Source: Halomarina oriensis (GTDB taxonomy: Archaea; Halobacteriota; Halobacteria; Halobacteriales; Haloarculaceae). From it: 64,000 bases of DNA. The stretch's first letter is position 1, and each line of letters begins with the position of its first letter. Of this stretch, positions 1-64,000 are shown in pieces. The notes beneath the pieces are model-generated. The model was not told the DNA's origin. It searched no databases and was given only the letters and a program-made list of their open reading frames with translations. A program made the position numbers and the translations under genes. The DNA lies in the NCBI RefSeq assembly GCF_009791395.1, contig NZ_WSZK01000015.1, positions 496,001-560,000 on the forward strand, written 5' to 3'.

Positions 1-1355
1 TCGTCGACGCGGTTGAGTTCCGACTTGGGGAACATCGACAGCAGGTCCCACGCGACGTCGAGGGTGTCCTCGATGGAGCGGTCGGTGTGGAAGCCCTGGT
101 CGACGAACTCCTTCTCGAAGCGCTCTGCGAAGTCGAGATACCGGTTGTCACGCTCGTCGAGCGCTTCACGACCGACGATGTTCACGAGGTCACGCAGGTC
201 CTCACCCTCCGCGTACGCGGCGTAGAGCTGGTCGGAGACACCGGCGTGGTCCGAACGGGTCAGCCCCTCGCCGATCCCGTCGTCCATCAGTCGCGAGAGG
301 CTCGGCAGCACGTTGACCGGCGGCTGGTAGCCCTGCGAGTTGAGGTCGCGGTCCATCATGATCTGCCCCTCCGTGATGTAGCCCGTCAGGTCGGGAATCG
401 GGTGGGTGTCGTCGTCGCCGGGCATCGTGAGGATAGGAATTTGAGTGACCGAGCCCTCACGACCCTCGATACGACCGGCACGCTCGTAGATGGTGGCCAG
501 GTCGGTGTACATGTACCCGGGGTAGCCACGTCGGCCCGGTACCTCCTCACGCGCGGCACCGATCTCGCGCAGCGCCTCGCAGTAGTTGGTCATGTCCGTG
601 AGGATGACCAGTACGTGGTAGCCCTTGTCGAACGCGAGGTACTCGGCGGTCGTGAGCGCCATCCGCGGCGTGACCGTCCGCTCGACGGCGGGGTCGTCCG
701 CGAGGTTCGTGAAGACGACCGAGCGTTCGAGCGCGCCGGTGCGCTCGAAGTCGTCCATGAACTCGTTGGCCTCCTCGGCGGTGATACCCATCGCGCCGAA
801 CACCACTGCGAACTCGCTCTCGCCCTCGCCGTCCTCCGCGACGTCCTCGGGGACGGTCGCCTGTCGGGCGACCTGCAGTGCGAGGTCGTTGTGGGGGAGC
901 CCCGACGCCGAGAAGATGGGCAGTTTCTGCCCACGAACCAGCGTGTTCATCCCGTCGATGCTGCTCACACCGGTCTGGATGAACTCCTCGGGGTACTCGC
1001 GTGCCGTCGGGTTGATGGCCGCACCGACGATGTCGCGGCGTTCGTCCGGGACGATCTCGGGACCGCCGTCGATGGGTCGACCGGACCCGTCGAGGACGCG
1101 ACCGAGGAGGTCCTCGGTGACGGGCATCTTCAGGGTCTCGCCGAGGAAGCGAACGGAGGACTGACGGTCGATACCGGAGGTCCCCTCGAACACCTGTACG
1201 GCGACGAAGTCGCTGGTCGATTCGAGCACCTGTCCACGACGGACGTCGCCGTTGGGGGTCTCGATCTCGACCATCTCGTCGTACCCGATCGGCTCTTCGG
1301 TCTCGACGAACACCAGCGGGCCGCTGATCTCCGTGATGGTTTTGAATTCCTTCAT
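1..1355 (-). CDS. atpB: A-type ATP synthase subunit B (C-terminus cut by window edge)
   Basis: This is the non-catalytic nucleotide-binding subunit of the membrane ATP synthase; it alternates with subunit A in the soluble head. Reading from ATG at 1355 ([13 protein letters not shown]) the frame stays open to the window edge, giving about 451 residues, so only the last few residues are missing. The segment around [15 protein letters not shown] replaces a canonical P-loop, as expected for B rather than A. It lies two bases downstream of atpA in the same operon. Family assignment is secure. Confidence 0.97.
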
Positions 1356-1357
1356 GG

Positions 1358-3118
1358 TTAGTAGAGGTCGCGCAGTTGCGCGGTGAGCTCCTCTTTCAGG
1401 TCTGCGATGTACTCCTCGTAGTCCGAGGCGGTGCCCATGCGGTTGAGCTTGGGGGCGGCCTCGACGGACGTGATCTCGGGGACCGGGACGCCCGCGTCGA
1501 GCGCCTCGAACCCCTCGTCGTTGAACGTCTTGATGGCCGTCAGCATGAGGAACGTCTTCTCCGGCGGGCAGTAGCGGTCCTCGTCGTGGAACGCGTTCTG
1601 CTGGAGCCACGCCTCACGCAGGTAGCGTGCGACTTCGAGGGTGAGCTGCTGGTCCTCGGGCAGTGCGTCCTTGCCGACGAGCTGAACGATCTCCTGGAGT
1701 TCGCCCTCCTCGTCGAGCGTGTCGACGGCCCACTGGCGCGTGTCGGCCCAGTCGTCGTCGATGTTGTCGACGAACCACGGGTCGAGCTGTTCGCGGTACA
1801 GCGAGTACGACTCGTTCCAGTTGATCGCCGGGAAGTGCCGCCGTTCGGCGAGGTCCGCGTCCAGCGCCCAGAACGTCTTGACGATACGCAGCGTGTTCTG
1901 CGTCACCGGCTCCGAGAAGTCGCCGCCGGGCGGCGAGACGGCCCCGATGACCGAGATGGAGCCCTCGGTGCCGTTCATGTTCTCGAAGTAGCCGGCACGC
2001 TCGTAGAAGCCGCTGAGGCGAGCGGCGAGGTACGCGGGGTACCCCTCCTCGCCGGGCATCTCCTCCAGTCGGGAAGAGATCTCGCGCATGGCCTCGGCCC
2101 ACCGCGAGGTGGAGTCGGCCATCAACGCGACGTCGTAGCCCATGTCGCGGTAGTGCTCCGCGATGGTGATACCCGTGTAGACACAGGACTCACGCGCTGC
2201 GACGGGCATGTTCGAGGTGTTGGCGATGAGGCACGTCCGACTCATCAGCGGGTTCCCGGTCTGCGGGTCGGGCAGTTCCGGGAAGTCCTCGATGACCTCC
2301 GTCATCTCGTTGCCGCGCTCGCCACAGCCGATGTAGACGACGATGTCGGCGTCGGCGAACTTCGCCAGACTCTGCTGGGTGACGGTCTTGCCCGACCCGA
2401 ACGGGCCGGGGATGGCCGCGGTCCCGCCCTTCGCGAGCGGGAACAGGCCGTCGAGGATGCGCTGACCGGAGACGAGCGGCGTCGTCGGGGTCTGCTTGTC
2501 GACGGTGGGACGGGACTTCCGAACCGGCCACTCCTGGCGCATCGTGATCTCCTCGCCCGAATCGAGGGTGACGACGGCCTCGGTGACCGTGAACGACCCC
2601 TCCTCGACGGACTCGACCTCGCCGCCGGCGAAGTCGGGTGGCACCATGACCTTGTGGTCGATGCTCTCGGTCTCGGGGACGGTGCCGACGACGTCGCCGG
2701 CTTCGAGTTCGTCACCGACCGCGACCTCGGGGGTGAACTCCCACTCCTTCTCGAGGTCGATACCGGGGGCGTCGACCCCACGGTCGAGGAACGCGCCCAT
2801 CTGCTCTTCGAGCACGTCCAGCGGGCGCTGGACGCCGTCGTAGATGGTGTCCAGCATGCCCGGCCCGAGGTCGACGCTCAGCGGTTCGCCCGTGTTGAGC
2901 ACGGGTTCACCCGGCGAGACGGCCGACGTCTCCTCGTACACCTGAATCGTGGTCAGGTTCCCTTCGATTTCGATGACCTCGCCCATCAGCCCTTCGTCGC
3001 CGACGTAGACGACGTCGTTCATCCGGGCGCCGAGGTCCGTGGCGACCACGACGGGGCCGCTCACGCTCTCGATGACACCGTCGGCGTCATCGATGTCGAT
3101 GTCTTGTGCTTGACTCAT
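1358..3118 (-). CDS. atpA: A-type ATP synthase catalytic subunit A
   Basis: Catalytic subunit of the archaeal ATP synthase head, hydrolysing or making ATP. The 586 residues match the usual family length. A Walker A motif GPFGSGKT lies near residue 240, followed by the family signatures CGERGNEM and [13 protein letters not shown]. The 90-residue non-homologous region typical of A subunits (about residues 110-210) is present and there is no intein. The ATG at 3118 overlaps the stop of atpF by four bases, indicating translational coupling. Confidence 0.98.
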
Positions 3119-3444
3119 TGTTGGTCCTCATCCATCAGGTCGATGCCGATGGCGCGTTTGATCTGCTCTCGAAGGCCGCTGCTGCTCCCGCTCCCACCGA
3201 GCGTGACGAGCACCGGTTCGACGCTCGTCTCCACGCTCTTGCGCGTGTTCCGCGAGAGGTGGTCGAGGTCCTCGTCGTGCATCACGATGATGCCGACGTC
3301 CTCTGCGGCGAGCATCTGCTCGACTGCATCGTCGAGCTCCTCGGCCTTGTCGTCGTCGGGAACGTTCGCAAAGCGGCGCACACCCGCGAGTCGGAACCCC
3401 GTCGTGAAGTCGGGGCTGCCGACGACGGCGATCTCCTGGCTCAT
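3115..3444 (-). CDS. atpF: A-type ATP synthase subunit F
   Basis: Small central-stalk subunit of the archaeal ATP synthase, 109 residues, which is the usual size. It begins [21 protein letters not shown], a typical start for this Rossmann-like fold, and carries the conserved segment [15 protein letters not shown]. It overlaps atpC upstream and atpA downstream by four bases each, so the three are almost certainly one transcript. The assignment rests on size, start motif and position in the conserved C-F-A-B order. Confidence 0.95.
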
Positions 3445-4496
3445 TGGACGACCAGCTCCTCTTCGATCTCTTCGGCCGTCAGGCCGGCTTCCTTCCCGCG
3501 TGCGATGGCCCGGATGTTGTCGACCTCGCGCTCCTTCGCGAGGATGTACGCGAGCACCGGACAGACCGACAGCGGGTAGCGGTTCGACAGCTGACCGGAG
3601 TACTCCAGCAGCGCCCGTTCGAGCGCGAGTTCGAACTCGATGAGACTGCCCGCGGCGTCGAGGTCGTCGAGCGCGCGGTCCAGGTCGTCACCGTACGTCG
3701 AGGTGCGGATGCGCTCGACGAGCTGGTCGGGGTTGTTGACGAGCCCCTGAATCTCGGTCGGGGAGAACAGCCGCCCGCCGGGGATGTAGTACTCCGCCGG
3801 GTCGATGTCCGCGCCCGACCGCGAGAGCCGGAGTGCGTTGCGCATGTTGCGGAAGTCGATTTCGGCCTGCAGGAACTCGACGTAGAGCCGCGTCGCACGG
3901 TCGGGCTCTGCCGGCACGTCCGCGAGCAGCAGCTGGTAGTACGCCCGGTCGACCGCGTTCTCCAGCGGGACGAGCACGCCGGCCGCCTCGTAGTCCTCGT
4001 AGGCGGCGACCAGCGGGTCCTCGTAGATGGTCCCGTCGAGTCGCTCGACGATCCCCTCGATGGAGTCGGCCTCCAGCAGACGGTCGATGGTCCGTGGCGG
4101 GAGTTCGCCCGCCCGGATGAGGTCGTCCTCTATCTCCTGGCGCTCGGAGTCGGCGTAGACGCCGCGGATGACCGTCTTGATGTTCCACGCGTCGAACTTC
4201 CGCAGGTAGCGGGCGATGTAGTCGTACAGTTTGCCCTCGGCGAACCGGAGCAGGTCGTTGAAGTGCTTCGCGAGGTTCCGGTTCAGCGCGTACTCGATGA
4301 GGTCGACCCCCGAGTAGCGCGCGCCGAGCGCGTTCATCTCGGCTTCGTACTCGCTCTCCTCCATGAAGCGGGCGATCTCTCCCGGCCCCATGCGAACGAG
4401 TTTGCGGTAGTCGTCCGCGTCGAACAGCGCGGCCCGACGGGACTTCGCGCGAGTAGTGACGTACTCGTAGTTCGATGCCTCGTTGCTGGCACTCAT
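3441..4496 (-). CDS. atpC: A-type ATP synthase subunit C
   Basis: Subunit C (homologous to eukaryotic V-ATPase d) links the central stalk to the membrane rotor. The 351-residue protein is almost wholly helical and contains the family hallmark region with YIARYLRKFDAWNIKTVIRG near residue 100. Four-base overlaps with atpE upstream and atpF downstream place it in the middle of the K-E-C-F-A-B transcript. Nothing unusual was seen. Confidence 0.96.
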   Translation of the reverse strand: MSASNEASNYEYVTTRAKSRRAALFDADDYRKLVRMGPGEIARFMEESEYEAEMNALGARYSGVDLIEYALNRNLAKHFNDLLRFAEGKLYDYIARYLRKFDAWNIKTVIRGVYADSERQEIEDDLIRAGELPPRTIDRLLEADSIEGIVERLDGTIYEDPLVAAYEDYEAAGVLVPLENAVDRAYYQLLLADVPAEPDRATRLYVEFLQAEIDFRNMRNALRLSRSGADIDPAEYYIPGGRLFSPTEIQGLVNNPDQLVERIRTSTYGDDLDRALDDLDAAGSLIEFELALERALLEYSGQLSNRYPLSVCPVLAYILAKEREVDNIRAIARGKEAGLTAEEIEEELVVQ

Positions 4497-5074
4497 CGTT
4501 CGTCGAACAGCTCCGAACTGACCTCCCGGAGGTTGTCCTCCCAGACGTCGTCGAGGACGGAGTCGAAGGTGTTGTTCACACGAACACGCGACCGGTCGCT
4601 CTCGACGACGACGCCCCCGAGGCAGTCGCGCTCCCCGGCGAACTCGTAGTCGTCGTAGTCGGCGAGGATGTCCGTGATGAGCGCCTCGTCGTCCGCACGG
4701 CCGTAGACGCGAACCGTCGCGTCGTCGGCGAACTCCGTGGCAGCGTCCTCGAGCAGCGCACGGGTGAGCTCCTCGCGGCCCTCCTCCATCGACGCGGTGC
4801 GCTGTTCTGCGGTCTCCCGGACGTCTTCGAGGACGTCACGGCGCGCTTCGAGGCGCATCTGCTTGGCCTCGAGTTTCGCGCTGGAGAGCGTCTGCTCGCG
4901 TTCCTGTTCGATCTGTCGTTGCACCGCCTGGCGTCGCTCTTCGAGGATATCCTCGGCGTCGGCCTCGGCGTCGGCGACGATCCCCTCGGCACGCTCATCG
5001 GCGTCCGAACGGATCTGTTCCGCACGCGCGCGGGCTTCGTCTCGGATGTCCTCTACGACCGTATCAAGGCTCAT
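4493..5074 (-). CDS. atpE: A-type ATP synthase subunit E
   Basis: Peripheral-stalk subunit, 193 residues. The N-terminal two thirds is a long charged helix (Ala, Glu, Arg-rich heptads, from about residue 5 to 110) that pairs with subunit H, and the C-terminal third is the globular head with AGERDCLGGVVV. Gene overlaps with atpC by four bases. The 24-base gap to atpK upstream is the largest space inside this transcript. Confidence 0.94.
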   Translation of the reverse strand: MSLDTVVEDIRDEARARAEQIRSDADERAEGIVADAEADAEDILEERRQAVQRQIEQEREQTLSSAKLEAKQMRLEARRDVLEDVRETAEQRTASMEEGREELTRALLEDAATEFADDATVRVYGRADDEALITDILADYDDYEFAGERDCLGGVVVESDRSRVRVNNTFDSVLDDVWEDNLREVSSELFDER

Positions 5075-5098
5075 GACGTGGAGAAAACGGTGTGGTGT

Positions 5099-5371
5099 TT
5101 ACCCAGCCACGAAGAGGGTGACCAGCGCGAGGATGACCAGCGTCTCGGGAAGGACCGTCAGAATCAGGCCCCGACCGAACAGGCTGTCGTCCTCGGCGAC
5201 GGCGCCAACGGCGGCCGCACCGATACCGCGCTGGGAGTACCCCGCACCGAACGCTGCGAGACCGACGGCGAGTGCCGCGGCGGCCTGCGGTGGGATTGCG
5301 GGAGAGGAGGCGGCCCCTTCCTGAAGAAGCGGTGCAAACGACGTGACGAACATGACGAATTGCTCTAGCAT
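5099..5371 (-). CDS. atpK: A-type ATP synthase rotor proteolipid subunit K
   Basis: Membrane rotor ring subunit (c-subunit equivalent), 90 residues. Two membrane helices are visible: a Gly/Ala-rich one around AALAVGLAAFGAGY and a C-terminal one carrying the ion-binding Glu in LPETLVILALV. The first 30 residues are hydrophobic and may act as a signal or be trimmed, as in other haloarchaeal K subunits; this last point is inference. It is the first gene of the K-E-C-F-A-B block. Confidence 0.95.
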   Translation of the reverse strand: MLEQFVMFVTSFAPLLQEGAASSPAIPPQAAAALAVGLAAFGAGYSQRGIGAAAVGAVAEDDSLFGRGLILTVLPETLVILALVTLFVAG

Positions 5372-5426
5372 GGTTCCGTGTATGGTTCGCTCGTAACCGA
5401 ACGGTTCAGAATCACCTCAGCGCATC

Positions 5427-5434
5427 CATAAAGC
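5427..5434 (-). promoter_or_regulatory. TATA-like element for atpK-led transcript
   Basis: On the minus strand the gene-free space between atpI and atpK contains an AT-rich box (CTTTATGG) about 56 bases before the atpK start, in an otherwise GC-rich gap of 171 bases. This fits a second promoter that would let the K-E-C-F-A-B genes be expressed apart from H and I. It is a pattern call only. Confidence 0.4.
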
Positions 5435-5542
5435 TTCCCAAGTTCGTCTACGGATATCGGCCCGTACTCCGGATGTGTCGCGCTACCACGAGTGATAGCC
5501 GTCGCTCCCGAACGAGGAGGACGGAGAGGAAGTCGAGCCGAG

Positions 5543-7795
5543 TCAGTCCTCGGTGGTGTAGTGGCGTTCGTAGCCGAACGGCGAGTACTCCTCGCCGCCA
5601 CCCTCGAAGAACTTGCCGAAGAACTCGACGTACTCCAGTCGCACGGCCTGCAGGCCGGCGCTCGTGATACCGAGGACGAGCACCAGCGCGTGGCCGACGA
5701 CGAGCAGGAGGATGCCCCCGATGGCCCCGAGGAGCACCGCGACGGCCCCCTCACCGTTGACCAGACCGGGGAAGATGAGCGCCTCCTGACCGTACTCGGC
5801 GGTGACCTCCGCGACGCTGTAGCCCTCCGTGAAGATGAAGTGCCACTCGCCGTCGTGTTCGTAGGCACCGAACACGAGCAGGTTGACGACGAACGCCATC
5901 CCCGCCTTGGCGAGCAACACCGCCGCGAGTCGCGTGTACGACAGCACGTTCACCAGCACGTTGAGGAACTCGACGACCTCGATGGGCGAGGCCATGTAGA
6001 GCATGACGATCCCCACGAGGAACACGATTATCCACGCCGAGATGGCAGTGCCACCGACGAACGGGAGTGCTCCCGGAATCGTGAACAGGTCGAACGCCGG
6101 CAGTCCAGTGAACCCGAGGTCCACGGGGTTGCCGTTGAAGACGCTGTCCTCACCGACCATGAAGCCGGGCGAGGTGCCTTCCAGCGCGTAGCTGAAGATC
6201 CAGCCCCACAGACCGAACATCATGACGAGCCACGACCCGGATTCGAGCACCGCCTCACCGAGGCCGTGGTCGAGGTGCTGGTAGAAGTCGACGATCCAGC
6301 CGATAGCGAGGTGGATGATGCCGAACAGCACGCTCACCGTCAGCCACAGCAGGGCGTACTCCTCGTAGGCGGGTTGGAGCCCCTTGTGGAACGGTGGGTG
6401 GCCGTTGAACATGACTTCACCGAGCACGTGCAGTCCGAATATCTCCCCGTACAGGATGCCGAAGATGGCGGTGAACACACCGGCGAAGATGCCGACACCG
6501 CCGAGACTCTTGACGACGTCGCTGTCGAAGCGCGTCGCCAGGAACCAGCCCAGCGCGATGTAGAGCAGACCGTAGCCGAGATCACCGATCATCAGCCCGA
6601 AGAAGATGGGGAACGTCAGGAAGACGAAGATGGTCGGGTCGATCTCGGAGTACTTCGGGCGGTTGATGACCTGCACCAGCGCCTCGTAGGGGCTGACGCC
6701 CGACGGGTTCTTCTGGACGACCGGCGGGTTGGTGTCGGTCCGGCCGTGGACGCCGCGTTCGGCGCTCACGTCCGACCCGCCGTCGGCCCGGACCTGCCCG
6801 CCGTCCGCCGCCGTCGGGTCGGGCGTGCCGGGGGCGTCCCGACCGCCGACCTCCTCGCGGCTGATGACCTTGCCCTCACCGTCGTACTGGGCGCGTTCGA
6901 GTTCGTCGACTTCGACGTGGTCGCCGACCTCCTCGTAGAGGCCCTCGGCGAGGTCCACGAACCGGGTCGTCGGAATCCAGCCCTCCGCGACGAAGGCGTT
7001 CTCCGTCGTGGCGAACGAGAGCGGTGCCTCGCGACGCTCGACGTCGATGGCGAGCGTCTCCTCGGCGGCGAGCAGGAACCCGCCGACGTCGAGACGCTGT
7101 TCTTCGAGTCGGTCGTCGACCGTCCGGAGCTTCGACTGGAGCTGTTCGCGCTCGTGTTCGAGTTCCGAGAGGTACTCGTCGGGACTCCCCTGTGCGTCGG
7201 GAATCGCGTAGCCCGTGAAGTCCGCACTGACGAGGATGTCGTCGAGGTCGTCGGTGCGGGCGAAGACGGCGAGCACGCCGTCCGCGCTGTCGATGCGATA
7301 ATCGTCGACGTCGGCGTCGGCGAGCGCACGGCGGACGCGCTCCTCGTCGCCCTCACCGACCGCGACCGACAGGCTGTCGTAGCCCTGTAGCAGGTCGAGG
7401 TCGATGCCGAGTCGGGCGAACGGCTCCATCGTCGAGATGCGGTCCTCGACGGCACGGAGTTCGTCGCGCAGGTCACTGCGCTGGTCGTCCAGGTCGTTGA
7501 CCGTCGTTCGGATCTCTTCGAGTTCGTTCTCCAGGGCGTCTTCGGTGACGATGCGGGCCGGTCCCGCGTCCTCGTCTTCGACGCCGAGGATGCTCTGGAG
7601 CGAGCGCACGGTCACGAGTTTCTCGGAGGCGGCGTCCGCGCCCTCGGCGGGCGATCCGGAGTCGAACCCCGCCCACGCACCGTCGTAGTCGGTGACGTGG
7701 AGCAGTCGGAGGTCGTGGACGGTCTCGATGACGTCGTCCATCACGGCTTTCGAGCCGGTCACCGAGACCCGGCTCATCCGCTCAGGTCTGAGCAT
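5543..7795 (-). CDS. atpI: A-type ATP synthase subunit I (stator/ion-channel subunit)
   Basis: Large membrane stator subunit that, with the K ring, forms the ion path. Residues 1-390 are soluble and charged with coiled-coil stretches; the C-terminal half has about seven to eight membrane helices, including the motif FPIFFGLMIGDLGYGLLY near residue 400 and the conserved helix with SYTRLAAVLLAKAGMAF. At 750 residues it is within the haloarchaeal range. It overlaps atpH by 14 bases and is separated from atpK by 171 bases. Confidence 0.97.
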   Translation of the reverse strand: MLRPERMSRVSVTGSKAVMDDVIETVHDLRLLHVTDYDGAWAGFDSGSPAEGADAASEKLVTVRSLQSILGVEDEDAGPARIVTEDALENELEEIRTTVNDLDDQRSDLRDELRAVEDRISTMEPFARLGIDLDLLQGYDSLSVAVGEGDEERVRRALADADVDDYRIDSADGVLAVFARTDDLDDILVSADFTGYAIPDAQGSPDEYLSELEHEREQLQSKLRTVDDRLEEQRLDVGGFLLAAEETLAIDVERREAPLSFATTENAFVAEGWIPTTRFVDLAEGLYEEVGDHVEVDELERAQYDGEGKVISREEVGGRDAPGTPDPTAADGGQVRADGGSDVSAERGVHGRTDTNPPVVQKNPSGVSPYEALVQVINRPKYSEIDPTIFVFLTFPIFFGLMIGDLGYGLLYIALGWFLATRFDSDVVKSLGGVGIFAGVFTAIFGILYGEIFGLHVLGEVMFNGHPPFHKGLQPAYEEYALLWLTVSVLFGIIHLAIGWIVDFYQHLDHGLGEAVLESGSWLVMMFGLWGWIFSYALEGTSPGFMVGEDSVFNGNPVDLGFTGLPAFDLFTIPGALPFVGGTAISAWIIVFLVGIVMLYMASPIEVVEFLNVLVNVLSYTRLAAVLLAKAGMAFVVNLLVFGAYEHDGEWHFIFTEGYSVAEVTAEYGQEALIFPGLVNGEGAVAVLLGAIGGILLLVVGHALVLVLGITSAGLQAVRLEYVEFFGKFFEGGGEEYSPFGYERHYTTED

Positions 7796-8114
7796 GGACA
7801 GCCTCCGTGAAGCGGTCTAACACCTCCTCGACGACCTCTTCCTCGCGGCTCGACGCACGGTTCTCGAGCTCTTCGCGCTCGGCACGGCCACGTTCGAGGA
7901 TGGTCTCGCGCTCCTCCTCGATCTGTGCACGGGCCTCTGCGAGGCGTTCGGTCTCCATCTCGTCGGCCTCGGCACGCGCCTGTTCACGGATCTCGTCGGC
8001 GCGGTCACGAGCCTCCGAGATGCGCTCGTCGCGGTCGGCTTCCGCCTCCTCGACGATCTCGTCGGCCTCGCGCTCGGCCTGCTTGATGCGGTCCAGGACC
8101 TCGGGTCTCGCCAT
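7782..8114 (-). CDS. atpH: A-type ATP synthase subunit H
   Basis: Peripheral-stalk partner of subunit E, 110 residues and almost entirely a charged coiled coil (MARPEVLDRIKQAEREADEI onwards), which is all this family shows. It starts at ATG 8114 and its end overlaps the atpI start. It is the first gene of the whole ATP synthase locus; an AT-rich patch about 35 bases upstream on the minus strand (around 8145-8153) could be its promoter. Confidence 0.93.
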   Translation of the reverse strand: MARPEVLDRIKQAEREADEIVEEAEADRDERISEARDRADEIREQARAEADEMETERLAEARAQIEEERETILERGRAEREELENRASSREEEVVEEVLDRFTEAVHAQT

Positions 8115-8180
8115 AATTATGTCAGGCGGAGGTTGGTCAAGGGCCTATTTGCATCTTGCCATCCCACCTTTTCACCACGC

Positions 8181-8543
8181 GCCGGGGTCGCGGGGCGACC
8201 CCGGCAGTGTAAAAGCTGGACCAAAAGCCTCGGTCACCGCCTCTCTCGTGCCTCCGGCACTCGTTCGACGGTTCGGTCGGCCCGCTCGCTCGCTTCGCTC
8301 GTTCACGGTACGGCGTACCGGTGTCTCCGCAACCGTACGGCCGGGAGCGTGGACTGAGCGATAGCGAAGTCGCGCGACTCGGGGAAGGGCAGGGCTGCCG
8401 TGCCGTGGCGGCCTTAGCGGGTGAAAGACGAGCGGTCTCGTGTGTGCCTCGGCGACGCAAGCACTGCAGTGAGCGGTAGCGAACGAAGTCGTTCGAGAGA
8501 GCAAAGCTCTCTCGTGATGACGAAAGGCGCGGCGCGCCTTTCG
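8181..8543. repeat. Cluster of perfect short-loop hairpins in a 579-base gene-free stretch
   Basis: The space 8115-8693 has no convincing gene; the ORFs on either strand have no recognisable protein. It holds perfect inverted repeats: 10-bp stem with 5-base loop at 8181-8205; 6 bp with loop GGC at 8306-8320; 7 bp with 2-base loop at 8480-8495; 9 bp with loop AAA at 8494-8514; and 10 bp with loop GGC at 8521-8543. The last three lie back to back. Function unknown; similar hairpins recur near 24.3, 31.6, 35.8 and 39.4 kb. Confidence 0.75.
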
Positions 8544-8693
8544 AACCACGCACAGCGAGCCGCGGCCCACGAGAGCGCGAGGGCTTCAGAGACGTTCAAC
8601 CGATTCGAGCGGTCCCGTCGAACGAAGCCGGAGATATCGCTGCTAGCCGCGAATCCGCAGAACTAAGCGCACGACCCCCCTACTCACGGGAAA

Positions 8694-9347
8694 ATGGGAG
8701 TGCTCGAAAACAAGGCCCGGGCGCGGCTGTTCTACAAGTACCTCTCGAAGGTGTACGACGAGATCAACCCGTTCATCTGGAACGAGGAGATGCGCACCGA
8801 GGCGCTGGACCTGTTCGGCATCGAGGCGGGCGACGTGGTGCTCGACGTCGGCTGTGGCACCGGCTTCGCCACCGAGGGCCTGCTCGAACGCACCGAGCAC
8901 GTCCACGGCCTCGACCAGTCCATCCACCAACTGGAGAAGGCGTGGGCGAAGTTCGGCAAGAACGAGCAGGTGAAGTTCTACCGCGGCGACGCCGAACGCC
9001 TCCCGTTCGCCGACGACACCTTCGACGCGCTCTGGTCCTCGGGCTCTATCGAGTACTGGCCGAACCCCGTCGCCGCCTTAGAGGAGTTCCGCCGCGTCGT
9101 CGAACCCGGCGGAGCCGTCCTCGTCGTCGGGCCGAACTACCCCCACTCGACGGTGTTCCAGAAACTCGCCGACGCCATCATGCTGTTCTACGACGAGGCC
9201 GAGGCCGACCGCATGTTCGAGGAGGCCGGCTACGAGGAGTTCGAACACCACCTCCAGGGGCCGAGCTACAACCCCGAAATCGCCATCACGACGGTGGCGA
9301 AAGTACCGGAAGCGAAGGCCGAAGAGCCGCTCGCGGCCGACGACTGA
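8694..9347 (+). CDS. Class I SAM-dependent methyltransferase, quinone-methylase-like
   Basis: A 217-residue methyltransferase. Motif I is VLDVGCGTGFATEGL (about residues 48-62), followed by an acidic end of strand 2 in GLDQS and the post-motif GDAERLPFADDTFDALWSSG. The C-terminal region (LFYDEAEADRMFEEAGYEEF and the PSYNPEIAI segment) resembles plant and cyanobacterial MPBQ/MSBQ-type hydroquinone methyltransferases, so a role in menaquinone ring methylation is possible but inferred. Start ATG 8694 follows the hairpin-rich gap. Confidence 0.75.
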   Translation: MGVLENKARARLFYKYLSKVYDEINPFIWNEEMRTEALDLFGIEAGDVVLDVGCGTGFATEGLLERTEHVHGLDQSIHQLEKAWAKFGKNEQVKFYRGDAERLPFADDTFDALWSSGSIEYWPNPVAALEEFRRVVEPGGAVLVVGPNYPHSTVFQKLADAIMLFYDEAEADRMFEEAGYEEFEHHLQGPSYNPEIAITTVAKVPEAKAEEPLAADD

Positions 9348-9391
9348 GCCGCCGAGGACCCTTTCTCCGTGGTACGACGCCGTCCCCGGCG

Positions 9392-9889
9392 TCACGCCGT
9401 CGCCGGACAGTCCGCGACGAGCGACGCGTCGTGCCACAGTCGGACGCGGACCACGTCGCCCGCGTCGAGTCGTGGGTTCGTCCCCGCGAGCGCGAGCGAC
9501 GCGCTCGTTCCCGCCGTCCACCGCCGGGACCACGCGCTGTTGAACGGACCGGTGGGGCCGCTCTCGAAGCCCTCGCTGGCGAAGAAGGGGACCGGTGGCT
9601 GACGGGCGAGCGGGACGCCGTTCACGGATACGCGTACGCGGAGCGTGGCCGGGGTGAGCGTCTCGCCACCGCGATGCGTGAGTGTCAGTCGGTCGGCCTC
9701 GGCGTCGGCCGAGCAGTCCATCGACGCCGTCGCCGGTGGCGAGAGGTCCGTCGTCCCGACGCCGGCGACGAGCGTCGCGCTCAGAACGCCGACGAGGACG
9801 ACGGTGATGGCGACGAGGAGGAGGACGCCGACGACCGGTGTGAGCGCTCGGCGGTCGACGGTCGGTCGGCGGGAGCGAACGGAGCGCAC
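9392..9889 (-). CDS. Type IV pilin-like protein
   Basis: A 165-residue predicted surface pilin. Residues 1-13 are Arg-rich, followed by [20 protein letters not shown], the hydrophobic N-terminal helix typical of archaeal Pilin_N (class III signal) proteins, where the RRAL junction is the likely prepilin-peptidase site. The remaining 120 residues are predicted beta-rich and Thr/Ser/Ala-rich. It sits alone, convergent with the upstream methyltransferase gene, with no pilus-assembly genes in the window. Confidence 0.8.
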   Translation of the reverse strand: MRSVRSRRPTVDRRALTPVVGVLLLVAITVVLVGVLSATLVAGVGTTDLSPPATASMDCSADAEADRLTLTHRGGETLTPATLRVRVSVNGVPLARQPPVPFFASEGFESGPTGPFNSAWSRRWTAGTSASLALAGTNPRLDAGDVVRVRLWHDASLVADCPATA

Positions 9890-9971
9890 ACGAGACGCTG
9901 GTCGCTCGATAGCACTTCAACGTTCGCCGGCGGGAGACGGACGAGGAGAACGTGAGCGGTCGACGACGCGG

Positions 9972-11219
9972 TCAGTTCCGGGCGAACCGGACGATGGTCA
10001 CCGTCTCGCCGTCGTGTTCGGCGCGGACGACGAAGCTGTTACCGTACGGCGTGACCGTCCAGAGCTCTCCGTCGTCACCCGTCTCGCCGACGGGTCGGCC
10101 GTCGATGGTGACGTTCGCCGGGACGCGCTCGCCCGTCTCGTCGGTCACGGTGACGTTGAGCGGCCCGCCACGGTGGGTCTGGCCCAACCCGACCGTGAGG
10201 CCGTTGGAGGCGTTGGTCTCGGCCGTGTATCGAACCGGGAGTCGGTCGAGTATCGACCGCTGGTGGTCGGCGAACACACGTCCGCTCTGCCCGTCGAGGA
10301 AGACGGTCGTCCGTCCCTGCGGGTGGGTCTTGTCGGCCCGGTAGGCACCGCCGTAGCCGTTCAGGTCGGGAAGCTCGTTGGTAGAGGAGAGCGTCCACGG
10401 GTACAGCGTCCTGACACGGTCGAGTGCGTCGTAGATGTCGTCCCCGTAGCGGTCGTCCCCGGTCGAGACCCGACGGACCGACCCGAGATACGTCTCACGG
10501 ACGTACACCTGCTGTGTACCGTCGGCGAGGTACGTAGCCAGCGAGAACCCCGTGTCGGTCGTCGTCAGGTGGACCTGGAGGCGTTCTCGGTCCCCCGAGT
10601 ACGCCGCCTGAATCTCGTCGCGGACGGGACTGCGGAGGGCGAAGAGGTCCGCACGGACGCCGGCGTACGGGTCCCGATTGCGCTGGCCGGTCGCCGCCTG
10701 CCAGCGGTTTCGCACGTCGAAACTCAGCTCCCACAGCACGTCGGCCTTGGCGTCGATCTCGGCGAGCGTCCGGAGGTACTCCTCGGCGGTGATGTCGCCG
10801 TCGTTGTACGCACGGAGCGCATCACGTTCGCGTTCGCGGAGGTCGGCGGTCCGGTTCTCCAGTTCGTTCCCGTAGCGTTCGACGACGGCACGGCGGTCCT
10901 CGCGCGGTGTGGCGCGGTAGGCGTTCGTGAACGCCTCGACCGAGAACGACCGTGTCGTCGCCTCCACGTCGGTCGCCACCGCAGTCGACACGTCGAGCGT
11001 CGTGTCGTTCTGTGAGATGGTGACGACGTCGCTGGCGTTCAGCGAGAGGTAGTTCGAGGAGTTGTCGACGCAGCCGACGTTCGGGTCGTCGACACAGGAC
11101 TCCGCCTGTGTGGGGTCGACGGCCGTCGGTGGGGAGGGCGAGTCGGTCGCTGGGAGGCCCACGATGCCCATCGAGAGGACACAGCAGACCGCGAGGACGA
11201 CCGAGAGCGCACGGGACAT
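9972..11219 (-). CDS. Secreted/membrane-anchored haloarchaeal protein of unknown function
   Basis: A 415-residue protein with an N-terminal Sec-type signal (LSVVLAVCCVLSMGIVGLPA), a Cys pair in SCVDDPNVGCVD, a long charged helical middle (about residues 100-190) and a beta-rich C-terminal region ending with a small domain around PANVTIDGRPVGETGDDGEL that looks like a carboxypeptidase-regulatory or Ig-like repeat. I recognise the general haloarchaeal envelope-protein pattern but not a named function. It is divergent from the membrane-HTH gene at 11327. Confidence 0.65.
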   Translation of the reverse strand: MSRALSVVLAVCCVLSMGIVGLPATDSPSPPTAVDPTQAESCVDDPNVGCVDNSSNYLSLNASDVVTISQNDTTLDVSTAVATDVEATTRSFSVEAFTNAYRATPREDRRAVVERYGNELENRTADLRERERDALRAYNDGDITAEEYLRTLAEIDAKADVLWELSFDVRNRWQAATGQRNRDPYAGVRADLFALRSPVRDEIQAAYSGDRERLQVHLTTTDTGFSLATYLADGTQQVYVRETYLGSVRRVSTGDDRYGDDIYDALDRVRTLYPWTLSSTNELPDLNGYGGAYRADKTHPQGRTTVFLDGQSGRVFADHQRSILDRLPVRYTAETNASNGLTVGLGQTHRGGPLNVTVTDETGERVPANVTIDGRPVGETGDDGELWTVTPYGNSFVVRAEHDGETVTIVRFARN

Positions 11220-11326
11220 CGTGCGAGTGGTGTAACCGGAGACACAAAAGTTCGACCATCCGGTGTGATTCGGCCGTCGGTTGAGCGATAGAAAGCGTTT
11301 TCCTGTCAGGGTGACGAGTGGCGCGC

Positions 11327-12541
11327 ATGCGGTCCGGCTTGCTCGTCGCCCTCCTCATCGTCGCCCTCCTCGCCGCACCTCTCGGGGCGGCCTCGAGCGG
11401 GGGCGCTCCGCTCGCCGACCCGACGACGACGTTCACGTTCGCGCTCGAAGAGGACGGCGACGCGAACGTCTCGGTCACCGTCGAGTACCCCCTCGATTCG
11501 GCCAACGAGACCGAGGCGTTCCGCGACGTCGAGTCGGACTTCGAACGCGGCGTCGGCGGCCCGAACGTCGACGTCTTCGAGCGGGCCGCCAGCGCGGCCA
11601 GCGAGGCGACCGGGAGGGCGATGCCCCTCTCGGACGTGGAGCGGGCCGGCTCGATTCGCAACGAGAGCAGCGGGAGCGTCGGCGTCCTCGAACTCTCCTT
11701 CCAGTGGGGCAACTTCTCGACGGTGGACGGCGGCACCCTCCGTGTCGGAGACGCCTACCGGACGACCGACGGGACGTGGCTCCCGTCACTCCGTGGCGAC
11801 CAGCAACTGCGCGTCGTCGGGCCGGAAGGCTACCGGTACGCCGACAGCGGCGACGGCCGGGTCGAGGGTGGCGCACTCGTCTGGGAGGGACCGACGACGT
11901 TCCAGTCCGGCGACCGGCAGGTCGTGCTCGCCGGGGGCGAGACACCGACACCACCCGACCGGCCGGTCGGTCCGAACGGGTCCGAGACGCCCAACGGGTC
12001 GGGACCGGACGGCCCCGACGGGAACGGCGTCATCGAACAGCTAGCCTCGCCGATGGTCGGCGGGCCGCTCGTCGTCCTCGCACTCGGTCTGGTCGGCCTG
12101 TACGCGTTCGCCGCTCGGCGCGACGAGGAGCCGACGGCCGGCACGACGGGGAAGGCGGTTGGCGACGGCGGGGCGGCCGACTCGTCGTCGCCCGACCGAG
12201 CGGCGACGGGGAGCCTCGAAGACACCCCGACGGCCGACGCGGTCGTCGAGCCGGACGCCGACGAGACGGAGGGGCCGGTCGTCGAGGAGGGCCCGTTCGC
12301 CGGCGTCGACGAGGACCTGTTGAGCGACGAGGAGCGCGTCGAACGACTGCTGGAGTACAACGGCGGCCGGATGAAGCAGGCGAACATCGTCACCGAGACG
12401 GGCTGGTCGAACGCGAAGGTCTCGCAGTTGCTCTCGGCGATGGACGAGAACGACCGAATCGACAAGCTCCGTATCGGCCGAGAGAACCTCATCAGCCTGC
12501 CGGACGTCGACAACGGGACGGGCGAGAACGGCGGTTCCTAA
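11327..12541 (+). CDS. Membrane protein with extracytoplasmic domain and C-terminal winged helix
   Basis: A signal peptide (LLVALLIVALLAAPLGAA) leads to an extracytoplasmic beta-rich domain of about 200 residues, a Pro/Gly/Asn linker, one membrane helix (PLVVLALGLVGLYAFAA), an acidic cytoplasmic linker, and a C-terminal helix-turn-helix (VERLLEYNGGRMKQANIV, then TGWSNAKVSQLLSAMDEN) of MarR/DUF7343 type. The architecture suggests a one-component membrane-tethered regulator sensing outside conditions; targets are unknown. ATG 11327 is preferred to GTG 11318 because the signal peptide follows it directly. Confidence 0.75.
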   Translation: MRSGLLVALLIVALLAAPLGAASSGGAPLADPTTTFTFALEEDGDANVSVTVEYPLDSANETEAFRDVESDFERGVGGPNVDVFERAASAASEATGRAMPLSDVERAGSIRNESSGSVGVLELSFQWGNFSTVDGGTLRVGDAYRTTDGTWLPSLRGDQQLRVVGPEGYRYADSGDGRVEGGALVWEGPTTFQSGDRQVVLAGGETPTPPDRPVGPNGSETPNGSGPDGPDGNGVIEQLASPMVGGPLVVLALGLVGLYAFAARRDEEPTAGTTGKAVGDGGAADSSSPDRAATGSLEDTPTADAVVEPDADETEGPVVEEGPFAGVDEDLLSDEERVERLLEYNGGRMKQANIVTETGWSNAKVSQLLSAMDENDRIDKLRIGRENLISLPDVDNGTGENGGS

Positions 12542-12576
12542 ACGTTTAACCACCCGCGGCGGGGACACACGGGTGC

Positions 12577-13371
12577 ATGAAGATACTGGTCACCGTCAAG
12601 GAGGTGGCCGAGGCCGAGGACGATTTCGAAATCGACGGCCTCGACATCGACGAACGGTACCTCGAATACGACCTCAACGAGTGGGACGACTACGCCGTCG
12701 AGGAGGCAGTCTCCATCGCCGAGGAGGGCGATGACGTCGAAGTCGTCTCGGTCACCGTCGGCCCGGAACGCGCCGAGGAGACCGTCCGTATGGCGCTGGC
12801 GAAGGGCGTCGACCGCGCCATCCGCGTCTGGGACGACGACCTCGCTACCGCCGAGATGCTCGACGTCGGGGCGAAAGCCGACATCCTCGCGGCGGTCGTC
12901 GAAGAAGAGGACCCCGACCTCGTGTTCACGGGCGTACAGGCCAACGACGACGCGTTCGGCGCGACCGGCGTCGCCCTCGCCGAGACCATCGGCTTCGAGT
13001 GGGCCGCCGTCGTCAACAGACTCGACCTCGACGTCGAGGGGGGCGTCGCCTCCGTCCACCGCGAACTGGAGGGTGGCGTCGACGAACTGACCGACGTCGA
13101 GACGCCCGCCGTCCTCACCATCCAGACCGGTATCAACGAACCGCGCTACGCCAGTCTCCGAGGGATTCGACAGGCACAGCGCAAGCCCCTCGACGTGAAG
13201 GAACTCGGTGACTACGGCCTCGACTCCAGCGTGCTGGAGACGCCCGTCTCCCGGACCGCGATGTACGTCCCGGAGACCGAGAGTGACGCCACCGTCTTCG
13301 AGGGCGACGCCGAGGAGACGGCCGGGCAACTGGCCGACCTGCTGCGGGACAAGGGGGTGGTCGAGGGATGA
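12577..13371 (+). CDS. etfB: Electron transfer flavoprotein subunit beta
   Basis: Beta subunit of the heterodimeric ETF that passes electrons from acyl-CoA and other dehydrogenases to the membrane quinone pool. The 264 residues start MKILVTVKEVAEAEDDFEID and include the ETF-beta signature region VQANDDAFGATGVALAETIG (about residues 120-140), which contributes nucleotide binding. It overlaps etfA by four bases (ATGA), the usual arrangement. No dehydrogenase genes flank the pair here. Confidence 0.96.
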   Translation: MKILVTVKEVAEAEDDFEIDGLDIDERYLEYDLNEWDDYAVEEAVSIAEEGDDVEVVSVTVGPERAEETVRMALAKGVDRAIRVWDDDLATAEMLDVGAKADILAAVVEEEDPDLVFTGVQANDDAFGATGVALAETIGFEWAAVVNRLDLDVEGGVASVHRELEGGVDELTDVETPAVLTIQTGINEPRYASLRGIRQAQRKPLDVKELGDYGLDSSVLETPVSRTAMYVPETESDATVFEGDAEETAGQLADLLRDKGVVEG

Positions 13372-14336
13372 CGGATGTCCTCGCGATCGCCGAACACCGC
13401 CGCGGGAGTCTGCGTGACGTCTCGTTCGAACTCGTCACGGCCGGCCGTGAACTCGCCGACGCGCGCGGCGGCGACCTCCACCTCGCCGTCGTCGGTGGCG
13501 ACGTCGACGCGTTCGCCGAGGAGCTGAACGTCGAGGGTGTCGACACCATCTACACCGTCGACGAGGGCGAGGAGTTCAACCACGACGTCTACGTGCAGGT
13601 CGCCCAGCAACTCATCGAGGAGGTCGAACCGTCGACGCTCCTCCTGCCGAACTCGGTCAACGGGCTGGACTACGCGCCCGCCGTCGCCGAGCGTCTCGGC
13701 GTCCCCATCGTCACCGACGCCATCGGGGTCGCGGGCGACGACCCGTTGGAGGTCACCCGCGAGATGTACGGCTCGAAGGTCGAGACGACCATCGAGGTCG
13801 ACGCCCCCGAACTCGTCGTCACCATCCGCTCGACGGAGTGGGACGGCGCGGAGGGCGAGGGCAGCGCCGACGTCCAGTCGTTCGAGGCGGACGTCGACGA
13901 GTCGCAGGTCCGCTCGACCGTCACCGGCTTCGAGGAGGCCGGCGGCGGCGACGTCGACATCGCCGACGCCGACGTGCTCGTCTCGGTCGGCCGTGGCATC
14001 GACGAGGAGGAGAACATCGTGCTCGTCGAGAAACTCGCCGAGGCACTGGACGCGACGCTCTCGTCGTCCCGTCCCATCGTCGACAACGGCTGGCTGCCGA
14101 AGAACCGCCAGGTCGGGCAAAGCGGGAAGGTCGTCACGCCGAAGGTCTACATCGCCATCGGCATCTCCGGCGCGGTGCAGCACGTCGCCGGGATGAAGGG
14201 CAGCGAGACCATCGTCGCCATCAACACCGACCCGAACGCACCCATCAACGACCTCGCCGACTACGCCATCCACGACGACCTGTTCGACGTGGTGCCCGCA
14301 CTCATCGAGGAGTTCGGCGGCGAGTCACCGCTCTGA
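13368..14336 (+). CDS. etfA: Electron transfer flavoprotein subunit alpha
   Basis: Alpha subunit of ETF, 322 residues, binding FAD. The C-terminal FAD domain is clear: SSRPIVDNGWLPKNRQVGQSG, then ISGAVQHVAGMKGSETIVAIN and DPNAPINDLADYAI. No N-terminal ferredoxin domain is present. It is translationally coupled to etfB. A membrane ETF-quinone oxidoreductase would be expected elsewhere in the genome. Confidence 0.97.
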   Translation: MTDVLAIAEHRRGSLRDVSFELVTAGRELADARGGDLHLAVVGGDVDAFAEELNVEGVDTIYTVDEGEEFNHDVYVQVAQQLIEEVEPSTLLLPNSVNGLDYAPAVAERLGVPIVTDAIGVAGDDPLEVTREMYGSKVETTIEVDAPELVVTIRSTEWDGAEGEGSADVQSFEADVDESQVRSTVTGFEEAGGGDVDIADADVLVSVGRGIDEEENIVLVEKLAEALDATLSSSRPIVDNGWLPKNRQVGQSGKVVTPKVYIAIGISGAVQHVAGMKGSETIVAINTDPNAPINDLADYAIHDDLFDVVPALIEEFGGESPL

Positions 14337-14591
14337 ACCCGAGGAACCCGCAGCGGTCGACGACACTCTCGTTCTTTCGACGCCTGCCAACTGAGCGATA
14401 GCGAGCGCCGCCGAGGCCCTCACGCTCTCGTGGCTCCGGGACTCGCTGCGCTCCTCGCTCGCGATGCTCGCTCCGGTGCTTGCTTCGTCCGGGAACCGAC
14501 GAGACCGCTTGCCCTTCATCCGCCAGGAACGCCACAGCCGCTGCACACCGATATCGCGTCGTTTTTGCCCACGGTCCGGCTCACATCGGCG

Positions 14592-15299
14592 ATGACCGAC
14601 GACGACCCCGTCGCGCTCGACGCCTACGAGACGATGGCCGACGCCTACAGCGAGCGGGTCGGCGAGAAGCCGTTCAACGCGTTCCTCGAACGGCCGGCGA
14701 CCCGCGCGCTCCTTCCGGAACCGGACGGCCAGCGCGTCCTCGACGCCGGCTGTGGACCGGGCGTGACGACGCGGGAACTCCGGGAGGCAGGCGCGGACGT
14801 GGTCGGTCTCGACGTGAGTCCGAAGATGCTCGGCCACGCGCGGGCGCGAGCGGGCGACCGAGTGGTTCGTGCGGACCTCGGGTCGCCGCTGCCGTTCTCG
14901 GACGACTCGTTCGACGGCGTCCACAGTTCGCTCGCCCTCCACTACGTGTCGGACTGGCCGGCGCTGTTCGGCGAACTCGCGCGGGTCCTCGTGCCGGGTG
15001 GGTGGCTGGTCTGTTCGGTCCAGCACCCCTACGCGGACTTCGAGCGGGTCGGCGAGGACTACTTCGCCGCCGAACGAATCGAGGAGACGTGGGACGGCTT
15101 TGGCGGCCCCGTCGACGTGCCGTTCTTCCGCCGACCGCTCGACGACCTGCTGAACGGTCTCCTCGGCGCTGGGTTTCGGTTCGAGGCGTTCGACGAGACG
15201 GAACCGACCGAGCAGTTCCGGGAGGCATCTCCCGAGACGTACGAGCGTGTCTCGCGAGAACCGACGTTCCTCGCGGTTCGGGGGCGACTGGACGGGTGA
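14592..15299 (+). CDS. Class I SAM-dependent methyltransferase
   Basis: A 235-residue UbiE/type-11 methyltransferase. Motif I is VLDAGCGPGVTTRELREAGA (about residues 49-68), followed by VVGLDVSPKML and the ADLGSPLPFSDDSFDGVHSS segment. The substrate cannot be told from sequence. ATG 14592 is chosen because protein homology begins there; the frame is open upstream but reads through a gene-free GC-rich stretch (14337-14591). Confidence 0.8.
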   Translation: MTDDDPVALDAYETMADAYSERVGEKPFNAFLERPATRALLPEPDGQRVLDAGCGPGVTTRELREAGADVVGLDVSPKMLGHARARAGDRVVRADLGSPLPFSDDSFDGVHSSLALHYVSDWPALFGELARVLVPGGWLVCSVQHPYADFERVGEDYFAAERIEETWDGFGGPVDVPFFRRPLDDLLNGLLGAGFRFEAFDETEPTEQFREASPETYERVSREPTFLAVRGRLDG

Positions 15300-15329
15300 G
15301 TCGCGGGCGACCGAGTCGGTCGCTGCCGC

Positions 15330-15653
15330 TCACTCGACGGCGTCGGGGTCAAGCGCGAGCGTGACGGCGAGCACCGGCGCGGCGAGCACGCTGAGGACGA
15401 CCGCGACCGTCCCGAGGAGGAAGAAGAGGTCCCCCGTCTCGGGCGGGAGCGTGGCGACGAACGCGAACGTGCCGAACCCGACGATGGCCGGGAGCGCGGC
15501 GGTCCGCGTGAGTCGCTGGGCGACCGCCCGCGTCCGACCGTCTGTTGTGGCGGCGACGACCAGCCCCAGGAGGAAGTAGACGGCGGCCGTCGCGAGCGAT
15601 GCGACGAGCAACACGGTGGGGTCGAGCGTGAACCCTGAGACCGACTGGACCAT
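15330..15653 (-). CDS. Small membrane protein
   Basis: A 107-residue protein with three predicted membrane helices (VLLVASLATAAVYFLLGLVV; LPAIVGFGTFAFVATL; LFFLLGTVAVVLSVLAAPVL). No family was recognised. The start at 15653 (MVQSVSGFTLDP) is chosen over the upstream in-frame start at 15728 because the additional 25 residues are charged and unlike a membrane protein N-terminus. It is divergent from the prenyl synthase gene. Confidence 0.6.
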   Translation of the reverse strand: MVQSVSGFTLDPTVLLVASLATAAVYFLLGLVVAATTDGRTRAVAQRLTRTAALPAIVGFGTFAFVATLPPETGDLFFLLGTVAVVLSVLAAPVLAVTLALDPDAVE

Positions 15654-15761
15654 AGCGGGAGCGTTCGTCGCGGGTGAGAAAGCTGGTTCGACTCGTTCAC
15701 GCCGGCCTTCGCCCCCTGCTTTCGTCACCTACAAACCACGTGCGTCCCTCTTTTTAAACGA

Positions 15762-16616
15762 ATGGAGTATCTGGAGTCCCGGCGTGAGCGCGTCGAGGAG
15801 CGGTTGGAGGCGGTCCTCGACGCCGTCGAACCGTCGGAACTCGCCGACCAGGTGCGACACGTCTCGCTGTCGGGGGGCAAGCGGGTCCGACCGACGGTCA
15901 CCGTCCTCGCCTGCGAGGCGGCGGGCGGGACGACGGCCGACGCCGTCGACTTCGCGGTGGGCATCGAACTCGTCCACAACGCCTCGCTGGTCATCGACGA
16001 CATCATCGACGACTCCGACCTCCGACGGGGCGTCCCGGCGGCGTGGGCCGAGTACGGCTACGGCCCGGCCATCGTCGCCAGCGACGGCCTGCTCGGCGAG
16101 GCGTTCGCGCTGTTCTCCAGCGACCCCGAGGCGATGCAGGTGGTGAGCGAGGCGATGGTCGAACTCGGCGAGGGCGAGGCCACCGAACTGGTCGAACAGC
16201 CCTCGAACGAGGCGGAGTACATGACGCTCGCCCGCCGGAAGACGGGCGCGCTGTTCCGGGCCGCCGCCGAGTTGGGCGCTATCGCGGCGGACGCCGACGG
16301 CTACACCGTCGAGGCGTTCGGCGACTACGCCGAGGGCGTCGGCATCGCCTTCCAGATTCGTGACGACGTGCTCGACGAAATCGCGGACGCCGAGGACCTC
16401 GGGAAACCCACCGGTCACGACGAGGCGATGGACCGCCCCTCCATCGTGCAGGTCACCGGCATGAGCCCCGAGACGGCCGACGAACGAGCGAAGGCGGAGG
16501 CGAAAGCCGCCCTCGACGCGCTCTCACGGGCGCGGATTCCGGAGGGCCGCCGCGACGGCGAGGCGATGGAGTATCTCCGAGAGTTAGCGGAGTTCGTCGT
16601 CGTCCGCGAGCGGTAG
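15762..16616 (+). CDS. idsA: Geranylgeranyl (polyprenyl) diphosphate synthase
   Basis: Trans-prenyl chain elongation for archaeal lipids, carotenoids and quinones. The 284-residue protein has SGGKRVRP near residue 37, the first Asp-rich motif DDIID at residues 79-83 and a second one in IRDDVLDEIAD. Short chains are likely, but product length cannot be read reliably. The last 23 codons (RRDGEAMEYLRELAEF onward to the stop) are duplicated at 18031-18100, so the 3' end of this gene may have been exchanged during integration of the following island. Confidence 0.92.
   Translation: MEYLESRRERVEERLEAVLDAVEPSELADQVRHVSLSGGKRVRPTVTVLACEAAGGTTADAVDFAVGIELVHNASLVIDDIIDDSDLRRGVPAAWAEYGYGPAIVASDGLLGEAFALFSSDPEAMQVVSEAMVELGEGEATELVEQPSNEAEYMTLARRKTGALFRAAAELGAIAADADGYTVEAFGDYAEGVGIAFQIRDDVLDEIADAEDLGKPTGHDEAMDRPSIVQVTGMSPETADERAKAEAKAALDALSRARIPEGRRDGEAMEYLRELAEFVVVRER
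16547..16616 (+). repeat. Left copy of a 70-base direct repeat (3' end of the prenyl synthase gene)
   Basis: These 70 bases end with the stop codon of the prenyl synthase gene and match 18031-18100 at 63 of 70 positions by direct comparison; the last 30 bases are identical. Both copies read in the same orientation. The pair brackets the island 16617-18030. Confidence 0.9.
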
Positions 16617-16672
16617 TGTTCGACATCGGTCGCAGTTGAGTCACCTCTCTCCAATAAATCCAGAACAGTGGA

Positions 16673-16683
16673 CAAGTTTTATT
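16673..16683 (+). promoter_or_regulatory. TATA-like box for the island's secreted-protein gene
   Basis: AGTTTTATTAC lies 33-43 bases before ATG 16716 in a locally AT-rich region just downstream of the prenyl synthase stop. Spacing fits a short or absent leader. Pattern call only. Confidence 0.4.
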
Positions 16684-16715
16684 ACAGACAAGAGAGAGAA
16701 GAAACGAACGGCATC

Positions 16716-17420
16716 ATGCCAGATGATAACGATGTTCCGACGCGACGGAGCGTTCTTCGAACAGTCGGCAGTTGCGTGCTCGGTGGTCTCTCCGTTGGTG
16801 CGTACAGCGGGGTTGCCAGTGCCAGCAGCACGATTTCCGATTCCGAGTGGGGTGACTTCGAGAGCTGGTACTACGAGGAGACGACCGGTGGGACGAGTAG
16901 CAATGTGACCCTTCAGCCGGACCGAATCCCGACGGCAGGCAGGGCCAGTCTCCCCAACCCGGAGGTGTTCGGGTTCGACGTCTGCGGGACGCTCGAAGAC
17001 GGGACACCCGTCTGTGTGAGTCAACCAGGGAGCGTTACCGAGTCGTACGAATCCTGCGCTAACGGCTACGTGCAGAAGTTCAGTTACGTCGTTGACAAGA
17101 AACGAATCAACTACAAAGGACAGGTCGAACTCGTCTGGAGTATTGAGGTGTGGGTCGGTGTGAGAGACGACGGATGCGTGTTCGTCGGTGGGGACGACCC
17201 TGCTGGTAACTCCTTCTGCTACCAAGCAGAATGTGACACGGGCGGTGGTGAAAACATGTACAACGACAGGGACGTTCTCAAGCCAATAGCCGACACCACG
17301 GTAGACGCACTCGGACGAGCAGGAGATGTGGCTATAGCAGCAGGAGTCACCGCCATCGCAGGGGCAGGTGGGGGTGCAGCCTTCGAGGCGTTCAGACGGA
17401 CTACGAATCACGTAGAGTAG
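16716..17420 (+). CDS. Tat-exported cysteine-containing protein, unknown
   Basis: A 234-residue protein with a twin-arginine signal (PTRRSVLRTVGSCVLGGLSV, then GAYSGVASA). The mature part has about six Cys (CGTLEDGTPVC, SCANGY, DDGCVF, SFCYQAEC), suggesting disulphides outside the cell, and ends in a Gly/Ala-rich amphipathic or membrane-inserting stretch (DVAIAAGVTAIAGAGGGAAF). Start ATG 16716 gives the twin-Arg signal the usual short N-region. A secreted antimicrobial (halocin-like) or surface protein is conceivable, but nothing proves it. It lies in the island and precedes the membrane-protein gene by 41 bases. Confidence 0.7.
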   Translation: MPDDNDVPTRRSVLRTVGSCVLGGLSVGAYSGVASASSTISDSEWGDFESWYYEETTGGTSSNVTLQPDRIPTAGRASLPNPEVFGFDVCGTLEDGTPVCVSQPGSVTESYESCANGYVQKFSYVVDKKRINYKGQVELVWSIEVWVGVRDDGCVFVGGDDPAGNSFCYQAECDTGGGENMYNDRDVLKPIADTTVDALGRAGDVAIAAGVTAIAGAGGGAAFEAFRRTTNHVE

Positions 17421-17461
17421 GCCGGAGTTCCTAAACATCCACAGTAGCAATCTTGACTATC

Positions 17462-17929
17462 ATGAACGCCGACGTAGACAGAACGAACATTGCCCTGGCC
17501 GCGTCAGCCGCGTTGGTACTCGTCGTAGGAGTGCTCATCGAGCAGTATCTCCTGTCGGCCACCGCCGCTGGTATCTGTGTACTAGCGATTGTTCTCGGGA
17601 GCAATGGGCTCGAAGTACGAAGCAGTAGCTGGGTTCGGTTAGGTCTCTTCGCAGTGTTCTTGCTCGCAGGTGTGACGTTAGTATCACAGCGTCAGGCAGC
17701 GTTCGGGTCGTTTCTCATCGTGAGTAGTGGTAGTTTCGTCTTGGTCGGACGGCAACCGGTGTTGAGCTGGGTTACGTTCAGTGCGGGTGGTTTCGTCGGA
17801 GCAGTCGTCGGTATCGTCACCTCACAACTAACAGTCGGCATCCCCCTCGCACTCGTCGGGGCCTACAGTGGATACAGGCTGGTGAGCGACTGGGGAGAAA
17901 TCGCTCGCCAGCGGGACACCTCGACGTAG
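17462..17929 (+). CDS. Small polytopic membrane protein, unknown
   Basis: A 155-residue protein with about five predicted membrane segments (LAASAALVLVVGVLIEQYLL; ATAAGICVLAIVLG; LGLFAVFLLAGVTLV; FGSFLIVSSGSFVLV; WVTFSAGGFVGAVVGIV) and short charged ends. No family recognised. Same strand as, and immediately after, the Tat-exported protein, so probably co-transcribed; by analogy with secreted-toxin loci it could protect the producer, which is speculation. ATG 17462 is preferred to the in-frame TTG at 17453. Confidence 0.65.
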   Translation: MNADVDRTNIALAASAALVLVVGVLIEQYLLSATAAGICVLAIVLGSNGLEVRSSSWVRLGLFAVFLLAGVTLVSQRQAAFGSFLIVSSGSFVLVGRQPVLSWVTFSAGGFVGAVVGIVTSQLTVGIPLALVGAYSGYRLVSDWGEIARQRDTST

Positions 17930-17956
17930 TCCGTTCCGGCCACGATAGCTGTACAG

Positions 17957-18012
17957 GTCAGTTTTTGAGGTCGTCTCGGAGAGACCGTGAGGACGACCGG
18001 AACGCTCTGACC
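17957..18012. repeat. Nested inverted repeats at the island's right edge
   Basis: GGTCAG (17957-17962) pairs with CTGACC (18007-18012). Inside it GGTCGTC (17969-17975) pairs with GACGACC (17992-17998) and GTCTC pairs with GAGAC around a GGA loop (17973-17985). The structure includes a five-T run and ends 18 bases before the duplicated gene tail. It may be a terminator for the membrane-protein gene or an element end. Confidence 0.5.
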
Positions 18013-18030
18013 AACCAGAACCTCCGAGAA

Positions 18031-18100
18031 CCGCCGCGACGGGCAGGCGATGGAGTACCTCCGGGAACTCGCGGAGTTCGTCGTCGTCCGCGAGCGGTAG
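18031..18100 (+). pseudogene. Duplicated 3' tail of the prenyl synthase gene
   Basis: Encodes RRDGQAMEYLRELAEF and the remaining codons to a stop, matching the C-terminus of the intact gene that ends at 16616 (63/70 bases). Of seven differences, only one coding change is seen (Glu to Gln), so the two tails diverged under protein-level selection before being placed side by side. That argues against a recent simple duplication and for recombination between two diverged alleles. Confidence 0.85.
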
Positions 18101-18212
18101 ACGTCCGCGGACAGTCACGGTCCTCGTGAACGTCCCACTTCCGGGGAGCGGTCGTGCGTCGCGGGCCTGAGAGGGCGTCACCGTCTTCCGACGGCCCCCC
18201 GAACTTCGAGCT

Positions 18213-18857
18213 ATGCAAGTACTCGTCGCCGGTGCTCACGGCCAGGTCGGACAGCACGTCACTGAACTGCTGAGCAACAGCGAACACGACACGCGGGGGA
18301 TGGTCCGCGACGAGGAGCAGGTCGAAGACATCGAGGACCTCGGTGCGGAGGCCGTCGTCGCGGACCTCACCGCGGACGTCACCCACGCCGTCCAGGGCTG
18401 TGACGCCGTCGTCTTCGCCGCCGGGTCGAGCGGCGAGGACGTCTGGGGCGTCGACCGCGACGGCGCTATCAACCTGATGGGTGCGGCCGAAGCCAACGAC
18501 GCCGAGCGGTTCGTGATGCTGAGCGCGATGAACGCCGACGCACCCGAGGAGAGTCCCGACGAACTCCGGGAGTATCTGCGGGCGAAGGCCGAGGCCGACC
18601 AGCACCTCCGGGAGAGCCCGCTCGACGGCACCGTCGTCCGCCCCGGTGCGCTGACGAACGAGGACGGCACCGGCGAGGTCAGGGTCGGCGCGGACCTCGA
18701 CCGGGGCGACGGCGAGATTCCACGCGTCGACGTCGCCCGGACGCTCGTCGCGGCCCTGCCGATGGAACACACCCACGGCCGGACGTTCGAACTGCTCTCG
18801 GGCGACGAACCCATCGAGGCAGCGCTGGACGGACTGGACGAGACGACGCGCGACTGA
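18213..18857 (+). CDS. NAD(P)-binding SDR-type oxidoreductase
   Basis: A 214-residue Rossmann-fold protein starting MQVLVAGAHGQVGQHVTELL, with the GxxGxxG dinucleotide motif at residues 7-13. It lacks the YxxxK catalytic pair of classical SDRs, having YLRAKAEAD instead, and resembles the small atypical SDR (NAD(P)H-binding, YwnB-like) group. Substrate unknown. It lies directly downstream of the duplicated gene tail, so it was probably the original neighbour of the prenyl synthase gene. Confidence 0.8.
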   Translation: MQVLVAGAHGQVGQHVTELLSNSEHDTRGMVRDEEQVEDIEDLGAEAVVADLTADVTHAVQGCDAVVFAAGSSGEDVWGVDRDGAINLMGAAEANDAERFVMLSAMNADAPEESPDELREYLRAKAEADQHLRESPLDGTVVRPGALTNEDGTGEVRVGADLDRGDGEIPRVDVARTLVAALPMEHTHGRTFELLSGDEPIEAALDGLDETTRD

Positions 18858-18873
18858 CGGGCAGCGACGGTCC

Positions 18874-19824
18874 TCAGTCGTCGCTCTCGACTCGCGCTTC
18901 CGTCCCGGCGAGCAGTTCCACGACCTGCATCACGCCGGAGTTGTCGTCCCGGCCCATCCCGTTCTCGACCATCGACTTGTAGAGTTCGTGGCTGAGTTCG
19001 GTCGCGGGCATCGGCGCGCCGAACGCCTCGCCCGCGTCGGTGGCGATGCGCAGGTCCTTGTACTGGTAGTCCGCGAAGAAGCCGGCCTCGAAGTTGCCAC
19101 GAATCATCCGTGAGGCACGGTTGTCGAGCGTCCAACAGCCCGCCGCACCGCCGCTGATGGCCGAGACGACGGCGTCGAGGTCCGCACCCGCCTTCTCCGC
19201 GAAGACGAGCGCCTCGCTCACCGCGACGTTGGTGCAGGCGACGACGATCTGGTTGCAGGCCTTGGTGACCTGCCCGGCCCCCGAGGGACCACAGTGGGTG
19301 ACCGTCGCGCCCATCACGTCGAGGACGGGGCGGGTCGCGTCGAGCGTGTCGGCGTCACCGCCGACCATTATCGACAGACTCCCCTCGATAGCGCCCTCCT
19401 CGCCGCCGGAGATGGGTGCGTCGAGCATCGAGACACCCATCTCGTCGAGTTCCGCCGCGACGCGTTCGGTGACGGTCGGCGAGATGGTCGAGGTGTCGAC
19501 GAGCGTCGTGCCCGCCGAGAGACCGTCGACGACGGGAGCGTCCTCGTCGCCCTCGCCGAGCACCACCGTCGTCACGTCCGGCGAATCCGGCAGGCAGGTA
19601 ATCACGACGTCCGCACGTTCGGCGGTGTCGGCGGGCGACTCCCCAGCCTCGCCGCCGCGGTCGACGAGCGTCTCGACGGGGTCGGGAGAGCGGTTGTAGC
19701 CGACGACGCGATAGCCGGCGTCGAGCAGGTTCGTGGCCATCGGGAGGCCCATGATGCCGAGACCGACGAAGCCGACGGTCGTGGTGCTGGGGTCGACGGG
19801 GGCCGAATCACTGTGTGGTGCCAT
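18874..19824 (-). CDS. Beta-hydroxyacid dehydrogenase (tartronate semialdehyde reductase / HIBADH family)
   Basis: A 316-residue NAD(P)-dependent enzyme. VGFVGLGIMGLPMATNLLDA near the N-terminus is the family signature with the Rossmann GxGxxG, followed by DAPISGGEEGAIEGSLSIMV (substrate-binding region) and GAGQVTKACNQIVVA carrying the catalytic Lys. Family members reduce tartronate semialdehyde or oxidise 3-hydroxyisobutyrate; which one is not clear here. The start at 19824 (MAPHSDSAPVDP) is preferred to 19851. Confidence 0.88.
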   Translation of the reverse strand: MAPHSDSAPVDPSTTTVGFVGLGIMGLPMATNLLDAGYRVVGYNRSPDPVETLVDRGGEAGESPADTAERADVVITCLPDSPDVTTVVLGEGDEDAPVVDGLSAGTTLVDTSTISPTVTERVAAELDEMGVSMLDAPISGGEEGAIEGSLSIMVGGDADTLDATRPVLDVMGATVTHCGPSGAGQVTKACNQIVVACTNVAVSEALVFAEKAGADLDAVVSAISGGAAGCWTLDNRASRMIRGNFEAGFFADYQYKDLRIATDAGEAFGAPMPATELSHELYKSMVENGMGRDDNSGVMQVVELLAGTEARVESDD

Positions 19825-20002
19825 GGCGAGACCCGCGCGGCACGCGGCCAAAAGTGTGCGTGGTGGCAGGCGACCGGACCACCACTAACGCCTGAAACTC
19901 AACCTTTTTCCGCTCGTCCGCCAACCGACAGCACATGTACGTACCGGGCGCTCGCCGGACGGCGGCACGCGAGCGACCACCCGCTCTTCGGGGGGTGAGA
20001 GC

Positions 20003-23000
20003 GTGAGACCGGAGGACGAACGCTACTTCGAGCGACTGGAGTCGCGACTCGACGAGGCGTTCGACGTCGCGCGGGAGGCGAAGCGACGGGGCGGTGACCC
20101 CGAACCCGAAGTCGAGATTCCGGTCGCCAAGGACATGGCCGACCGCGTCGAGAACATCCTCGGTATCGACGGCGTCGCCGAACGCGTCCGCGAACTCGAA
20201 GGGCAGATGTCCCGCGAGGAGGCCGCCCTCGCGCTCGTCGACGACTTCGTCGAGGGCACCGTCGGTGACTACGACACCGACGCCGGGAAGATAGAGGGGG
20301 CGGTCCGGACGGCCGTCGCGTTGCTGACGGAGGGGGTCGTCGCCGCCCCTATCGAGGGCATCGACCGCGTCGAGGTCAACGACAACGACGACGGCACGCA
20401 GTTCGTCTCCGTCTACTACGCCGGCCCCATCCGCTCTGCGGGGGGCACTGCGCAGGCGCTCTCCGTGCTCGTCGCGGACTACGCTCGGGCGCTGCTGGGC
20501 ATCGACGAGTACAAAGCACGAGACATCGAGGTCGAGCGCTACGCCGAGGAGGTGGCGCTCTACGACTCCGAGACGGGCCTCCAGTACACTCCCAAGGACA
20601 AGGAGACGAAGTTCATCGCCGAGCACAGCCCCATCTGTCTCGACGGCGAGGCGACCGGTCAGGAGGAGGTCTCGGGGTTCCGTGACCTCGAACGCGTCGA
20701 CACCAACTCCCCGCGTGGCGGGATGTGTCTCGTCCTCGCGGAGGGTATCGCGCTGAAAGCGCCGAAGATCCAACGCTACACCCGGAACTTAGAGGAGGTC
20801 GACTGGCCGTGGCTCCAGGACCTCATCGACGGCACCATCGGAGACGACGGCGACACCGACGAGGCCGAGGCCGACGCCGAGGCTGACGCTGCCGACGAGG
20901 CCGAGGCCGAAGCCGCCGAGGACACGGCCGACGAAGCCGCGGGACCGCCACGCATCGCGCCGGCCGATAAGTACCTCCGGGACCTCATCGCCGGGCGACC
21001 GGTGTTCGGCCACCCGTCGCGGCCGGGAGGCTTTCGACTGCGGTACGGACGAGCGCGCAACCACGGGTTCGCGACGGCGGGGGTCCACCCCGCGACGATG
21101 CACGTCCTCGACGACTTCCTGGCGACGGGCACGCAGATAAAGACCGAACGGCCGGGGAAGGCGGGCGGGGTCATCCCCGTCGACTCCATCGAGGGACCGA
21201 CCGTCAAACTCGCCAACGGCGACGTCAGGCGTATCGACGACCCCGAGACGGCACTCGAACTGCGCAACGGCATCGTCGAGATACTGGACGTCGGCGAGTA
21301 CCTCGTCAACTACGGTGAGTTCATCGAGAACAACCACGAACTCGCGCCGTCGTCGTACGTCGTCGAGTGGTGGGAACAGGACCTCGCCCACGCGGGCGCG
21401 GACCTCCAGGCGCTGCGTGACGACCCGCACGTCGACCTCGCGGACCCGAGCGCCGAGGAGGCGCTCGCGTGGGCCGAGGAGTTCGACGCCCCACTCCACC
21501 CGACGTACACGCCGCTGTGGCACGACGTCTCCGTCGAACAGTTCGACGCGCTGGCGAGTGCGGCCAGCGACGGCCGGTTCGTCGAGGCCGACGGTGCGGC
21601 GCTCTCACCGGACGCGCCGACGGTCGACGAGGGTGACACGCTCGTGCTCGAACGGACGGACACGCTCTGTTCGACACTGGAGACGCTGCTCGTCGAGCAC
21701 ACGCAGGGCGAGGAGACGGTGACGGTTCCCGACGCCCGTCCGCTGGTCGCCACGCTCGGCCTCACCGACGACCTGGAACGCACCTGGACGCTCGAGGACC
21801 TCTCCGAACGTGCCCGCACCTGGCCGGGCGACGACGGGACCGAGGGCGGCAACGCCATCGAGGCGGTCGACGAGGTCGCCCCGTTCGCGGTCCAAGAGCG
21901 CGCCCCCACCCGCATCGGGAACCGGATGGGCCGCCCGGAGAAGTCCGAGAAACGGGAGATGAGCCCCGCCGTCCACACGCTGTTTCCCATCGGCGAGGCC
22001 GGCGGGAGCCAGCGCGACGTGAGCCAGGCCGCCAGCCACACCGCCTCGATGCGCGGGAAGGCCGGCCAGATCTCCGTGCAGGTCGCCCGGCGGGAGTGTC
22101 CGGACTGCGAGTCACGGACGTTCAAAGCCCGCTGTCCGGACTGTCGGACCCACACCGAGGCCGTCTACGAGTGCCACAACTGTGAGGTCCGCGCGGAACT
22201 CGACGAGTCCGGGCGGGCGCTCTGTCCGCGCTGTGAGGGCGAGGCCGAACCCGTCCAGTTCGCCGAGATAGACCTCCGGTCGGAACTCGACGACGCCCTC
22301 GCCAACGTCGGCGAACGCCCCGGCGTCTACGACATCCTGAAGGGAGTCAAGGGACTGACGAGCGAGCACAAACTCCCCGAACCCATCGAGAAGGGCATCC
22401 TCAGAGCGAAACACGGCGTCTCCTCGTTCAAGGACGGCACCGTCCGCTACGACATGACCGACCTGCCCGTGACGGCGGTCCGGGCGAGCGAACTCGACGT
22501 CACGGTCGATCAGTTGCGGGGACTGGGCTACCACACCGACATGGACGGCGACCCGTTGCGCCACGACGACCAACTGGTCGAACTGCGCGTACAGGACATC
22601 GTCCTCTCGGACGGCGCGGCCGAGCACATGCTGAAGACCGCGAACTTCGTCGACGCGCTGCTGGAGCAGTACTACGGCCTCGAACCGTTCTACGACGTCG
22701 ACGACCGGGAGGACCTCGTCGGCGAACTGGTGTTCGGGATGGCCCCCCACACCTCCGCCGCCGTCGTCGGGCGCGTGGTGGGGTTCACGTCGGCGGCGGT
22801 CGGCTACGCCCACCCGTACTTCCACGCGGCGAAGCGTCGCAACTGCTTCCACCGGGAGACGAAGCTCTGGTACGAGGACGAGGACGGGTGGAGACACGGG
22901 ACCATCGAGCGGTTCGTCGAGACGTATCTCGATGAGTCGACGGCCGATACCGACGACTTCGGGACGCTGGTATCCGAACTCGACAGTGAGGTCCGCGTCT

Positions 23001-24121
23001 CGTCGGTGACGGCGGACGGCGAACCGGTGTTGAAGCCGGTCGAAGCGGTCTCGAAGCACGTCGCGCCGGACCATCTGGTCGAAATCGAAACCGCAAACGG
23101 TCGGTCCATTACTGTCACACCGGACCACGAGATGCTCGTCTGGAGGGACGGCGCAGCGCCGATTCGGGCCAGTGAACTCGCCGAGGGGGACGAACTACTC
23201 GCTCGACAGTCGGTGACGGAACCGTCGACCGAAGACCTACTGGCCGCGGACGGTGGAACCACCCGCTCGGCAGTGACTCACGTCGAAATAGTCCGTTCCG
23301 ACGTTGACCACACGTACTGCCTCACCGTCGCAGACACTCACAACGTCGCAGTAGAGGGACTGCTAGCGAAGAACTGCGACGGCGACGAGGACTGCGTCAT
23401 GCTCCTCATGGACGGCCTGCTCAACTTCTCGAAGTCGTTCCTGCCGGACAAGCGCGGCGGGCAGATGGACGCCCCGCTCGTGATGTCCTCGCGCATCGAC
23501 CCCTCCGAGATCGACGACGAGGCACACAACATGGACATCGTCGACCGGTACCCACGGGCGTTCTACGAGGCCTCGCGCGAGTTGGCCGACCCCGAGGAGG
23601 TGCCCATCCGCATCGCCGAGGAGACGCTGGGGACCGACGAGGAGTACACCGGCTTCAGACACACCCACGACACCTCGAACATCGCGCTCGGGCCGGACCT
23701 CTCGGCGTACAAGACGCTCGGGAGCATGATGGACAAGATGGACGCCCAGCTCGAACTCGCGCGGAAGCTCCACGCCGTCGACGAGACGGACGTCGCCGAG
23801 CGGGTCATCGAGGGCCACTTCCTGCCGGACCTCATCGGAAACCTCCGGGCGTTCTCCCGCCAGGAGACGCGCTGTCTCGACTGCGGCGAGAAGTACCGCC
23901 GGATGCCCCTGACCGGCGAGTGCCGGGAGTGTGGCGGGCGCGTGAACCTCACGGTCCACCAGGGGTCGGTGAACAAGTACATGGACACCGCCATCCACGT
24001 CGCCGACGAGTACGACTGCCGCGACTACACCAAACAGCGCCTCGAAGTGCTCGAACAGGCCCTGGAGTCGGTGTTCGAGAACGACAAGAACAAACAGAGC
24101 GGCATCGCGGATTTCATGTAG
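20003..24121 (+). CDS. polC: DNA polymerase D (Pol II) large subunit with intein
   Basis: Catalytic DP2 subunit of the archaeal replicative D-family polymerase, 1372 residues including a 177-residue intein (948-1124). Visible landmarks are YYAGPIRSAGGTAQALSVLV near residue 140, an acidic Ala/Glu/Asp linker at about 280-310, Cys-rich zinc sites (CPDCESRTFKARCPDC; CLDCGEKYRRM...CRECGG) and the conserved catalytic sequence resuming as NCDGDEDCVMLLMDGLLNFS once the intein is removed. Start is GTG 20003 with a G-rich sequence just before it. Confidence 0.97.
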   Translation: MRPEDERYFERLESRLDEAFDVAREAKRRGGDPEPEVEIPVAKDMADRVENILGIDGVAERVRELEGQMSREEAALALVDDFVEGTVGDYDTDAGKIEGAVRTAVALLTEGVVAAPIEGIDRVEVNDNDDGTQFVSVYYAGPIRSAGGTAQALSVLVADYARALLGIDEYKARDIEVERYAEEVALYDSETGLQYTPKDKETKFIAEHSPICLDGEATGQEEVSGFRDLERVDTNSPRGGMCLVLAEGIALKAPKIQRYTRNLEEVDWPWLQDLIDGTIGDDGDTDEAEADAEADAADEAEAEAAEDTADEAAGPPRIAPADKYLRDLIAGRPVFGHPSRPGGFRLRYGRARNHGFATAGVHPATMHVLDDFLATGTQIKTERPGKAGGVIPVDSIEGPTVKLANGDVRRIDDPETALELRNGIVEILDVGEYLVNYGEFIENNHELAPSSYVVEWWEQDLAHAGADLQALRDDPHVDLADPSAEEALAWAEEFDAPLHPTYTPLWHDVSVEQFDALASAASDGRFVEADGAALSPDAPTVDEGDTLVLERTDTLCSTLETLLVEHTQGEETVTVPDARPLVATLGLTDDLERTWTLEDLSERARTWPGDDGTEGGNAIEAVDEVAPFAVQERAPTRIGNRMGRPEKSEKREMSPAVHTLFPIGEAGGSQRDVSQAASHTASMRGKAGQISVQVARRECPDCESRTFKARCPDCRTHTEAVYECHNCEVRAELDESGRALCPRCEGEAEPVQFAEIDLRSELDDALANVGERPGVYDILKGVKGLTSEHKLPEPIEKGILRAKHGVSSFKDGTVRYDMTDLPVTAVRASELDVTVDQLRGLGYHTDMDGDPLRHDDQLVELRVQDIVLSDGAAEHMLKTANFVDALLEQYYGLEPFYDVDDREDLVGELVFGMAPHTSAAVVGRVVGFTSAAVGYAHPYFHAAKRRNCFHRETKLWYEDEDGWRHGTIERFVETYLDESTADTDDFGTLVSELDSEVRVSSVTADGEPVLKPVEAVSKHVAPDHLVEIETANGRSITVTPDHEMLVWRDGAAPIRASELAEGDELLARQSVTEPSTEDLLAADGGTTRSAVTHVEIVRSDVDHTYCLTVADTHNVAVEGLLAKNCDGDEDCVMLLMDGLLNFSKSFLPDKRGGQMDAPLVMSSRIDPSEIDDEAHNMDIVDRYPRAFYEASRELADPEEVPIRIAEETLGTDEEYTGFRHTHDTSNIALGPDLSAYKTLGSMMDKMDAQLELARKLHAVDETDVAERVIEGHFLPDLIGNLRAFSRQETRCLDCGEKYRRMPLTGECRECGGRVNLTVHQGSVNKYMDTAIHVADEYDCRDYTKQRLEVLEQALESVFENDKNKQSGIADFM
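22844..23374 (+). other. Mini-intein within PolC
   Basis: Residues 948-1124. It begins with Cys (CFHRETKLWYEDEDG, block A), has block B with the TxxH motif in ITVTPDHEMLVW, block F in DHTYCLTVADTHNVAV, and ends EGLLAKN before Cys1125 of the C-extein. At 177 residues there is no room for a LAGLIDADG endonuclease. The penultimate residue is Lys, not the usual His, so Asn cyclisation must rely on other residues or be slow. The insertion point, just before CDGDED in the active site, is a known PolII intein site. Confidence 0.93.
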
Positions 24122-24265
24122 GACGTTTTACTGCGCTCACATGAGCGCGACACGCTTCGCGGTCGTCACCGGCGTCGGAGCCGCCGGTTCCCTGCGGGGC
24201 CTTCGGTCCCGCTCCGCGCTCGGTTCGCTGGTAAAACCGTCACTAAAAGCACTCCCTCATCACCA

Positions 24266-24332
24266 GAACGGCTCTGCCGTTCCGGTTAGCAGCCAGAAAT
24301 CGGAGATTTCTGGCGACACCCCCTCCGGGGGT
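24266..24332. repeat. Three perfect hairpins with three-base loops
   Basis: Stem 7 bp, loop TCT at 24266-24282; stem 10 bp, loop GGA at 24292-24314; stem 6 bp, loop TCC at 24318-24332. They lie in a 424-base gene-free stretch (24122-24545) between polC and an alcohol dehydrogenase relic. The rest of that stretch shows nothing else I can name. Confidence 0.75.
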
Positions 24333-24548
24333 TCGGTCGGCCCGCTCGCTCCCTACAGTCGCTCGCGGTGTAACGCACGGCACCGCACTCCGCAACCCCC
24401 CAGTTTCGCCTCGAAAGTCCCTCTCGAGGCTGGTTTCGGGGGTCGTGAGCTATCTCCTCGCGGACCGTTCACTTTCACTCACCCCTCGGGTGGAAGTGGT
24501 TGCCGGTGGCCTGGAGTACTCCCCGCTCGCGCTCGCAGTCGGTGTCTG

Positions 24549-24782
24549 CGTGCCGCCCAGTTTCGGGCACCGGGAGAGATAGCCGTCGAGGAAGTGTCGA
24601 AACCCGAGATCGAAGTGCCGACGGACGCCATCGTCCGTGTCACCCACACCCCCCATCTGCGGGTCGGACCTCTGGTTCTACCGCGGTCAGAGCGACCGCG
24701 AGGCGAGACGGGTGTCGGCCACGAACCGATGGGTATCGTCGAGGCGGTGGGCGACGAGGTCCGCTCGGTCGACGCCGGCTCA
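24549..24782 (+). pseudogene. Relic of a zinc-dependent alcohol dehydrogenase N-terminus
   Basis: In one frame RAAQFRAPGEIAVEEVSKPE and VPTDAIVRVTHT match the start of medium-chain alcohol dehydrogenases; a shifted frame then gives ICGSDLWFYRGQSDREA (the catalytic-zinc Cys region), and the first frame resumes with VGHEPMGIVEAVGDEVRSVD. The expected start codon position is CTG. The match stops where the GNAT gene ends on the other strand. Frameshifts, lost start and missing remainder mark a dead gene. Confidence 0.85.
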
Positions 24783-25316
24783 CTCAGCGCGCCACTCGTC
24801 TTCGAGGACGGCGTAGAGGTGTTCGTCGAGGTACTCGCCGTGGAGGTACATCGCCTCGCGGTGGACGGCCTCGTGGCGGAAGCCGAGTTTCTCCCAGACC
24901 CGCTGTGAGCCGACGTTGCCGTCGAACACCCGGGCGACGACGCGGTGGTGCCGACGCTCGTCGAACGCGTAGTCCGTGATGAGCCGTCCGGCCTCGGTGC
25001 CGTAGCCCTCGCCCCAGTACGGTTCGGCGAGGAAGATGCCGATCTCGCCCGTCACCCCGCGGTCACCGTCCCTGGGGTGGAGGCCGACGCTCCCCATCAC
25101 CTCCTCGTCGCGGCAGACGAGCAGACTCGTCGTCTCGTCGCTGGAGCCTCGCTCCTCGAACCACTCGCGTTCCTGGTGTGCGTTGACGGGCGAGGTCGCG
25201 CCGAGGAACCGACGGACTTCGGGGTCGTTGACCTGTTCCTGGAGGAAGGCGAGGTCCTCTTCCTCGACGGTTCGGAGCGTGATACGCTCCCCACGGACGA
25301 ACGCTGGACCGGGCAT
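24780..25316 (-). CDS. GNAT N-acetyltransferase (RimJ/RimL-like)
   Basis: A 178-residue acetyltransferase. It starts with RGERITLRTVEEEDLAFLQE, typical of the Acetyltransf_3 branch, and has the acetyl-CoA loop in AEPYWGEGYGTEAGRLITDY (about residues 96-115), with NVGSQRVWEKLGFRHEA as the C-terminal signature. Substrate could be a protein N-terminus or a small molecule. Its 3' end overlaps the end of the alcohol dehydrogenase relic, suggesting an old rearrangement junction. Confidence 0.85.
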   Translation of the reverse strand: MPGPAFVRGERITLRTVEEEDLAFLQEQVNDPEVRRFLGATSPVNAHQEREWFEERGSSDETTSLLVCRDEEVMGSVGLHPRDGDRGVTGEIGIFLAEPYWGEGYGTEAGRLITDYAFDERRHHRVVARVFDGNVGSQRVWEKLGFRHEAVHREAMYLHGEYLDEHLYAVLEDEWRAE

Positions 25317-25403
25317 ACCCGTCAGTCGGTGTGGTCGGTAAAGCCGTTACTGGAGGCGTGCGAACGAATGACGAAGTCGAGGGGTCGAGCGCCGTGCGTC
25401 CGG

Positions 25404-26019
25404 CTACTGCTCGTCGGGGTACTTCGGTTCGCGTTTCTGGGCGCGACTCAGCGACGTCTCGACGACGTCCCGGACGTCGCCGTGGAACTCCTCGCCGTGG
25501 CCCGAGTACATGTGTTCGACGCCGTCGGGCATCCGCTCCAGGAGGTCCTCGATGGACTGGACGAGGCGTTCGCGGGACTGACCGGGGCGGTCGGTGCGGC
25601 CGAAACTGCCGTAGTCGAACGCGCCGTCGTCGTGGACGACGACGTCGCCACTGAACAGCGTCGTCTCGGAGACGAACGAGACGTGGTCGCCGGCGTGGCC
25701 CGGCGTGTAGACCACCACGAAGGACTCGTCGCCGATGTCGACGTGGTCGCCGGCCTCGACGGCGTGGGTGCGGTGGTCGTGTTCACCGTAAGCGTACACG
25801 TCGGGGGGAGAACGCCTCGCAGACGGCGTCGAGTTGGGCGACGTGGTCGGGGTGCTGGTGGGTGAGCACGACCCGGTCGACCGACTCGACGTGGTCGCGG
25901 ACGGCGTCGACGACACCTTCCCACGCCCCGACGTCGACGAGCGTGGTCGTGTCACCGACGGCGAGATACGCGTTGCAGGTGAACGTCTCGGCGTCTGCCG
26001 TGACGTTGTAGACCTCCAT
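25404..26019 (-). pseudogene. MBL-fold metallo-hydrolase with a single-base frameshift
   Basis: The first part from ATG 26019 (MEVYNVTADAETFTCNAYLA) has the metal motif THQHPDHVAQLD and runs to EAFSP; the rest continues in another frame as DVYAYGEHDHRTHAVEAGDH with the later ligands in TPGHAGDHVSFV and GHGEEFHG. The switch occurs at a run of six G (plus strand 25803-25808); five would restore a continuous protein of about 204 residues. Either a real frameshift or a homopolymer sequencing error. Confidence 0.85.
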
Positions 26020-26101
26020 AACCCGCTAAACGGGTGACGGTCACTTCAGCCTACCCGTCGGCCAAATACTTTTCAGTAGCAGTTCCCTAGCGCAGAGCAC
26101 A

Positions 26102-26281
26102 ATGGGCTTTGGGAGCTACGACGAATCCGAGCAGGAGAACCAACAGATCGACACCGACCTCGACGGTGACGAAGACGTAGCTGCCGGAGAGGCCCACGAC
26201 GGGGCCGTCACGTTCGAGTTCGGGGCCTCGAACGACGAACTCCTCGACCGTCTCGGCGAGATGAAAGCCGAGGAGGAGTGA
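26102..26281 (+). CDS. Small acidic haloarchaeal protein (DUF5786-like)
   Basis: A 59-residue protein, MGFGSYDESEQENQQIDTDL with a C-terminal helix ending LDRLGEMKAEEE. It is highly acidic, with no Cys and no membrane segment. I associate this pattern with the conserved haloarchaeal DUF5786 family, role unknown. An AT-rich box (AAATACTTTT, near 26065) lies about 35 bases upstream. Its TGA overlaps the GTG start of the DUF99 gene, implying coupling. Confidence 0.75.
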   Translation: MGFGSYDESEQENQQIDTDLDGDEDVAAGEAHDGAVTFEFGASNDELLDRLGEMKAEEE

Positions 26282-26853
26282 CGCTCGGCGGACACGTCCT
26301 CGGCGTCGCCGAGTCTCACGGCGACGGCTCGCAGAGCACGATAGCGGGCGCGGTCGTCCGTTCCGACCGCGCACTCGACGGTCTCGCATTCTCGACGATT
26401 TCTCACGGTGGGAGCGACGCCACCGTCCGCATCGCCACCCTGTTCGAGGACCTGGGCCGCGAGGACGTGCAGTCGGTCGTGCTCGCCGGCGTCGCCCCCG
26501 CGTGGTTCAACCTCGTCGACCTCACCACGCTCGCCGAACGGGTCGACCGCCCGGTCGTCGCCGTCTCCTTCGAGGAGAGCGAGGGTCTCGAACCCGCGCT
26601 CCGCGAGCAGTTCTCGGGTGACGCGCTCGCCGACCGCCTCGCCGTCTACGAGGCGCTCCCCGAGCGTCACCCGGTCGCGGTGAACGACGAGACGCTGTTC
26701 GTCCGAGCGGTCGGCTGTGAGGAGTCGGCGGCCGCGGACCTCGTCCGCCGTCACACGCCCGAGGGGGGCCGTCCCGAACCGCTCCGGGTCGCGCGACTGG
26801 CCGCCCGTGCGGCCGACGCGTTCCGAACCGAGGCCGCGGCCCGTCGCTCGTGA
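26278..26853 (+). CDS. DUF99 (UPF0215) family protein
   Basis: A 191-residue protein of the archaeal DUF99 family, related in fold to endonuclease V but of unproven function. Recognisable segments are HVLGVAESHGDGSQSTIAGA near the start and VVLAGVAPAWFNLVDLTTLA in the middle. GTG 26278 overlaps the preceding stop by four bases. A DNA-repair role is sometimes suggested for the fold, and the next gene is a uracil-DNA glycosylase, but the link is circumstantial. Confidence 0.8.
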   Translation: MTLGGHVLGVAESHGDGSQSTIAGAVVRSDRALDGLAFSTISHGGSDATVRIATLFEDLGREDVQSVVLAGVAPAWFNLVDLTTLAERVDRPVVAVSFEESEGLEPALREQFSGDALADRLAVYEALPERHPVAVNDETLFVRAVGCEESAAADLVRRHTPEGGRPEPLRVARLAARAADAFRTEAAARRS

Positions 26854-26888
26854 GCAACCACAACCAGTAGGACGGTGGCCCGCACACG

Positions 26889-27485
26889 ATGGGTATGGCA
26901 GAGATGGACGGGGTGACCGTCACCGACTGCGAGCGCTGTCCGGCGCTCTGTGAGTCACGGTCGCGCATCGTCAACGGCGACGGTCCCGAGGACGCGTCGT
27001 TGCTGTTCGTCGGGGAAGCACCCGGGGCACAGGAGGATTCGGAGGGGAGACCGTTCGTCGGCCGGTCGGGCGACGTGCTGAACGACGCACTCCGCGACCG
27101 CGGTCTCTCGCGCTCTGACGTCCGCATCACCAACTGCGTGCGCTGTCGCCCACCGGACAACCGCGACCCGCACACGGAAGAACTGGCGAACTGCCGGGGC
27201 TACCTGGAGACCGAACTCGCCCGCGTCGACCCCGACCTGGTCGTCACGCTCGGGAAGGTTCCGACGGAACACCTGCTGGAGCGGTCGGTAGCGGTGACGA
27301 AGGAGGCCGGGAGCGTCCACGACGTTCGTCTCGGGGAGACGACCCACCGCCTGCTGGTGTGTGTCCATCCCGCGGCGACGCTGTACGACCGCAGTCAGCG
27401 TTCGACGTTCGACGAGGCGCTCGACGAGGCCGTCGCGCTGGTCGGTGCGGGCGCGGGCGACCAGTCACGGCTCGGAGACTACTGA
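26889..27485 (+). CDS. Type-4 uracil-DNA glycosylase (4Fe-4S)
   Basis: Removes uracil from DNA. The 198-residue protein has the family motif 1 GEAPGAQEDSEGRPFVGRSG (about residues 43-62), motif 2 VHPAATLY near residue 158, and the four cluster Cys in CERCPALC, NCVRCRP and the NCRGYLE segment. Start could be ATG 26889 or ATG 26895. It is the last gene before the convergent PhnE gene. Confidence 0.92.
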   Translation: MGMAEMDGVTVTDCERCPALCESRSRIVNGDGPEDASLLFVGEAPGAQEDSEGRPFVGRSGDVLNDALRDRGLSRSDVRITNCVRCRPPDNRDPHTEELANCRGYLETELARVDPDLVVTLGKVPTEHLLERSVAVTKEAGSVHDVRLGETTHRLLVCVHPAATLYDRSQRSTFDEALDEAVALVGAGAGDQSRLGDY

Positions 27486-27552
27486 GGAGACGCCGCTCGA
27501 CACCGAGCGAGAGAACGGTAGAGAGAAAGTCCAGAGAGAACGGGTGTGGCGA

Positions 27553-28575
27553 TCAGTTCTTCGAGTCCTTCGTCGTGTCGCCCACGCCGAGCCACTTCTT
27601 GGGGTTGCCGAGGTCACGCAGGGAGTCGACGAAGCCCTTGCCCTCGTGCTCGCCGGGGCGCAGGCGTGCGCGGATGCGCGAGGAGAGCAACTCGACGGTG
27701 AGGACGATGAAGATGACCATCGCGATGCCAGCAGCGCCGCGGTCGTACGCGCCGAGTGCGATGCGCGTGTCGATGTACTGCCCGATACCGCCCGCCCCGT
27801 AGACACCGAGGCTGATGGCGATGCGGGTGTTGATCTCGAGGATGTAGAGCGTCCAGGCGACGAACGACGTCGACACCTGACTCAGCATCCCGAACGAGAT
27901 GATCTGCGGGCGGTCGGCACCGGTCGAACTGATGGCCTCGATGGGCCCCTCGTCTATCTCTTCGAGTTCGTCGGTGAACAGGCGACCGAGGTTGCCGATG
28001 GTGTCGGTCGCGACCGCGAGCATCGCCGACAGCGGCGTGATACCCGCCAGCGGGATGTAGATGAGAATCCAGACGAGCGCGGGAATCGCGCGAATCGTCG
28101 ACATCGTGCCCCGGAAGACGAAGTTGAACGGGAACGGGACGACACGTTCGCTCCCGAGGATACCGAAGACGAGCGCGAGCGGGAACCCCAGGACGGTCCC
28201 GGTGAACCCGATGACGATGGTGATGAAGCTCAGGCCGAGGATGGTGCCGTTGCGGCCGGCCTCGGTCGTGAACGTCTCGGCGAACGTGCCGGGGTGGGTG
28301 AGCGTCTGGAGGACGCCACCCAGCCCCTCGACCTCGTTGGTCTTCGAGTACAGCGAGAGTTCGACGAAGTTCGGCGGGACGAAGTCGGCGATAGCCGCGA
28401 AGAAGTTGTCCTGCTGCCGGGCGAGCATCTCCAGCGAGAAGTTCAGCACCTGCAACCCACCGTACGTCAGCGCGACGACGACCGCCAGTCCGAGCAGCCA
28501 GGAGATACGTTTGAGTCGCTGACTCCGTTCGATGGCCGACAGTGCCTCCTGTATCGTCCGGTTCTGGCTGCTCAT
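27553..28575 (-). CDS. phnE: Phosphonate-type ABC transporter permease
   Basis: Membrane permease of a PhnCDE importer, 340 residues. About six to seven membrane helices are visible, with the permease EAA-like loop around EAISSTGADRPQIISFGMLS and a C-terminal helix pair GAGGIGQYIDTRIALGAYDR/AAGIAMVIFIVLTVELLSS. The start overlaps phnC by four bases. The family imports phosphonates, phosphite or phosphate; no C-P lyase or phosphite oxidase gene is in the window to decide among them. Confidence 0.92.
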   Translation of the reverse strand: MSSQNRTIQEALSAIERSQRLKRISWLLGLAVVVALTYGGLQVLNFSLEMLARQQDNFFAAIADFVPPNFVELSLYSKTNEVEGLGGVLQTLTHPGTFAETFTTEAGRNGTILGLSFITIVIGFTGTVLGFPLALVFGILGSERVVPFPFNFVFRGTMSTIRAIPALVWILIYIPLAGITPLSAMLAVATDTIGNLGRLFTDELEEIDEGPIEAISSTGADRPQIISFGMLSQVSTSFVAWTLYILEINTRIAISLGVYGAGGIGQYIDTRIALGAYDRGAAGIAMVIFIVLTVELLSSRIRARLRPGEHEGKGFVDSLRDLGNPKKWLGVGDTTKDSKN

Positions 28576-29363
28576 TGCGGAATCTCCTCCTCGTCGCTCT
28601 CGTCTTCGAAGTTCTCGGCGAGCGCCTCTGGCGGTTCGTCACCGCCGTCGCCGTAGTAGATGTCGTCGACGGCGTCCATCGTGAGCGCGTCGCGGTCACC
28701 GTCGAAGACGACGCTCCCGTCACGGACGCCGATGAACCGGTCGCCGAACTCGCGGGCGAGGTTCACCTGGTGCAGGCTGGCGATGGTGGTCAGTTCACGC
28801 TCCTTGGCGGCGCTCTTCATGTAGCCCATGACGTCGCTGGCGGCCTTCGGGTCGAGACTGGCGACCGGTTCGTCCGCGAGCAACAGGTCGGGGTTCTGGA
28901 CGAGCGCACGGGCGATGCCGACGCGCTGTTTCTGCCCGCCGGACATCGACCCGGCGCGTTGCTGGGCCTCCGAGAGCAGGCCGACGGTGTCGAGCGCTTC
29001 GAGGGCGGCGGTCTTGTCCTCGGTAGCGTACGCCGAGAAGAGACTCCGGACGTAGCCGGTCCGGCCGAGCGCACCGGTCAGCGCGTTGCGATACGCGCTC
29101 ATGCTCTCGATGAGGTAGTGCATCTGGAAGACCATCCCGACCGCACTGTTGGCTCCTCCGACCGGGTCCTTCCCGATTCTGACCTCCCCCTCCGTCGGTG
29201 CGGTGAGTCCGTTGAGGACGCGAAGCAGGGTGGACTTCCCCGCTCCGGACGGCCCGAGCACCACGACGAACTCCCCCTCGGGGATGTGAACCGAGATGTC
29301 GTCGAGAGCTACGGTCTCCTCCCCGTAGACTTTTGTAACGTTCTCTAGTGATACTGCTGGCAT
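28572..29363 (-). CDS. phnC: Phosphonate-type ABC transporter ATP-binding protein
   Basis: ATPase of the PhnCDE importer, 263 residues. Walker A GPSGAGKST near residue 37, ABC signature MSGGQKQRVGIARAL near residue 146, Walker B PDLLLADEPVASLD and the His switch in TIASLHQV are all present. C-terminal about 20 residues are acidic. It lies 63 bases after the PhnD gene and is coupled to phnE. Confidence 0.95.
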   Translation of the reverse strand: MPAVSLENVTKVYGEETVALDDISVHIPEGEFVVVLGPSGAGKSTLLRVLNGLTAPTEGEVRIGKDPVGGANSAVGMVFQMHYLIESMSAYRNALTGALGRTGYVRSLFSAYATEDKTAALEALDTVGLLSEAQQRAGSMSGGQKQRVGIARALVQNPDLLLADEPVASLDPKAASDVMGYMKSAAKERELTTIASLHQVNLAREFGDRFIGVRDGSVVFDGDRDALTMDAVDDIYYGDGGDEPPEALAENFEDESDEEEIPQ

Positions 29364-29426
29364 TGAGTGTCGTAACGAATGGTGTTTGATAGGCGTGACG
29401 AATAGCGGCGGCCGAAGGCGACCGGG

Positions 29427-30458
29427 TTAGCCTTCGAGGAAGCCGATGTCGATGCCGAGGTCGTTCGCCACGTCGATGACCGGCTGGTAGGTCTCCTGGC
29501 TCGCCTCGCGGACCGCGGAGAACCAGAGGTCGTCGTCGGTGTCGGCCTCGCCGTCCGCACCCTGGTACATCGACTCGGGCGCGTCGAGGAGCGCCTGCGT
29601 GACGGCGTCCTGCTGGTCCTGTGGGAGTTCGGGGCTGACACAGATGGGCGCGCGCGGGATGCCCTCGTACGTCTCGACGTACTTGAGGCCCTCACTCAGT
29701 TCGCGGTTGTCGTTGAGCGTGATGAACTGGCCGACGCCGGCGACGTCCGCCTGGCCGTTCTCGACGGCGGCGAGTGCCTGGTCGTGGCCGCCCGCGAACT
29801 GGGCGGTGAAGTCCGCACCGACGTCGGACTGTGGCAGTTCGCCGATCTCGACGCCCGCCTGCGAGAGCATGAACAGCGGGAACAGCGCACCGCTCGCGGA
29901 GAGTCGGTCCGCGAAGGCGATGGTCTTGCCCGAGAGGTCCTCGGTCGACTCGATGTCGGAGTCGGCCGTCGTCGTCAGCGTGCTGACGTAGGTGTACGAG
30001 CCGTACCCCTTGCGCTGGAGGACGATGTTGACGTTCTCGGCACGGACACCGAGAGCAGCCGCAAACGGCCCCATCTCGGCGACGTCGGCCGTGCCCGACC
30101 CGAGCGCGGACATGACGGCGCTGTAGTTGTTCCCGTAGCGGAGTTCGGTCTCGACACCGATCTCCTCCGAGAGGTAGTCACGGACGGGAGCGTACTGGTT
30201 CATCATCTGCTCCTGTGGCTCGGAGGGGGACATGATGAAGTTCAGCGTCCCGTCGATGTACATCTCACCCCCTTCGGTCTGTTCCTCGGTCATCGCCGAG
30301 GTCGACTCGTCGGTGGTCCCGCCCGACCCGCCACTCTCGGACGGCGAAGACTCCCCATCGGTCGTTCCGTCCCCCTCGTCGCCACCGAGACAGCCCGCGA
30401 GGAGACCCACTGTGCCGACCGCACCTGCCGATTTCAGAAACTCACGTCGCTTGGACAT
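29427..30458 (-). CDS. phnD: Phosphonate-type ABC transporter substrate-binding lipoprotein
   Basis: Extracellular binding protein, 343 residues. The N-terminus SKRREFLKSAGAVGTVGLLA followed by GCLGG is a twin-arginine signal with a lipobox Cys, then an acidic Gly/Ser/Thr linker. The mature domain begins GTLNFIMSPSEPQEQMMNQY and contains FADRLSASGALFPLFML, typical of PhnD-like proteins. It is transcribed first in the D-C-E order and is divergent from hisH. Confidence 0.92.
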   Translation of the reverse strand: MSKRREFLKSAGAVGTVGLLAGCLGGDEGDGTTDGESSPSESGGSGGTTDESTSAMTEEQTEGGEMYIDGTLNFIMSPSEPQEQMMNQYAPVRDYLSEEIGVETELRYGNNYSAVMSALGSGTADVAEMGPFAAALGVRAENVNIVLQRKGYGSYTYVSTLTTTADSDIESTEDLSGKTIAFADRLSASGALFPLFMLSQAGVEIGELPQSDVGADFTAQFAGGHDQALAAVENGQADVAGVGQFITLNDNRELSEGLKYVETYEGIPRAPICVSPELPQDQQDAVTQALLDAPESMYQGADGEADTDDDLWFSAVREASQETYQPVIDVANDLGIDIGFLEG

Positions 30459-30600
30459 TGCGTGAACATGTGCATCTTTTGGAGGATGCCTCTAAATGTT
30501 TCTATTTCACCCTGATTGCCGACTCGACTCCATAGAAATATATACACATAACGGGGTCCTCGGTCGAAAACCCCTTGCGTCGACGTCTCCGACTGGACGT
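30459..30600. promoter_or_regulatory. Divergent promoter region between PhnD gene and hisH
   Basis: A 142-base AT-rich spacer. For hisH, GAAATATATAC (30535-30545) lies about 55-65 bases before the ATG. For the PhnD gene, the minus strand reads AACATTTAGA at about 30492-30501, roughly 35-43 bases before the start. GCATC/GATGC arms (30471-30488) sit beside the second box and could be an operator. Pattern calls only. Confidence 0.45.
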
Positions 30601-31242
30601 ATGAGCATGCAGGTAGGGGCGGGCGTCGTCGTCGTCGACTACGGCCTCGGGAACCTCCGGAGCGTCACGCGCGGCCTCGAACGCGCCGGTGCTGGCGTCG
30701 AGGTGACCGACGAGGTCGGAGCCATCGACCGAGCGGACGGCGTCGTCCTCCCCGGCGTCGGCGCGTTCAGCGAGGGGATGGAGAACGCCGGGCCGTTCCG
30801 CGACGCCCTGACCGACGCCGCCGCCGAGGGGACACCGCTGTTCGGCATCTGTCTCGGGATGCAGATGCTCCTCACCTCCAGCGAGGAGGCCGAACACGCC
30901 GGGGAGGGCGACGTCGAGGGACTCGACCTGATTCCGGGCACGAACCGTCGGTTCACCGGCGACCTGAAGGTGCCACACATGGGCTGGAACGAACTCGACG
31001 TCGTCCGCGAGCACCCGCTGGTCGAGGGCGTGGATGGCGAACACGCCTACTTCGTCCACTCGTACTACGCCGTCCCCGACGACGACGGCGCGACGGTCGC
31101 CACGACCGACTACGGCCAGCCGTTCCCGTCTATCGTCGCCGACGAGACGGGCACCGTCTTCGGCACGCAGTTCCACCCCGAGAAGTCCGGCGAGACCGGA
31201 CTGCGCATCCTGCAGAACTTCGTCGAACTCTGCGAGGAGTAG
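30601..31242 (+). CDS. hisH: Imidazole glycerol phosphate synthase glutaminase subunit
   Basis: Supplies ammonia from glutamine to HisF in histidine synthesis. The 213-residue protein has the class I amidotransferase triad: nucleophile Cys84 in GICLGMQM, and His192 and Glu194 in FHPEKSG. The start ATG 30601 gives VVVVDYGLGNLRSVTRGLE at the N-terminus, as in the family. It stands alone: no other his genes are nearby. Confidence 0.95.
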   Translation: MSMQVGAGVVVVDYGLGNLRSVTRGLERAGAGVEVTDEVGAIDRADGVVLPGVGAFSEGMENAGPFRDALTDAAAEGTPLFGICLGMQMLLTSSEEAEHAGEGDVEGLDLIPGTNRRFTGDLKVPHMGWNELDVVREHPLVEGVDGEHAYFVHSYYAVPDDDGATVATTDYGQPFPSIVADETGTVFGTQFHPEKSGETGLRILQNFVELCEE

Positions 31243-31302
31243 CCGTCCAGCGCCGCCGCTCCGCGGTCGAGAAATCGAGGAGGTGTGGAACCGCGCGCCG
31301 AC

Positions 31303-31431
31303 TTACGCCAACAACTGCTCGCGACTGACACCGAGGTCCGCGAGCTCCTCGTCGGTGTGTTCCTCGGCGATTTCGGCTCGCTCACTGGCGCTCAGTTCCG
31401 TGAGGTCGGCGTCTAGTTCGTGATGGCACAT
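31303..31431 (-). CDS. Small acidic haloarchaeal protein
   Basis: A possible 42-residue protein, MCHHELDADLTELSASERAE with an acidic helical C-terminus ending VSREQLLA. The CHH at the N-terminus could bind metal. The frame extends further upstream but that part reads through hairpin-rich DNA and is not protein-like. Supported by acidic haloarchaeal composition and a plausible start; function unknown. Confidence 0.5.
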   Translation of the reverse strand: MCHHELDADLTELSASERAEIAEEHTDEELADLGVSREQLLA

Positions 31432-31521
31432 AGCCGTGTGGTAGCGCTCGACAGGCTTGAATGTTGGCTGTAGACAGCCGAGGCATCGGGAGGGACGGTC
31501 GCCGACAGCGTCCGCGCGAGG

Positions 31522-31580
31522 GAGCAACGCGAACGAGCGCGGTTCACCATCTCTCACTCGCGTTGCTCGTTCGAGATGGT
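31522..31580. repeat. Interlocked inverted repeats
   Basis: GAGCAACGCGA (31522-31532) pairs perfectly with 31558-31568, and ACCATCTC (31546-31553) pairs with 31573-31580. The second left arm lies in the loop of the first pair, so the two cannot nest and could form a pseudoknot or alternate structures. A T-rich run (31581-31587) follows on the plus strand. Confidence 0.65.
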
Positions 31581-31596
31581 TCTTTTTCGTGCCATC

Positions 31597-31694
31597 GTGA
31601 GACGCGAAGCGTCTCACAGGCTCCCAGAAGCTTCGTCACCGGCGGCGAAGCCGCCGGTTGCCAGCGGGACGTAGTCCCGCGCGCTTACTGGGAG
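31597..31694. repeat. Hairpin cluster with a three-way (clover-like) fold
   Basis: A perfect 9-bp stem with loop GAA occupies 31597-31617. Next, CTCCCAG (31621-31627) pairs with CTGGGAG (31688-31694), enclosing two further perfect hairpins: 9 bp with loop GAA (31638-31658) and 7 bp with loop GTA (31664-31680). The 316-base gap 31432-31747 holds this, the interlocked repeats and the 46-base element, and no gene that I can support. Confidence 0.75.
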
Positions 31695-31699
31695 AGGGT

Positions 31700-31745
31700 T
31701 TTGCGCCGAGTGGTGCGCCGGAGGCGCACCCGAGGCGGAAAACGG
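31700..31745. repeat. 46-base repeated hairpin element, copy 1
   Basis: Identical over 46 bases to 35887-35932. The core is an 8-bp stem with loop GGA (31712-31730) framed by near-complementary T/GC and GC/A flanks, so the whole unit can fold as one imperfect hairpin. It starts two bases beyond the stop codon of the minus-strand gene ending at 31748, a position suited to transcript termination or 3'-end protection. Confidence 0.85.
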
Positions 31746-31747
31746 TG

Positions 31748-32095
31748 CTAGATGAACTCCCGGACCTCCGAGTACCACATGTCGTGGTGGTCCACCGCGC
31801 CGATTCGGGTGGCGATCTCTGCGGCGAGGACGTGCCAACAGAGCTGTGTGGGGTCCTCGGGGTCGAGGTTGTACCGGGCGTCCTCGCAGGCACAGCCCCG
31901 CCCCTCGACGACGTACTCCTCGCGGTGGCCGACCACGACGGTGAAGTCGTTGTACTGTTTGACCCGGCTCTCGGCGACGGCTTCGATGGCGCGACTGGCC
32001 CGCGACCCGTGTGCCCGGAGCAACTGCTGGGTGGTCGTCGCGTCGAGTTCTCCCGCCTCGTCGAGGGCGGTCTGCCAGTCGTCGACCGCAGTCAC
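31748..32095 (-). CDS. SWIM zinc-finger protein, small
   Basis: A 115-residue protein with a SWIM-type metal motif CACEDARYNLDPEDPTQLCWH (CxC then CxH, about residues 68-90 of this start). SWIM domains bind DNA or proteins in recombination-linked and other factors, but no partner is evident here. GTG 32095 is preferred; an in-frame TTG at 32122 would add nine residues. The 46-base hairpin element follows its stop at once. Confidence 0.7.
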   Translation of the reverse strand: MTAVDDWQTALDEAGELDATTTQQLLRAHGSRASRAIEAVAESRVKQYNDFTVVVGHREEYVVEGRGCACEDARYNLDPEDPTQLCWHVLAAEIATRIGAVDHHDMWYSEVREFI

Positions 32096-32232
32096 GGCCC
32101 CCGCTTGACGCTCATCTCGCAAAACAGGTTCGGTCCCGGGAGTCAGCGGTTAGTTCGGAGGGACAGCGCAGAACGACGACGTCGGCCCCTCGAAAGCCCC
32201 CGCCGTCTCGACTCCAGAAGCGATTCACACGC

Positions 32233-32796
32233 CTACGCCGACGGTTGTGGTTCGGGGACGTCCAACTCGTCGCTGTCGAGAACCGTGGCGAACTCCCCGG
32301 AGAGGTGCGCGAGCGCGAAGCGGTGGTTCGCCGCGGCGGAGAGCGGCGTACCGTCGTGTGCGGAGCGGTCGAACGTCGCCGTCGCGTCGGCGAGCACGGT
32401 CACGTCGTAGCCGCGGTTCTCGGCCATGCGTGCGGTCGTCGAGACGCAGTGCTCGGTGGTCAGGCCCGCGAGGACGAGACGTTCGTAGCCGCGTTCGCGG
32501 AGCCAGTCGTTGAGTTCGGTGTCGACGAACGGGCCGTTGACCGACTTCACGAAGACCGGTTCGTCGTCTACGGGAGCCGTCTCGGGCTTGAACTCGAAGC
32601 CCGGCCGGTCCGAGCGAAGCGGCGATTCGGACTCCGTCGAGGCGTGCTGGAGGTGGACGACGGGCCAGTCGGCCCCGCGCCAGCGGTCGAGCAGGTCGGA
32701 AACCGTCGATTCGAGGTCGGGAGTGGTGCGCTCCCCCCAGACCGGGTCGTCGAACCCCTGTTGCATGTCGACGAGGACGAGGACGGGGTCGCTCAT
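32233..32796 (-). CDS. Cysteine hydrolase, isochorismatase family
   Basis: A 187-residue hydrolase with the family triad visible: Asp10 in VDMQQGF, Lys84 in FVKSVNGPF and Cys117 in [12 protein letters not shown]. Members include nicotinamidases, isochorismatases and other amidases; the substrate is not identifiable from these motifs. Gene is isolated between the SWIM-domain gene and trm1, divergent from the latter. Confidence 0.88.
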
Positions 32797-32914
32797 GACC
32801 GTGATACGCCGTCGGCGAGGATACGCGTTGGCATCTTCGCCCGTCCGAACGGTGTGCGAACCGACTCGACGACGATGCGGGTGGCTTTTCGCGTCGGCTA
32901 CGCGACGCTACTGT

Positions 32915-34036
32915 ATGGACATTCGGGAAGGGGACGTCTCGGTCGAGGTGCCCGAGCAGGCGGAGGCGGGGCGTGGCGAGGGCGTGTTCTTCAACCCCGA
33001 TCAGGAGTTGAACCGCGACCTCACGGTCGCCGTGTTGCGTGCGCACGCCGAGGAGCACGACGTCGGGTCGTACCTCGACGCGACCGCTGCCAGCGGGATT
33101 CGAGGCGTCCGTGCGGCCAGCGAGGGCTGGGACGTCACCTGTAGCGACACCGACCCCGAGGCCGTCGAGTTGGCCCGCGAGAACTTCGAACGCAACGACC
33201 TCACGGGCGAGGTGCTGCACCGCAACGCCAACGCCCTGATGCACGAGACGTGGCACGACGTGGTCGACCTGGACCCGTTCGGGACGCCCGTCCCGTTCGC
33301 CGACGCGGCGTTCAACAGCGCCCGCGAGTTGGTCTGTGTCACCGCCACCGACACCGCACCGCTCTGTGGCGCACACTTCGAGAGCGGCGTCCGGAAGTAC
33401 GGTGCCGTCCCGGTCAACACCGACTACCACCCCGAGGTCGGGATGCGCGTTCTGCTCTCGGCGCTCGCCCGCACCGCCGCGCGTTACGACGTGGGCGTGA
33501 CGCCCGTGTTCAGTCACGCGACGCGCCACTACGTCCGGACGTATCTCCGGGTGAGCGAACGCGCCACCGACGCGAACGCCGCTATCGACGAACTGGGCTA
33601 CGTCTACCACTGTTTCGAGTGTCGCTACCGCGAACACGAGTACGGCTACCTCCCCGACCCCATCGGCGACTGTCCCCACTGTGGCACCGCGACACGGACT
33701 GTCGGACCGCTGTGGCTCGGCCGGACCCACGACCCGGCGTTCGTCGAGCGAGTCGCCGGGCACGTCGCCGACGAGATGGGCGAGCGCAAACGGGCCGAAC
33801 GACTGTGTGAGCGACTCGCGGGCGAACTCGACGAACCGACCCACTACGACCAGCACCGCCTCTCGAAGCAGTGGGGGGTGAGCGCCGTCGGGATGGACGA
33901 GTTCGTCGAGCGTCTCCGAGAGGCGGGGTTCGAGGCCTCCCGCAGTCACTACGGCGGGACGACGGTGAAGACGGACGCCGACGTGACCGAGATACGGGCG
34001 GCGGCGGTCGAGGAGTCGTCCGAGCAGAACCGGTAG
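32915..34036 (+). CDS. trm1: tRNA (guanine-26-N2) dimethyltransferase
   Basis: Dimethylates G26 of tRNA. The 373-residue protein starts [12 protein letters not shown], with the family signature [14 protein letters not shown], the SAM motif [16 protein letters not shown], and the catalytic-type [11 protein letters not shown] near residue 112. A Cys4 zinc site ([21 protein letters not shown], then CPHC-type PHCG) is present in the C-terminal domain. ATG 32915 is the only start consistent with family length. Confidence 0.95.
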
Positions 34037-34045
34037 TTCCCCCTC

Positions 34046-34053
34046 ATTATATG
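34046..34053 (+). promoter_or_regulatory. TATA box for the YihY-family gene
   Basis: ATTATATG lies 26-33 bases before GTG 34079 in the short gap after trm1. This spacing fits a leaderless transcript starting at the GTG. Confidence 0.55.
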
Positions 34054-34078
34054 TAATCATCACGCGAACCCTGTCGCC

Positions 34079-35398
34079 GTGAGTCGAAGCGCACGCCGCT
34101 CCGTCGACATTCTGAAGGGGGTGATTCGTGGCATCCAGTCCGACAACATCACCTTCATCGCCGCGAGCCTCTCGTACTACGCGTTCATCTCGCTGATTCC
34201 GCTGCTGTTGCTCGCGCTCGTCGTCGCAAACGTCGTCGGCGGGGCGGGGTTCGAGGACGCCATCGTCGAGCTGGCGGAGTCGAACCTGCCGTCGGGCGGT
34301 GACGACTCCGCCAGCACCGGTATCGCGGACGTCCTCACCAACGACCAGGGACAGACGGGGGCCTCTATCGTGGCACTCATCACGCTGACGTGGAGCGGGC
34401 TGAAGCTGTTTCGTGGGATGGACGTGGGGTTCTCCATCGCCTACCGCTCGGCGCTCCCCGACGGTATCGTCGGGCAGTTGAAACGGGGGTTCATCACGCT
34501 GCTCGCCGTCGGCGGCGGCGTCGTCTTCACCGTCGCCGTCGGGACAGTCATCGCGCTGTCGCCGTTCGACCTCGTCGTCGCCGGCTACAGCGCCATCGGC
34601 CTGCTGGGGACGCTCGCACTGCTGGCCGGACTGACCGTGACGTTCCTGCCGCTCTACTACGTGCTCCCCAACGCCGACATCACGGTCCGTGAGGCGCTCC
34701 CCGGTGCCGCGTTCGCCGCAGTCGGCTGGACCGCCCTCCAGACGGGGTTCCGACTCTACACCGAGTTCTCGACGGGCTACGAAGCGTACGGCGTCCTCGC
34801 CGGCGCACTGCTGTTGCTGACGTTCCTCTACTTCGGCGCACTCGTGGTGCTCACCGGCGTCGTACTGAACGCCGTCCTCGCCGGCCGGGTGAGCGCCGAC
34901 GAGGACTTCGACACCGACCCATCGCAGCGGACCCAGACCAACCGTTCCCTCATGGCAGACACATCAGACACGACGAGCTACGACACGACCGCATCGGACG
35001 ACGAGTACGGCCGACCCAGCGAGATGGCCGAAGACGACCTCGAAGCCGAGGTCCGTCGCCTCCGCCGCGAGGTCCGCTCGTTCGAGGAGCGCATCGAGGA
35101 GCGGACGGTCCACCGCGACGAACTGGAGTCCGACCTCCGGAAGTACGTCCGCCAGCGCGTCCGCCGCGGGAAGGCCCGTGGCTGGGGACCGTACCTCGTG
35201 TTGCTCTACGGGACGGTGATGACCCTCGGCGCGTTCTTCTTCCTCCAGGACGCCGCGTGGGCGGCCGTCCTCGCGATGATAGTCGTCTGGCTGTCGACGC
35301 TCGGCCTCTACGTCGTCTTCGTCGTCCTCGGGGTCACGTTCGGGGCGCTGGGTCTGCCCGGAAAACTCCTCGACCGCGTTCGCTCGTTCCGGAACTGA
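34079..35398 (+). CDS. YihY/BrkB-family membrane protein with C-terminal extension
   Basis: A 439-residue integral membrane protein. Residues 1-280 form the six-helix YihY/UPF0761 core, with the family sequence SLSYYAFISLIPLLLLALVV and FLPLYYVLPNADITVREALP. Then come an acidic linker, a charged coiled coil (DLEAEVRRLRREVRSFEERI) and two more membrane helices near the C-terminus. Family function is unsettled. It begins at GTG and is one of two YihY genes in the window (the other starts at 61405). Confidence 0.85.
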   Translation: MSRSARRSVDILKGVIRGIQSDNITFIAASLSYYAFISLIPLLLLALVVANVVGGAGFEDAIVELAESNLPSGGDDSASTGIADVLTNDQGQTGASIVALITLTWSGLKLFRGMDVGFSIAYRSALPDGIVGQLKRGFITLLAVGGGVVFTVAVGTVIALSPFDLVVAGYSAIGLLGTLALLAGLTVTFLPLYYVLPNADITVREALPGAAFAAVGWTALQTGFRLYTEFSTGYEAYGVLAGALLLLTFLYFGALVVLTGVVLNAVLAGRVSADEDFDTDPSQRTQTNRSLMADTSDTTSYDTTASDDEYGRPSEMAEDDLEAEVRRLRREVRSFEERIEERTVHRDELESDLRKYVRQRVRRGKARGWGPYLVLLYGTVMTLGAFFFLQDAAWAAVLAMIVVWLSTLGLYVVFVVLGVTFGALGLPGKLLDRVRSFRN

Positions 35399-35586
35399 GC
35401 GAGTCGCATCTCGCGTGTCTTCCAGACGACCACCCCGCCAGCGACGGCGACGACCGCAAGCGCGACCGGTAGCGGTGAGGACTCCGCACGGGCGAGAGCG
35501 AACTCCAGCACGACGAACGGGAACAGCACGAGGTAGCCGTACTGGCCCAACAGCGCGAGGGTCCCGTCGGTCAGTCCCTTCAGCAT
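35308..35586 (-). pseudogene. Possible internal-deletion relic of a DedA-type membrane protein
   Basis: The 92-codon frame starts MLKGLTDGTLALLGQYGYLV, very like the start of DedA proteins, then jumps to a single hydrophobic helix (LPVALAVVAVAGGVVVWKTR) that looks like a protein end, with the entire middle missing. Its last 91 bases overlap the convergent YihY gene. It could instead be a genuine small membrane protein; the resemblance to DedA is by eye. Confidence 0.35.
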
Positions 35587-35820
35587 CGACGCGCCGCTAT
35601 CGACGCGACGGGCATCGGTCGCTCGGCCGGAGCGATGGCTCCCGGATGGCGAACAGGCGGCGTCGTGGGCACTGTTCCCGACGCGTAACGCCGCACAACC
35701 GCCTTGACGCATCGGATCTCGGTTCAGACGATGGCGGGGCTGGTCGCGTGTCGGTATTTGAACCTCGGCAGTGGCTCCCGGAGCAGATGACGGAGACCGT
35801 TAGACTCGTGACGCGAACGT

Positions 35821-35837
35821 CCGCGCCGGAGGCGCGG
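35821..35837. repeat. Perfect 7-bp hairpin with GGA loop
   Basis: CCGCGCC, loop GGA, GGCGCGG. It lies in the 538-base interval 35399-35936, which otherwise holds only the doubtful DedA-like frame and the 46-base element. Confidence 0.7.
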
Positions 35838-35886
35838 TTCTCCGCGAGCGAACGAAGAGAGCGAGCGGCACTTTTTCGTCGAGGGG

Positions 35887-35932
35887 TTTGCGCCGAGTGG
35901 TGCGCCGGAGGCGCACCCGAGGCGGAAAACGG
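35887..35932. repeat. 46-base repeated hairpin element, copy 2
   Basis: Identical to 31700-31745. Again it lies just beyond the stop of a minus-strand gene (glnA ends at 35937), with the same orientation relative to that gene. The core is an 8-bp stem with loop GGA at 35899-35917. Confidence 0.85.
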
Positions 35933-35936
35933 TCGT

Positions 35937-37313
35937 TTAGAACGTCTCGAGGTACCGATCCAGTTCCCACTGGGAGACGTCGATGCGGAACTCGTCGTAC
36001 TCCTGGCGTTTGGCCTTGATGAAGTTCCCGGCGACGTGTTCGCCGAGGGCGTCCATCACGACGTCGTCGGCTTCGAGGGCGTCGATGGCCGCGCCGAGGT
36101 TCGTCGGGAGCGTCTCGATGCCGTACTCCTCGCGTTTCTGTTCGTCGAACTCGTAGATGTTCTCGCGGACGGGGTCCGGACACTCCAGTCCGTTCTCGAT
36201 GCCGTCGAGACCGGCGTGGATGAGTGCGGCGAACGCGAGATACGGGTTACACGACGGGTCGGGGAACCGGGCTTCGACGCGGGAGGCGGCCGGGACGCGG
36301 GCCGCCGGTTTGCGGATGAGCGCCGAGCGGTTGCGGTCGGACCACGCGATGTAGACCGGGGCTTCGTAGCCGGGGACGAGGCGCTTGTAGCTGTTGACCG
36401 TCGGGTTGGCGACGGCGGCGAGCGCAGGGGCGTGTTCGAGCATGCCGGCGGTGAACTGCTTGGCCGTCTCGCTCAGGTTGAACTCGTCGTCGTCGTCGTG
36501 GAACGCGTTCTGGCCGTCCTCGGTGAACAGCGAGATGTGGGTGTGCATCCCCGAGCCGTTGATCTTGGCGATGGGCTTGGGCATGAACGTCGCGTGCAGG
36601 TCGTGCTGGGCCGCGATGGCGCGGACGACCGACCGGAAGGTGGCGACGTTGTCGGCAGTGGCGAGGGCGTCGTCGTACGTGAAGTTGATCTCGTGTTGGC
36701 CCTCGGCGACCTCGTGGTGGGAGGCCTCGATCTCGAAGTCCATCTGCTGGAGGCCGTAGATGATGTCACGGCGGACGTCGCTGGCGAGGTCCTTCGGGGC
36801 GAGGTCGAAGTAGCCGCCGGCGTCGTTGGTCTTCGTCGTCGCGCGGCCGTCCTCGTCGTGTTCGAACAGGAAGAACTCCGGTTCGGGCGCGGCGTTGACC
36901 GTGAAGCCGTGTTCGGCGGCGCGGTCGAGGGCGCGTTTCAGGACCCCACGCGGGTCGCCGGCGAACGGTTCGCCCGTCGAGGTGTCGACGACGTCACAGA
37001 TGAGTCGGGCGCTCGCGGTGCCGTCCTCGTGGTCGCGCCACGGGAGGATGGCGAACGTGTCGGGGTCGGGCGTCAGGCGCATGTCCGACTCCTGGATGCG
37101 AACGAACCCCTCGATGGACGAGCCGTCGAAGTAGATGCCCTCGGTGAACGCCTTCTCGGCCTGTGTCGCCGGGACGGAGACGTTCTTCACGGTGCCGAGG
37201 ATGTCGGTGAACTGGAGCCTGAGGAAGTCGACGTTCTTCGCTTCGATTTCGTCGACGACTTCCTGTGCCGCGGCCGTCAATCCTCCATCTGCTGAAACGT
37301 TTGGATTCGTCAT
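35937..37313 (-). CDS. glnA: Glutamine synthetase, type I
   Basis: Makes glutamine from glutamate, ammonia and ATP. The 458-residue protein has the GSI signature [17 protein letters not shown] near residue 70, the metal-binding [21 protein letters not shown] near residue 240, and the ATP-region sequence [20 protein letters not shown]. It is divergent from an Lrp-type regulator gene, an arrangement known from other haloarchaea where the regulator controls glnA. Confidence 0.97.
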
Positions 37314-37345
37314 CTTCGTCAGTCGTCTCCTACAACACTATTGTC

Positions 37346-37352
37346 GTATAAA
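37346..37352 (-). promoter_or_regulatory. TATA box for glnA
   Basis: The minus strand reads TTTATAC 33-39 bases before the glnA ATG. This and the opposing TATA for lrp lie in a 127-base AT-rich divergent region, which is where an Lrp-family protein would be expected to bind both promoters. Confidence 0.55.
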
Positions 37353-37404
37353 GTCGTACCGTTCAATGCAACTCTCCCACCTCTGCTGGATAAATGGATA
37401 TTCG

Positions 37405-37415
37405 TAAAATTATAG
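37405..37415 (+). promoter_or_regulatory. TATA box for lrp
   Basis: TAAAATTATAG ends 26 bases before ATG 37441, the spacing of a leaderless haloarchaeal promoter. The shared spacer with glnA suggests autoregulation and regulation of glnA by the same protein; this is inference. Confidence 0.6.
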
Positions 37416-37440
37416 TCCCCCCACGCGCACCCTCATTGTA

Positions 37441-37896
37441 ATGACGTACGAAAACCTAGACGAGAAGCTCGTCAACGCGTTGCTCACCGACGGACGTGCG
37501 AGCCTGCGTAGTCTGGCCGAAGAGCTCGGCGTCTCCGTGACGACGGTGTCCAATCACCTCAAGGACCTCGAGTCGAGCGGCGTCATCGAGGGGTACGCCC
37601 CCATCGTCGACTACGACGCACTGGGCTACGACGTGACGGCGGTGGTCCAGTTGAAGGTGGAGGGCAACGCCATCACCGAAGTCACCGAGGTTCTCCGCGA
37701 CGCCAAGCAGATGGTCTCGGTGTACGAGGTCACCGGTGACCACGACATCGTCGCCATCGGCAAGTTCCGCGACACCGACGACATGAACCGCCAGATCAAG
37801 GAACTGCTCCACGACGCCAACGTCAAGGAGTCGAACACGAGCGTCGTGCTCAACACCGTCTCCGAACACGAGCAGTTCCCGCTCGACATCGAGTAG
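37441..37896 (+). CDS. lrp: Lrp/AsnC-family transcriptional regulator
   Basis: A 151-residue regulator. The N-terminal winged helix ([20 protein letters not shown] and [20 protein letters not shown]) is followed by the RAM ligand-binding domain with [20 protein letters not shown]. Divergent placement from glnA matches the Lrp gene characterised in Halobacterium as a regulator of glutamine synthetase. Effector (amino acid such as glutamine) is not readable here. Confidence 0.93.
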
Positions 37897-37933
37897 TCGC
37901 CCGTCGTCGTCTCCACGCCTGCGGCCGACCGTC

Positions 37934-38193
37934 TCACAGCGCGTCCAGCACCCAGCGGACCGCAACCGCGAGCACGACGACCGCCCCTTCTCCCCGTGTC
38001 GACTGTCGCCCCGACCAGAGCGCGAGCGGCGGCCCTCGAGAGGACGACCAGGCCGACGACGAGGTCGCTGGTCGACCCGTCGGGCGAGGCGAGCGGCGTG
38101 GTCGACGAACAGCGTCGCCCCCAGTCACAGCCCCACGACGCCGACGACGACGAGCATCACGTCCAGCGCGACGGGTCCGACCACGACCCACAC
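37934..38193 (-). pseudogene. Relic of a CaCA-type Na+/Ca2+ exchanger (ends kept, middle lost)
   Basis: On the minus strand from GTG 38193: WVVVGPVALDVMLVVVGVVG, then a TGA where a Trp would fit, LGATLFVDHAARLARR, then a frame change to TSDLVVGLVVL, as at the N-terminus of CaCA exchangers. The frame changes again to SGRQSTRGEGAVVVLAVAVR and WVLDAL-stop, resembling the C-terminus. The middle (about 250 residues) is absent. It fills the 355-base gap 37897-38251. Confidence 0.65.
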
Positions 38194-38251
38194 ACGGGCC
38201 GCCCCCTGCCGAGAACGGAACGGCTTTCTCTCTCACCGCACCGCTGAGAGT

Positions 38252-38860
38252 ATGCTCTCGACCCTCCGTGAACGGGCCCAGCCGTTCTTCGCCGACGCCG
38301 CGCCCGCCCACGACTGGCACCACGTCGAACGCGTCGACCGACTCGCCACCCGACTGGCCGACGACCACACAGAAACGGTGGACCGCGACGTCCTCCACGC
38401 GAGCGTCTACTGCCACGACGTCGGCCGCGAACGCGAAGCACGGGGTGACGTCGACGACCACGCCGTGTGGGCCGCCGAGCAGGTCCCCGACCTGCTGGCG
38501 GACCTCGCCGACGGGGCGACCGTCGAGCGCGTCGTCCACTGCGTCCGCGCTCACCGCTACTCGGCGAGCGTCGAACCGGAGACCGTCGAAGCCGAACTGC
38601 TCTGTGACGCCGACAACCTCGACGCGATGGGGGCGGTCGGCATCGGCCGCACGTTCGCCCACGGCGGAGCGCTCGGCGAACCGATGCACGGCAGCGACGA
38701 CCCACGCTCGGGCGGGCAGTTGGCCCACCTCCGTGGGAAGATTTCGTCGTTGCGCGACCGGATGTACACCGACCCCGGGCGAGAACTCGCCGCCGAACGC
38801 CACGCCGTCGTGGAGGAGTTCGTCGAGCAGTTCGAGGCGGAGTTGTCGGGCGACCGGTAG
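38252..38860 (+). CDS. HD-domain phosphohydrolase
   Basis: A 202-residue HD-superfamily hydrolase. The metal ligands are visible as DWHHVERVDRLA (first His), YCHDVGRER (HD pair, about residue 54) and CDADNLDAMGAVGIGRTF (distal Asp). It resembles the YedJ-like group acting on nucleotides or related phosphates, but no substrate can be assigned. Start ATG 38252. Confidence 0.88.
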   Translation: MLSTLRERAQPFFADAAPAHDWHHVERVDRLATRLADDHTETVDRDVLHASVYCHDVGREREARGDVDDHAVWAAEQVPDLLADLADGATVERVVHCVRAHRYSASVEPETVEAELLCDADNLDAMGAVGIGRTFAHGGALGEPMHGSDDPRSGGQLAHLRGKISSLRDRMYTDPGRELAAERHAVVEEFVEQFEAELSGDR

Positions 38861-38864
38861 GGGG

Positions 38865-39110
38865 TCACCAGCGCTCGCGGTCGACGCCGTCTGTGAGGCC
38901 GTACTGCCCGCCGGCGATACCGGCGAGCGGTTCGACGAACCCGTTGGCGCGGAGCGTCACGAGATGACGCTCGACGGTCGCCGGTGAGAGGTCGGTAGCC
39001 GAGACGAGGCGGTCGACCCCGGACGAACCGTCGGCGAGCGCCGACAGCAGGGCCCTGCGCTCCACGCTACCTCTCGTCCCATAGAGTAAGAACCCGACCG
39101 GAGTGGGCAT
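38865..39110 (-). CDS. Small winged-helix protein
   Basis: An 81-residue protein that appears to be little more than one helix-turn-helix domain: RALLSALADGSSGVDRLVSA, TDLSPATVERHLVTLRANGF, VEPL, then a short wing (GGQYGLTDG). It is probably a DNA-binding regulator of ArsR/MarR-like fold. No ligand domain. It converges on the HD-domain gene with a four-base gap. Confidence 0.65.
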   Translation of the reverse strand: MPTPVGFLLYGTRGSVERRALLSALADGSSGVDRLVSATDLSPATVERHLVTLRANGFVEPLAGIAGGQYGLTDGVDRERW

Positions 39111-39391
39111 GCCCCGACGGTTGGGGGACCGAGCGTTTAGTAACTGACAGCGAAACGAATGTTTCGAGGCAACCGGTGCTCGTACGGCGACGATTATCGG
39201 CGAGACGGGTCGCGGAGGAAACCGGCCGTCGTCGGTCGTAATGGCGAGGTTTCACCGCGGTCGCCGACCGGGTCAGCGTCGCCGTGGCTGTCGAGGTGAG
39301 ACACGAAGAAGCGTCCGTGAGACGGTGCGAACGATAGGCAGTTGGCGGACCCCGAACGCCGGAGGTGCGAGGGTCCGCCGTGAGCGACCAC

Positions 39392-39614
39392 CGAACTGCC
39401 GGAGGCAGTTCGACGGGAGCGAACGGCGATTTTGGTCCAGGTTTTGCCAGGGAACGAACGGCCGTCAGGCCGAGAGAGAGTGTCAGCCAGAACCGCAGTG
39501 CGGTTCTGGCTGACGGACGAGAACTTCGCTCTCGTCAGCGCAGCAAAACGTGGGTTACATCGGCGTACCGAGCGGAGCCCGGCTGTCTACGTGAAAATCG
39601 TTCCCGATTTTCAC
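39392..39614. repeat. Hairpin cluster between the winged-helix gene and thermosome
   Basis: Perfect hairpins: 9 bp, loop GGA (39392-39412); 15 bp, loop AGT (39482-39514); 7 bp, 7-base loop (39516-39536); and 10 bp, loop TTCC (39591-39614). The last contains the thermosome stop codon, so it can act at the 3' end of that mRNA. The 500-base interval 39111-39610 has no other feature I can support. Confidence 0.75.
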
Positions 39615-41293
39615 ATCGCGCCGCCCATGCCGCCCATACCGCCCATGCCGCCCATGCCACCGCCCATACCGCCGCCGGGTGGCATCTCGTCGTCGTCGCC
39701 GTCGTCGGTGCCGCCGCCCTTGAGGTCGCCCGCAGCGATGACGTCGTCGATGCGGAGGATCATCACGGCGGCCTCGGTGGCGCTCTCGACGGCCTGCGTC
39801 TTCACGCGGAGCGGTTCGACGACGCCGTCGGCCTCCATGTCCACGACGTCGCCCGTGTAGGCGTCCAGCCCGTAGGGCTGGTTGCCGTTGGAGTGCTCGC
39901 TACGGAGTTCGACGAGCGAGTCGATCGGGTCGAGGCCGGCGTTCTCGGCGAGGGTGCGCGGAATGACGTCGATGGCGTCGGCGAACGCCTCGATGGCCAG
40001 CTGTTCGCGGCCGCCGACGGTGTCGGCGTAGTCGCGCAGTTCGAGGGCGAGTTCCGTCTCGGGGGCACCGCCGCCGGGCAGCACCTGCCCGTCTTCGAGC
40101 GTGACGCGGACGACGCCGAGCGAGTCCTCGATGGCACGCTCGACTTCGTCGACGACGTGCTCGGTGCCGCCGCGCAGGATGAGCGTGACGGACTTCGCCT
40201 CCTCGACGTCTTCGACGAAGATGCGGGTGTCACCGCCGATGTCCTTCTCGGCGACGCTGCCGGCGAAGCCGAGGTCGTCCTCGGTGATGTCGTCGACGTT
40301 GGAGACGACGCGACCGCCCGTCGCTCGGGCGAGGCGCTTCATGTCGGACTTCTTCGCACGGCGGACGGCGATGATGCCCTCCTGTGCGAGGTAGTGCTGG
40401 GCCATGTCGTCGATGCCCTTCTGGCAGAAGACGACGTCGGCGCCGACGTCCTTGAGGTGGTCGACCATCTCCTTCAGCTGTTTCTCCTCCTGGTCGAGGA
40501 ACTGCTGGAGCTGGTCGGGGTCGGTGACGTTGATCTCCGCGTCGATTTCGGTCTCCTTGACCTCGAGTGCGGTGTCGAGGAGCGCGACGTTGGCGTCTTC
40601 GGCGAAGTACGGCATGTTGTCGTGGACGCGCTCCTTGTTGACGATGACGCCCTCGACGAGTTCGGACTCGGCGACGCTGCCGCCGACTGCGGTCTCGACC
40701 TTGACGTTGTCCGTGTCGATGCCGTCGTCGTCGGCGACCGTCTGGACGGCCTTGACGACGAGCGTCGAGAGGGTGTCCTTCGCGTTCTCCGCACCCTTGC
40801 CCGTCATCGCCGTCGCGGCGATCTGTTCGAGCTGTTCGGTGTCCTCGGCGGTGACCTCGATGGCCATGTCCTCGAGGACCTCCTTGGCCTTCGCGGCGGC
40901 CTGGCGGTAGCCCTGTGCGAGGATGGTCGCGTGGATGTCCTGTTCGAGCAGGTCCTCCGCCTTGGCGAGCAGTTCGCCGGCGATGACGACCGAGGTCGTC
41001 GTCCCGTCACCGACCTCGTCCTCCTGGGTCTCGGCGACCTCGACGATCATGTTCGCCGCCGGGTGCTCGATGTCCATCTCCTTCAGGATGGTGACGCCGT
41101 CGTTCGTGACGACGACGTTGCCCGAGTTGTCGACGAGCATCTTGTCCATCCCTTTCGGCCCGAGTGTGGTCCGGACGGCCTCGGCGACGGCCTTCCCGGC
41201 GGTGATGTTCATCGACTGGGCGTCACGCCCGGAGGTGCGCTGACTGTCCTCGCTGAGTACGATGAGGGGCTGGTTACCCATCTGCTGAGCCAT
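39611..41293 (-). CDS. thsA: Thermosome (group II chaperonin) subunit
   Basis: ATP-driven protein-folding chamber subunit, 560 residues. Landmarks are [16 protein letters not shown] (equatorial ATP site), [35 protein letters not shown] near residue 95, and the [17 protein letters not shown] region. The C-terminus is a Gly-Met-rich tail ([16 protein letters not shown]), typical of haloarchaeal thermosomes. ATG 41293 is chosen; ATG 41299 lies almost on the predicted transcription start. Paralogues are likely elsewhere, so the symbol is tentative. Confidence 0.96.
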
Positions 41294-41319
41294 AGTCATC
41301 CAGGCGTTGTTTGCGATTC

Positions 41320-41328
41320 TATATAAAA
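41320..41328 (-). promoter_or_regulatory. TATA box for the thermosome gene
   Basis: The minus strand reads TTTTATATA 27-35 bases before ATG 41293, an unusually strong TATA for this window. It would place the transcript start within a few bases of the coding start. No heat-shock operator could be recognised with confidence. Confidence 0.65.
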
Positions 41329-41491
41329 CTGACGCACCGTGCGAGAGAAACCGTGGCACTCGAGGCGCGTGTCGCCACTGTGAACTGTTGGCACAGTCGA
41401 GTTTAAGTAGGCATCGAGGGCGGCCGGACGATTCGGCGTGGAGTGCGGTGAGGAGGAACGGCCGGACGGGAGAGGAAGGTAGTCGGTTCGG

Positions 41492-41659
41492 TCAGCCGAC
41501 GGCCTCGAACGGCTCCTGGCAGTCGTTACAGAAGTGGATGGACCGACAGAGCGAGGGGCCCTTCGGGTGTTCGCGCTCGGTGTTCGTCCCGTCGCAGTAC
41601 GGACAGGCAGCGGGGTCGTCGTCGTCGCCGGCCGACACCGATGGGTCGAGGCGTCTCAT
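41492..41659 (-). CDS. Detached zinc-ribbon domain of PaaD
   Basis: A 55-residue protein with CPYCDG and CRSIHFCNDCQEPFEAVG: two Cys pairs like the C-terminal zinc ribbon of bacterial PaaD. Its ATG overlaps the paaD stop (ATGA), so the two halves of the bacterial protein are made as separate, translationally coupled chains. It is probably needed for maturation or assembly of the epoxidase with PaaD. Confidence 0.8.
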   Translation of the reverse strand: MRRLDPSVSAGDDDDPAACPYCDGTNTEREHPKGPSLCRSIHFCNDCQEPFEAVG

Positions 41660-42120
41660 ATCGACACCCCGAACTCCCGCAGGTCCTCGCGGCCGGCCTC
41701 CGAGACGAACTCGACGGACCAGACCGGCGACCAGACGAGTTCGACCGACGCGTCGTCGACACCGTCGGGTGAGGCGGCCGCCTCCCGGACGTCGTCGAGG
41801 AGCATGTCGCGGGCCGGACAGCCAGTGTAAGTGAGCGTCATCGTCACCTCGGCGTGCGTTCCGGCGTCGTCCTCGGTCACCGCCACATCGTAGATGAGCC
41901 CCAGGTCGACCACCGAGACGGGCATCTCGGGGTCCTCGACCTCGAACAGCGCGTCCCACACCGCGCGTTCGTGGCCCTCGCTGTCCGCGCCGTTCTTCGG
42001 GACCACGGCGTCCTCGGGCACCTCACCCGAGCGGTAGTCCGTGTACGCGCAGTACTGCGGCCCGTCGGTCGGGTCCGGAATCGATTGGGCGTCCGTCGGT
42101 GGTTCGGGGGTGTCGGACAT
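41656..42120 (-). CDS. paaD: Phenylacetyl-CoA epoxidase accessory protein PaaD (DUF59 part)
   Basis: A 154-residue protein. After a variable N-terminal half, the MIP18/DUF59-like domain shows DPEMPVSVVDLGLIYDVAV and TYTGCPARDMLLDDV with the conserved reactive Cys. Such proteins help insert metal centres; PaaD is needed for an active PaaABC complex. Unlike the bacterial form, it ends before the zinc ribbon, which follows as its own gene. It is four bases... downstream of paaC in the same operon, with a short gap between stop and start. Confidence 0.88.
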   Translation of the reverse strand: MSDTPEPPTDAQSIPDPTDGPQYCAYTDYRSGEVPEDAVVPKNGADSEGHERAVWDALFEVEDPEMPVSVVDLGLIYDVAVTEDDAGTHAEVTMTLTYTGCPARDMLLDDVREAAASPDGVDDASVELVWSPVWSVEFVSEAGREDLREFGVSI

Positions 42121-42123
42121 GAG

Positions 42124-42963
42124 TTAGACCTCGTCGGGGTCCGCCATCAGGCGGCGGGCCTCGGTGCGGTCGAGCATCCGGTACGTGTAGGTGAGTTCGT
42201 TGTACTGACGCTGCCAGTCGTCGGTGTGGCTCCCGTCGCGGCCGGTCTCCTCGGCGACCAGGTCGTCGAGCGCCTCGCGGTCGGGCACGGAGACGCCGAG
42301 ACCGTCGAGGAACGCGCCGGTCAGGTCGTACCACTCCTCGCGCAACTGCGCGAGCGGCGTCGGGCGGATGCCCAACTCGACGATGTCGTCCTCCTTCGCC
42401 GTGGGTTCGAACAGCGTCAGCGCGTACGGGTAGAGGTCGTCGACGGCCGCCTGCACGCGGCGTGTCCCCTCGGCGTCCTCACAGAGCCGTTCGAGCCAGT
42501 TCTGGGCGTGCTCGCGGTGGTAGTGCTCCTCACCGTTCACCTTCTCGATGCGGTCGGCGATGCGGGGGTAGGACGTCTCCGCGAGCGCCTCCACCTGGAG
42601 GAACTCCGCGACGTCGTAGAAGTACGACCGGACGACGGCGTCCGCCCAGTCGCCCGACTCGAACGACTGCTCACAGAGCGTGGCGTGGCGGAACTCCTCG
42701 GCCTCACGCTCCCAGATGAGTTCGGTCTCCTCGTAGCCGAAGTCCTGGAGCAGGTCGTACCAGAGGCGGGCGTGCCCGAGTTCGTCCTGTGCGATGTTGG
42801 CGATAGCGATGTCGGCTTCGAGAGTGGGTCCCTGGCACTGCCAGTCGGTGTAGCGGTCGGCCACCACGAACTCGTCGTCGGCGAGCTGGTAGAGCAGCGC
42901 CTCGACCGCCTCACGTTCGCGCTCGGAGAGGTCACCGGGCGCACCGAGTCGTGCGGACGCCAT
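42124..42963 (-). CDS. paaC: Phenylacetyl-CoA epoxidase subunit PaaC
   Basis: Structural ferritin-like subunit of the ring epoxidase, 279 residues and helical. It shows AIANIAQDELGHARLWYDLL and the EEHYHREHAQNWLERL segment. The true start is ATG 42963, overlapping the paaB stop by four bases; the frame extends upstream but only through antisense of paaB. Pairs with PaaA in the catalytic complex. Confidence 0.93.
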   Translation of the reverse strand: MASARLGAPGDLSEREREAVEALLYQLADDEFVVADRYTDWQCQGPTLEADIAIANIAQDELGHARLWYDLLQDFGYEETELIWEREAEEFRHATLCEQSFESGDWADAVVRSYFYDVAEFLQVEALAETSYPRIADRIEKVNGEEHYHREHAQNWLERLCEDAEGTRRVQAAVDDLYPYALTLFEPTAKEDDIVELGIRPTPLAQLREEWYDLTGAFLDGLGVSVPDREALDDLVAEETGRDGSHTDDWQRQYNELTYTYRMLDRTEARRLMADPDEV

Positions 42964-43298
42964 CAGTCGTTGGCCTCCGCTTCCTCGCGGCCGCGCTCGG
43001 CCTCCTCCTGTTCGCGCTGGGACGCCTCGATCTCCTCGGCGAACGTCTCGTCGGTGTTGTAGTTCGTCGCCCAGCGGTACTCCTTCTGGGTGAGGCCGCC
43101 CATCGAGACGCCCTCGTCGTCGGAGTCGACCTCCGCGATCTCCTCTTTCGGGACGACCCACAGCGAGTGGGCGGGCTTGCGTCGGGCGTGCATCACCTGC
43201 GCGTACATCCGGGCCATCTCGCGGTCCGGAGCGTGGACGTTGCCCACGTGGACGTGGTAGTCCTTGCGCTGTTCCTGTCGGAAGACTTCGAATATCAT
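42963..43298 (-). CDS. paaB: Phenylacetyl-CoA epoxidase subunit PaaB
   Basis: Small bridging subunit, 111 residues, starting MIFEVFRQEQRKDYHVHVGN, followed by APDREMARMYAQVMHARRKP and SLWVVPKEEIAEVD, all typical of PaaB. An acidic Glu/Arg-rich tail follows. It overlaps paaC and lies two bases after paaA. Confidence 0.95.
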   Translation of the reverse strand: MIFEVFRQEQRKDYHVHVGNVHAPDREMARMYAQVMHARRKPAHSLWVVPKEEIAEVDSDDEGVSMGGLTQKEYRWATNYNTDETFAEEIEASQREQEEAERGREEAEAND

Positions 43299-43300
43299 GG

Positions 43301-44257
43301 TCAGTCCGCGGCGGCGCTACCCGCGCCGGGGTTCTCGATGGCGTCACGCACCCACTCGACGGCCTCCTGGGTCCGGTGGCGCTTGTCTATCTGGCCCTTG
43401 CCCTGCGGGTACTGGTTCCGAGCGATCTGCATGAACTCGTCCCAGTCGAGGTCGTCCTCTTCGACCTCGTAGCGCTGGGTGTCCTCGTTGAACGTCACCG
43501 CGGGCGTGTCGGGAATCTCCAGGCCGTACTTCTCGGCCTTCGGGAGGTAGACGTTGAGGAACGCGGTGCGGAGCGCGTCGTTGCCCATCGTCTTCAGCCC
43601 CACCGCCGAGGAGAAGTCGCTGTGCGTCGACTGATCGTCGGTCGGTCCGAAGAACTGGAGGATACGCGGCCACCACTTGTCGAACGCCTCCTGGAGGCGC
43701 TCCTGGTCCCGGCGGGTCCCGCTGGCGAGTTCGGCGAGGATGGACTCGCCGTGTTTGATGTGAAAGCCCTCCTCGAAGCAGATCTTGTCGATGGCGTGGG
43801 CGTACGGCTCCCACGAGGTGCGCTTGAGGGTCGCCTGTCGGCGCATCGCCGCGCCGTCGACGAAGAACATGATCATCGGCAGTTCGTACCAGTCGTCCAG
43901 CGGGTAGTGAAAGCAGTTGAGGAACTTCCCCTCCCCGTTGGCGAGTTCGTCGAGCATCTGCTCGCGGGTCTTGATGCCGAGGTTCTCCGCGGCCCGGTAG
44001 AGCAACTGGCCGTGACCGATCTCGTCTTGGACCTGTGCCGACACCGCCAGCTTTCGGTCGAGCGAGGGGGCCTGCCGGATGAACGGGCGCTCGATGTACG
44101 CACCCATGATCTCGGAGTTGGCGTGGAACTGAATCATCCGCGTGGCCGCCTTGCGGTACTCCTCGGGCATGTCGTCGGTCGGCCCGAACTCCCGCGGGCC
44201 GGCGCGCTGTTTGACCTCCTCGATGTCCATGTAGCAGTGTTTGTAACGGTCCTGCAT
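43301..44257 (-). CDS. paaA: Phenylacetyl-CoA epoxidase catalytic subunit PaaA
   Basis: Di-iron catalytic subunit that adds one oxygen atom to the CoA-bound aromatic ring. The 318-residue ferritin-like protein has the metal-binding segments AQVQDEIGHGQLLYRAAENL and ICFEEGFHIKHGESILAELA (ExxH-type motifs). It is first in a paaA-B-C-D-ribbon transcript. No PaaE reductase gene is in the window, so the electron donor must be encoded elsewhere. Confidence 0.95.
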   Translation of the reverse strand: MQDRYKHCYMDIEEVKQRAGPREFGPTDDMPEEYRKAATRMIQFHANSEIMGAYIERPFIRQAPSLDRKLAVSAQVQDEIGHGQLLYRAAENLGIKTREQMLDELANGEGKFLNCFHYPLDDWYELPMIMFFVDGAAMRRQATLKRTSWEPYAHAIDKICFEEGFHIKHGESILAELASGTRRDQERLQEAFDKWWPRILQFFGPTDDQSTHSDFSSAVGLKTMGNDALRTAFLNVYLPKAEKYGLEIPDTPAVTFNEDTQRYEVEEDDLDWDEFMQIARNQYPQGKGQIDKRHRTQEAVEWVRDAIENPGAGSAAAD

Positions 44258-44282
44258 AGACTGTTACCCGCACATAGACGGG

Positions 44283-44290
44283 TTTTATAT
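44283..44290 (-). promoter_or_regulatory. TATA box and possible operator for the paa operon
   Basis: The minus strand reads ATATAAAA 26-33 bases before the paaA ATG. Just downstream of it ACCCG (44266-44270) and CGGGT (44279-44283) form a small inverted repeat at the expected transcript start, a candidate operator. Confidence 0.5.
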
Positions 44291-44346
44291 GTACAGCGTG
44301 CTACGGCGACTCGTGATTCGGACGTGACGCGTGGAGGCGCGAACGG

Positions 44347-44982
44347 ATGATAGCGGAGTGCCTCGTCGTCGAGTTCGCCGTCTCGGGCGACGACTGCCCG
44401 CTGGCCGAGGCCTCGCGCGTGGGCGTCACTATCGACGCGAACCCGCCACAGCTCCGTGCGGACGGCAACACCCTCCTCCACTTCGGTGCGCCCGACGACG
44501 AGCGACTCGCGCGGGCACTGGACGAGGACGACCGGATTCGCTACCTCCATCGCGCGCGCACCGACGGCCGGGCGACCTACCGCTGTCTCTCGAAACACCC
44601 CTGTGTCGTCCACGAACTCGTCAGCGAGGGATTCGTCGTCGAGTCGCTCTCCTACCGCGGCGGCGACGCCCGGTTCACCGGCGCGGTGGTCGGCTACGAC
44701 GTGTTAGAGGGCGTGATGAACCGCGCCGGCGAGACGGTCGGTGTCCGACTCGAACGGGTCCATCCGCTCGGAGCCGAGGAGGACCGGCCGGTCGCCCAGC
44801 GGTGGAACCTCACCTCACGGCAGGAGGAGGCGCTCCGGGCCGCCCAGCGGATGGGGTACTTCGACGTACCGCGCGGTGCGGACGCGAGCGAGGTGGCCCG
44901 CGAGTTGGGTATCGGGAAGTCGGCGTTCCTCGAACGCCTGCGCCGAGGCCAGCGCTCGCTCTACGCTCAACTGTTCGGGTGA
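44347..44982 (+). CDS. HTH_10 (bacterio-opsin activator-type) regulator
   Basis: A 211-residue haloarchaeal regulator. The N-terminal 140 residues form the Bat-type sensing domain with no cofactor motif that I can identify, and the C-terminus is the HTH_10 helix-turn-helix: NLTSRQEEALRAAQRMGYFD and ASEVARELGIGKSAFLERLR. It is divergent from the paa operon, so it is the best candidate to control phenylacetate genes; this is inference from position. Confidence 0.85.
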   Translation: MIAECLVVEFAVSGDDCPLAEASRVGVTIDANPPQLRADGNTLLHFGAPDDERLARALDEDDRIRYLHRARTDGRATYRCLSKHPCVVHELVSEGFVVESLSYRGGDARFTGAVVGYDVLEGVMNRAGETVGVRLERVHPLGAEEDRPVAQRWNLTSRQEEALRAAQRMGYFDVPRGADASEVARELGIGKSAFLERLRRGQRSLYAQLFG

Positions 44983-44999
44983 CGGGAGACGAGGCCGGT

Positions 45000-45821
45000 T
45001 CAGCGGCGCTTCGGCATCGTCGAGAACCGCGTCGCGGACTCTCCCTCCGGTATCGTCGAGAGATGTGACGGGTTCCGACCTCGCTTCGGTATCGTCGAGA
45101 GACGACCCGACGACCCGCCGCTGTCCGTCGTCTCGTCCTCGTCGGTCTTTCGTTCGTCGTCCTCGTCGGCCTCGTCGGCCTCCTCCCCGACCCCCTCACG
45201 GAGTCGGTCGACGGCGTCTTCGACCTGCGAACGGAGCGAGGTGCCGGCGCTCGCTCCCTCGGCGTCGTCCGTCCCCGCGGTGGTCTCCTCGTCCGCGTCC
45301 GGGGCGTCGTCGCCGGTGTCCGCACCGTCTCCCTCGGCTGTGAACCGCTCGACGACCGTCTCGACGATGTCGTCGGCCACACCGCTCTCGGCGTCGTCCG
45401 TGTCCGACTCGTCGTCGGCCGTCGCCTCGTCGGATCCCGTCTCGTCGGCCTCGTCGTCGGTCGTGGCGTCGAGACCGAAGAGCGCCGGGAGTTCACGGCG
45501 GCGCTCGTCGGCGTCCGGGTCGTCCCACGAGTCGGCGAGTTTCGAGAGTCGGAGGAGCTGTCTGAGCTCGCGGACGTGCTCCTCGTCGCCCTCCGAGAGC
45601 GCCGTCACGATGGTGTCGTAGCCGTCCTCGCCGCCGAGGTCGACCGCGTCCAACAGCGTCTCGGAGTCGGCGTCCTCGACGATGGTGGACGCGGCACTGG
45701 CGACCGCACGGAGCGTCGGCGTCGCGCTCACCTCGCCGTCGTCGGCCGCCGCTTCGAGTGCGTCTCTCGCGTCCGCGAGCACCGCGTCGAGACGCGTCTC
45801 GACGTCCCGCTCTTCGCTCAT
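45000..45821 (-). CDS. Unknown acidic protein with three C-terminal STIPKR-like repeats
   Basis: A 273-residue protein. Residues 1-120 look like a helical repeat domain (LRAVASAASTIVEDADSETL and VRELRQLLRLSKLADSWDD). A long Asp/Glu-rich, probably unstructured part follows, a short helix (SLRSQVEDAVDRLREGVGEE), and a tail with three copies of a short motif: RLSTIPKRG, HLSTIPEGE and RFSTMPKRR. The motif is also visible at DNA level as three near-repeats. Last gene of the 45.0-47.5 kb cluster; no family recognised. Confidence 0.7.
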   Translation of the reverse strand: MSEERDVETRLDAVLADARDALEAAADDGEVSATPTLRAVASAASTIVEDADSETLLDAVDLGGEDGYDTIVTALSEGDEEHVRELRQLLRLSKLADSWDDPDADERRRELPALFGLDATTDDEADETGSDEATADDESDTDDAESGVADDIVETVVERFTAEGDGADTGDDAPDADEETTAGTDDAEGASAGTSLRSQVEDAVDRLREGVGEEADEADEDDERKTDEDETTDSGGSSGRLSTIPKRGRNPSHLSTIPEGESATRFSTMPKRR

Positions 45822-45822
45822 C

Positions 45823-46629
45823 TCACTCCTCGTCGTCCGTGGATTCGTCGGACTCGTCGCCCTCCTCGCCCAGCGATTCGACGATCTCGTCGGTCATCTC
45901 CTCGCGCGAGAGGTTCGCCTTCACGTCGGTCTCCTTGGCGACCGACTGGAGTTCGCGGTAGGACATCACGTCGAGGAGTTCACGGAGCGTCTCCTCGCGC
46001 AGGTCGCCGGCCCCCTCGGGCAGACTCCCACCGCTGTCGGCTTCGTCGGCCTCCGTCTCGGCGTCCTCGTCGGGCGTCTCCTCCTCACCCTCGGCCTCGG
46101 CGTCGTCCGCTGCCGACGCGTCGTCGTCGGTCACGCTCGAAGCGGCCTCGGAGGCGTCGGACGCGGTGTCCTCGGCCTCGTCGGCCGCCTCCGAAGCAGT
46201 CTCTTCGGCAGCGTCCGAGGCGGCTTCGGCAGCGTCCGACGCCCCGTCTGCGGCGTCCGAAGCGGCCTCGGACGCGTCGTCCGCGGTGCTCGACCCGTCG
46301 CCGAGGACCTGCTGGACGGCTTCCTCGGTGCCGACCTTCTTGAGGTCCTGTGCCAGTGAACTGAGCGCCTCCGTGTCGGAGAGCAGGTCCGTGATGGCCG
46401 ACCTGATGGCGGCGACGACCGACTGGAGGAGGTCGCGGAGGGAGAGGCCCTCGTCGACGCCGTCGCGGAGCGCTCCTTCGGCGGCGGCCCCGACCTGTGC
46501 GCCGATACGCCGTCCGGCACGGGAACCGATGGTCCGGCCGACCTGCGCGGCGACGTCGGCGTCGGTCAGTCGCTCTTCGACCTTGCCCGCGATGGCGTCG
46601 CCCAGCGAACTCGAACTACTCCCCGTCAT
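45823..46629 (-). CDS. Unknown Ala/Asp/Ser-rich protein with glycine zipper and SAP/Rho-N-like C-terminus
   Basis: A 268-residue protein from ATG 46629 (GTG 46632 is also possible). It has a glycine-zipper stretch (VGRTIGSRAGRRIGAQVGAA, about residues 30-50), helices through residue 110, a low-complexity Ala/Ser/Asp/Glu section (about 110-200), and a C-terminal helical unit (LREETLRELLDVMSYRELQS, then VAKETDVKANLSREEMTDEI) like Rho-N or SAP/HeH domains. It overlaps the preceding gene by 14 bases. Function unknown. Confidence 0.7.
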   Translation of the reverse strand: MTGSSSSSLGDAIAGKVEERLTDADVAAQVGRTIGSRAGRRIGAQVGAAAEGALRDGVDEGLSLRDLLQSVVAAIRSAITDLLSDTEALSSLAQDLKKVGTEEAVQQVLGDGSSTADDASEAASDAADGASDAAEAASDAAEETASEAADEAEDTASDASEAASSVTDDDASAADDAEAEGEEETPDEDAETEADEADSGGSLPEGAGDLREETLRELLDVMSYRELQSVAKETDVKANLSREEMTDEIVESLGEEGDESDESTDDEE

Positions 46630-46882
46630 CACTGCCTCCGACGTTCAGCAGTTGCTTCAACACCGTCGTCCCGATGGTCCGACCGAGGAGCGCACCGAGC
46701 AACCCACCGAGCAGTTCGCCGAGCCGTGCACCGACGGTCTCGCCGACACCGCCGTCGAGGTCGTCGTCGCCCTCGCCGGTGGCGAACGACTCGAGCGACG
46801 TCCCCTCGAACAGTTCCCCGTAGTCGAGTCCCTGGAGGAGTTCGACGACGTCGATACGGTCGGTGAGCGACTGGTCACTCAT
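46616..46882 (-). CDS. Unknown small glycine-zipper protein
   Basis: An 88-residue protein. The N-terminal 45 residues are acidic (MSDQSLTDRIDVVELLQGLD), and the second half is a hydrophobic glycine-zipper helix pair (VGETVGARLGELLGGLLGAL, then LGRTIGTTVLKQLLNVGG). The RTIG motif is shared with the next gene (VGRTIGS). Such zippers favour helix packing in membranes or oligomers. It overlaps the next gene by 14 bases and follows the previous by two. Confidence 0.7.
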   Translation of the reverse strand: MSDQSLTDRIDVVELLQGLDYGELFEGTSLESFATGEGDDDLDGGVGETVGARLGELLGGLLGALLGRTIGTTVLKQLLNVGGSDDGE

Positions 46883-46884
46883 CC

Positions 46885-47460
46885 CTACTCCTCGCTCTCC
46901 TCGTTTCCCTCGTCACTGTCACCCTCGTCGTCCTCGTCACTGTCCCCGGACTCCTCGTCGCTGTCGTCCATCAGGTCGTCGAGACCGAGCAGCTGCGTGA
47001 TGACGCCCGTGAGCACCTGCGTGAGAATCTCGCCGATGGGCATGTCGTCGATAGCGTCGCCGAGGTTCTCCTTGACGCTCTCGAACGCCGACCTGACCCT
47101 CTCGCCGATGTCGAAGTCCAGCGCGAGACCGTCGAGCAGCGATCCCAGACCGCCGTCGAGCAGCCCCGTGACCGCCGACAGGAGGTTACCGAGGAGGTTC
47201 CCGTCGCCCTCGACTGCGGAGACGTCCAGAACCAGTTCACTGAGCGTGACGTCGAGGCCCAGCAGGTTGAGGTCGAGTCCCTTCAGGTCGAGGAACAGCA
47301 CCTCGGTCCCCTCGTCTTCGTTTGCGACACCGTCGGCGGACATGTCCTCCAGCCGCTGGTTCTCGTCGCCCCCCTCGGACTCCTCGGCAGTCTCTTCGTC
47401 CTGTTCCTCGTTCTCGTCGCTCGACCCGCCGTCTGCTAGCAACACGGCCGTCTCATCCAT
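46885..47460 (-). CDS. Unknown protein with LDLNLLGL/GNLLGNLL domain
   Basis: A 191-residue protein with acidic ends and a central domain, LDLKGLDLNLLGLDVTLSEL, VLDVSAVEGDGNLLGNLLSA, VTGLLDGG. This pattern of repeated Leu-Gly strands also occurs in many bacterial exported proteins of unknown function; I recall it from those without a family name. No signal peptide is evident. First gene of the four-gene cluster; a small AT-rich patch (TTGATATGTAC, near 47490) about 30 bases upstream may be the promoter. Confidence 0.7.
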   Translation of the reverse strand: MDETAVLLADGGSSDENEEQDEETAEESEGGDENQRLEDMSADGVANEDEGTEVLFLDLKGLDLNLLGLDVTLSELVLDVSAVEGDGNLLGNLLSAVTGLLDGGLGSLLDGLALDFDIGERVRSAFESVKENLGDAIDDMPIGEILTQVLTGVITQLLGLDDLMDDSDEESGDSDEDDEGDSDEGNEESEE

Positions 47461-47624
47461 GATAACAGTGTCGCGGACTCGGCGGCGATTGATATGTACA
47501 CGGCTTGCCCAGCAATGCGAAAGCGGGGCGTGAGTGCCTCGCTGTCGGGACTATCACGAGAACGGGAGGTCGAAGGAAGCGACGGACCGACGGGGAGAGC
47601 GGTCGTCCGTCCACGCGAGGACGG

Positions 47625-48104
47625 TTACGCGTCCTCGCCGTAGTGACTCCGTTTCCGCCACATGAACTTCATGTCACCCGCGAACACCTCCTCGTCGTCC
47701 TGGTTGTGGACGTGGGTGTCGATGGTGACGATACCGGCGTCGTCACGCGAGGAGGGTTCTTTCTTGCCCGTACACTCGAACTCCGCCTGCAGCGTGTCGC
47801 CGATGAAGACGGGGTTCTTCAGGTCCATGTAGTTCATCCCGAGGAACGCGAAGACGGTGCGCTCGACGATGCCCGTTCGCTGGAACAGGCCCGTCGCAAC
47901 GATGAACGTCATCGGTCCCTGTGAGATACGGGCACCGTAGGGGCCGTCGTCGGAGTACTCCTTGTTCGTGTGGAGTTCCGTCCAGTCGCCCGTGAACATC
48001 GAGTGCATCACGAAGTCCGATTCCGTGATGGTCCGACCGGCACTCGTGAACGTCATCCCCTCCTCGATCTCCTCGAAGTAGTGTGGCTCGTAGCTGTACG
48101 GCAT
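47625..48104 (-). CDS. MaoC-like (R)-hydratase family protein
   Basis: A 159-residue hot-dog-fold protein. It starts YSYEPHYFEEIEEGMTFTSA, then GRTITESDFVMHSMFTGDWT and RISQGPMTFIVATGLFQRTG, the MaoC dehydratase pattern with the catalytic Asp/His region altered to TGDW..H. Members hydrate enoyl-CoA; near PaaK and the paa genes it may serve phenylacetate breakdown or fatty-acid metabolism. Start ATG 48104 is preferred over 48113. Confidence 0.85.
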   Translation of the reverse strand: MPYSYEPHYFEEIEEGMTFTSAGRTITESDFVMHSMFTGDWTELHTNKEYSDDGPYGARISQGPMTFIVATGLFQRTGIVERTVFAFLGMNYMDLKNPVFIGDTLQAEFECTGKKEPSSRDDAGIVTIDTHVHNQDDEEVFAGDMKFMWRKRSHYGEDA

Positions 48105-48222
48105 ACCTCTCACTCCGAAGGCGACGGCAAGAAGCTATCGTGGGAGAGAGTGACAACCGAATCGCGGCGTCCCGAGACGTAACGAGCGGGCGGAACGACT
48201 GGTCCGCCGCTGGGTGAGTGCA

Positions 48223-48229
48223 TTTATTA
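48223..48229 (+). promoter_or_regulatory. TATA box for the small membrane protein at 48252
   Basis: TTTATTA lies 23-29 bases before ATG 48252, consistent with a leaderless transcript. Pattern call. Confidence 0.5.
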
Positions 48230-48251
48230 CACTACCGTCCAGCCGTCGAAC

Positions 48252-48566
48252 ATGACTAGCAGCGAATCGGACTCGGCGTCGGCCACCTTCTACGCCGTGA
48301 CGGGCGTCGTCACGGCCGGGGTGGCGCTGTTCGTCGACCACGTTCTCTGGACGGTGGTCAACCTCGGGTTCAGTCCCGGAGTCCTCCTGGGGCTGCTCGC
48401 GCCGCTCGTCGTCGGCCTCGTTGGCGTCGGAGTCGGCTACGGTGCGGTGCGAGTACGCCACGAGCGCATCGGGTACGGCGTCATCGGACTCAACGTTCTC
48501 GCCGCGGTGCTTGGCGTCCTGTGGGGAATGGCGTTCGCACGAGGCGGGCTGTTCGGGACGGTCTGA
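48252..48566 (+). CDS. Small membrane protein, unknown
   Basis: A 104-residue protein with three predicted membrane helices (FYAVTGVVTAGVALFVDHVL; VLLGLLAPLVVGLVGVGVGY; GVIGLNVLAAVLGVLWGMAF). No family recognised. It lies between the MaoC-like gene and the convergent PaaK gene. A 7-bp inverted repeat with a 12-base loop (48641-48666) near the PaaK stop may terminate one or both genes. Confidence 0.65.
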   Translation: MTSSESDSASATFYAVTGVVTAGVALFVDHVLWTVVNLGFSPGVLLGLLAPLVVGLVGVGVGYGAVRVRHERIGYGVIGLNVLAAVLGVLWGMAFARGGLFGTV

Positions 48567-48661
48567 GTTCTCGGGTCGAAGCGACTGAAGGGAGTGCAGC
48601 GATGGTCCCGCGAGCGAACCCAGTGAGCGAGGGGGACCGAGGTAGACGAGCGAAGCGAAGT

Positions 48662-49948
48662 CTACCGATGGTCCCAGACGCGCTGGACCTTCCCCGTCTC
48701 CTGGCGTTCGATGCCGCCCGGTTCGCGGACGTCGACCTCGTCCGGTGAAAACGAGAGCTGTGCGTCCAGCCGCGAGCGGGCCTCCTCGCGCAGGTCGGTG
48801 GCGTCCCCGCCGTAGGTCGGCGACTCCTCCAGCGTGATGTGAATCTCGTCGAGTTCGTTCTCGCGGTAGAGGTCGATGCGGTACTGGGGCGCGAGCCCCT
48901 CGATTTCGAGGACCGTCGCCTCGATTTCTGACGGGTAGAGGTTGACGCCCCTCACGATGAGTAGGTCGTCGGTCCGGCCGGTGACGTTGTCCATCCTGAC
49001 CGTCGTTCGCCCGCAGTCACACTCCCCGCGTGTGAGCGTCGTCATGTCGCCGGTTCGATACCTGACGACGGGCATCCCCTGTTTCGTGAGCGTCGTGAAG
49101 ACGAGTTCGCCCTCCTCGCCGTCGGGGAGCACGTCACCCGTCTCGGGGTCGATGACCTCGGGGTAGAAGTGGTCCTCCCAGACGTGCAGGCCGTCCTGTG
49201 CCTCCGCACACTCGATGGAGACGCCGGGGCCGATGACCTCCGAGAGGCCGTAGATGTCGACCCCGGTCACGTCCAGTCGTTCCTCGATGGCCTCGCGCAT
49301 CGGGTCCGTGCAGGGTTCGGCCCCGAAGATGACCGTCGAGAGCGGGAGCGACCTGAGGTCGATACCCATCTCGTCGGCCTGCTCGGCGAGGTAGAGCGCG
49401 TAGGAGGGCGTGCAGGTCAGCGTCTCGCTGCCGAGGTCCGCGAGGAACTCCAGTTGACGTTTCGTCTGGCCGCCGCCGATGGGGATGACCGTCGCGCCGA
49501 GTTCGTCACAGCCGTGGTGGACGCCGAGACCGCCCGTGAACAGGCCGTAGCCGTAGGCGTTCTGGACACGACTCCCCTCGGTGACGCCCGCGGCGGTGAG
49601 CGAGCGAGCCATCACCTCACGCCACGTGTCGAGGTCCTTGCGCGTGTAGCCGACCACCTTCGGTTTCCCCGTCGTCCCCGAGGAGGCGTGCAGACAGCGC
49701 AGTTCGTCGTCGCCGACGGCGAACAGGCCCTCCGGGTAGTGGTCCCGCAGGTCCTCTTTCGTCGTGAACGGTAGCCGCGAGAGGTCCTCGACGCCGTCGA
49801 CGTCACTCGGCGAGATGCCCGCCTCGTCGAACTGCTCGCGGTAGAACGGGACGTTCTCGTAGACGGACGAGACCTGCTTGCGAAGGCGCTGGTCCTGGAG
49901 GTCGGTCAGCGCGTCTCGGTTGGTCGTCTCGATGTCGTTCCAGACCAT
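48662..49948 (-). CDS. paaK: Phenylacetate-CoA ligase
   Basis: Activates phenylacetate to phenylacetyl-CoA using ATP, 428 residues. The AMP-binding P-loop is HASSGTTGKPKVVGYTRKDL (about residues 86-105), followed by YGLSEVIGPGVSIECAE and the acidic-end motif YRTGDM, then the C-terminal RTDDLLIVRGVNLYPSEIEA. It is the entry step for the PaaABC epoxidase encoded 4.4 kb away. Confidence 0.94.
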   Translation of the reverse strand: MVWNDIETTNRDALTDLQDQRLRKQVSSVYENVPFYREQFDEAGISPSDVDGVEDLSRLPFTTKEDLRDHYPEGLFAVGDDELRCLHASSGTTGKPKVVGYTRKDLDTWREVMARSLTAAGVTEGSRVQNAYGYGLFTGGLGVHHGCDELGATVIPIGGGQTKRQLEFLADLGSETLTCTPSYALYLAEQADEMGIDLRSLPLSTVIFGAEPCTDPMREAIEERLDVTGVDIYGLSEVIGPGVSIECAEAQDGLHVWEDHFYPEVIDPETGDVLPDGEEGELVFTTLTKQGMPVVRYRTGDMTTLTRGECDCGRTTVRMDNVTGRTDDLLIVRGVNLYPSEIEATVLEIEGLAPQYRIDLYRENELDEIHITLEESPTYGGDATDLREEARSRLDAQLSFSPDEVDVREPGGIERQETGKVQRVWDHR

Positions 49949-50039
49949 GGCGGCCCGTCGTCGCGCCGTGCGAAAAGTGTGCGGGAAGCTGTCATCCGGC
50001 GGCCGACGCGCGGAGCGCGCCCGACTGGGGCCGGCGGTC

Positions 50040-50588
50040 TCAGCCGGGGAACTCGTGGTAGTTCAGGTCGCCCTCGTTCAGCTCCGAGCGGCGGCGTTCG
50101 AGGAACGAGTACACCGCACCGTGGGGTGCGCCGTCGAGTATCATCTCGATGGCCGAGCGAGCGGTCCGGACCTGCTCGGGACCGCCGATGAGTCCCACCG
50201 TCGACCCGTAGACGACGACGCTCGCGCCCGACAGTTCCTCCATCAGCTGACGGGTCCGGCCGTCCTCGCCGATGATCCGCCCCTTCTGTCGACGGAGGTC
50301 GTTCTTGTTGCGCGTGGCGGCGTCCAGGTCGACCAGTTCGAGCATCCGCATGTCGTCCTCAAGCAGCGAGAGAGCGTCTTCGGGGCGGAAGCCGCGACCG
50401 ATGGCCCGGACGATGTCGGGCGCTTTGAGACCCGTCAGCGGGTCGCCGACCTTCTCGACGGCGACCGACCCCGTCTCGGAGTCGATGTCGAGACGGACCT
50501 CCGCACGGGACTCGATCTCACGCATCGTCTCCCCGCCCTCGCCGATGAGGACGCCGATGCGGTCCTGCGGAATCGTCACGTGTTGCAT
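50040..50588 (-). CDS. KH-domain RNA-binding protein (Dim2/Pno1-like)
   Basis: A 182-residue protein with two KH domains; the first carries IPQDRIGVLIGEGGETMREI and the second RRQKGRIIGEDGRTRQLMEE, each with the GxxG loop. Archaeal homologues of Dim2/Pno1 act in small-subunit rRNA maturation. In many archaea this gene follows rio1 and eIF1A directly; here three genes separate it from rio1. Confidence 0.9.
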   Translation of the reverse strand: MQHVTIPQDRIGVLIGEGGETMREIESRAEVRLDIDSETGSVAVEKVGDPLTGLKAPDIVRAIGRGFRPEDALSLLEDDMRMLELVDLDAATRNKNDLRRQKGRIIGEDGRTRQLMEELSGASVVVYGSTVGLIGGPEQVRTARSAIEMILDGAPHGAVYSFLERRRSELNEGDLNYHEFPG

Positions 50589-50683
50589 GGGCGTGCTAAC
50601 TCGTGGAGCGGTTTAAGCGTTCCTCGGCACGTGGACGCGTCACACCCGGAGACGGCCGAGCCGAGGCGGCGGCGGCCGCTCGG

Positions 50684-51217
50684 TCACACGTCGCGGGCGT
50701 AGACCACGACGGGGTGGACCTCGCCGAACAGGTCGTCTTCCGACTCCCCGACCACCTCGAACCCACGTGACTCGTAGAACGCACGTGCGTGCTCGTTGGC
50801 CGCGAGCACTTCGAACTCGACGCGCTCGACACCAGCCTCGCGCAACGCGTCGAGCAGGCGCTCGAACAGCGCGCTCCCGATGCCCTCGCTCCACCGCTCG
50901 GGCGTGACGTAGAACGACGACCCGCTTCCGTAGCGCTCGGAGCGGACCGTCCCGGAGACGTAACCGACCACCTCGCCTCCCGACTCGGCGACGAAGTAGA
51001 CCACGTCGTCGCTCCGGACCGCTCGGGCGACGGACTCGGGGGCGTACCACCGGTCGAGGACGCGCTCGACGGTCGCCTCGTCGAGGAAGTCGTCGTAGGC
51101 GGCGTGCCACCCGGCGCTGGCGATGCGACGGATGGCCGTGACGTCGTCGACCGTGGCCTCGCGGACGGTGACGTCGGCGGGCAGGGGACGCGGTTCGGTC
51201 GTGGACCAGTCGGTCAT
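50684..51217 (-). CDS. GNAT N-acetyltransferase
   Basis: A 177-residue acetyltransferase. It shows VREATVDDVTAIRRIASAGW at the start, the region EVVGYVSGTVRSERYGSGSS, the acetyl-CoA loop ERWSEGIGSALFERLLDALR (about residues 106-125), and NEHARAFYESRGFEVVGESE. Substrate unknown. It is one of the genes between the KH gene and rio1, and may be an insertion into that conserved group. Confidence 0.85.
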   Translation of the reverse strand: MTDWSTTEPRPLPADVTVREATVDDVTAIRRIASAGWHAAYDDFLDEATVERVLDRWYAPESVARAVRSDDVVYFVAESGGEVVGYVSGTVRSERYGSGSSFYVTPERWSEGIGSALFERLLDALREAGVERVEFEVLAANEHARAFYESRGFEVVGESEDDLFGEVHPVVVYARDV

Positions 51218-51308
51218 GGCGGTCGTTCTCGGAGTAGCGGTTTCAGCGTTTCCGGTCGGGGTCGTCGACCGGTCAACAGCTATCCGTGCGTGTCGTGTCG
51301 GCTACGGT

Positions 51309-51482
51309 ATGGTCTCCGAAATCGCCCTCCGAGGAATCGCCTGCGGCGTCGCCTACTTCGTCACCGCGGCGACGTTGCGGTACACGCTCGACCCACCGAC
51401 GCTGACGTATCCGGTCCTCGCGGGCGTCCTCGTCTTCTCCTCGGCGTTCCTGTTCCGAGCGCGGACGGGGCAGACGGCCTGA
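51309..51482 (+). CDS. Small two-helix membrane protein
   Basis: A 57-residue protein, MVSEIALRGIACGVAYFVTA followed by a second helix LTYPVLAGVLVFSSAFLFRA. It is short but has a good start (ATG 51309), membrane-type composition and a stop 12 bases from the end of the convergent TrpRS gene. Function unknown. Confidence 0.55.
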   Translation: MVSEIALRGIACGVAYFVTAATLRYTLDPPTLTYPVLAGVLVFSSAFLFRARTGQTA

Positions 51483-51494
51483 GTCGGAGTCGCT

Positions 51495-52694
51495 TCAGAC
51501 CGGTCGCACGCCGGGGCCGAGTCCGACCGCCGCGAGCGCTCGTTCGCGTTCGGCGTCGGTCAGTCGGTACGGTTCGAGCGCGTCGTCGAGTGCGTCGTCG
51601 CTCGGGCGGCGTGACTGGTGGGCCTCCAGAAACGTGGCGATACGGTCGACGGCGTGGTCTTTGAGTTCGCCCGTCAGCAACTCGCCCGAGCGGTACTCTC
51701 GGTCCAGTCGTCCCAACACACTGTCGTCCGGTTCGAAGACCGCCCGGAGGTACTGGAAGGCGACGTCCACCGCGGGGTCGCCGCCGTGTTCGCGGTGGGC
51801 GTCGAGGCTGTCCCGGCCGCCGGAGTAGGCGTGTTCCATCAGTACCTCGCGGACCGTCTCGCGGTCGGCCGTGAGGTCGATTCGGGGCGCGTCGTCGGAG
51901 GAGTTCATCTTCCCCGGCCCCGACAGCGCGGGGAGGAACTTCGCCAGCAGCGCACCGGGCTTGGTGACCGGGAAGCGCTCTTTGGCGGCTAAATCGCGAG
52001 CGAGGCGGACGTGCGGGTCCTGGTCGACGGCGATGGGGACGGTGGTCGGGTGGGGGCCGTCGACGAACTGCGGGAGCAGGAGGTGGGCGGCCTGCATCGC
52101 CGGGTAGAACGACGCGCCGACGTTCTCGGCCGCGCCGTAGACGGCCTCGTAGGTCGCGGGGGTCACGTCCTTCGCCAGCGCCGTCGCCAGCGGGTAGAGC
52201 ACGTCGGCGTCGGCGGTGTCGACGACGACGGTCGTCAGGTCGGGGTCGAAGCCGAACCCGAGCACGTCCCGGAGGTTCTCGCGGGTGTACGCGCGTGTCT
52301 CGGCGAGCGTCTGCTCGCGGGTGCAGTACTTCTCGTCGTCGCTCAGCGGGACGAGGACGTGCGCGTCGAACGACGCCTGCAGGTACCGTGCCAGCGAGAA
52401 CGCGACGACGTGGCCGAGATGCATCGGGCCGGAGGGACCGACGCCGGTGACGACGGAGACGCGCTCCCCCGCCTCGGCGGCGGCGAGAAACCGGTCGAGG
52501 TCACGCCCCGCGTAGGCGCGCCCGCGACGAATCAGCGGCGGCGCGTCCGGGAACCGGTCGCGCTGGTCGTCGGTCAGCGGGTCGGCCCCGAACTCACCGA
52601 CGAGACGGTCGTACTCGTCGGGGGGCTCGGTGGTCGAAGGGTCCGCGGACTGGTCGGTCGGCCGTGCGTCGGTCGTGTTGGTGTCGTCGTGCAT
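51495..52694 (-). CDS. trpS: Tryptophan-tRNA ligase
   Basis: Charges tRNA-Trp. The 399-residue class I synthetase has the HIGH-type motif GPSGPMHLGH at residues 86-95 and the KMSKS-type motif KMNSS near residue 270. The first 25 residues are an acidic, low-complexity extension. Start ATG 52694 is preferred; the open frame extends upstream through GC-rich DNA. A 24-codon Trp-containing leader frame and hairpins lie just upstream and suggest regulation by Trp supply. Confidence 0.93.
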   Translation of the reverse strand: MHDDTNTTDARPTDQSADPSTTEPPDEYDRLVGEFGADPLTDDQRDRFPDAPPLIRRGRAYAGRDLDRFLAAAEAGERVSVVTGVGPSGPMHLGHVVAFSLARYLQASFDAHVLVPLSDDEKYCTREQTLAETRAYTRENLRDVLGFGFDPDLTTVVVDTADADVLYPLATALAKDVTPATYEAVYGAAENVGASFYPAMQAAHLLLPQFVDGPHPTTVPIAVDQDPHVRLARDLAAKERFPVTKPGALLAKFLPALSGPGKMNSSDDAPRIDLTADRETVREVLMEHAYSGGRDSLDAHREHGGDPAVDVAFQYLRAVFEPDDSVLGRLDREYRSGELLTGELKDHAVDRIATFLEAHQSRRPSDDALDDALEPYRLTDAERERALAAVGLGPGVRPV

Positions 52695-52756
52695 CTGGAT
52701 GCTGAGAGTACCGGTCGGTCGTGGGCGAGCGAGCGTCGGAGAACAGCGAGTGAGCG

Positions 52757-52777
52757 CCCGGCGTGCGTCCGACCGGG
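52757..52777 (-). repeat. Hairpin immediately after the Trp leader stop codon
   Basis: CCCGG (52757-52761) pairs with CCGGG (52773-52777) around an 11-base loop. On the transcript this hairpin begins at the base directly after the leader peptide's TAA and ends 63 bases before the trpS start. With the upstream hairpin it gives a two-hairpin leader. Confidence 0.5.
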
Positions 52778-52852
52778 TTAGGCCGCGGCGGGGACGACGA
52801 CGGGACTGTCCGCTGGCGAGGGGGCGTGCCAGTGCCAGCGGACACCGTGCAT
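52778..52852 (-). CDS. Trp-containing leader peptide upstream of trpS
   Basis: A 24-codon frame from ATG 52852 reading MHGVRWHWHAPSPADS and ending PAAA-TAA, with two Trp codons separated by one His codon. Trp is rare, and two in 24 codons ahead of a tryptophanyl-tRNA synthetase gene is the hallmark of amino-acid-responsive leaders. A T-rich promoter-like box lies 25-32 bases before the ATG. The frame is too short to prove translation. Confidence 0.5.
   Translation of the reverse strand: MHGVRWHWHAPSPADSPVVVPAAA
52807..52844 (-). promoter_or_regulatory. Perfect 11-bp inverted repeat spanning the Trp codons of the leader
   Basis: TGTCCGCTGGC (52807-52817) and GCCAGCGGACA (52834-52844) pair perfectly around a 16-base loop. 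In the trpS leader RNA one Trp codon lies in the stem and the other in the loop, so a ribosome stalled at Trp would disrupt the hairpin. This is a candidate attenuation device. Confidence 0.55.
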
Positions 52853-52876
52853 GGTCGAACGGAGACCGCGGAGTCG

Positions 52877-52884
52877 AAAAAGCG
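52877..52884 (-). promoter_or_regulatory. AT-rich promoter-like box for the trpS leader
   Basis: The minus strand reads CTTTTTCG 25-32 bases before the leader ATG, the spacing of a leaderless haloarchaeal transcript. It is a weak TATA match. Confidence 0.35.
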
Positions 52885-52961
52885 TGTCGCTGTCCGGGCG
52901 ACCGGAGTGGGTCGGAGAGTGGCGAGACGAGATGCAACGAGAGGGGACGGGAGCCGTCGGA

Positions 52962-53831
52962 CTACGGGTCGGGGTCGGCCTCGCTCGTGACGTACGCCAG
53001 CAACTGCTCGCCGGAGGTGTCGACACCCTGGCGGGCGAAGAAGTTCGCCACGTTCCGGCAGTCGCGTTCGAGGAAGTCCCGCGAGTTGGGGTGGTGGACC
53101 GTCACGGCCTGCCCGAGGTCGATGACGACGAGTTCGCCGTCGTGGACGACGATGTTGTACTCGCTCAGGTCGCCGTGGACGAGGCCGGCGTCGTAGAGGC
53201 GACGGGTGTACTCCCGGACCACCTCGTAGGCGGTCTGTGGGTTCTCGATGTCGACTTCGGCGAGGCGGTGGCCACGCTGACCCTCCTCGCTCCCGACGAA
53301 CTCCATGACGAGGACGTTGCGCTCGACGGCGATGGGGTCGGGGACGCGGACGCCGGCCTCCTTCGCGCGCTTGAGGTTGGCGAACTCCTTGCGGACCCAC
53401 GCCATCACGACCTTCCGTTTGTCGTTGCCGATGCCCTCGAAGCGGGGGTCGCCGTCGAGGTAGTCGCGCATCTGCTTGAAGTCGCTCGCGGAGATGGCGT
53501 ACACCTTGACGGCGACGGTGGTCTCGTCGGCCCCGAGGGCGTTGTAGACGGCCGCCTCCTTGCCCGTCGAGATTGGTCCGCCGAAGGCCTCGATGTAGCC
53601 GTCCTGGACGAGTTTGTAGATGGCGGCGTAGGTGGCGTCGTCGAACACCGAGTCGTCGACCTTCAGGCGCTCGGAGTTCTTGATGCGCTTGCGGAACTCC
53701 AAGAACTCTCGGTCACGCTTGCGAGCGATACGGTCGGCCTCGGTGTCGCTCACGTCGACCTCCTCCCACTCGTCGCCGAACCCCTCGACGTTGTCCACGT
53801 CGAGCAGGCCGAACTCCTCGGCGTCGGTCAT
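52962..53831 (-). CDS. rio1: Rio1-type serine protein kinase
   Basis: Atypical kinase of 40S/30S ribosome biogenesis, 289 residues. The ATP-loop STGKEAAVY is at residues 88-96, the catalytic loop VHGDLSEYNIV has Asp221 and Asn226, and the metal-binding motif IDLGQAV has Asp238. ATG 53831 overlaps the preceding gene by four bases; the longer frame upstream is antisense to nothing protein-like. Part of the eIF1A-linked group. Confidence 0.95.
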   Translation of the reverse strand: MTDAEEFGLLDVDNVEGFGDEWEEVDVSDTEADRIARKRDREFLEFRKRIKNSERLKVDDSVFDDATYAAIYKLVQDGYIEAFGGPISTGKEAAVYNALGADETTVAVKVYAISASDFKQMRDYLDGDPRFEGIGNDKRKVVMAWVRKEFANLKRAKEAGVRVPDPIAVERNVLVMEFVGSEEGQRGHRLAEVDIENPQTAYEVVREYTRRLYDAGLVHGDLSEYNIVVHDGELVVIDLGQAVTVHHPNSRDFLERDCRNVANFFARQGVDTSGEQLLAYVTSEADPDP

Positions 53832-54382
53832 CGCCGGGCCCCCACGGCGTCGCCGTCGTCGACCGGTGTCTCGGCGATTCGGGCCTCGATTCGCCGGGCG
53901 CGGTCCGTCTCGCCGCGAGCACGGTAGCCGGCGGCCTCCACGTCGAGGGGCATCACGGGCACCTCGCGGTCCGCGACGGTGAGGAACTCGCGGGCCTCGG
54001 CCACGGGTGGGTCCGCGACCCACTCGCCACCGCCGGTCTCACCGGCTTTCGGAGGCGACTCCGTCGTCTCGCCGACCCTGTGTTCGACGTCGCCCATCAG
54101 TTCCACTTCGGTGCCCGACAGCGAGAGCGCGCCGAAGTGCGAGCGGATGTGGTCGGCTTCGGCCTCCTCGGGCGGGACCACCGCCCGGACGACCGACTCG
54201 GAGCACAGTTCCTCGATGCGGTAGACGCCCTCGGCGTCGGAGACGACGTCGATGTCGCCCGGCGACACGTCGAACCCACGCAGCGCGAGGTTCTCGCTGG
54301 CCGTCACCGCCCACGGGAGGTCGGCGGGGAGACGGTCACAGAGCGCGAACAGCGCCTCGCGGTGGGGAACCGGGGCAGTCAT
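53828..54382 (-). CDS. Nucleotidyltransferase-like protein
   Basis: A 184-residue protein starting PHREALFALCDRLPADLPWA, then VTASENLALRGFDVSPGDID, where GDIDVVSD looks like a nucleotidyltransferase metal motif, and later LTVADREVPVMPLDVEAAGY. It resembles small minimal nucleotidyltransferases often placed between eIF1A and Rio1 genes in haloarchaea. Substrate unknown. Coupled to rio1 by a four-base overlap and five bases from eIF1A. Confidence 0.7.
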   Translation of the reverse strand: MTAPVPHREALFALCDRLPADLPWAVTASENLALRGFDVSPGDIDVVSDAEGVYRIEELCSESVVRAVVPPEEAEADHIRSHFGALSLSGTEVELMGDVEHRVGETTESPPKAGETGGGEWVADPPVAEAREFLTVADREVPVMPLDVEAAGYRARGETDRARRIEARIAETPVDDGDAVGARR

Positions 54383-54386
54383 CGCA

Positions 54387-54671
54387 TCACTGGATGTGGC
54401 CCTCGCGGCGGAGCTGGTCGGCGTCCTGCTTCTCGTAGCGCCAGGCGATGTCGCCCTTCTCCTCCTGCCAGTCCCAGGGCTCGACGAGGACGACGTCGTC
54501 CTCGCGTATCCAGATGCGTTTCTGCATCCGGCCGGGGATGCGGGCGGTACGCTCCTCCCCGTCCATGCACCGGACCTTCACCCGGTTGGCCCCGAGCATG
54601 TCCGTGACGACGGCGAACACCTCGTCGCCCTCGGGCATGCGCAGGTCCTTCCTGCTGTCGCTGTCGCTCAT
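54387..54671 (-). CDS. eif1A: Translation initiation factor eIF-1A
   Basis: Ribosomal A-site initiation factor, 94 residues, OB fold. Diagnostic sequence is [40 protein letters not shown] and [20 protein letters not shown]. First gene of the eIF1A, nucleotidyltransferase, rio1 transcript. A possible TATA (ACTTTAACC on the minus strand, about 54699-54707) lies 28-36 bases upstream. The 294-base gap up to 54965 shows no gene. Confidence 0.96.
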
Positions 54672-54965
54672 GGGGGGCGTTTCGCAGAGCGGACGGTTAA
54701 AGTTTGCAGCGACCGCGGTTCGGGGTCCACGCCACGGCTGTCACACCCGCGCGTGCGGTCGGTCGTCACGTGTGCCGTCGCGGTCCACGTCACCGACGGC
54801 CTCGGCGTCACCCGGACCTGCCGTCGCTCGGCTGACGCCCCGTCGACGAGGAGTCGGCGTGGACGAGTACGCACCGGTCGACGGCCCGGTGTGTAACGGG
54901 GGCTGAAGCGACGGTCGAGACACACAATCGCGGCCTTTTATCAACTCACTCCCCGACCGGCGGGT

Positions 54966-55154
54966 ATGTTCGGCAAACTCGGCAGGACGGGGTTCGCAGG
55001 GGTTCTCCTGCTCCTCGGCGGTATCGCGCTCATCGCGCTGGAGAGCTACGTCGTCGCGGGCGGGATGGCGCTGGTGCTCGCGGGGCTGTTGCTCGTCGCC
55101 CGCGGACTCCTCGGAACGATGATGAAGGCGTTCGGGATGGACGGGATGCTGTAG
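54966..55154 (+). CDS. Small two-helix membrane protein
   Basis: A 62-residue protein, MFGKLGRTGFAGVLLLLGGI, with two membrane helices (GVLLLLGGIALIALESYVVA; GGMALVLAGLLLVARGLLG) and a Met-rich tail. Conserved-looking haloarchaeal small membrane protein; function unknown. A CTTTTA box about 30 bases before the ATG fits a leaderless promoter. Confidence 0.65.
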   Translation: MFGKLGRTGFAGVLLLLGGIALIALESYVVAGGMALVLAGLLLVARGLLGTMMKAFGMDGML

Positions 55155-55155
55155 C

Positions 55156-55428
55156 TCAGTTCCAGTCCTCTTCGACGCTGCCGTGCTGCGGGGACGTCGT
55201 CGTGTCCGGCCGGCCGACGAAGTAGTACAGCACCATCGCACCGCCGCCGATGATGAACCCGCCGAGGAGGAACGCGACGAACGTCACGCCCGTCCAGACG
55301 CCGACGTTGTCGGCGTTGCGTTTGGTGGCATCGTTGTACACCCAGTACGTCCCCGCCGCCGCGATGGCGAGGTAGACGAGGATGACGACCAGGAATATCG
55401 CACCGATGTCCGCTTGGAGTGGGACCAT
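55156..55428 (-). CDS. Small two-helix membrane protein
   Basis: A 90-residue protein starting MVPLQADIGAIFLVVILVYL with a second helix TFVAFLLGGFIIGGGAMVLY. A loop with YWVYNDATKRNADNVGVWTG and an acidic C-terminus follow. Such short proteins with a YND.A.R loop are common in haloarchaea, role unknown. ATG 55428 places the membrane helix at a usual distance; an upstream start at 55464 is possible. Confidence 0.65.
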   Translation of the reverse strand: MVPLQADIGAIFLVVILVYLAIAAAGTYWVYNDATKRNADNVGVWTGVTFVAFLLGGFIIGGGAMVLYYFVGRPDTTTSPQHGSVEEDWN

Positions 55429-55491
55429 ATCAACCAATAGGGAGGAACCGATATATGAAACCACGTGACAGTCGTGTCAGTCGTGCGAGTG

Positions 55492-57528
55492 CTAACTGTC
55501 ACTCCGTGACTCGCCGGCGCGGTGCTCGCTGATGAGACGGTCGACCATCTCCCCGCGCCGTGCCTTGCGGCGGTCCTCGGCGCGGTCCTCCCAGTCGGCG
55601 ACGGCGTCCTCGACGGCCGCCTCCTCGGCGATGGCGAGTTCGTCGACCTCCTGAATCTCGACCATCTCGGCGGGCGCGACCGGGATAGCGTGGTCGAACA
55701 GCACCTCGTCGGCCACGTCGGAGAGGCCGCCCCGTCGGAGGACCACCCTGGGGTCGGTCTCCGCGAGGCGTTCGGCCGTCGAGCGGCCCGCACCGGAGGC
55801 GTCCCGGAGGAAGACCACGTCGCCCGAGGCGAGGCCGTACGCCTCGTCGGCGGCCTCGATGGCACCCTTGGTGAACTGGTCGACCACCTTGACGGGGACG
55901 AGGCCCTGGCGACTCGCCGCGACGTCCGCGAAGTTCGAGTGGTCGAGTTTCCACAGCTCTTTCAGTCGGTCGAGTTTCCCCTCGATAGCCTCCCGCTCGT
56001 CGCGTTCCTCGGCGAGTTCGCGTTCGAGTCGGTCGGTCTCGCGCTCCAGTCGGGTGACCTCGCGGCGCTCGCGGGCCTCCCGGCGTTCCTCGCGGCGGGC
56101 CTCGCTGAGCTCCTCCTCGTACTCCGCGATGCGCTCGTCCTTCGTCGAGATGGTCTCCCGGAGGTCCTCGACCTGTGATTCGAGGCGACCGGCGCGGGCT
56201 TCGAGGCGCTTGATGCGCTTCTCCTCGGCGGTGAGTTCGCGCTCGACGTGTTCGTGCTCCTCGTCGTCGCCCCCGTCGTCGTCGGTCAGGGCGTCGATGG
56301 CCGCCTCGACGCTCGTCTCCGCGCCGACGACGCGTGCGGCGACCGCCCCCAGGTCGAGGGAGGCGGGCGTCTTGTCGGCGATACGGTCGAGCTGGTCCTC
56401 GTGGGCGTCGAACGCGAACAGCGCGGCGGCTATCGCGTCGCGCTGGTGGTCGTCGTCGTAGCCCACCTCGCGGGTCCGGTGTTGCTTCGCGTCGACCAGG
56501 AGGTCACGGTCGGGTTCCCACCCGGCGGCGTCGAAACTGCGTCGGTACTTCTCGACGGTGTCCGGCATCGGCGTGACGTCGGCCGCGACGAGCAGCGGTC
56601 GGCCGCGTTCGATGATCCACTCCGTGATGGCGGCGGTGTCGGCGGTGCGCGTCGAGAGGGTGTCGAGCACCTCGCCGCCCAGGCCGACGATGGCGACGGC
56701 GGTGGTCGTGCCGGGGTCGATGCCGACGAAGACGTGGTCGCGGCGCTTGGCGAGCGGTTCGAACTCGATGCCGTCGCGCCGTTCGCGTTCGATTTCGACC
56801 CGAACGTCCCCGGCCCGCGACCGGGAGACGGGGAGGTCCTGTGGGCGGGCGTCGACCTCGAACACCGCGCGGGAGAGGCCGCCGTACTTCTCGACGCGGT
56901 CGACCTCGTAGTCCAGTCCGGCCTCGTCGAGCGCCCGTTCGACGTCGCGGGCCTTGTTCTTGACGTGGCCGTGGATGCGGCGCGTGTAGCGGTCCTCGCT
57001 CCACCCGCCCTTGCCGGTCGAGCGGCCCCGAGCGACCTTCACCGACGTCGTGTCGGAGAACGCCGTCACCTCGTAGCCGACGTTGGCCGCGGCGAGACGC
57101 GCGGAGGCCTCCGCTTCCTTCATCGGCTTCTTGCCGTAGGGGACGCCGTGGCGGGCCGCGACCCGCGAGAGCGGTTCCGGGCGGTTCGCGCCGGTCACCT
57201 GGACCAGCTTCGTCTCGGGGGGCAACGAACGCAGGAGGTGGACGAGCGCGTCCTTGTCGGCCGCGAGTTCGTACACGTTGTCCGTCGCCACGATGGCCGG
57301 TCGTTCGCGGTCGATGAGTCGACGGAGCTTCCGATGGGAGACCACGTCGCGGTCGAGGTGCTCCCCGTCGCCAGAACGCTTCGAGTTCTGGCTGGCTCGC
57401 GGCGTCCCTCGGACTCCGCGAACGTCGAACGCGACGACGGCGTACTGGGGGGCGTCACCCCGGACATCGCCGCTCTGGACGTCGACGCCGAACACGACCG
57501 CGTCGAGCGCACTCGTGCGGGTACTCAC
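55492..57528 (-). CDS. DUF460 archaeal protein, RNase H-like with coiled coil
   Basis: A 678-residue archaeal-conserved protein. Two RNase H-like beginnings are visible: VFGVDVQSGDVRGDAPQYAV at the N-terminus and HVFVGIDPGTTTAVAIVGLG near residue 275, each with the Asp expected of RuvC/RNase H folds. A long charged coiled coil runs from about residue 430 to 540, and the C-terminal 130 residues are a separate domain. It is presumed to act on nucleic acids; function unproven. Start is GTG 57528. Confidence 0.85.
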   Translation of the reverse strand: MSTRTSALDAVVFGVDVQSGDVRGDAPQYAVVAFDVRGVRGTPRASQNSKRSGDGEHLDRDVVSHRKLRRLIDRERPAIVATDNVYELAADKDALVHLLRSLPPETKLVQVTGANRPEPLSRVAARHGVPYGKKPMKEAEASARLAAANVGYEVTAFSDTTSVKVARGRSTGKGGWSEDRYTRRIHGHVKNKARDVERALDEAGLDYEVDRVEKYGGLSRAVFEVDARPQDLPVSRSRAGDVRVEIERERRDGIEFEPLAKRRDHVFVGIDPGTTTAVAIVGLGGEVLDTLSTRTADTAAITEWIIERGRPLLVAADVTPMPDTVEKYRRSFDAAGWEPDRDLLVDAKQHRTREVGYDDDHQRDAIAAALFAFDAHEDQLDRIADKTPASLDLGAVAARVVGAETSVEAAIDALTDDDGGDDEEHEHVERELTAEEKRIKRLEARAGRLESQVEDLRETISTKDERIAEYEEELSEARREERREARERREVTRLERETDRLERELAEERDEREAIEGKLDRLKELWKLDHSNFADVAASRQGLVPVKVVDQFTKGAIEAADEAYGLASGDVVFLRDASGAGRSTAERLAETDPRVVLRRGGLSDVADEVLFDHAIPVAPAEMVEIQEVDELAIAEEAAVEDAVADWEDRAEDRRKARRGEMVDRLISEHRAGESRSDS

Positions 57529-57678
57529 AGTCGTGTTAGGGCGACGACCGGCTTAAATTCCGTGGCGCGCTCGGCCCGGTAGGTCCGCCGTGGTGCGGTC
57601 TCGGTCGGGCGTCGACCGCGTGACGGTGGCGAGCACGCGGGCGCTGTCGGCGCTCGTCCCCGCGGTGCCGGCCCGAAC

Positions 57679-57867
57679 TCAGTCCGTGCCGTCGGGCGAC
57701 CACGCACACGACGTGCCGTACACCAGCCGCTCGCCCTCGATGTGCGCGTGCAGACAGGCGTAGTTGCAGAAGCCGCCGACGGCTGTTCGCTCGTCGTCGC
57801 TCCCCTCCTCGACCCAGACCGGGTCGTATCCGGCGAGGTCGCTCCCGCAGTAGGTGCAGTCGGTCAT
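57679..57867 (-). CDS. Small zinc-finger protein
   Basis: A 62-residue protein with CTYCGSDLAGYDPVWVEE and GFCNYACLHAHIEGERLVYG: Cys pairs that suit a TRASH/FYVE-like or zinc-ribbon fold. Haloarchaea have many such small zinc proteins, mostly without assigned role. It lies beside the RNase Z gene on the same strand. Confidence 0.75.
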   Translation of the reverse strand: MTDCTYCGSDLAGYDPVWVEEGSDDERTAVGGFCNYACLHAHIEGERLVYGTSCAWSPDGTD

Positions 57868-57907
57868 ACGCGAATCGAGGCGCGGCGCTCGGGAATCGGT
57901 TTCGGCG

Positions 57908-58828
57908 TCAGTCGGCGTCGGGGTACGGGACGTCGACGCCCTGACCGTCCTCGGCGACGAACGCGTCCTCGAAGACCTCGCGGGCCTGCTCGCCGAGGTG
58001 ACCGGCGTACCCCCCGTAGCGCGAGGAGACGTGTGTGAGCGCGAGCCGGTTCACCCCGGCGCTGGCGGCGAGTTCGGCGGCTTCACGGGCCGTCGAGTGC
58101 CCGGTCCGAGGGGCGCGCTCGGCGTCCTCGTCGGCGAACGTCGCGTCGTGGACGAGGAGGTCCGCGCCCTCGGCGGCGCGTTCGACGGCGTCCGTCGGGC
58201 GGGTGTCGCCGGTGTAGACCACCCGACGGCCGGGTCGGGGGTCGCCGACGACCTGTTCGGGGTCGACGACGGTGCCGTCGTCGAGTTCGACCGACTGCCC
58301 GTCGTGGAGTTTCGAGAACTTCGGACCGACCGGGACGCCGAGTTCCTCGGCGCGTTCGCGGTCGAAGCGGCCCTTCCGGTCGTCCTCGACGAGCGCGTAG
58401 CCGACCGAACGGGTGCGGTGCTCTGTCTCGAACGCCCGGACCTCGAAGTCGTCGCCCCCGAGTGCGACCGACCCCGGCGACACCTCGTCGACACGCACGG
58501 GGTAGGACGGCCGGGTCCCCGCCGCCGTCACGAGGTTCTCGACGGCCGGTTTCGTCCCCGGCGCAGTGTGGATGGCGAGTGCCGCCTCGCGGTCGTTGAA
58601 GTCCCACGTCTGGAGCAAGCCGGGGAGGCCGAGGACGTGGTCGCCGTGGAGGTGCGTGAGGAAGACGTGCGAGACGTCGAAGCCGGTGCCGTAGCGCATC
58701 ATCTGGCGCTGGGTCCCCTCCCCGACGTCGAAGAGGAACCGCTCGCCCTCGCGTCGAACCAGCACCGAACTCGTGTTGCGCTCGGTCGTCGGGATGGCCC
58801 CGCTGGTCCCGAGGAACGTGACGTGCAT
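57908..58828 (-). CDS. rnz: Ribonuclease Z (tRNA 3' processing)
   Basis: Cuts the 3' trailer from tRNA precursors, 306 residues. MBL-fold motifs are intact: LTHLHGDHVLGLPGLLQT (motif II), YTGDTRPT, LLVHDATFADEDAERAPRTG (with the GHSTA segment) and the late Asp/His region LALTHVSSRYGG. The exosite arm typical of tRNase Z (KFSKLHDGQSVELDDGTVV) is present. ATG 58828 gives HVTFLGTSGAIPTTERNTSS at the N-terminus. Confidence 0.95.
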   Translation of the reverse strand: MHVTFLGTSGAIPTTERNTSSVLVRREGERFLFDVGEGTQRQMMRYGTGFDVSHVFLTHLHGDHVLGLPGLLQTWDFNDREAALAIHTAPGTKPAVENLVTAAGTRPSYPVRVDEVSPGSVALGGDDFEVRAFETEHRTRSVGYALVEDDRKGRFDRERAEELGVPVGPKFSKLHDGQSVELDDGTVVDPEQVVGDPRPGRRVVYTGDTRPTDAVERAAEGADLLVHDATFADEDAERAPRTGHSTAREAAELAASAGVNRLALTHVSSRYGGYAGHLGEQAREVFEDAFVAEDGQGVDVPYPDAD

Positions 58829-58916
58829 ATCCGAACTCGCTCCGGGCGTCGGATAGCGGTGTCGAATCGCCGGTCGCGCGGGAAGGTTTTTCACGCCGAA
58901 TAGCCACTCTCCGCGC

Positions 58917-59411
58917 ATGAGCGAGGAGACGTTCGGCGAGAAACTGCTCGGGGTGCTCACGATGTCCATCCTCGGCCTCGGCTTCCTCGACCTGTTCGTG
59001 GACGTCCTCCCCGGCGTCCCGTTCTTCCTCGTCTGGATACTCGGGTTCGCCGTCGTCCTCCCCATCGTCGCTATCCTGCTGGAGGTGGACGACGACGACG
59101 AGGGCGGCGCGTTCGAGAGCTTCGAACGTGAGATGGAACGGTTCGGCGAGGAACTGGAACGAGTGTTCGGTGGCGGTACGACCCGCGAGGACGCGGCCCG
59201 TGACGACGACCCGGCCTCACCCGCCGAGGGGAACACCCGCGACGCCATCGAGACGCTCCGTCGGCGCTACGCCAACGGCGAACTCACCGACGCGCAGTTC
59301 GAGGCGAAACTCGACCGCCTGCTGGAGACCGACACGCCGGAGAACGCCGCCGAGTGGCGCGAGCGTGAACGGGGACGGAACCGAGAACGGGGCCGCGAGT
59401 ACTCCCGCTAG
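58917..59411 (+). CDS. SHOCT-domain membrane protein
   Basis: A 164-residue protein with two N-terminal membrane helices (LLGVLTMSILGLGFLDLFVD; FFLVWILGFAVVLPIVAIL), an acidic linker, and a C-terminal SHOCT motif (DAIETLRRRYANGELTDAQF, then EAKLDRLLET). SHOCT units are short oligomerisation or tethering modules attached to membrane proteins. Divergent from rnz. Function unknown. Confidence 0.8.
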   Translation: MSEETFGEKLLGVLTMSILGLGFLDLFVDVLPGVPFFLVWILGFAVVLPIVAILLEVDDDDEGGAFESFEREMERFGEELERVFGGGTTREDAARDDDPASPAEGNTRDAIETLRRRYANGELTDAQFEAKLDRLLETDTPENAAEWRERERGRNRERGREYSR

Positions 59412-59714
59412 CACCGTCACGACTCCGACGGACCGCGCTCCTCGGACGACGCAGGCGTCGAGACGCCCGAGTAGCGACACACGTTCGGCCTCCCGTCGAG
59501 CGCACCCGCCGAGACGGGCCGACTCGGGGACCAGTTCGGCCGTCCTCGGCTGTGCGGTGTGACGGACGGCCACCACCTCGATACCCAGAGTCGGAGGCGG
59601 GTCGCCCGTTCGGTCCGACGGCTTCGTCCGGTCGACCGCCCGACTGCGAGCGGATTCGACGGTTCGGAACGGTCGGTCGGTTTATGTATGATTACGTGAT
59701 TACTCTGAACTACG
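59412..59714. other. 303-base gap with no supported gene
   Basis: No protein-like frame or RNA gene was recognised. The only feature is a marked AT-rich stretch at about 59680-59714 (GGTTTATGTATGATTACGTG and after), likely the promoter of the lipoprotein gene at 59715. Confidence 0.6.
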
Positions 59715-60191
59715 ATGAGATGGACCGCGCTCGCACTCCTCGTAGTGACGATGGTCGCGCTCGCCGGGTGTTCGGCGAGCGTGCCCGTCACCGGCGACGA
59801 GGCGACGGAGATGGAACCGAACGACGACGCGGCCGCCGGTGTCGCCGAGACGAACACGCCGAGCGGGCACGACGCTCGGGCGAACACGCCGGTCACCGCC
59901 GGACGGTCGACGGAGTCGACGGCCGACCGCGAGAGCGAGACCGGCGCGAAGACGAGCGGTGCCCTCGAACTGCACGTCGACGGGACGCCCGCCCCCGGCG
60001 AGACGGTGACCGTGACCGCGATTCGGAACGACGCGCCCGTGACCGGTGCGGAGGTCCTGCTCGACCGCGAGACGGTGGGGACGACGGGGACGGACGGCAC
60101 GCTCGACGTGCGACTCCCGGCGGACGGGACGACGACCCTGCGCGTCGAACACGGCTCGGCGTCGGTCGACGCCCGACTCGTGTTCGGCTGA
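59715..60191 (+). CDS. Predicted lipoprotein with a C-terminal beta domain
   Basis: A 158-residue lipoprotein: signal MRWTALALLVVTMVALAGC with the lipobox Cys at residue 19. An unstructured Thr/Ser/Glu-rich linker (about residues 25-85) leads to an Ig-like or carboxypeptidase-regulatory-like beta domain (VDGTPAPGETVTVTAIRNDA, then VTGAEVLLDRETVGTTGTDG). Exported and anchored at the cell surface. Specific role unknown. Confidence 0.75.
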   Translation: MRWTALALLVVTMVALAGCSASVPVTGDEATEMEPNDDAAAGVAETNTPSGHDARANTPVTAGRSTESTADRESETGAKTSGALELHVDGTPAPGETVTVTAIRNDAPVTGAEVLLDRETVGTTGTDGTLDVRLPADGTTTLRVEHGSASVDARLVFG

Positions 60192-60290
60192 GCGGGGACA
60201 CGCCCACCGGGTCACTGGACGCCCCTCGGCGACCGGGTCGACGTGTGCGAGACCGACCGATTGATAGCCGTCGGTCGGCTTTCGCCACAC

Positions 60291-61286
60291 ATGGACGCCC
60301 CGCTGTGGACCGAGACGCACGCGCCGTCGCTCGACGAGTTACCACAGGCAGGGGTCCGCGACGCGCTCGGGCGGGCCGTCGACGAACCGATGAACCTCGT
60401 CGTCTACGGGCCGCGTGGGTCGGGCAAGACCGCCGGCCTGCGGGCGCTCGCAGACCGCGCTCACGACGACGAGAACGACCTCGTCGAACTGAACGTCGAC
60501 GACTTCTTCTCGCGGCGGAAGACCGAAATCAAGAACGACCCCCGCTTCGAGCGCTTCCTCGTCGGGCGCTCGCGGCTGTCGAAACGCGACATGATCAACC
60601 ACGTCCTCAAGGAGTCGGCGAGCTACGCGCCCGTCTCGGGGACCTACCGGACGGTCGTGCTCGACAACGCCGAGTCCATCCGAGAGGACTTCCAGCAGGC
60701 GCTGCGTCGGGTGATGGAGCGTCACCACCGGACGACGCAGTTCGTCATCGCCACGCGCCAGCCCTCGAAACTCATCCCGCCGATTCGCTCGCGGTGTTTC
60801 GACGTCCCCGTCCGCGCACCGACCCACGACGAGGTGGTCGGCGTGCTCGAACCCATCCTGGAGGCGGAGGACGTCGAGTACGACGCCGACGGCGTCGAGT
60901 ACGTCGCCGGCTACGCCGAGGGCGACCTGCGCCGGGCCATCCTCGGCGCACAGACGACCGTCGAGGGGGAAGGCGAGTTGACGATGCAGACCGCCTACGA
61001 GGCGCTGGGCGACCTCGGACTCACGACGCGCGTCGAGTCGATGCTGGACGACGCGCTCGCCGGGGAGTTCAGCGACGCCCGGAAGACCCTGGACGACCTG
61101 CTCGTCGACGAGGGCTACGACGGCGGGGAGATACTCGACGACCTGCTTCGCGTGGCTCGCTCGCGGCAGTCCGGTCGGGAACTCGCCGAACTCCACCGCC
61201 TCGCCGGGGAGGTCGACCTCGACCTCGCGGAGGGGACGAGCGACCGTCTCCACCTCTCGCACCTGCTCGCCGAACTGGGTCGCTGA
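60291..61286 (+). CDS. rfcC: RFC small-subunit-like clamp-loader ATPase
   Basis: A 331-residue AAA+ protein of the RFC small-subunit group. Walker A GPRGSGKT is at residues 40-47 and the arginine-finger SRC motif at 167-169, within IATRQPSKLIPPIRSRCF. The Walker B/DEAD position reads LDNAES (residues 124-129), so the first acidic pair is Asp-Asn, not Asp-Glu. A family-specific insert (RKTEIKNDPRFERFLVGRSR) lies near residue 77. Haloarchaea have a second RFC small subunit (RfcC); I place it there with moderate confidence. Confidence 0.85.
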   Translation: MDAPLWTETHAPSLDELPQAGVRDALGRAVDEPMNLVVYGPRGSGKTAGLRALADRAHDDENDLVELNVDDFFSRRKTEIKNDPRFERFLVGRSRLSKRDMINHVLKESASYAPVSGTYRTVVLDNAESIREDFQQALRRVMERHHRTTQFVIATRQPSKLIPPIRSRCFDVPVRAPTHDEVVGVLEPILEAEDVEYDADGVEYVAGYAEGDLRRAILGAQTTVEGEGELTMQTAYEALGDLGLTTRVESMLDDALAGEFSDARKTLDDLLVDEGYDGGEILDDLLRVARSRQSGRELAELHRLAGEVDLDLAEGTSDRLHLSHLLAELGR

Positions 61287-61404
61287 CGGGGCGAGTACTC
61301 CGGGAGAGCGCGTCGACCGTCGAGCGCCGGTGGCCGACCGCCACGAGGGTCGGCCCGCAGAGGCAGGTGTCGGGCTATTTCACCCGCACGGCCGAACGAC
61401 GAGT

Positions 61405-62208
61405 ATGGACCGCCTCGTCGATGGTGTCGAACTCGTCGAGACCATCGTCCGGGTCACGCTCGCGGAGAAGCTCCGGTACCCGGCGGCGGCGCTCGCCTAC
61501 TACGCGTTCGTCTCGTTCCTGCCGCTCCTGTTGCTGGTGTTCGTCGCCGTCGGGCCGGTCCTCGCAACGGACCTGTCGCGGGTCGCCCCGCAGTTTCTCA
61601 CCCCGGCGGTGCGACAGCTAGTCAACCAGTCGATACGGACCGGGACGGAACGGAACGGTGCCGGCGTGCTCGCGGTGCTCGTGGTGCTCTGGAGCGCGGC
61701 GAACTTCGTCGGCGACGTCCGAACGGTCGTCGAACGCGTCGAGGGGACCGTCGAGAGCACGGTCCGGCACTGGCTCCGCGACGCCGTCGTCGTCCTCGGG
61801 TGTCTCGGGACCGCCATCCTCGCCGTCGGAGCGACGAGCATCCTCTTCGCGCTCCGGCCCACCGGCGTCTTCAACCAGTTCGCCGCGTTCGTCGGCCTGT
61901 GGGTCGTGCTCGCCGTCACCTTCCTCCCGCTGTACTACGTGCCGTCGACCGTCGTGCGGTCGCCGCGGGCCGCGCTCCCCGGTGCGGTCGTCACCTCGCT
62001 CGGGTGGACGCTCGTCTACACCGGTATCCACTTCTACGCGGTCAACGCCGGGCAGTACGCCGTCTTCGGCGTCCTCAGCGGCGTCGTCGTCATCTTCACC
62101 GCGCTCTACATCTCCGCGTCGGCCCTGCTCGTCGGCATCGTCGTCAACGTCGCGGTGGCCACGCGGCGAGACGACGTCCCTCACGTCGCCCGACGTCACG
62201 AGCGATAG
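61405..62208 (+). CDS. YihY/BrkB-family membrane protein
   Basis: A 267-residue integral membrane protein with the YihY core: ALAYYAFVSFLPLLLLVFVA, VVLWSAANFVGDVRTVVERV, and LPLYYVPSTVVRSPRAALPG, with six helices. No C-terminal extension, unlike the paralogue at 34079. Function of the family is unsettled. ATG 61405 matches the paralogue's start position relative to the first helix. Confidence 0.85.
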   Translation: MDRLVDGVELVETIVRVTLAEKLRYPAAALAYYAFVSFLPLLLLVFVAVGPVLATDLSRVAPQFLTPAVRQLVNQSIRTGTERNGAGVLAVLVVLWSAANFVGDVRTVVERVEGTVESTVRHWLRDAVVVLGCLGTAILAVGATSILFALRPTGVFNQFAAFVGLWVVLAVTFLPLYYVPSTVVRSPRAALPGAVVTSLGWTLVYTGIHFYAVNAGQYAVFGVLSGVVVIFTALYISASALLVGIVVNVAVATRRDDVPHVARRHER

Positions 62209-62231
62209 ACCGTCGAGGCGACGACCCGCCG

Positions 62232-63299
62232 TCACTCCAGAACGAGCGCGTACCGGTCGAGCGAGCGGTGGACGCGGTGACGGAAACGGCTCTCGACGGC
62301 CCACCCCGCGTCGGCGGCCACGCCGTCCCACTCCCGGTCGGCGACGAGGACACAGCGCGGGGCGACCCGTCGCGCCTCGGTCAGTGCTTTGGAGACGAGT
62401 TCCCGGAGGTCGCCGACCACCTTCGACTGGCGACCGTACGGAGCGTCGAAGACGACGGCGTCGAACGTGCCGTCGGCGAAGGGGAGGCGGGTCGCGTTCG
62501 CCCGGACGAGGTCGAACGCTCCGGCCCCGTCGGCCCCGTCGAGTGCGTCGGCGAGGTTCTGCCGTGCGCCGCGGACCATCTTCCACTGGGCGTCGCTGCC
62601 GACGACGTCCGCGCCGACCAGGCCGGCCTCGACGAGGACGCCGCCGGTCCCACACATCGGGTCGAGGACGCGCGTGTCGGGGCCGGCCCCCGCGACGTTG
62701 ACGAGCGCACGGGCGTACAGTGGGTCCATGCTCCCCGGCTGGAAGAACGGCCGGTCGCTGGGGAGTCGCTCGCCGAACCCACGCTCGCTCCGTTCTGCGA
62801 GCCAGCCGACCGCACAGACCGTCTCGCCGGCCTCGGCGTCCGGGTCGTCGGGGTCACCGCCGACGCGCGAGAACAGCGCTCGCAACTCGTGGTCGGGGTC
62901 GTCGAGGTCGACGTCGAACCCGCGGCCGACGAGGACGCTCCCGAGTTCGCGCTCGACGCGCTGGGTGTCGACAGCCGTGAGACCGCGCACGTCGTTGGCC
63001 CGGACGGCGACGGTCCCGTCCCCCAGCGGTCCGTCGCGGTCGGAGACCACGGGCAGGGACGCGCGGTCGACGGTGGCGGCGTCGAGGAGTCGGCGGACGT
63101 CGTCGACGGTCGCTTCGGGCACGCTCGTCGTGCCGACGAGTCGGCTGGCGCGGTGGGTCAACGCGAGCGTCCGAACCCGACTGCCGACGCCGCGAGCGGT
63201 GGCGAGGCCCGTCGCCAGCGGCCGGACGTCGCTGCAGACGCTCGCCGCCTCGCGGCGGGCGAACGCGTCGTCCTCGCCGCCGAGTTCCAGCACGTACAC
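62232..63299 (-). CDS. tRNA (guanine-10-N2) dimethyltransferase, archaeal TrmG10
   Basis: Methylates G10 of tRNA. The 355-residue protein has an N-terminal THUMP-containing half and a C-terminal methyltransferase domain with RVLDPMCGTGGVLVEAGLVG (motif I), DAPYGRQS (the catalytic NPPY-type motif) and NVAGAGP before motif I. GTG 63299 gives YVLELGGEDDAFARREAASV, the usual N-terminus of the family; the frame continues upstream to 63383 but the added residues are not family-like. Divergent from tbp. Confidence 0.9.
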   Translation of the reverse strand: MYVLELGGEDDAFARREAASVCSDVRPLATGLATARGVGSRVRTLALTHRASRLVGTTSVPEATVDDVRRLLDAATVDRASLPVVSDRDGPLGDGTVAVRANDVRGLTAVDTQRVERELGSVLVGRGFDVDLDDPDHELRALFSRVGGDPDDPDAEAGETVCAVGWLAERSERGFGERLPSDRPFFQPGSMDPLYARALVNVAGAGPDTRVLDPMCGTGGVLVEAGLVGADVVGSDAQWKMVRGARQNLADALDGADGAGAFDLVRANATRLPFADGTFDAVVFDAPYGRQSKVVGDLRELVSKALTEARRVAPRCVLVADREWDGVAADAGWAVESRFRHRVHRSLDRYALVLE

Positions 63300-63387
63300 A
63301 TCCGCGTTCGTCCGGGCGCAGGCAAGAGCGTGCCGATAGTACCGGAACTGCCACGAACGACGACCTGTCAGTCCGACCCCCACACAC

Positions 63388-63395
63388 TTATAAAG
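63388..63395 (+). promoter_or_regulatory. TATA box of the tbp gene
   Basis: TTATAAAG lies 28-35 bases before ATG 63423 in a strikingly AT-rich stretch (63387-63416). The encoded protein is the TATA-binding protein itself, so direct autoregulation is possible. Confidence 0.7.
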
Positions 63396-63422
63396 GTTAA
63401 ATACGTGGTTTAAATCGTGTCA

Positions 63423-63986
63423 ATGACCGACCCCAAGGAAACCATCAACATCGAGAACGTGGTGGCCTCGACGGGCATCGGCCAGGAGCTGGACCTCCAG
63501 AGTGTTGCGATGGACCTCGAAGGGGCCGACTACGACCCCGAGCAGTTCCCTGGTCTCGTCTACCGGACCCAGAACCCCAAGAGCGCGGCGCTCATCTTCC
63601 GTTCCGGGAAGATCGTCTGCACGGGCGCGAAGTCGACCGACGACGTCCACGAGAGCCTGCGCATCGTCTTCGACAAGCTCCGTGACCTCCAGATTCAGGT
63701 GGACGAGGACCCCGAAATCGTCGTCCAGAATATCGTCACCTCGGCCGACCTCGGGCGGACGCTCAACCTGAACGCCATCGCCATCGGCCTCGGTCTGGAG
63801 AACATCGAGTACGAACCCGAGCAGTTCCCCGGTCTCGTCTACCGCCTCGACGACCCCGACGTCGTCGCGCTCCTGTTCGGGTCGGGAAAACTCGTCATCA
63901 CCGGCGGGAAACAGCCCGTCGACGCCGAGCACGCGGTCGACAAGATCGTCTCGCGGCTCGAAGACCTCGGGCTGCTCGACGGCTGA
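63423..63986 (+). CDS. tbp: TATA-binding protein
   Basis: General transcription factor that binds TATA boxes, 187 residues. The two direct repeats of the TBP saddle are clear: INIENVVASTGIGQELDLQS and VQNIVTSADLGRTLNLNAIA start each half, with matching EPEQFPGLVYR and DPEQFPGLVYR segments. ATG 63423 is preferred to the GTG at 63417. Haloarchaea often carry several tbp genes; which paralogue this is cannot be told. Confidence 0.97.
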   Translation: MTDPKETINIENVVASTGIGQELDLQSVAMDLEGADYDPEQFPGLVYRTQNPKSAALIFRSGKIVCTGAKSTDDVHESLRIVFDKLRDLQIQVDEDPEIVVQNIVTSADLGRTLNLNAIAIGLGLENIEYEPEQFPGLVYRLDDPDVVALLFGSGKLVITGGKQPVDAEHAVDKIVSRLEDLGLLDG

Positions 63987-64000
63987 CTCGCGCGACACGA

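Follow-up and report, generated by a model that had tools for sequence, protein, structure and literature searches.

A conserved Trp-codon leader ahead of auxiliary tryptophanyl-tRNA synthetase genes in haloarchaea: a probable leader-peptide attenuator

The window analyzed here is a 64,000-nt stretch of Halomarina oriensis contig NZ_WSZK01000015.1 (positions 496,001 to 560,000, forward strand), and coordinates are window positions unless noted. On its minus strand it carries a tryptophanyl-tRNA synthetase (TrpRS) gene whose closest named relative, at 81% identity, is from Halomarina rubra. Ahead of this gene is a 24-codon open reading frame (ORF) running from an ATG at 52852-52850 to a TAA at 52780-52778, separated from the synthetase ATG (52694) by 83 nt (Table 1). 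A preliminary description of this DNA had reported a 24-codon frame with two Trp codons 83 nt before a TrpRS gene; its coordinates and translation agree with those found here. It also named the downstream gene correctly as TrpRS, but this is an auxiliary copy (trpS2) and not the only TrpRS of the genome, since there is also a canonical trpS1, outside the trpS2 locus and downstream of an endA-like gene. In Haloferax volcanii, trpS1 is likewise downstream of endA (PMC7714728). A connection with the splicing endonuclease was considered and discarded: the subject of that paper is the operon of endA and trpS1, and the H. oriensis trpS1 has no leader of the kind described here. By inspection of the sequence alone, trpS2 and its leader seem to have been inserted between a RIO-type kinase gene and a KH-domain gene adjoining an aIF1A-like gene (50040-54671), all of them on the minus strand. 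With upstream genes on the same strand, some trpS2 mRNA might also come from readthrough out of these genes.

Table 1. Features of the trpS2 leader region of Halomarina oriensis, in window coordinates.
Feature	Position	Strand	Basis
Putative leader promoter (T-run 52881-52877 as TATA box, BRE region up to 52888)	52877..52888	-	Sequence; AT profile
Leader ORF (peptide MHGVRWHWHAPSPADSPVVVPAAA, stop TAA)	52778..52852	-	Sequence; Trp-x-Trp conserved in 82/88 loci
First Trp codon (codon 6)	52835..52837	-	Sequence; TGG invariant in alignment A1
Second Trp codon (codon 8), in P1 loop	52829..52831	-	Sequence; TGG invariant in alignment A1
P1 5' arm (region 1), TGTCCGCTGGC	52834..52844	-	Inverted repeat; P1 covaries among clades
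P1 3' arm (region 2), GCCAGCGGACA	52807..52817	-	Inverted repeat; covariation and cross-pairing test
P2 5' arm, AGTCCCGTCG (first base shared with the inverted repeat)	52798..52807	-	A1 columns 70-79, covarying
P2 3' arm (ends in conserved GCT)	52753..52764	-	A1 columns 116-126
Region 3, C/U-rich tail CACTCGCTGTTCTCC, terminator-like; possible pairing with region 2	52738..52752	-	Base profile; TTT+C enrichment over the family; z=-3.0
trpS2, auxiliary tryptophanyl-tRNA synthetase, 399 aa	51495..52694	-	PF00579; NCBIfam trpS TIGR00233 above cut-off; PDB TrpRS matches

The putative promoter box (CTTTTTCG) has its T-run at -29 to -25 of the leader ATG. A profile of AT content over 83 leaders has features corresponding to a BRE at -36 to -33 and a TATA box at -30 to -25, and a further A/T peak at -11, all counted from the start of the leader; no comparable peaks precede trpS2 itself in the same profile. 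This is the signature of a leaderless archaeal promoter, from which transcription is predicted to start at the leader ATG. The promoter-like box that the preliminary description placed at leaderless spacing is real, and the relatives show the matching signature. For H. volcanii, differential RNA sequencing (dRNA-seq) placed a 23-aa upstream ORF (uORF) within the long 5'UTR of HVO_A0127, a tryptophan--tRNA ligase gene for which no additional transcription start site (TSS) is marked at the gene proper (PMC4983044). A length of 23 codons also recurs in five of the Haloferax leaders collected here; the agreement is in length only, as the published mass of 2743 has no exact match among them. A trpS transcript starting downstream of 52778 would have refuted the preliminary interpretation, but both the leader promoter signals and the H. 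volcanii start-site data argue otherwise. Co-transcription of leader and gene is supported by the promoter profile and by the H. volcanii TSS table; that the leader is translated is inferred.

For comparison of trpS upstream regions across haloarchaea, a check that had been proposed at the outset, TrpRS relatives were collected from 59 near genomes and a species-level contig collection. This yielded 89 loci (a few representing the same genome twice), of which 88 had enough upstream DNA. An ORF of 8-50 aa containing Trp-x-Trp is found within 350 nt upstream at 82 of these 88 trpS2 loci; such ORFs turn up in only 0.9% of windows drawn at random from these loci and in 0.6% of dinucleotide-shuffled sequences, so its presence ahead of trpS2 is not due to chance. 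The leader start and the Trp codons share one frame, and the peptides follow the pattern M...W(R/H/Q)W...(S/G)ADS...AA. Several leaders have just one Trp codon. Both the Trp-x-Trp core and the associated hairpin proved to be conserved across haloarchaea, so that the first refuting condition of the preliminary description, a lack of conservation in close relatives, did not hold.

Is the ORF simply the gene for a small functional protein, and the hairpin a by-product of its codons? In the tables of Babski et al. (PMC4983044), the H. volcanii uORF does appear among the small proteins. Against this, peptide-level conservation is limited to the Trp pair, with Ser in its place before the seryl-tRNA synthetase gene serS (see below), while the C-terminal halves differ, are frame-shifted, or are absent (Halorussus ...RERTVS, ...RWRWH*, ...WRWRWQ*, ...RRWR*) and the corresponding RNA arm is still paired. 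In Halorussus (...RERTVS*) the ribosome would read this arm, region 2, in a different frame, and the arm falls past the stop in several leaders (...RWRWH*, ...WRWRWQ*, VSTSRETDERRWR, VTSVPAVIVRWRWR). Out of frame or past the stop, it remains complementary to the P1 5' arm; being base-paired regardless of reading frame, the hairpin is not a by-product of a conserved protein. A small-protein gene is accordingly disfavored, to the point of having almost no probability left.

Alignment of the leaders gives the order of elements. The P1 5' arm (GUCCGCUCUC and variants) comes soon after the start codon, followed by a loop with the Trp codons, the P1 3' arm (GAGAGCGGAC, region 2), and directly afterwards P2 (AGU... 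to ...GCU), within which the leader stop falls in most members; next are the C/U-rich tail (CACUCGCUUUCUC, region 3) and typically ~50-70 nt to the trpS2 ATG. Region 2 and the tail are 57-59 nt apart in nearly all leaders, and in most the stop is 30 nt past region 2. Two stretches of the leader RNA, GGACAGU and GCUCxCU, are conserved at the base level. In H. oriensis, the perfect 11-bp inverted repeat of the preliminary description (52807-52817 / 52834-52844) is indeed present, but it does not cover both Trp codons as claimed: the first is in the 5' arm, as in the genus Halomarina generally (in most other clades it is in the loop), and the second is in the loop. Similarly, a short CCCGG/CCGGG hairpin (52777-52773 / 52761-52757) does directly follow the stop, but it is not the conserved second helix. 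That is P2, which is larger, starts 27 nt before the leader stop, and encloses it.

This structure was first drawn by eye, clade by clade, and only afterwards tested; a certain degree of fit to the alignment is therefore to be expected. For P1 and P2 together, covariation is 0.258, versus 0.134 in shuffled alignments, with none of 500 shuffles reaching the native value; 86.6% of cells are paired (78.6% in shuffles), and 143 cells are changed on both sides (53.5 in shuffles). When partners are slid by 1-3 columns, the covariation is lost (≤0.111). The P1 arms differ by clade (GUCCGCUCUC/GAGAGCGGAC, GUCCACUUCCC/GGGAAGUGGAC; GUCCGCUGGC/GCCAGCGGAC in H. oriensis), and in an alignment-free test with 93 distinct elements, swapping arms from one genome to another gives poorer pairing than the native combinations (native z=-16.7). 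The sliding and shuffling controls and the cross-pairing test agree with the structure drawn by eye. RNAalifold, run on the untrimmed 390-column alignment, found almost no structure, and an Rfam 15 scan of eight loci (E-value mode) returned no family at the leader and only three sub-threshold matches, none of them there. A possible third helix, between the tail and a region near the trpS2 start (TCACT/AGTGA in some Haloferax-like loci), was rejected: it scores z=+0.9 against permuted sequences and is broken in H. mediterranei.

The tail that follows P2 is nearly free of A. TTT+C occurs there in 48% of the 93 distinct elements, compared with 3.4% of random 18-mers and with 10% and 2% further downstream; H. 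oriensis itself has TTCTC instead, and no run of three T. Intergenic termination sites in H. volcanii have a T stretch with a conserved TC, many with hairpins ≤10 nt upstream, and T5C gives 95% termination in vivo (PMC7237163). Termination at the tail is favored as the output on the strength of this resemblance, and is inferred from sequence alone. The tail may also pair with region 2: in an alignment-free test this pairing is only modestly better than permuted, at z=-3.0 (11 of 5000 permutations), with z=+2.0 and -1.3 for two controls, and in folding predictions with the RNA blocked to 12 nt past the Trp codon it rises from 0.16 to ~0.3 on average. It is missing in some members (e.g., L005 and L013). 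Region 2 may instead extend P2 by pairing with the tail, a proposal with weaker support than P1 and P2 themselves. From the end of the second Trp codon to the AGCGGAC core the distance is most often 14 nt, at which, inferring from footprint size, a ribosome stalled on that codon would cover region 1 and just leave region 2 uncovered.

A covariance model of the element (R1) was run on 293 genomes of the order, with 150 listed matches in 137 of them. The trpS2 gene is found in 108 of the 293, and the element is upstream of 107 of 112 trpS2 genes, 11-330 nt away and on the same strand. In a phylum-wide sample of 247 genomes there were matches in 14, all of the same order and none outside it; judged by this model, the element is confined to haloarchaea in the genomes sampled. 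Weak matches, of ~25-30 bits, had no leader ORF of the Trp type where they were read, and are probably due to chance. Three full-length trpS2 genes without the element were read in detail and have no such leader; at least one of them has its own TATA-like box at leaderless spacing.

In genomes without trpS2, most of the other matches are directly ahead of trpS1 (leader MASTSTDWRWRGPGVDSLAAVGRRA, for example). One small-genome haloarchaeal MAG (L174) has the element before trpD (PF00591/PF02885), with a Trp leader (MLSAFRSWSWRWYRSGKRTVS, core WSWRW), which links the element to Trp biosynthesis. In two genomes it precedes serS (PF02403/PF00587; L193 and L194), where the leader MESTSRSRSQSSFWEVDSAAAVGWA and a near-identical peptide have Ser codons in the loop (SRSQSS). 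With Trp codons before trpS1, trpS2, and trpD, and Ser codons before serS, the amino acid presumed to be sensed follows the regulated gene. In one of the serS genomes a second, degraded copy of serS is likewise preceded by a leader (L191), and another match (L170) is a remnant element. Five further matches (L166, L182, L190, L192, L195) are before GNAT acetyltransferase genes (PF13302 in the two scanned; e.g., MSAPNASAGRSRERTVRSAA). Their leaders have no clear codon theme, and one idea is that a ribosome-stalling antibiotic is the signal sensed. Three others (L167, L168, L169) are before an ABC transporter gene, identified by sequence (MMSATGLGPVLWHGSTVADSALA), and two copies of a PF13649 methyltransferase gene (MVSVSYLMRWLTFWEADSASNAVFRASLG). 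Trp sensing does not explain the GNAT, methyltransferase, or ABC transporter leaders. There is a reasonable, if far from settled, case for a single haloarchaeal scaffold (P1, P2, and C/U tail) serving stall-sensing transcription attenuators with interchangeable codons: Trp codons where the gene is trpS1, trpS2, or trpD, Ser codons where it is serS, and for GNAT genes perhaps some other cause of stalling.

This distribution bears on two other explanations. The leader RNA could be bound by the synthetase or some other protein, as autoregulation through tRNA mimicry, with the ORF incidental. A structured 5'UTR conserved ahead of a synthetase gene, including the conserved GGACAGU and GCUCxCU bases, would suit such a role; it would not account for the same scaffold standing before serS, trpD, and GNAT genes with only the loop codons changed, nor for the retention of start codon, reading frame, and leaderless promoter, and it is considered very improbable. 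Just as improbable, and disfavored, is that the leader is a reinitiation or coupling uORF, whose translation feeds or represses trpS2 without any sensing of Trp. A leaderless uORF is present, its translation being inferred, and uORF control is described as general in one tool paper (PMC10219788), but this leaves unexplained why Trp genes are preceded by Trp codons and serS by Ser codons. Translational coupling in H. volcanii fades past 30-40 nt (PMC12548453), and since the gap between leader stop and trpS2 is 71-112 nt at most loci, simple reinitiation is unlikely.

The reading preferred here, with a probability of roughly 85%, is that the haloarchaeal leader controls a tRNA synthetase gene as a ribosome-stall (leader-peptide) attenuator, acting most likely on transcription. 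Transcription would start at or near the leader ATG, and a ribosome would engage the leaderless mini-ORF at once. With ample Trp-tRNA, the ribosome would pass the Trp codons and leave at the stop, P1 and P2 would form, the C/U tail would be exposed, and transcription would end ahead of trpS2. The in-frame Trp codons, promoter placement, P1/P2 covariation, association with TrpRS, and codon exchange before serS on which this scheme is built are observed. Were charged tRNA-Trp in short supply, the ribosome would stall on the Trp codons and cover the P1 5' arm; region 2, thus freed, would pair with region 3 in the tail and extend P2, hiding or disabling the termination signal so that trpS2 could be transcribed. 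Support for the region 2-region 3 pairing and the terminator-like tail is weaker, and stalling, termination, and the direction of control (starvation turning the gene on) are inferred. Points against this reading are the modest region 2-region 3 pairing, the H. oriensis tail without three consecutive T, the leaders with a single Trp codon, the members before GNAT, methyltransferase, and ABC transporter genes, and the trpS2 genes that do without the element. Codon-specific stalling is favored because the codons are cognate and placed within P1, and because Trp gives way to Ser along with the regulated synthetase; an exchange of this kind within one scaffold argues that it is codons that are sensed, and not a peptide or bound protein. 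The ribosome-stalling attenuator suggested in the preliminary description is to this extent supported, by conservation, start placement, and the serS exchange, with stalling and an effect on trpS remaining inferences.

The same sensing by stalling might instead have a translational output, with a change of fold opening the trpS2 start on a transcript that is always full length. Structure in haloarchaeal 5'UTRs can influence translation, and P1 and P2 could act after transcription. The tail, however, is terminator-like and ~50-70 nt from the trpS2 ATG, the predicted accessibility of the start hardly differs between free (0.51) and stalled (0.55-0.57) states, and pairing of region 3 with downstream sequence is unsupported (z=+0.9). 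A translational output is unlikely on this evidence, but it cannot be dismissed.

For bacteria, attenuation by a leader peptide is textbook knowledge. The haloarchaeal leader meets two criteria of the trpL type: a leader ORF with cognate codons (82 of 88 trpS2 loci, with Trp codons also ahead of trpS1 and trpD and Ser codons ahead of serS), and a conserved hairpin overlapping the control codons (P1 covaries, with the Trp codons in loop or arm). With E. coli trpL and pheM (pheST) it shares these and, on weaker evidence, alternative pairing and a terminator-like element before the gene, which in pheST is also a synthetase gene. It differs in its archaeal host and leaderless leader ORF, in the long helix P2 that separates region 2 from region 3 and encloses the stop codon, and in having a C/U tail instead of a bacterial U7-9 tract. 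Classical attenuators are also found before Streptomyces trpS and leuS and gamma-proteobacterial pheST (PMC1262725); the trpS example likewise has a leader peptide before TrpRS, and in one case, in S. avermitilis, the gene so preceded is an auxiliary one that is also named trpS2 (PMC1262725). No relation in sequence or structure to these bacterial attenuators was found, though none was tested for, and the likeness is probably convergent. T-box riboswitches also control synthetase and amino-acid genes through tRNA charging, but have no leader ORF, and no T-box covariance model matched at the leader in the eight loci scanned with Rfam. The haloarchaeal leader is best described as bacterial-attenuator-like with an architecture of its own; it is not a proven member of the class, its function being inferred.

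The same genome has what looks like a Phe-sensing counterpart, a 26-codon pheS leader (MASDPRRAGVVADQPRVAGFGFFFAA; L093:616-693 (+), C7 about 773316-773393) with its own TATA box at leaderless spacing. A C-terminal Phe cluster (GFGFFFAA and variants) is present in ~21 of 30 haloarchaeal genomes. The leader is not matched by the Trp covariance model, and so appears to be a separate RNA design for the same purpose. H. volcanii pheS has a 26-aa uORF by dRNA-seq, so leaders of this kind have been seen experimentally for both HVO_A0127 (23 aa) and pheS; they are listed as small proteins, and the section that lists them does not mention Trp or Phe codons, structure, or regulation (PMC4983044).

No case of archaeal leader-peptide attenuation was found in a literature search that covered few subscription journals. 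One tool paper does name attenuation, in general terms only, as a way in which uORFs work in archaea as well (PMC10219788). Given this, and the limits of the search, priority is not established. If the interpretation is correct, no earlier leader-peptide attenuator specific for an amino acid would be on record in Archaea, and the mechanism would require that transcription be coupled to translation of a leaderless mRNA, along with archaeal T-tract or FttA termination. It would also offer a function for a class of uORFs recorded in H. volcanii in 2016. Confirmation would mean that the same attenuation logic has been reached in archaea, whose RNA polymerase is eukaryote-like and whose mRNAs are leaderless; it would make archaeal transcription-translation coupling testable in a genetic model, and would provide haloarchaea with a natural reporter for a lack of charged tRNA.
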